From Cynocephalus volans (lineage: Eukaryota > Chordata > Mammalia > Dermoptera > Cynocephalidae): a DNA stretch of 64,000 nucleotides. The stretch is from assembly GCF_027409185.1 (NCBI RefSeq), contig NC_084475.1, forward strand, positions 16,264,130 through 16,328,129, written 5' to 3'. Shown here in pieces: positions 1-64,000 of the stretch (position 1 is the stretch's first letter; each line of letters opens with the position of its first letter). The notes under the pieces are model-generated. The model did not search any database and had not been told where the DNA came from. It was given only the letters and a program-made list of their open reading frames with translations. The position numbers and the translations under genes are program-made.

Positions 1-167
1 AAATTATTAATAGCCTGTAACATTTATTCCTAGGTATTTTGTTCCTGCACATTAAAAAATTTTTTGTTTCCATTTCTAGGTATTTATTGTAATGTGGAGA
101 AAAGCTACTGATTTTTAAAATATCTCTCATATTCAGCTTCTGCCAGCTTTTCTTATGAATTCTAGTG

Positions 168-267
168 ATTTATTTATTTATTTATTTTTGGCAGCTGGCT
201 GGTACAGGGATCTGAACCCTTGACTTTGGTGTTGTAACACCATGCTCTAACCAACTGAGCCAGCCCT
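168..267 (-). repeat. tRNA-Ile-like SINE, monomer (type A)
   Basis: The reverse complement reads GGCTGGCTCAGTTGGTTAGA, then the GTGTTACAACACCAA anticodon-arm region and a B-box-like end. The T-rich 5' flank is the antisense of its A-tail. Confidence 0.8.
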
Positions 268-472
268 CTAGTAGATTTCTAGTAGGGTCTTTGGCGGTTT
301 TCTAGGCAGACATTTGTTGACATTTCTACCTGCTGTTGTCTTTGTTCTCCTTGTCATTGTGAATTAGTATATTTTCTAATGACAAAAATATCCCTTTATT
401 GTCATTTTGGTGGGGATCAGAAATAAGTACTTGTGTTCAATCTGCTTCTTTTAAAGAAAGTCTCCACATATT

Positions 473-647
473 CTTTTTTTTTTTTTTTTTTTAAAGACGA
501 CCGGTAAGGGGATCTTAACCCTTGACTTGGTGTTGTCAGCACCACACTCTCCCAAGTGAGCTAACCAGTCATCCCTATATGGGATCCGAACCTGTGGCCT
601 TGGTATTGTCAGCACCACACTCTCCTGAGTGAGCCACGGGCTGGACC
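473..647 (-). repeat. tRNA-derived SINE, dimer (type B)
   Basis: A head-to-tail dimer on the minus strand. The first half ends at the CCATATAGGGATG-type linker. The second half has GGTGCTGACAACACCAAGTC and ends in the CCGGTCGTCTTTAAA-type tail. The poly-T run on the plus strand is its A-tail. Confidence 0.85.
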
Positions 648-989
648 ATCCACGTATCCTTTTGCAACTTGCTCTTTGCACACATTATGCTTTGGGAGGC
701 TCTGCCCCCATTGGCTTGTGTAGATTTAGTATGTCATTTTTAACATCTCTTGACCATCCCACTGTGTAACTAAAACACTGTTTACTAATCCATTACTCTA
801 CAGAAGAAGAGTTAGATTTCACTATCACGGTATTACAGCAAATATGCTTGTACATTCTTGTACATGTATATCCTTATACATGTGACAACCTGTCTATCTG
901 GCAGTGGAATTACTGAACTATAGAGACCAGTATTTTCCACTTTACAGATATCATCTCTGTTCTCTTCAAAGCAGTTGTACCAGTTTATA

Positions 990-1072
990 CAAGAATACTT
1001 CAGAAAGTTCATGGAAAGATTCGTACTACCTTTTAATTCTATTTTTCCATGAACTTTTTGAAGTACTCTTGT
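990..1072. mobile_element. Short palindromic MITE-like element with TA flanks
   Basis: About 30-bp terminal inverted repeats face each other: CAAGAATACTTCAGAAAGTT on the left and its near reverse complement ending GAAGTACTCTTG on the right. A short A/T-rich centre separates them. TA dinucleotides flank both ends (TA|CAAG ... CTTG|TA), as expected for a Tc1/mariner-mobilised MITE. Confidence 0.55.
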
Positions 1073-1640
1073 ATTCCTGATAACACTAGCAGGTACCCTT
1101 TCCCCACATCCTTACCAACAGCGATTATAAAGCTGTTACATTTTTGCCAATCTGATAGGTGTAAAAGGGTAACTCGTCTAATTCGTATGTCTCTGATTTC
1201 TAAGTGCGGTTGAGCATCTCTTCATATAATTTGTTATAATTTATTAATACTTTTGCTATGCAGTTGTTTGCTTTTTTTTTTTATTTACCTATAGGAGTCC
1301 TCTACATAGTCAGTCAATTACATGTATTACAAATATCTTCCCCAATAAGGGCATTTTTTCACTTTGTTTATGGTGTCTCCCATTATATGGAAATTTTTAG
1401 TTTGAGTTTAGTCAAATAGATCATGCCTTCCTTTATGGTTTCTGCTTTTAAAATCTTGAGATACTCTTCCCTTCCTAAAGATAATAAAATATTTTCCCTT
1501 TTTTTATTTTATACTTTTTTGAGCTCTTTAATCCATGTGTATAATTCATATGTGTATGGTATCAGGTAGGGATCTAATTTTATCTTTCTCCAGTACCAAT
1601 TATTCAACTGTTCATCCCTTTCCTGTTGATTTATAATGCT

Positions 1641-2036
1641 ACCTATCACACACCGAATTCCCTTATATACTTGGGTCTGTTTCTAAGCATTCTACGAAAG
1701 AGTAAAAATAAATAAATAAATAAAGGGCTAAAAGCAAAACACAACGATATGGGAAAATGCTTATGTAACAAATTAAAATAAGGCAGGATTGACCTTGACT
1801 ATACAACGTAAAAGTCAGTATTAAGATAAATTAAATATTTATAAAGAAAAAAGTCTAACCTAGCTTGTTGTAAGCTGCCTATCCACCCAACACACCATTT
1901 TCCCCTTCCTATTCCTTTTAGGCCAGGAGCACATCCCTATAGCTTACAGAAGTTCCATGTGGGTTCAGAAATAAGCTGTGTGAAATTAGAGAGCAGTGGG
2001 TTCAGACAGAAAGGACTTCTACTGCCCAGGACTTAC
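1641..2036. other. RECQL5 intron, no gene seen
   Basis: AT-rich intronic sequence with a short AAAT run near 1710-1725. No exon, RNA gene or recognisable element was found. The splice donor of the next upstream exon is at 2036. Confidence 0.6.
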
Positions 2037-2199
2037 CTGAAGTTTTGCTATTTCCTTCCTGATCAGGAAGCTGACTTGGTCCCGGTCATTCCTAGAGTAA
2101 TAGAGACGGCACCACGAAGGCTTCCCATCCCTGCCGGCCCGGCCAGACTCCTGGTAGTACCCAGCCATACTCTTGGCAATATTCCAGTGGGCAACAAAC
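2037..2199 (-). CDS. RECQL5: RECQL5 coding exon 6 (motif VI)
   Basis: Encodes [20 protein letters not shown], then [19 protein letters not shown] and [12 protein letters not shown]. This includes the arginine-finger motif [10 protein letters not shown]. The acceptor is CCTACAG|GTTTG and the donor is TTCAG|GTAAGT. The next exon lies outside the window. Confidence 0.94.
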
Positions 2200-5100
2200 C
2201 TGTAGGATCCAAAGAGACAAGCAGCATGAGATGTGGCAGAACAGCTGAGTGCCCAGAGGAGGAGTGATCCTGAGTTAGTAGAGCAGGGCTTCCTCCACAG
2301 TGACCAGGAGTAGGGAGACCAGCAGAGATGGAGGCAGAGAAAAGATCCCAGGGTAAGCATGGCTAAGACACCTGCAGCCTATCAGCAAGTTTCCCCACCA
2401 TAGGGCAGCCCAGCTTACAGGTCAAAGCAAGAGTTAAAGGGGCAATTCCAGCACATATGGGGAACCTAAAAAAACACACAGCCAGAGGCCCAGTGGAAAA
2501 AATAATGTACTTAAAGAAACAAGATTAGGCTCTGCCACTTATGAGCTACACAACCTTCAATAAATCCTTTATGACTACTTTGAAGAGGGAAAGGGATAAT
2601 ATTTATTGAATACGCACTATGAGCCAGTTTATATATTTGTCTCATTTAATTGTTACAGTCACCAACACATGAATAGACCATTCTACAGATGATGAACCTG
2701 AGATTCATATAGGTAATTCTGTACAAAGTCACACAGTGAGGGACAATAGAACTAGCATTTGAGGTTAAGGGTAATTTACTTCAAAGCTGGCTCCTAATAA
2801 GACATGGCAGACCCAGGGTTCAAACTCTGATTCCAAAGTCTGTGTTCTTTCAACTAATTCCACCCTGACTAACTCAGGGTCACTGAGAGGTTCAAGAAGA
2901 CCATGTACAGGAAAGTGCTTGTACAAGGCATTATTGTTTGGTGTTAATCACAGCAAAGGGCTTGAGCTATAGCCCAAAATGTTTCTCAAAGGTCAAGCCA
3001 CGGCTGGAGGTAAAAGACTTCCCAATAGTTGCCAGTGTGGGGTCAGGAGGCTGGGATGCACCCTGACTCTTACAGACTGTCAGTAAGCAGTAACGAGGAG
3101 TGATGGTAATAAGATCTTGGCCTTTGGCTTACCACCGGGAGCAGTTTAAAATATTTAGCCCCCTCGCAGGGTCCACCTGCTAAGGAGATACAAGGGAACA
3201 GGGCTGTGTTAATGGACAGCCTGACACTCTGCACATGCTGCCCCCTTTCCCAGGGGATGGCAGAACTGTGCTGTGCCTCAGAGAAACTGTCAGCATTCAG
3301 GCTGGGTACGAGGGACTCTCTCCTGGACCTCCTTCCTCTCTGACCCTAGAAGGAGCACCTGGCCCTGGTCCTCCAGACAGAGCACTCAGCAGCCCACCCT
3401 GAGTCAGCCCCAGACCTGGAAGGCAAGGCAAAAACCACAGCTTACCTGACATTGGCTTTATCCACTCCCATCCCAAAACTAATGGTTGCAACAATCACAG
3501 GGACCTTCTCCTCCATCCACTCATTCTGCACCAGCGTTCTTTCAGAAGACTTCAGCCCTGTAAAGGAGGAAAAGATGGAGAAGAGAACTCACATTTCCCT
3601 TGGGTCTACCTTGGGGTCAATCTTGGGTTTTACACTATGCTGGGCACTTTACACACACCCTGAATCTATCACTTTCCATCTGGATGACCTTGGGCCAGGT
3701 ACTTAACCTCACTGAGTCTCAACCAATAAACATAAAGACCTTAGCCCATGTGTGGCCCAGAGCTCTCAATAAATGTTAGGGCCATGATTCAAACCCAAGT
3801 CCAAAGCCAAGTCCTCCAAAGACAGTGCACTTTCTACAACACCAATATCTGGGCTTACAAAAACTTGTTGCCTGATGCTGGGTGGGCATAGGGTGAGAAA
3901 AAGAACCCAAGAGTCACAATTCTCATTTTAGACCTCATTTGTGTCTAGACTCCTTTTAGTGGAATTATGTGAATCACTTTAGACTAGGTATCTGGAAAAA
4001 GATAATGGACCGTCTGATTATCCAGGGTCTGTAAGGAACAAGAGAACCACTAAAAGGCCTCTAAGAGTGAAGGACCACATGTTCTGGGTGCCCCTTACCT
4101 GCATGGTAAGCCTTGGCGTTCACACCCCTGCAAGTGAGCTCTATCGCCAGCTGTTCACAAGCCTCTCTAGTCCTGCAATAGATAATGCCGCAGCCAGACA
4201 ACTGTATGGGGAGATAAGGGAAGAAAATAAGCAATGAGAACAGAACAATCAGCTGTGTGCTCTTTCTCTCATTGGCTTCACGGTCTCCTCTGAGGCAGGA
4301 CACATAGCAGGGCTCTGCCACTTTATAAAAAGCAGGACCAAAGCAGCCCAAAACCCAACCTGCTTAACTCCTCTGTCTCTTCCCTGAAAACCTTATGTAG
4401 GTCTGCAAAGCCCTCATACAGAGGGGCCAGCTACTTGCCTTCAACAAAAGGATCTGGGATAAGGGAACCCCAATAAGAGGGACAATGCCAGGAAACCAAA
4501 GGGACAGCTATCTTTGTGCATGAGTTTTAAGAAGACTGGCTAAGAAAGCTAGAAAAGTAAAGGTCTTAGAAAACCAAAATCCATTTCTATGCTGCAGATA
4601 GCACCCCAGTGCTCCAGATGTTTCTTGGCCCCCCAACTTCAGTGCCTCACCCCTTTATCAGCCTTCTGCCCAAGAGCCTTAAAGCAGAAGTCCCTCAGGT
4701 TCCCAAAGAGATCAGAAATAAGCTCTTTGAACTGCACATCATAGAAGAGGTTGGGCCGGAAGCAGGGAGTCTTGAAGGTGGCAACTGGTTGCTTCAGGTG
4801 CAGGGCAACAAACACATCTTCTTGGACCTGCAGGGTGGCAGTGGCAGTCAGAGCCACACATGGGGCATGTGCCAGGCGGGAGCGCAGGGCACCCAGACGC
4901 AAGTAGTCAGGACGGAAGTCGTGCCCCCACTGGGAAATACAATGAGCTTCATCCACCACCAAGTAAGAGAGCAGGTGGCGGGACACCAGGGATTTCAGGA
5001 CAGGCTGGAAGGAGGCTGATGCTGCCATCTCTGGGGTGATGTACAGAAGTTTGGTCCGGGGCTTTTCTTGCTCCAGGTCAGAGAGCAGCTCCTTCCTCTC

Positions 5101-7340
5101 CTGCGCTGAGAGCTTTGAGTTTAGGGAACTCACTTGTACCTTCAGGGCCAGCAAGTGATCCACTTGGTCCTGCAGACGGAAGGGGATGAGGCCACAGAGG
5201 GGAGTATGTTCAGTGGTAAATGTCACTGAAACTCCCTGGAGGATTTCCCAATCATAAAATGTTCTCCTCCCACCCTCCAATATGTTTTCTTTTTGAACAG
5301 TACAGAAGGTGAAGTGGTTGAGAGGACAGCTCTATAGTCAGACAGACCTGGATTTAATCCTGGCTTACTTAATTGACACATGCTCTTTGACTGTTTCTTA
5401 ACCTCTGAGACTGTTTTCTCTCTCTTTCTCTTATGAAAATAGTAACTAATAGGATTGTTATAAGAACTAAATGAAATTTTACATTTCAAAGGTGAAATTA
5501 ATGTGTATAAAGCGCTTAGCACAAAGCCTGAGACCAAGTGAACATTCACTAAGTATTACTGTTGTTCCCCGTCTCTCTCCCTTTCTTCATGGTGAATGGC
5601 TTTTAACCACATGGTCATGCTTTCTCAATTCTGAATCTATTAGCCCATCTGCAAGCCTTAAATATTGCCAGAACATCTGCAGAGCCAGTGTGAACAAGGT
5701 CCCAGCCAGTTTCTCATCTTTTTTTCTGTCTCTCATACCTGTGTCCTTGCACGAATAAAGCAGGACACCAGGAATCCCCCATATCAATTTAGCTATCTAC
5801 TCATCTGCACCTTCTATCCCAAAATCATAAGTGTACACGTGAGAGTGAGTATGTATGCACAGGTATAGTTTCATACTTTCCAGGACAAAAAATAACAAAG
5901 GAGAGTGAGAGACCTCAGGCCATCAAAACACAGAGGACTCATTCTTAACCAGCCAGAGTGATCTGCACTAGCAGAGAACCCCACATTTGGGCAATTCAGA
6001 AACCCAACAGAGAATGACAGTCAAATCAGAGAAAATAAGAGTCAAAAGGCAAAAAAAAGAAGTGAAATTTCCAGCTATAAAAAACCTTCCCTGATCCTTT
6101 TGGGCTACTGTCTTCATTCCCCTAAGCCTCACCTGAATCAAAGCAATGAGAGGAGAAACTACAATGGTGATGCCTTTGGCCAACAGGGCAGGGAGCTGAT
6201 AGCAGAGGGATTTTCCTGCCCCTGTGGGCATGCACACAAAGACATCCTTGTCACCTACAAAAATACAAGAAGAAAACATCTCAATGCTTCCTGTCTTTTC
6301 ATCAAGGTTGTTGAAAATTAAATGAGAATGTAGGAAGACACCTAGCAGAATGCCTGGCACATGGGAGAGTCTCAATATAACATTCTTTTCTTGTCCTTTC
6401 TCTGAAAAGGGCAGAGATCTCAGGAGATGTGGAAATGTGCACACAAAGCATTTCCAGAAATGGTAAAAACCACAAGGGTAAGAAATCCAAGACTTCTGGA
6501 ATATGAATGATTAAACAGCCATGAAAGCAGAATACACCAGGATGAGTGGGCATATCTGTGTAAACGTGGAAGGACATCAATCTTTTGTTCATAAAGCTAT
6601 CATTGATATTGCACTGCTGCCTCCCCACTTTTTTAAAGAAGATGACCGGTAAGGGGATCTCAACCCTTGGCTTGGTGTTGTCAGTACCATGCTCAACCGG
6701 CAAGCCAACCGGCCATCCCTATATAGGATCTGAACCTGTGGCCTTGGTGTTATGAGCACCGCACTCTCCCGAGTGAGCCATGGGCCGGCCCTGCTGCCCC
6801 CCTCTTGACAACCTCCATTTGTCACTGTATCTCAGGTTTACAATATTATTACCCCTTCCTTCCCTATCTGGGCCCAGGCCACTCAGTCTTCAACAAGGGG
6901 GCTACCTCGGTCAGTGACTGGGTTAGGTTATTCCTGCCACCCTCACTACTGCCTACACACAAATGAACATGTATGGGAATCTAGGAACTGTTTTCAAAGA
7001 CAGTCTGTAGCTATGGGTCTGAGATGTAAGAACCAGACAGCTAGGCGGTTCTGCCATTAAAACTGCGAGCTTTGGGCGACAAGTCTACAAGATTTCCAAA
7101 ACCAGTATGGACCAAGTGGGGTGAGGTAGGAAGGCTCGGGGGGAGTGTTCCGCTACAGTGCTATGGTACAGCCAGCACAAATTTAAACGCAGGTAGCTTG
7201 ATAATGTTACCTTTCACTACAGCCATGGTCGCACTCTCCTGTAAAGGTGTCTTAAAAGAATCAAACCCAAAGACCTTCTTCAACGTGCGCCGGACTCGCA
7301 GCTCAGGGTCAGAAGGAAAGGAGGAAGGGCAGGTGCTCAT
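2037..7340 (-). CDS. RECQL5: RECQL5, ATP-dependent DNA helicase Q5 (5' half of gene; six coding exons)
   Basis: Coding exons on the minus strand are 7340-7211, 6254-6133, 5169-4651, 4201-4099, 3557-3446 and 2199-2037. They total 1149 nt, or residues 1-383, and all have GT/AG borders in consistent phase. RecQ5 is a 3'-5' superfamily-2 helicase that binds RNA polymerase II and removes RAD51 filaments. The helicase core is visible in order: Walker A TGAGKS, motif Ia [13 protein letters not shown] box, motif III LTATAT, motif [13 protein letters not shown], motif V region [14 protein letters not shown], and motif [12 protein letters not shown]. Zinc-binding, KIX and C-terminal regions lie left of the window (human protein 991 aa). 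The start was chosen because MSTCPSSF leads straight into the conserved [20 protein letters not shown]. No frameshift or stop interrupts the exons, so the gene looks functional. Non-coding 5' exon(s) were not resolved. Confidence 0.95.
2200..3445. other. RECQL5 intron with an antisense MIR
   Basis: Positions ~2595-2870 resemble MIR in reverse orientation (TATTTATTGAATACGCACTA, then CTACAGATGATGAACCTGAG, then a GGGTTCAAACTCTGATTCC region). Nothing recognisable was seen in the rest. Confidence 0.6.
3446..3557 (-). CDS. RECQL5: RECQL5 coding exon 5 (motif V)
   Basis: Encodes [20 protein letters not shown] and then [16 protein letters not shown]. The acceptor is TTTACAG|GGCTG and the donor is GTCAG|GTAAGC. 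The GMGVDK motif V core is intact. Confidence 0.93.
3558..4650. other. RECQL5 introns around coding exon 4
   Basis: Apart from the exon at 4099-4201, only a weak MIR-like stretch at ~3650-3830 is visible (GGCCAGGTACTTAACCTCAC). Nothing else was supportable. Confidence 0.5.
4099..4201 (-). CDS. RECQL5: RECQL5 coding exon 4 (motif IV)
   Basis: Encodes [20 protein letters not shown] and continues to KAYHAG, the start of the second RecA-like domain. The acceptor is ATACAG|TTGTCT and the donor is TGCAG|GTAAGG. Confidence 0.93.
4651..5169 (-). CDS. RECQL5: RECQL5 coding exon 3 (DEAH box, motif III)
   Basis: This large 519-nt exon encodes 173 residues from [11 protein letters not shown] to [10 protein letters not shown]. 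It contains [19 protein letters not shown] (motif II plus the RecQ aromatic-rich loop) and [14 protein letters not shown] (motif III). The acceptor is CTGCAG|GACC and the donor is AAAGGG|GTGAGG. Confidence 0.95.
5305..5545 (+). repeat. MIR SINE (RECQL5 intron)
   Basis: Sense MIR features occur in order: CAGACAGACCTGGATTTAAT, a GACTGTTTCTTAACCTCTGA region, ATAGGATTGTTATAAGAACT and AAAGCGCTTAGCACAAAGCC. The remainder of the intron (5170-6132) shows nothing else. Confidence 0.75.
6133..6254 (-). CDS. RECQL5: RECQL5 coding exon 2 (Walker A)
   Basis: The acceptor is TTTGTAG|GTGAC and the donor is ATTCAG|GTGAGG. It carries [20 protein letters not shown] followed by [21 protein letters not shown]. 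The ATP-binding P-loop and motif Ia are intact. Confidence 0.95.
6255..7210. other. RECQL5 intron 1 of the coding part
   Basis: Contains the dimer SINE at 6629-6791. The rest is unremarkable unique sequence, with no additional exon signal. Confidence 0.5.
6629..6791 (-). repeat. tRNA-derived SINE, dimer (type B)
   Basis: Minus-strand dimer. The head GGGCCGGCCCATGGCTCACT is at the right end, the linker reads CCTATATAGGGATGGCC, and the tail GATCCCCTTACCGGTCATC is at the left end. Confidence 0.85.
7211..7340 (-). CDS. RECQL5: RECQL5 coding exon 1 (start codon)
   Basis: The ATG is at 7340-7338. The exon encodes 43 codons plus one base and ends at donor AAAG|GTAACA. It covers the N-terminal lead of the helicase domain ([14 protein letters not shown], then VVK). 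Confidence 0.92.
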
Positions 7341-8136
7341 CTTAGCGAAAAACGGGAGCCAAAGGTGGTGAAAGGTTGCTACGAGAACCCTCTGTTCTGC
7401 TTTAAAAATAGTTTATTTTTCTCTGTGAGTATAAATTCGCTATATTACACCTAAGTAATAAAGTTGTAGGTGAACAGTCTCAAGCAATACGTTCGTGGGT
7501 AGTTAACATCTCCACTTTCAGGCTCAGTGAAAATAAAAACACTGAACTATCCCACGCTACGGTATAGCACAGAGCTAGAAATCAGATCACTAAAAGAAAC
7601 ATAAATGTCTTCGGAATAGTTTGGAGAACGTGGGCTCGTTTTTCTAAGAGCCACCTTCTGCTCCTTCTATAAGCGCAGCTACGACCATTCTTGCCCCCAG
7701 GACCCTGACCCTCTCTCTCTTCTTCCTCCGAGCACCAGATCCGCAATTTTCTCCCTTTCCCAGCCGAAGCCTCCCTCTCTTCACCCCAAGATATCAGAGC
7801 CAGCCATGGGCCGCCCAGAAACGCAAGGCTCTTGCCGCGCCGCTGCTGCCGGCTGGCTCAGAAACTACTCGAAGACCCCCACACCCTACGACCAGCGTTG
7901 AGAGATCAAATCGCTGAGAACTCGTCAGGGAAAAGCCATACAACCTTATGTCCGTCGGGCAGTGATGACGTTCAGGAGCGCTGGCCTCAGGGGAGGGGCC
8001 AGGCGCAGAAACGAGCATTTGATTGGTTTCTGGTGTGGCGCGGCGCCTCCTGGGTCCCGGAAGAAGTTGCCTTTCCGCACGGAAGTCGGCTTCTTAGAGT
8101 CATAGGAGTGAGCTATGCTAGAGCTATGACAATAAG
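7341..8136. promoter_or_regulatory. Divergent RECQL5/SAP30BP promoter region
   Basis: This 796-bp space separates two oppositely directed start codons. From ~7640 onward it is CpG-enriched and has no TATA box. Visible motif matches are a CRE-like TGACGT (7966-7971), an inverted CCAAT box ATTGG (8022-8026), an ETS core CCGGAA (8057-8062) and a second GGAAG at ~8081. RECQL5 non-coding exon 1 and both transcription starts must lie here but cannot be placed from sequence alone. Confidence 0.65.
8115..8129 (+). promoter_or_regulatory. Candidate 4-codon uORF upstream of SAP30BP
   Basis: ATGCTAGAGCTATGA encodes MLEL then stop, ending 7 nt before the SAP30BP start codon. A second upstream ATG (8126-8128) overlaps its stop in an ATGA arrangement and runs out of frame across the main start. 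Relevance depends on the mRNA start lying upstream of 8115. Confidence 0.45.
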
Positions 8137-41149
<33,013 letters not shown>

Positions 41150-41380
41150 CCTGAGGGGTCTTGCTAGGACTTGACATGACCATATAGCCCAGTGACCACT
41201 GAGAGACCCACTTTATATGTTTCAGGACCTGCTCCCCAGATGCCACCTGAGAGGAACCTCAGTGTGGCATTCCAGCCAGAAGAAGGACATTGCAGCAGAG
41301 GAGTGGGTTCTGTGGACAGCATCTGTCCACCCAGCAGTTGGGGCCTGTCGCCCTATTAAAGTGTTGTGTTCTCACATGCT
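41150..41380 (+). terminator. SAP30BP: SAP30BP 3' UTR and poly(A) signal
   Basis: The variant signal ATTAAA is at 41355-41360, followed within 30 nt by a GT-rich stretch (GTGTTGTGTT). Cleavage is expected near 41375-41385. A further AATAAA at 42233-42238 could serve a longer form. Confidence 0.6.
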
Positions 41381-44280
41381 GGCATCTCAGGTGCACTGGC
41401 CTCTTCTACAGTCTATGTCAAGCAAATGTGATTGCATAAGTGCCGCCTCCATCTTCTAGGTTGGGATATTGCCTCTGGGTTAACAGTGGGGTGATGGAAG
41501 TGTGTGGCACTGCTCAAAGGGGTGGCTGAGAAGTCACCCTGGTCATTCCCGGTGTGTGCCTCTTGGTGTGGGCAGATGGGAGCCTAGAGGTGCAGTGAGA
41601 CCTTGTGTTCCCAATGTCCGCTGCCCTCATCCCCAGACCCCACCAGTTCTCAGGTGAGTGGAGACCTCTGTTTTCTTGAGTGCAATCAAGCACTCCCTGA
41701 CTGCTTCTTGGACACACCCAGGCTTTTGAAGTCAAGCCAGTTACCAGAATGGCCGGGGTGAGATCCCCAACCTGCATAGGGAGGGATAGAGGCGGCGGCG
41801 CCTGGCCAAGGCTGCCCCAGTCCCTCAGTGCCCAGCAGGATCCAAGCAGCGGGGGAGATGAATCACCTCCTGCTCTGGCTGGGCGGCAGCTCATTGTTTA
41901 CATGAAAGCCCCACTCCTGGGAGGGCTCCTGCCACCCCACCCTTCCTCTGTGGTGTTATCTCTGCCCCACAGCAGCCCCTGGGCAGCGCCAGTGGCTGCT
42001 GGGCTCCTCATGGGGCCAAAGCAGGTTTCCTAGCCACTGCCAGCCCAAGAGTCCAGAGGGGCCCATTTATCTTTCTTATTCTTTGGCAACTCGCCTTTCC
42101 GCTCCTGCGGAAGGGCTGCGTGTCAGAGAAGGAAGCTGGGCTGTGAAGAGCCGTGTTGCTTCCATTGGCAGTGGAGGTGCAGAAAAGTGGTCCCAGAATT
42201 GCACCTGGGAACTCTTCCCTTGAGGTCCCCAAAATAAAGATTGAGTCACGCTTCCTCCTCCCCTGTCCCACACACACTGGGGAGCTGGAGGAGATCGGTT
42301 CCACCCTCCCTCCTTTACATGGGACTTTGTGCCCCTGGGAAGAAGACCCCAAGAGGGTCTCAGAAAAGCCTTCCTTTCCTGCAACCTCTGACAGGACCCC
42401 TCTCATTAGCCAAGGGCACTGTGGAGGTCTCAGGGGAGGCAACTTGGCTTTTATTTTAGATCAAGGAGAGAAGCAAAATCCAGAGATGATAAAATTAGCT
42501 GTAGTCATGGGGAGTTGGTGACACAGAGCCCCCTCCCCATCTGGGGCTCTTGAGGGGGTAGGGGGGTTGGGGCAGGTCTTTCCCCTACCACACTTTGCTG
42601 TCCTCTGGGAGCTCCCCCACCCCTAGTCCTGCTAGTGAGCTGTCCCATTGGAGCAGTCGTGACTGTGTCCCCTGTGGGCCCCCAGCAGTGGGGGACCTGG
42701 GAAATGAACACAGTTGGGCATCCCCGAGCTGGAAGTGCCACTTGTTAGAAGCCTTGAGAGTTGGGTCAAAGTCTTCAATCCCTCTGAACCTTAGTTGGCC
42801 TTCCCACCTTAGTCCCACTGGGGGTGGCCTAGAGGCATAGTAACAGTTTCTGTGGAGATATCCCAGGCACTAGGGACCAAAGTTGTTTCTGACTGGTATG
42901 TCTCTGCTTATAAGGAGAACTTTGTCCAGACTGAACTCTGTCCATGTCCTCTGCTCCCACCCACCCACCTAACCCCCTACTCCTCTTCCTATAGTTGTAG
43001 TCTTGGGTGGCGACATCCTGATCCTTCCAGGTCCCACAGTTCTGCACTGGGAATCCTGCACTCTTCCCCACCTCTGCTGGGTCACATCTGATGGAGAAGC
43101 CCCTTCTCCATCCCCACTATTACTGTCCTCATCCCTCCTGCCACCTCTCCCTCTCCCACTCCCATCCAAGCTCCAATCAGCCAGCAGAGTCGGCTTTCTG
43201 CACTCCAGCTCCTGGACATAAACGATCCGCCATCCACAGGAAAGAGTCTAGACCAGTGTGGCACACAAGGCCCTAGTGTTCATACCACCTTCCGTCCTCA
43301 CCCTCGGCTCTCCCCACCCATCCACCCTGTTCTTCAGCTGTTCTCACCTTTCTCACCCACCCTTTTACAGCCCCAGGCCTTCACACGTGCAGAGCCTTCA
43401 AGATGCCACTCTGGTTTTCATCACCCCTTCCTGACTGCCTGGGCAGTTAATTGCTCCTTTCTCAGTGCTCTCAGCACTCTTGCCTCCAGGACAACACTTC
43501 TTTGACTTGTAACCTCTGCCCACAGATGGGTGGGTCGGGACCACTAGTGTCTCCTAGTTCTTGTGAGCAAAGACAAAGCAGTTGTTAACAATGCTGTGTC
43601 CAAGTGCATGGCGTGAGATAAGTACTGGGGTGATTGGTAGATGGAGGGATGGAAGGAGAGGTGAGCTGCTCATTGTCCAAAGGTATGGGCCCCATCCCTG
43701 TGGTCGCTGGACTGATGGTTTTCAACCCTCCATGTTCACGGCACCAGTCAAGCCTCACATGGCTAGAATCCACAGGGCTGTTGTGGATTGGCCATGCGTT
43801 GGCAATCCTTGAAGCTCAGTAATGGGTACAGGAGGGTTCATTCTAATTTTGTATATGTTTGAAAATCTCTATAATAAAGGACTTTTGTGTGTGTGTGCTG
43901 GCCAGTACCGGGATCAAAAGAAAAGATTTTTTAAAGGGCTTATTGAGTAAGAGAAAAGGATGAGGAAGAAAATCATGGACAGATTTGGAGTGATCTTCAG
44001 GAGAGATTAAAATGATACGGCAAGGTACAGAACAATGCATATAATATGCTCCCTTCTTTTACGAAAAGGAGGAAATACAAAACAAAATAATAGGGAAAGA
44101 GATGCAAGAATAAAATCAAATTATGAAAAATCCCTGATGTTAAATTTGAATTGGAACGATCAACATGAACTCATGACTTAAGAAAAAGAATATACCTCAG
44201 TAGCAATGAGCCCACGTAGCACCGAAATCTTGGTCACTATACCATTCCCCACTAAAAGGAACCAGGGCTACTTGGAGAAA
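41381..44280. other. Intergenic, downstream of SAP30BP
   Basis: Mostly unique GC-rich sequence to ~43550. Around 43800-44280 are old LINE-like fragments (TGTATATGTTTGAAAATCTC) and a possible SINE remnant at ~43893-43920 (TGCTGGCCAGTACCGGGATC). No gene was seen. Confidence 0.5.
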
Positions 44281-44302
44281 TGGATGATCTCGAAATCAAA
44301 GT

Positions 44303-44399
44303 GGGGGCTGCCTGGTTAGCTCAGACGGTAGAGCACAGTGTTGTAACACCAAGGTCAAGGATTTGGATCCCCATATCCACCAGCCGCCAAAAAAAAAAA
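44303..44399 (+). repeat. tRNA-Ile-like SINE, monomer (type A)
   Basis: GGGGGCTGCCTGGTTAGCTC and TCAAGGATTTGGATCCCCAT are the promoter-box regions. The near-identical flanks AATCAAAGTGGG / AATCTAAGTGGG are the target-site duplication. Confidence 0.85.
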
Positions 44400-44536
44400 T
44401 CTAAGTGGGACTGGGGCAGTTTGTTCCAGAAGGCAGGGAGGACTAAGAAGTGTTTCAGAAGGTTAAAGGAGCTGGTTTGAAGGGATCTCCCACTGGCCAA
44501 ATTTGGTTAAATTTGAACATTAAGAATGACTGCAGT

Positions 44537-44709
44537 TGGGGCTGGCCCGTGGCTCACTCGGGAGAGTGCGGTGCTCAGAACACCAAGGCCTCGGGTTCGG
44601 ATCCCATATACGGATGGCCGGTTCGCTCACTGGCTGAGCGTGGTGCTGACAACACCAAGTCAAGGGTTAAGATCCCCTTACCCGTCATCTTTAAAAAAAA
44701 AAAAAAAAA
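44537..44709 (+). repeat. tRNA-derived SINE, dimer (type B), with TSD
   Basis: Starts TGGGGCTGGCCCGTGGCTCA and ends CTTACCCGTCATCTTTAAA plus poly-A. AAGAATGACTGCAGT is duplicated at 44522-44536 and 44710-44724. Confidence 0.92.
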
Positions 44710-44911
44710 AAGAATGACTGCAGTGGATTGTGAACTGCTGAGTAAATAAAAATCCATTATCCGTAGCAATAGTGAGTTAGATGTACTCATATCGATTCCT
44801 TACTCCAAAATTGATAATTAAAAGAATTATCCCATCGCACTGTTGATGGGATGTGAGACAGTGCAACTGCCATGGAAAACTGGTGCTTCCTCCAAGAAAT
44901 TAAAAATAGAG

Positions 44912-46908
44912 GGATCCAATCAAGATGGCAGAATAGACCGTCTACAACGTCACTCTCCCACAAATCAACCAATTCACAACTATAAAAACGTAGCATGAGC
45001 CCAGCTGGGGCCGCTGGAGCTCAGGGGAAGGCAAGGAGAGACCTATGGAGTTCATGAAGGCCGGAGAAACTACGATGAGAGAAAGAAAAAGCTGCTCTGA
45101 GCGTTTCGGGCCGTGGCTGCTTTAAGGCTCGAGCTGCTGAGCACATGGAGCAGGAACTGGCAGAAGTTGCAGCTGTGCCCTCCAGATGGAGTTGCTTGGA
45201 GGCAGCAGGAGAGAAGAGGACCTTGGTGGCCCCCAGGACAGCAAGACCACTAATAGGGTTCCCATGGACCCATGCAGGAGCGAGGAGCCAGAACAACTGA
45301 AAAAAGGCAGCCATTCAGAGGCCAGTGAGTCATTGCAAGGCATCAGTGCAGGGCCGGTCACATGGGAACTGTTTGCAGCACGGGTGGTGGGGGAGACAGG
45401 CCCACCAGGGAACACTGGGGCACAGCAAGAACAGCTGAGCTGCCCCCCAATCAGCACAGGACCACTCAGAGGAGACTGGTCAGGAATGCAGAATTGCATG
45501 CAGTGCAGTTTGATGAAAAAACTCAGGCCCAGATCAGAGATTCTACAGAACACAGATCCACCGGGTCTCTGGAGAGCCAGAAGTACCTATAAGGTCAACC
45601 ATTAAACCCTGAGCTGCACAAAAAGCCTTCCCTAGGGAAACAGCAGCAAAGCAGCAATTTAAACAACCACTCAGCTCAAGTACTGGTTCCACAGGAAGTT
45701 CCCCCATGTTAGAAGCAAAGGACAAAAAATTAGTTCCGGACCAGGCACACCACCAGCACCTTGGGGCCTGCCTGGGAACTGGAGGCTTGGATCTGGGGAC
45801 TGGACCCCAATCCCACTTCCAGGCAAACTGCAGTGCATCGGGGCCAGCCTGGGGACTTGAAGCATGGAGAAGAGGACTGGACGCCCCTCCCACAACCAGG
45901 CACACCACGCCAGCACCTTGGGGCCTGCCCAGGGACCTGGGGTATGGAGTCGGGGACCTGACCACCCCCCACAACCAGGCACAACATGCCAGCACCTCGG
46001 AGCCCACCCAGGGAGCTGGGGCATGGAGAAGGGGACTAGACCTCTCTCCCACAACCAGGCACACCACGCCAGTACCTTGGGCCCTGCCCAGGGACCCAGG
46101 GCATGGAGAAGGGGACCAGACCACCCTCCCACAACCAGGCACAGTGAGCCAGTGCTTTGGGGCCCACCCAGGGACCCAGGGTATGGAGTCAGGGACCGGA
46201 CCACCCTCCCACAGCCAGGCACAACATGCCAGCACCTCGGAGCCCACCCGGGGATGTGGGGCATGGATAAGGGGACTGGACCTCTCTCCCACAACCAGGC
46301 ACAACATGCCAGCACCTTGGGGCCTGCCAGGGGACCCAAAGCAAGGAGAAGGGGACCAAACACAGCCCACAACCAGGCATACCGCCAGTGCCAAGGAGCA
46401 TGCCAAAAACAGCATCCCCACGTGGGTGGCCTACCACAGTCACCACAATAACCATGGCTGCTGCAAAAGCGGCTAGACGGCACAGCCACCATGCAGATAG
46501 TCTGCCAACCACTGGAATGCATTCACATAAGAAGAGTCACCAGCAGAGACAAAGAAAAGAAGAGGATGTCTCTTTCCACAAAACCCATTTCAGAGTGACA
46601 GAAGAAGCATCTGCTCTATGATAATATTGGGGGACCTGATCACATCTCTCAGCATTGGACAGATCATCTAGGTAACAAGTTAACAGAGTAACCATGATTC
46701 TTTCAGAAGGAGAGAAGAAATCTAGACAATTAGCGGGTGGAGGGGGAGGGAATGGGGGAAGGGGGAGGTTGGACAAGGGGCATAAAGAATAATTATGATT
46801 TGTAACAATATATGTGCTAGTAATAGTGATTTAATCAACATATCTCAATGTTCAACCCCAAAAATATGTATAATCGATTTTGATTCAATAAATAAAATAA
46901 TTTTTTTA
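44912..46908 (+). mobile_element. Composite SVA-like retroelement: L1 5' end + VNTR + L1 3' end
   Basis: A 2.0-kb insertion bounded by AAAAATAGAG at 44902-44911 and 46909-46918. The 5' end GGATCCAATCAAGATGGCAG contains the CAAGATGGC YY1-type motif found at L1 5' UTR starts. Next come ~830 bp of GC-rich sequence, 8.4 tandem units (45741-46404), a linker, a piece resembling the L1 ORF2 endonuclease region (CTCAGCATTGGACAGATCAT near 46650), a G-rich purine tract (46735-46765) and an L1-like 3' UTR with AATAAA motifs. It has no ORF1 or reverse transcriptase, so it must have been mobilised in trans or be an internally deleted L1. The target TT|AAAAA is an ideal L1 endonuclease site. It is non-autonomous, and the family name is unknown to me. 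Confidence 0.8.
45741..46404 (+). repeat. VNTR of the composite element, ~8.4 units of 77-80 bp
   Basis: Unit starts (CCAGGC) are at 45741, 45819, 45896, 45975, 46055, 46135, 46215, 46295 and a partial at 46373. Each carries a variant of CAGCACCTTGGGGCCTGCCC and GGAGAAGGGGACTGGACC. Internal units are exactly 80 bp and outer ones 77-79 bp. Confidence 0.95.
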
Positions 46909-47322
46909 AAAAATAGAGCTACCATAGTCAATGATTCCACTTCTGGGTATACATCCAAAAGAACTGAAGGCAGGGTCGCAGATATTTGCACACCCATGTT
47001 CATAGCTGCATCATTCACAATAGCCAAAAGGTGGAAGCAACCCAAGTGTCTGAATGGATAAACATACTGTGTATGTACCTACAATGGGATATTATTCAGC
47101 CTTAAAAAAGAAGGAAATCCTGTCACATGCTACAACAAAAATGAAGCTTGAAGACATTACGCTAAGTGAAATAAGCCAGTCACAATAAGACAAACACTAC
47201 AATACCACTCATATGAAGTATCTAAAGTAGTCAAATTCCCAGAGAAAGTAGAATTTGGTTACCAGGATAATAGAGGGAGGTGAAATGGAGAGTTGTTTAA
47301 TAGGTACAGAATTTCAGTTTTA

Positions 47323-47427
47323 CAGGGTTGGCTGGTCGGCTCAGTTGGTTAGAGCGCAGCCTTATAACCCCAACATCACAGGTTTGGATCCCCGTACTGG
47401 CCAGCTGCCAAAAAAATAAAAATAAAA
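47323..47427 (+). repeat. tRNA-Ile-like SINE, monomer (type A), first of a tandem pair
   Basis: GGGTTGGCTGGTCGGCTCAG and CACAGGTTTGGATCCCCGTA, ending in an AAATAAAA tail. It is flanked by GAATTTCAGTTT copies at 47309 and 47428. Confidence 0.85.
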
Positions 47428-47440
47428 GAATTTCAGTTTA

Positions 47441-47609
47441 GGGCCGGCCCGTGGCTCACGTGGGAGAGTGTGGTGCTGATAACACCAAGGCCACAGGTTC
47501 GGATCCCTATATAGGGATGGCCGGTTAGCTCACTTGGGAGAGCGTGGTGCTGACAACACCAAGTCAAGGGTTAAGATCCCCTTACCGGTCATCTTTAAAA
47601 AAAAAAAAA
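47441..47609 (+). repeat. tRNA-derived SINE, dimer (type B), second of a tandem pair
   Basis: Begins GGGCCGGCCCGTGGCTCACG and ends CCTTACCGGTCATCTTTAAA plus poly-A. The flanks are GAATTTCAGTTTA at 47428-47440 and 47610-47622. Confidence 0.92.
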
Positions 47610-48288
47610 GAATTTCAGTTTAGCAAGATGAAAAGGTTCTGGAGATCTGTTACATGACAATGTGAAAGTATTTTACTGAACTCTGCACTTAAAAATGGTT
47701 AAGATGGTAAATTTTATCTTATGTGTTTTTATACTAGTTTTTTTTGTTGTTTGTTTTTTTCTAAAGATGTTTTGGGTTGCTTTGTAATAATAATAGTAAT
47801 AAAGTTTCTATAATGAAAAATGTTTAAAGAAAAGCATTTACTCTGCATTTTTGGAGGAACATAGTTCATCCTCAGTTGATTAAGGGCACCTCTTTTATTT
47901 TTTTTTAATCTGAAAGACACCTTCTATTAAATGTAAAAAGAAAGAAACAGAAGATCGCCATTCTTCAAACCCAAAAGAATAATTGATTCAGGCCAGGATC
48001 ACCAACAGGTGCTAAAAGCATTCACTGAAAGCTTGTTGGGAAACAGGCGGGGTAACAAAACACCATCACCCCCTCTAGATGACTTCTCAGTCACAAAGTG
48101 AGAAATGGTATTTCTACACTCAAAGAGATGGCAGTCATTGCCTTAACTAAATGATTGACTTGAGCATGACTAATAGGTCTCTGACGCCAAGGGCCACCGG
48201 ACAAAACACACAGCACCACCCATGGCCACCTTTGCCGAAAACGCTTAACCTAAATTTAATCAGACCTTTATTATTATTTTTTGTTGTT

Positions 48289-48500
48289 GTTGTTGGCTGG
48301 CCCATACGAGGATCTGAACTCTTTTTTTTTTTTTTTTTTTCAAAAAGATGACTGGTAAGGGGATCTTAACCCTTGACTTGGTGTTGTCAGCACCACGCTC
48401 TCCCAACAGGAGCCCAACGTGGGCTCACCCACAGGCCCTGAACTCTTGTCCTTGGCGTTAGTAACACCACACTCTAACCAACTGAGCTAATTGGCCAGCC
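48289..48500 (-). repeat. tRNA-Ile-like SINE (type A) split by another SINE
   Basis: The outer monomer is seen as GGCTGGCCCATACGAGGATC (left part) and CCAACTGAGCTAATTGGCCAG (right part) on the plus strand. The halves are separated by an inner insertion at 48324-48436. Confidence 0.75.
48324..48436 (-). repeat. Inner SINE, rearranged type B right monomer, with TSD
   Basis: GATGACTGGTAAGGGGATCT, then TTGACTTGGTGTTGTCAGCA identify a type B right monomer with an altered head. CTGAACTCTT is duplicated at 48314-48323 and 48437-48446. Confidence 0.75.
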
Positions 48501-49303
48501 CTAATCAGACATTTAGACCTCACCTCCAGTTTACAGCAGGCTAGAACAAGTCCAATGATACCATGAGGAAGCAATCAACATACCAAGGAAGTGGGGCATT
48601 CTGCAGGACAACTGGCTATTGCTTTACAAGGTCAATGTTGGGAGAGGGGGGACTATCTCAGAGTAAGAAACAGACCAAATAATTAAATGCAATAGGTAAC
48701 ATGGATTGGATTCAAATTCAAAAGGGAACTATTATAATAGACATTTTTGGGACAACTAAGAAAATCTGAATGTGACCTGAATCACAGATTAATGAGGACA
48801 TTATTGTCAATTTTCTTGGGTATAAGATTATGTGGAGGATTGTTGGGTGAGTGTTGATGGATGAAATGTGATATCTGCAACTTAAATTCAAATAAAAAAT
48901 ATAAGAATATATAACAAATATATAAATACAGCAAATACAGCAAAATGTTACTCTTGAGTCTAGGTGGTAAAATTATAGGTGATTTTTGTACTCTTCTTTC
49001 AATTCTTTTGCATGTTCGAAAATATTTTTTTTTAAGTTGGGAAAAATCACAATTTAAAAGGCAACCCCCAGGCTCTGGGGAGAGACTCTCCACCCAAGAG
49101 TCCTCCCCCTACAGATGCTGGTTCTCTAGACTGGTCACTGGACTTTTTTGATCATGCATCCTCTGCCTATTTATTATTTAACTTATTTTATGAAAACATG
49201 TACCACTCTACCAATAAATGATGTACTTATCAAGCAAAAGAATAGTGGCTCAGCTGACACAACCCTAAGGAATATGCATCCCACTTTAGAGGCCCATGGT
49301 TTA

Positions 49304-49329
49304 GTGCTCGCTTCGGCAGCACATATACT
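49304..49329 (+). pseudogene. Truncated U6 snRNA retropseudogene (5' 26 nt only)
   Basis: GTGCTCGCTTCGGCAGCACA continuing to TATACT is identical to the start of mammalian U6 snRNA. It sits exactly between two copies of AGAGGCCCATGGTTTA (49288-49303 and 49330-49345), or 17-bp copies if one shared T is counted. There is no A-tail and no U6 sequence beyond. This matches the tailless retropseudogene class. It is not a functional U6 gene. Confidence 0.85.
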
Positions 49330-50439
49330 AGAGGCCCATGGTTTAAACTGTGAGCTCCATGAAGCAAGCAGGAGGTGTGTTTCAGTCATCTTGGTATCCC
49401 CAGCATCTGGCATAGGAGCTCATAAAAATGCTTGTAAAATGAATAAGTGATTAAACTAATGAATTAACAAGTCTACCCTACTGAAGGAGACATGATGAGT
49501 GCAGGGGAGTTGGCAGCAGCAGTCTGATGTTCACAGGCTCCATGCAAAGCCTAGAGAGGGAGCCCTATTGCACAATGAGACAATGGGGTTTTATTTCATT
49601 TTATTTTTATAAGACTAATATACAATGATTTTATAGTACAATGATTCTTTATAGTACAATGATTCTTAACCCTTTGGGGGTCAGTAATCTATGTGGGAAT
49701 CCTGGGTAAGATAAGGGTCCTCTTGCCAGCAAACCCACATAGTTATATCAGATACTCATTGAGTTTTGCACATGATCTCAGATGATTCATGGACACCCCT
49801 GTCCCCAAGGTCCACATAAAGGCTCCAGGTAATGAATCCTGGGACTCCAAGTGGCCTGAGAAGCCCCATGGCTTGTCTTAGCAAGGCATCCCTGGGTGGA
49901 CATCTCACCTCTCAGCTGCTGCAGGGCTCCAGCCCCCCCTCGTTACTTTCAGAAGGCAACAAGGAGAGGAAGGGGCAACTAAGCCCAGTGGAGTCTGGCC
50001 ATTGCCATCACCTTTGGGCCTGGGTCATTTTCTCTAGGCAGGTGCCTCAGCCCCCCACCCCACCCCTCTAATGGATGCTGCTAGCTGAGGGAGGCTGGGT
50101 TTGGTTGTTCTCTGAGCTCCTGCTGCACGCTCTTATTTTCCAGAGTGGATTGGGCACCTGCAGGAGTGGCTGAGGTCCACAGAGCACTTGTGCTGGCCTG
50201 GCACAGGCAGACCTGAGTGCTTCAACTAAACTGGGGCTCCATCACCAGTGTTCCCAAATCTAGGAGCAAGCCCTTCTGAGCACCTCGCCTGTGCAGAACA
50301 GCTCTCAGATGGCAGAGCAAGATGGCTGAGTGGCGACTATGGCTACACATTTGCGATGAGCATTCCCACAGTCACCCTGAGAGTCGGCAGTGCACAAATC
50401 CGTTTGCAGATACGAATACTGAGGCTCAGGGAGGTTATG

Positions 50440-50975
50440 TGACGATCCCATTTGATTCAATTACACTTCTGTTGAGCACTGTGCTAGGTGCTGGGGATAA
50501 AAAGATGTGCTACAGAGCGTCTGCTCTTTTAGGTTCACAGTCCAATGGGGTAGAGAGACTCCTAAACAGATCATTTCAAACCAATGTGGCAAATGCCATG
50601 AAAAAGCCATGCCTCAAGGGCTGTGGGGACTCATAACCAAACCTGGGGTGTGAAGAAGTCAAGGAAGTCTCTCGGGAGTATGTGACCTCGGCACAATGTC
50701 TTCAAGGATTAGAGGGATACACCAGGCTGAGAGCTGAGAGAAGAGCATTCCAAGCAGAGGGACCAGCCTAGTGCAAAAGTACAGTGGCTTGAAGCAGCAC
50801 GGTTTGGGCAGGGGGCTGCCAGTAGTCATGTGTTGTCTGGCGTTGCTAGCGGGTGAGGCTAGAGAAAAATAGGTTTAGGGTCATGGAGCTTTTTGAGAGG
50901 CTTTGACTTGAACACGCAAGGTAGCCAGCAGCACTTGAGAGGTTGCACGCAAAGGATTGACTGGAGGGGCCAGAA
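50440..50975 (+). repeat. L2 LINE fragment
   Basis: GTTGAGCACTGTGCTAGGTG, GGGGATAAAAAGATGTGCTA, AAGAGCATTCCAAGCAGAGG and GGGTCATGGAGCTTTTTGAG follow the order of L2 3' ends. Confidence 0.65.
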
Positions 50976-51119
50976 CTGTGAATCAGCTTGTCAAGAATCA
51001 CTGTAACAGTTCATCGAGTGCCCACTCCATGCCAGGTAGGTGCTGGCCTCTTCACAGCTGTCGTTATTCACACTTGGAGGGGGTTTAAGTAGCTTGCTCA
51101 GGGACACACAGAGGACCCA

Positions 51120-51900
51120 GCTCTTACGCAGGTCTCCCTCCGGACATAACGTGGCGGTGGGGTTGGGAGGCCGAGTGGACCCGGTACACACAGCGCAGAC
51201 CTGGGACCCGGCCGGCTTGGGGCACTCGCTAGGCCCGTCCCTCGCGCTGGCTCGGGAGAAGGGAGGGTGCGCGCCGCTGATGGCCGTCGGGGCAGCGGCA
51301 GGACAGCCCCGCGGGTCCGGGGGAGGCCGGGCGCCCGTCCAGGAGCGGGGCTAAGCGGCCGCCCCCAGCCCGACCCGAGCCTGCAGCCTGGAGCTCGGAG
51401 GGTGCGGAGGCCCGCGCCCGGGGCCGTGCTGGAGAGAGCGAGGGGGCGACTCCGCCCCCGGGCCCCGCCGCCGCGGGAGCCGCAGCCCTTTCCGGGGGCC
51501 GGGCCGGGCCGGGCGGCGGCGGCGGCGGCGGCGCCCCGGCTCCTGCCCCGACAGGTGCGCGCGGCGCGCAGGAATGCGGCCCGCCTGACTCACCGGCGCC
51601 TCCTGCCTACCTGCGCCGCCCGCCCCATAAAGCGCCCGGCCGGCCGGCCGCCCCTGCCCCTGCCCGCCCGCCGCCACCGGCTCCCCGCGGCCGCCCTCCG
51701 GCCCGTCTCCGCTCGCCCGCCGCCCGCCGAGCGCGCAGCCCGGGCGCGGGGAGGCGCCAGTCCGCGCCCAGGTAGGTCCGATCGCGGGGCCCAGGGCCGG
51801 CCGGGGGGTGCGCACCCCCAGCCTGAGCAGCCGCGCGGGGGACGGGTCGGGCCAGACCGGGTGGCTTTTGTCTGCCCTTTCCCTTCCTGAGGTTGGCAGG
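51120..51900. promoter_or_regulatory. ITGB4: ITGB4 CpG-island promoter
   Basis: Very CpG-dense sequence surrounds exon 1. It includes a perfect AP-1 site TGACTCA (51587-51593), a TATA-like CATAAAG (51626-51632), several GC boxes and a GGC run at ~51511-51532. AP-1 with Sp1 control fits epithelial integrin expression, but this is motif-level inference. Confidence 0.7.
51650..51771 (+). other. ITGB4: ITGB4 non-coding exon 1 (start approximate)
   Basis: The donor GCGCCCAG|GTAGGT ends the exon at 51771. The start is estimated as ~25-30 bp after the TATA-like CATAAAG. The exon contains no ATG that would serve as the protein start. Confidence 0.6.
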
Positions 51901-54703
51901 CCCCGATTCCCTCTGCCCACGCTGCCCGGGGCAGGTGCCCAGCCTGCCAGGGTGTGCCCAGGGGCACCTGGGAACAGAGGGCAGGGGAGCTGGGGAAGGG
52001 ACGCGGCCGCCAGACCTTCAGCTACAGGAGGGCGTTGGGTGGGTGGGTGTGCGGAGGAAGTGGGCACAAGTCCGGCTGGCCTACTGGTCTGGGCCCCTCC
52101 GGGTTTGCAAAGAAAGTCGGGGAGCAGCCACCCTGAGAGGCATGCCCCCTCCCTGGTGGGCTGGGCAGGCCCTGCTGTGTGTGGTGCCACAGTTCATCTG
52201 CGGTCTGGGGATTCCCTGATTTTCCTCTTCTCTTGGCCAAACACACGCCTGCTGTCCTCCCAAAGTCGCTTCAGATGCCCTTCCTTGAGGAAGCTCTCCT
52301 GACCTCACCCACCAGCGCCGAGGCTGTGCCCAACCACTGTAACCTCCTCCAGTGCTGGTCTTCTTTCCCCTGGGGTGGCCCTCTGGCTCTGACTGTGATA
52401 CAGGGGCTCCAGATGACTCCCAAGGCCTGGGACAGGGCTTGTCCTCCTCCCCCATGGCCTTGCCACGCCCTGGGCACAAGGACTGGGCACCGGTGGCATG
52501 GTTGTTGCTGTCCCCAACAAAGCTGGAAGTGAAGGCTGAGAGGCTCCATGCTGGGAGCCAAGGGGAGAGAGGACAGCAGGAAATGGGTGTCTGTCTCCTT
52601 GGTCCTGATTTCTCATGGGTGGCCCAACAGCGGAGGAGCTGGGGACCCCCAAGCTTCTCACAGCAGCTGACACTAAGGGTGAGGGCCTGCCCTCCAGGGT
52701 GGGGAGGTGGGAAAGCAGGAGGGGAGGGAGCTGTGGTGGCAGGTGCAGATGTGCCCAGAGGGGTCCCCTGGGTAGGAGGGAGACGGTATGCGAGGGAGCT
52801 CTGAGCCGAGGGTGAGGGGGTGTCACAGTGCGTGTCCATGTATGTGCATGTATCCCTGTGTGGGGAGGCTGCATATGCCACAGTGCAACAGCATAAGGGT
52901 GGCAGTCACATAATCCAGGGACTGGCTGGTACATAAAAGTCCTGGAAGCCTGGTGGGACCCCAGGTGGCCTGGGGAGTGGTGTCCCAAGTGCTCGGCCCA
53001 GGCTGCCGTGGCCACATCTCCCAATAAAATCCACATTCCTAACTTTTATGTGAAATATCATTGTTTTTAACGTTGGCAACAATTTTTAAAACTTTTTAAA
53101 CACTAGTTAAGTGAACAAAACACTCCTGAGTTCCTATGTGGGCCCCTAACTACCATTCTGTAGCCTCTGAATATAACGTGGAGGTCACATGTGGGGTCTG
53201 CACTGCCCAGGTCGGTCCAGGCTCTCCCAGCGCTGGCTGTGGGGTGAGGAAGCCCTGTGGCCTCTGTGCCTCGCCTCTCATCTGGGCAGTGGGCATAACG
53301 CAAGCACCTCCCCGCCCCCACCCCCAACTGGTTTCCTACGGGTTCAGTAACGGTCATGGACACGAAGAACTGGGTGTATGTGGCTCTCATGTTGTCAGCA
53401 CTGTGTGCCAAGCCTGTGGACATGGTGCAGGCGAGTAAGAGCTGGGTCTGTACCTGCCTTGTAATGGTGCCCCAGGAAAGCCGAGTCTGCAGCTTGGATT
53501 GTGTAGCCTCTGGGTGTGGTGCCTACACCCGAGGCTGCAAGAAAGTCACTTCCCCCAGGAGTCCTTGCCCGGCCCTTTCTGGCCTCTGCCTCTGGTAGGG
53601 CACTTTTCCCCAGCTGGTTCTGCCTGTGGTGTGCTGGAGCTGCTGGTGGCCTCCGCGGGGCCACATGCCAGGAGGGAGGGAGACAGTGCCTGAGAAGGGC
53701 CTCTCCAGCACTGCCCCTGCCCACATGCCAGTGGCTGAGAAAGGATTCTAGGGGGAGGGCCAGTGGGCATGGCGTCATCCTAGGCCACGGGAGATCTGGG
53801 CCTAGAGAAAGAGGTGCGGCCCCTAACCTTTGCCCTCAGCTCTGCAGGCCTGGGTGGCTCTGTGGCTGGCCTCTTCTTCCCAAGGCTTCAGGCTGCCCAT
53901 CTTTCAAAAGGCCTCAGGTTTCCCCCTGCCTGCCCGGAAGGCTGCTGCTGAATCAAGATGGTTCAGTAGTGAACCAAATGCCACTGGGGCTTCTGGGATA
54001 CTGCTGCAGCGTGTGTGTGAATGGTAGATGCTACCTGTCATCTTGCTCTGGGCTAACTTTTGAAAGGGTGAACCACTCAGGGTCCTCGAAAACTCAGCCA
54101 TGGGTCAGGTGGAGGTGGGTAGGGCAGTAGATTCAGGCCCCAGTCTGATGGGCCAGGCAGCCATTGCAGCCCACTCAATGCAGCGAGCGCCTTGACCCAT
54201 CCCCAGACCCCAGATACAGGAAGGGGCCCCCTCCTGACCACACCACCCTCACCAAAGGGCGAGTGGGCCAGGACAGAGGAGGCGGGAGATAGAGTTAGGG
54301 CCTCCTCCAGGGGTGGTCCCCTTGCTAGGTGACCCTATCCCCACCCAGCCTGTCCTGCCCTCTGGGAGAGCAGCACAAAAACACTGGGACAAGCTCGGAG
54401 CCCAGAGTCCTAATGGTGGGAGGGGGGCACCCAGGGGCAGGGTGTAGGCCTGCAGGGCACCTAGCCACTGCAGGGATGGCAAGGAAGGGGGCTGTGGAAA
54501 AGAGGAGTCAGGGGCCCTGGGCCCTGCCAGTTGCAAGCTGGTCGGCCTTGGTAACATCAGTGGAGCTCTCAGAACCTCAGTTTCCACATCTGTGCAATGG
54601 GAATGGCATCGCCTCTCCTGTAGAGCTCCAACGGGGATCCAGTGAGCTGATGGCACCAGCCAGGGCTATAGAGGTGACACATGTCAACTGTTGTGTTCCA
54701 CAG
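51772..54703. other. ITGB4 intron 1
   Basis: GC-rich intron. A weak old transposon-like AT-rich stretch lies at ~53030-53170. A MIR-like piece at ~54540-54670 (GAACCTCAGTTTCCACATCT) ends a few tens of bases before exon 2. Nothing else is recognisable. Confidence 0.5.
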
Positions 54704-54713
54704 GAGGAAGAGG

Positions 54714-64000
<9,287 letters not shown>

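Follow-up and report, generated by a model that had tools for sequence, protein, structure and literature searches.

An abundant family of VNTR-bearing retroelements in Cynocephalus volans that very probably arose from an internally deleted L1

SVA elements are about 2 kb long, and mouse L1s carry in their 5' UTR a tandem array of monomers of about 200 bp. In the excerpts of PMC4432496 on which we draw, SVA-type elements have a 5' CT-hexamer/Alu-like region and VNTR units of 30-50 bp and are confined to hominoid primates, and in LAVA the VNTR sets the efficiency of mobilisation and changes via a microhomology-driven route. Human SVA amounts to about 6,000 copies according to an excerpt of PMC13174262. 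The HAL1 elements are non-autonomous L1 deletion derivatives that turned into families, with several origins among mammals, and they encode ORF1p (PMC5753468, excerpted text). SpIREs are described as generally evolutionary dead ends in the excerpted part of PMC5860796.

We analysed a window of 64,000 nucleotides, that is, the whole stretch of C. volans DNA presented above, in which a retro-insertion of 2.0 kb sits within an old L1. The first-pass annotation had proposed a perfect 10-bp target duplication, and this proved exact: AAAAATAGAG stands at 44902-44911 and again at 46909-46918, and at 11 bp both sides disagree. The accompanying proposal that removal of the insertion restores an old L1 was also borne out. 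Joining the flanks gave one frame (...KKLKIELP*SMIPLLG..., with a single internal stop), which we take to resemble L1 ORF2, and the right flank matched residues 1189-1212 of human L1 ORF2p (E 1.9e-5). The features are as follows.

44902 to 44911, + strand: left target-site duplication AAAAATAGAG, exact 10-bp repeat
44912 to 45740, + strand: part A, 5' region of ~830 bp, with the L1-like first bases GGATCCAATCAAGATGGCAGAATAGACC in the window copy; presumed internal Pol II promoter
45741 to 46391, + strand: part V, VNTR of 8 units of 77-80 bp and a further incomplete one; probably from a tandem array in older L1 5' UTRs
46392 to 46618, + strand: part B, end of the L1 5' UTR, immediately upstream of ORF1 (supported by profile matches at 8 of ten further L1 loci and by an alignment)
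46607 to 46636, + strand: diagnostic 30-mer spanning the deletion junction between 5' UTR and endonuclease (B/E); 7,128 genome matches with at most 3 mismatches
46619 to 46693, + strand: part E, remnant of the ORF2 endonuclease, ~75 bp (about ORF2p residues 140-169), with a frameshift and a stop
46694 to 46896, + strand: part U, L1 3' UTR; it contains AATAAA at 46887 and, further upstream, a G-rich purine tract at about 46733-46771
46897 to 46908, + strand: A/T-rich tail
46909 to 46918, + strand: right target-site duplication AAAAATAGAG, exact 10-bp repeat
46919 to 47300 (right bound approximate), + strand: host old L1 (ORF2 C-terminus and beyond), split by the insertion, with its left portion running up to 44911

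Elsewhere in the window lie an integrin beta chain exon (PF00362, 56400-56756, + strand) and a DEAD/DEAH helicase exon (PF00270, 4639-5331, - strand), which we take to belong to ITGB4 and RECQL5, as well as nine tRNA-family matches from tRNA-derived SINEs, presumably of the colugo CYN type. When two patterns were compared with viral contigs, one match (L001) was obtained for the first and none for the second.

The element opens on an L1-like 5' start. This start holds the motif AAGATGG, which we take for the YY1-type motif of the first pass, and a comparable start is found in L055, a young full-length L1 of the same genome that begins ...CAAGATGGCGG. The central array, initially put at 8.4 tandem units of ~79 bp, was recovered both by TRF (45740-46356, 7.8 copies of an 80-bp unit with 75% matches) and by a script, which delimited 8 units of 77-80 bp and then a partial unit. 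Its GC content is 65%. Identity among the eight full units was 64-94%, with the peak between units 4 and 7, in agreement with a 240-bp TRF row. Because 80 is not divisible by 3, stop-free frames of 283-295 codons extend over the VNTR on both strands (window 45543-46430 and 45671-46522 on the - strand, 45613-46476 on the + strand); the + frame had no Pfam match.

The window element turned out to belong to a family, as had been claimed, and not to be a single copy. With at most 3 mismatches, the diagnostic 30-mer matched 3,538 + 3,590 = 7,128 times in the whole genome, a count that takes in 5'-truncated copies, and its reversed control 0 + 0 times. A 22-mer from the 5' start, which contains fast-decaying CpG sites, gave 108 + 124 = 232 exact whole-genome matches (control, 0). 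Searching the whole genome with the element yielded 84 matches in the best 40 loci of 12,222 first-look candidates. In all 40 scored loci, that is, the window element and 39 others, parts V, B, E and U were ordered and adjoining, with identical joins. A search with part A only, in which the best 40 of 7,666 candidates were scored, added four loci, each with the same layout, so that 44 of the 44 younger copies examined have it in common; since the copies were drawn from the best-scoring candidates (40 of 12,222 and 40 of 7,666), look-alikes are favoured. An older tier emerged when sequence of a nested old copy served as query (best 40 of 5,684 candidates scored, 6 examined). The B/E join was present in 6 of these 6 loci and the E/U join in 5; in L070, E is missing its end and U its start. 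A second old copy, in L005, has the B-E-U order unchanged. Many copies with common deletion junctions are expected of an internal-deletion derivative of L1, and such copies were found here.

VNTR length among the 44 copies varied from about 5 units up to 57, with a median of 9.9. The unit span of L029 is inflated by a nested older copy, and the abundance of 8-unit copies is partly due to their selection by likeness to an 8-unit query. For 233 units of exactly 80 bp, identity was 0.774 within a copy versus 0.780 between copies. Belonging to one copy thus does not make units more similar, which suggests that the variety of the array was inherited and not made anew in each copy.

Possible source L1s were sought in the same genome by a Pfam search, from which the best 150 of 46,496 candidates were scored and three young L1s and ten other L1 loci examined. 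The young L1s (L053-L055) have an open ORF1 of 340 codons, and L055 has an ORF2 frame of 1,282 codons; they are likely to be the current helpers. The 5' UTR of L055 starts with CAAGATGGCGGCGG, and the 3' UTRs of all three carry (CA)n and two G-rich tracts. As a source of the element's ends these three were rejected, A, V, B and U being unmatched by Blast and E being the sole match. Two other observations concern L1 ORF1 in this genome. Three equal-scoring matches lie exactly 5,812 bp apart (G000:C30:167964224, 167970036 and 167975848), probably a tandemly repeated L1 unit, and 157-codon ORF1 frames of equal or nearly equal score are clustered, tens of kb apart, at G000:C30:69952869-70440736, possibly an amplified segment.

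Part B was matched right ahead of ORF1 at 8 of the ten other L1 loci, best in L064 (E 1e-32, profile search), and had no profile match in the remaining two, L060 and L063. In L062, an additional, separate match to the B profile lies upstream of the first (2286-2393, E 4e-10). A search with B plus ORF1 of L064 returned sequences of 82-85% identity among the best 40 of 8,457 candidates, L064 itself excluded, and on the upstream side of 3 loci taken from it the L1 was seen by eye to start in or beside repeat units right before B. The remnant resembling the ORF2 endonuclease, already suspected in the first pass, found support from two sides. Translated with one frameshift bridged and the stop written as X, part E matched nine PDB sequences under an E cut-off of 10 (best E 0.0072). 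The matches cover residues 139-169, which are numbered 662-691 in a longer construct; seven of the nine sequences are named LINE-1/ORF2, and the other two are named LR1 and LTX, which we presume to be L1 endonuclease variants. Part E also matched the endonuclease region of all three young L1s (L053-L055), with 75-77% identity over 57 bp. As for the L1-like 3' UTR with its G-rich purine tract, this assignment held as well: U-like 3' UTRs stand, by eye, behind ORF2 C-terminal remnants in five loci of the genome (L003, L005, L007, L008 and L060; profile E 1.2e-15 to 1.9e-5), and the likeness of L060 may come mostly from the purine tract.

The origin of part V was less direct to establish. Directly before B, the L1 in L074 has 3.2 units of 61-62 bp. 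Its alignment to an old family member's VNTR, spanning about three units, scored 62 versus at most 43 in 500 shuffles; with a young VNTR, the score of the array was reached by 4 of 500 shuffles. A periodicity of 80-88 bp was present immediately upstream of B in 6 of the 8 L1s with a B match (reached by 0 of 300 shuffles), and none was detected there by the shuffle test in L061 and L064. The upstream stretch of L063, placed by hand, had a periodicity score of 34 versus a shuffle maximum of 32, and the two young L1s tested had no periodicity. A profile of the young VNTR unit gave nothing significant in 16 L1 loci (best E 3.6 in 13 and 0.27 in 3). We also considered the ~80-bp repeats of L065 and L057 as relatives of the VNTR and rejected them, their likeness being no better than chance: their scores were reached by 27 of 200 and 107 of 200 shuffles with the young VNTR, and by 15 of 200 and 62 of 200 with the old one. 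Given these misses, the L1 origin of V rests mainly on L074, whose units are about 62 bp long versus 77-80 bp in the element. One significant alignment together with position supports L1 ancestry, and V probably descended from a tandem array that older L1s carried in their 5' UTR. B, E, U and, by this one alignment, V are matched, in L1 order, by L1s from the same genome.

Part A matched none of the 16 L1 loci, a negative result made weaker by the fact that L064 and L072-L074 seemingly end at or near the array and that the three young L1s are another lineage. According to the first pass, intact L1s with the whole 44912-46404 block before ORF1 would make the element a one-off deleted L1; no such L1 occurred in the 16 loci, at least four of which apparently end at or near the array. 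Part A, array, B and ORF1 were likewise found together in none of the 16 as an autonomous L1, so the direct parent is not among them, and A might come from elsewhere. Upstream of its array, L065 had no sequence in common with the other nine L1 loci on the same strand. Within the family, L029 contains a fragment of part A at 81% identity, apparently within an older member. This old member is apparently split by a young one (oriented 2-555 and 3215-3811) and has ~560 bp between the A fragment and the VNTR, where the young copies examined lack it.

We then considered how the internal sequence was lost. At junction 1, 5' UTR sequence ending in CTCTA is joined to endonuclease sequence beginning with ATAAT, within a few bases; junction 2, near 46694, is placed less sharply. 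The first pass had raised splicing of L1 RNA as a possibility, and at junction 1 this received no support. In L1s used as proxies, no GT follows the upstream breakpoint (CTCTA/CCAGATGAYC) and no AG precedes the downstream one (CAATAA/CATAATAG). The lack of GT and AG moderately favours a deletion or template jump over splicing, these L1s being proxies and not the true source. An acceptor-like stretch, TTCTTTCAG, is present at 46698-46706, but since it is still within the element it is not the acceptor that was used.

Exact flank repeats of at least 10 bp were found in 20 of 35 5'-complete copies versus 61 of 1190 mismatched flank pairs; the other 15 copies had none of that length. The target sites of the 20 duplication-bearing copies lean towards YY/AAAA, and two are exactly TTAAAA. 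Together with the A-rich tails, these duplications and sites speak for trans action of L1 proteins. Substitution rates near 2e-9 per site per year were used for dating. Over B-E-U, non-CpG divergence from the majority was 1.2-5.6% in 40 copies. Pairwise distances were 1-7.5% (mean 4.3%) among six young copies, 11-18% (mean 14.2%) among six old copies, and 15-21% (mean 17.7%) between old and young; these sums omit the copy in L005, whose 33% distance may include misalignment and whose inclusion gives 18% among old copies. At this rate, the family would have been active from roughly at least 30 million years ago to a few million years ago, these dates being rough. Judged from such divergences, it appears to be long-lived and recently active.

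Taken together, we consider it highly probable that the window element belongs to a large retrotransposon family, long-lived and non-autonomous, namely an internally deleted L1 that is mobilised in trans. The ancestor would have retained the L1 5' UTR, with a tandem array directly before ORF1, and the L1 3' UTR; ORF1 would have been lost and ORF2 reduced to ~75 bp. This deletion may have arisen once in an L1 ancestor, by template jump or DNA deletion and not by splicing. The RNA would probably be made by Pol II from the element's own 5' end, in part A, and be copied into TT/AAAA-type sites by ORF1p and ORF2p of autonomous L1s in trans. Expansion and contraction of the array, presumably at the DNA level, would account for its range of unit numbers. 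The rival that retains some weight is a true VNTR composite like SVA, in which transcription or splicing would have brought together unrelated pieces, namely a 5' promoter part, a satellite-like VNTR and an L1 tail, the product then being mobilised by L1. Part A and the young VNTR profile are indeed without counterpart in the 16 L1 loci, and the number of VNTR units ranges as widely as in SVA and LAVA, but the L1-ordered counterparts of B, E, U and, by one alignment, V, together with the L1-like start of part A, make such a composite unlikely. Since B, E, U and probably V derive from L1, we are dealing with a shrunken L1 and not with a fusion of unrelated repeats. The label SVA-like given in the first pass therefore stands by analogy and falls as a description of a fusion. 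Its other reading, an internally deleted L1 with a VNTR in its 5' UTR, is the better of the two on account of B, E, U and probably V, though an L1 bearing the whole block did not occur in the 16 loci.

An origin from spliced L1 RNAs, arising repeatedly from L1 transcripts as SpIREs do and with no lineage of their own, seems to us more improbable still. It would fit two internal deletions with common ends, and spliced L1 insertions are known in human (excerpt of PMC5860796). It is at odds with the lack of GT and AG at junction 1 in the proxy L1s and the retention of the acceptor-like stretch; with the age tiers, six old copies being 14% apart and 18% from the young, which are 4% apart; and with the young L1s, which offer no A, V, B or U match to splice from. 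That the element is a one-off deleted L1 has practically no probability left, being refuted by the junction count and by the layout common to 40 of 40 scored loci.

How does such a family, an internally deleted L1 in our preferred reading, compare with the described systems? It resembles SVA, LAVA, PVA and FVA in being non-autonomous and ~2 kb long, with a GC-rich central VNTR of variable length and target duplications, and probably in relying on L1 in trans. It differs from SVA and LAVA in its units, of 77-80 bp versus 30-50 bp, so that the VNTR is GC-rich without having SVA-sized units, and in that most of its parts derive from L1. A tandem-repeat scan revealed no CCCTCT hexamer array in or before part A, and the window had no 7SL/SRP match at Rfam gathering scores, an indirect probe for an Alu-like region. 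By analogy the family would work like SVA, and it is not a member of SVA. With HAL1 it shares being a non-autonomous deletion derivative of L1 that became a family; HAL1 encodes ORF1p, whereas here neither ORF is present and B is joined straight to the endonuclease scrap. With SpIREs it shares internal L1 loss near the 5' UTR and insertion by the L1 machinery, and it differs from them by its thousands of junction matches, at least two age tiers and the absence of splice signals at junction 1. Finally, a tandem array in the L1 5' UTR upstream of ORF1 recalls the mouse monomers, yet these are ~200 bp long versus about 62-88 bp in the L1s studied here and ~80 bp in the deleted family.

A search of the literature, partial in coverage and with Repbase and Dfam outside it, returned no recognised description of the family; either database may list it. 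On a tentative note, the family might be a second, independent L1-borne VNTR element outside apes, one that inherited an L1 5' UTR array, added its own promoter part of ~830 bp, attained at least the copy number of human SVA and persisted for tens of millions of years; we see this as possible and do not count on it. If true, tandem arrays may broadly aid trans-mobilisation or escape from KRAB-zinc-finger silencing. VNTR-bearing elements that depend on L1 are described as hominoid-specific in PMC4432496, and the role of their VNTR is unsettled. With an array of its own, thousands of copies, widely ranging unit numbers and a traceable L1 ancestry, the colugo family would allow one to ask independently if arrays benefit an L1 parasite and for what reason. 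It also suggests that an ORF-less deleted L1 need not be a dead end.
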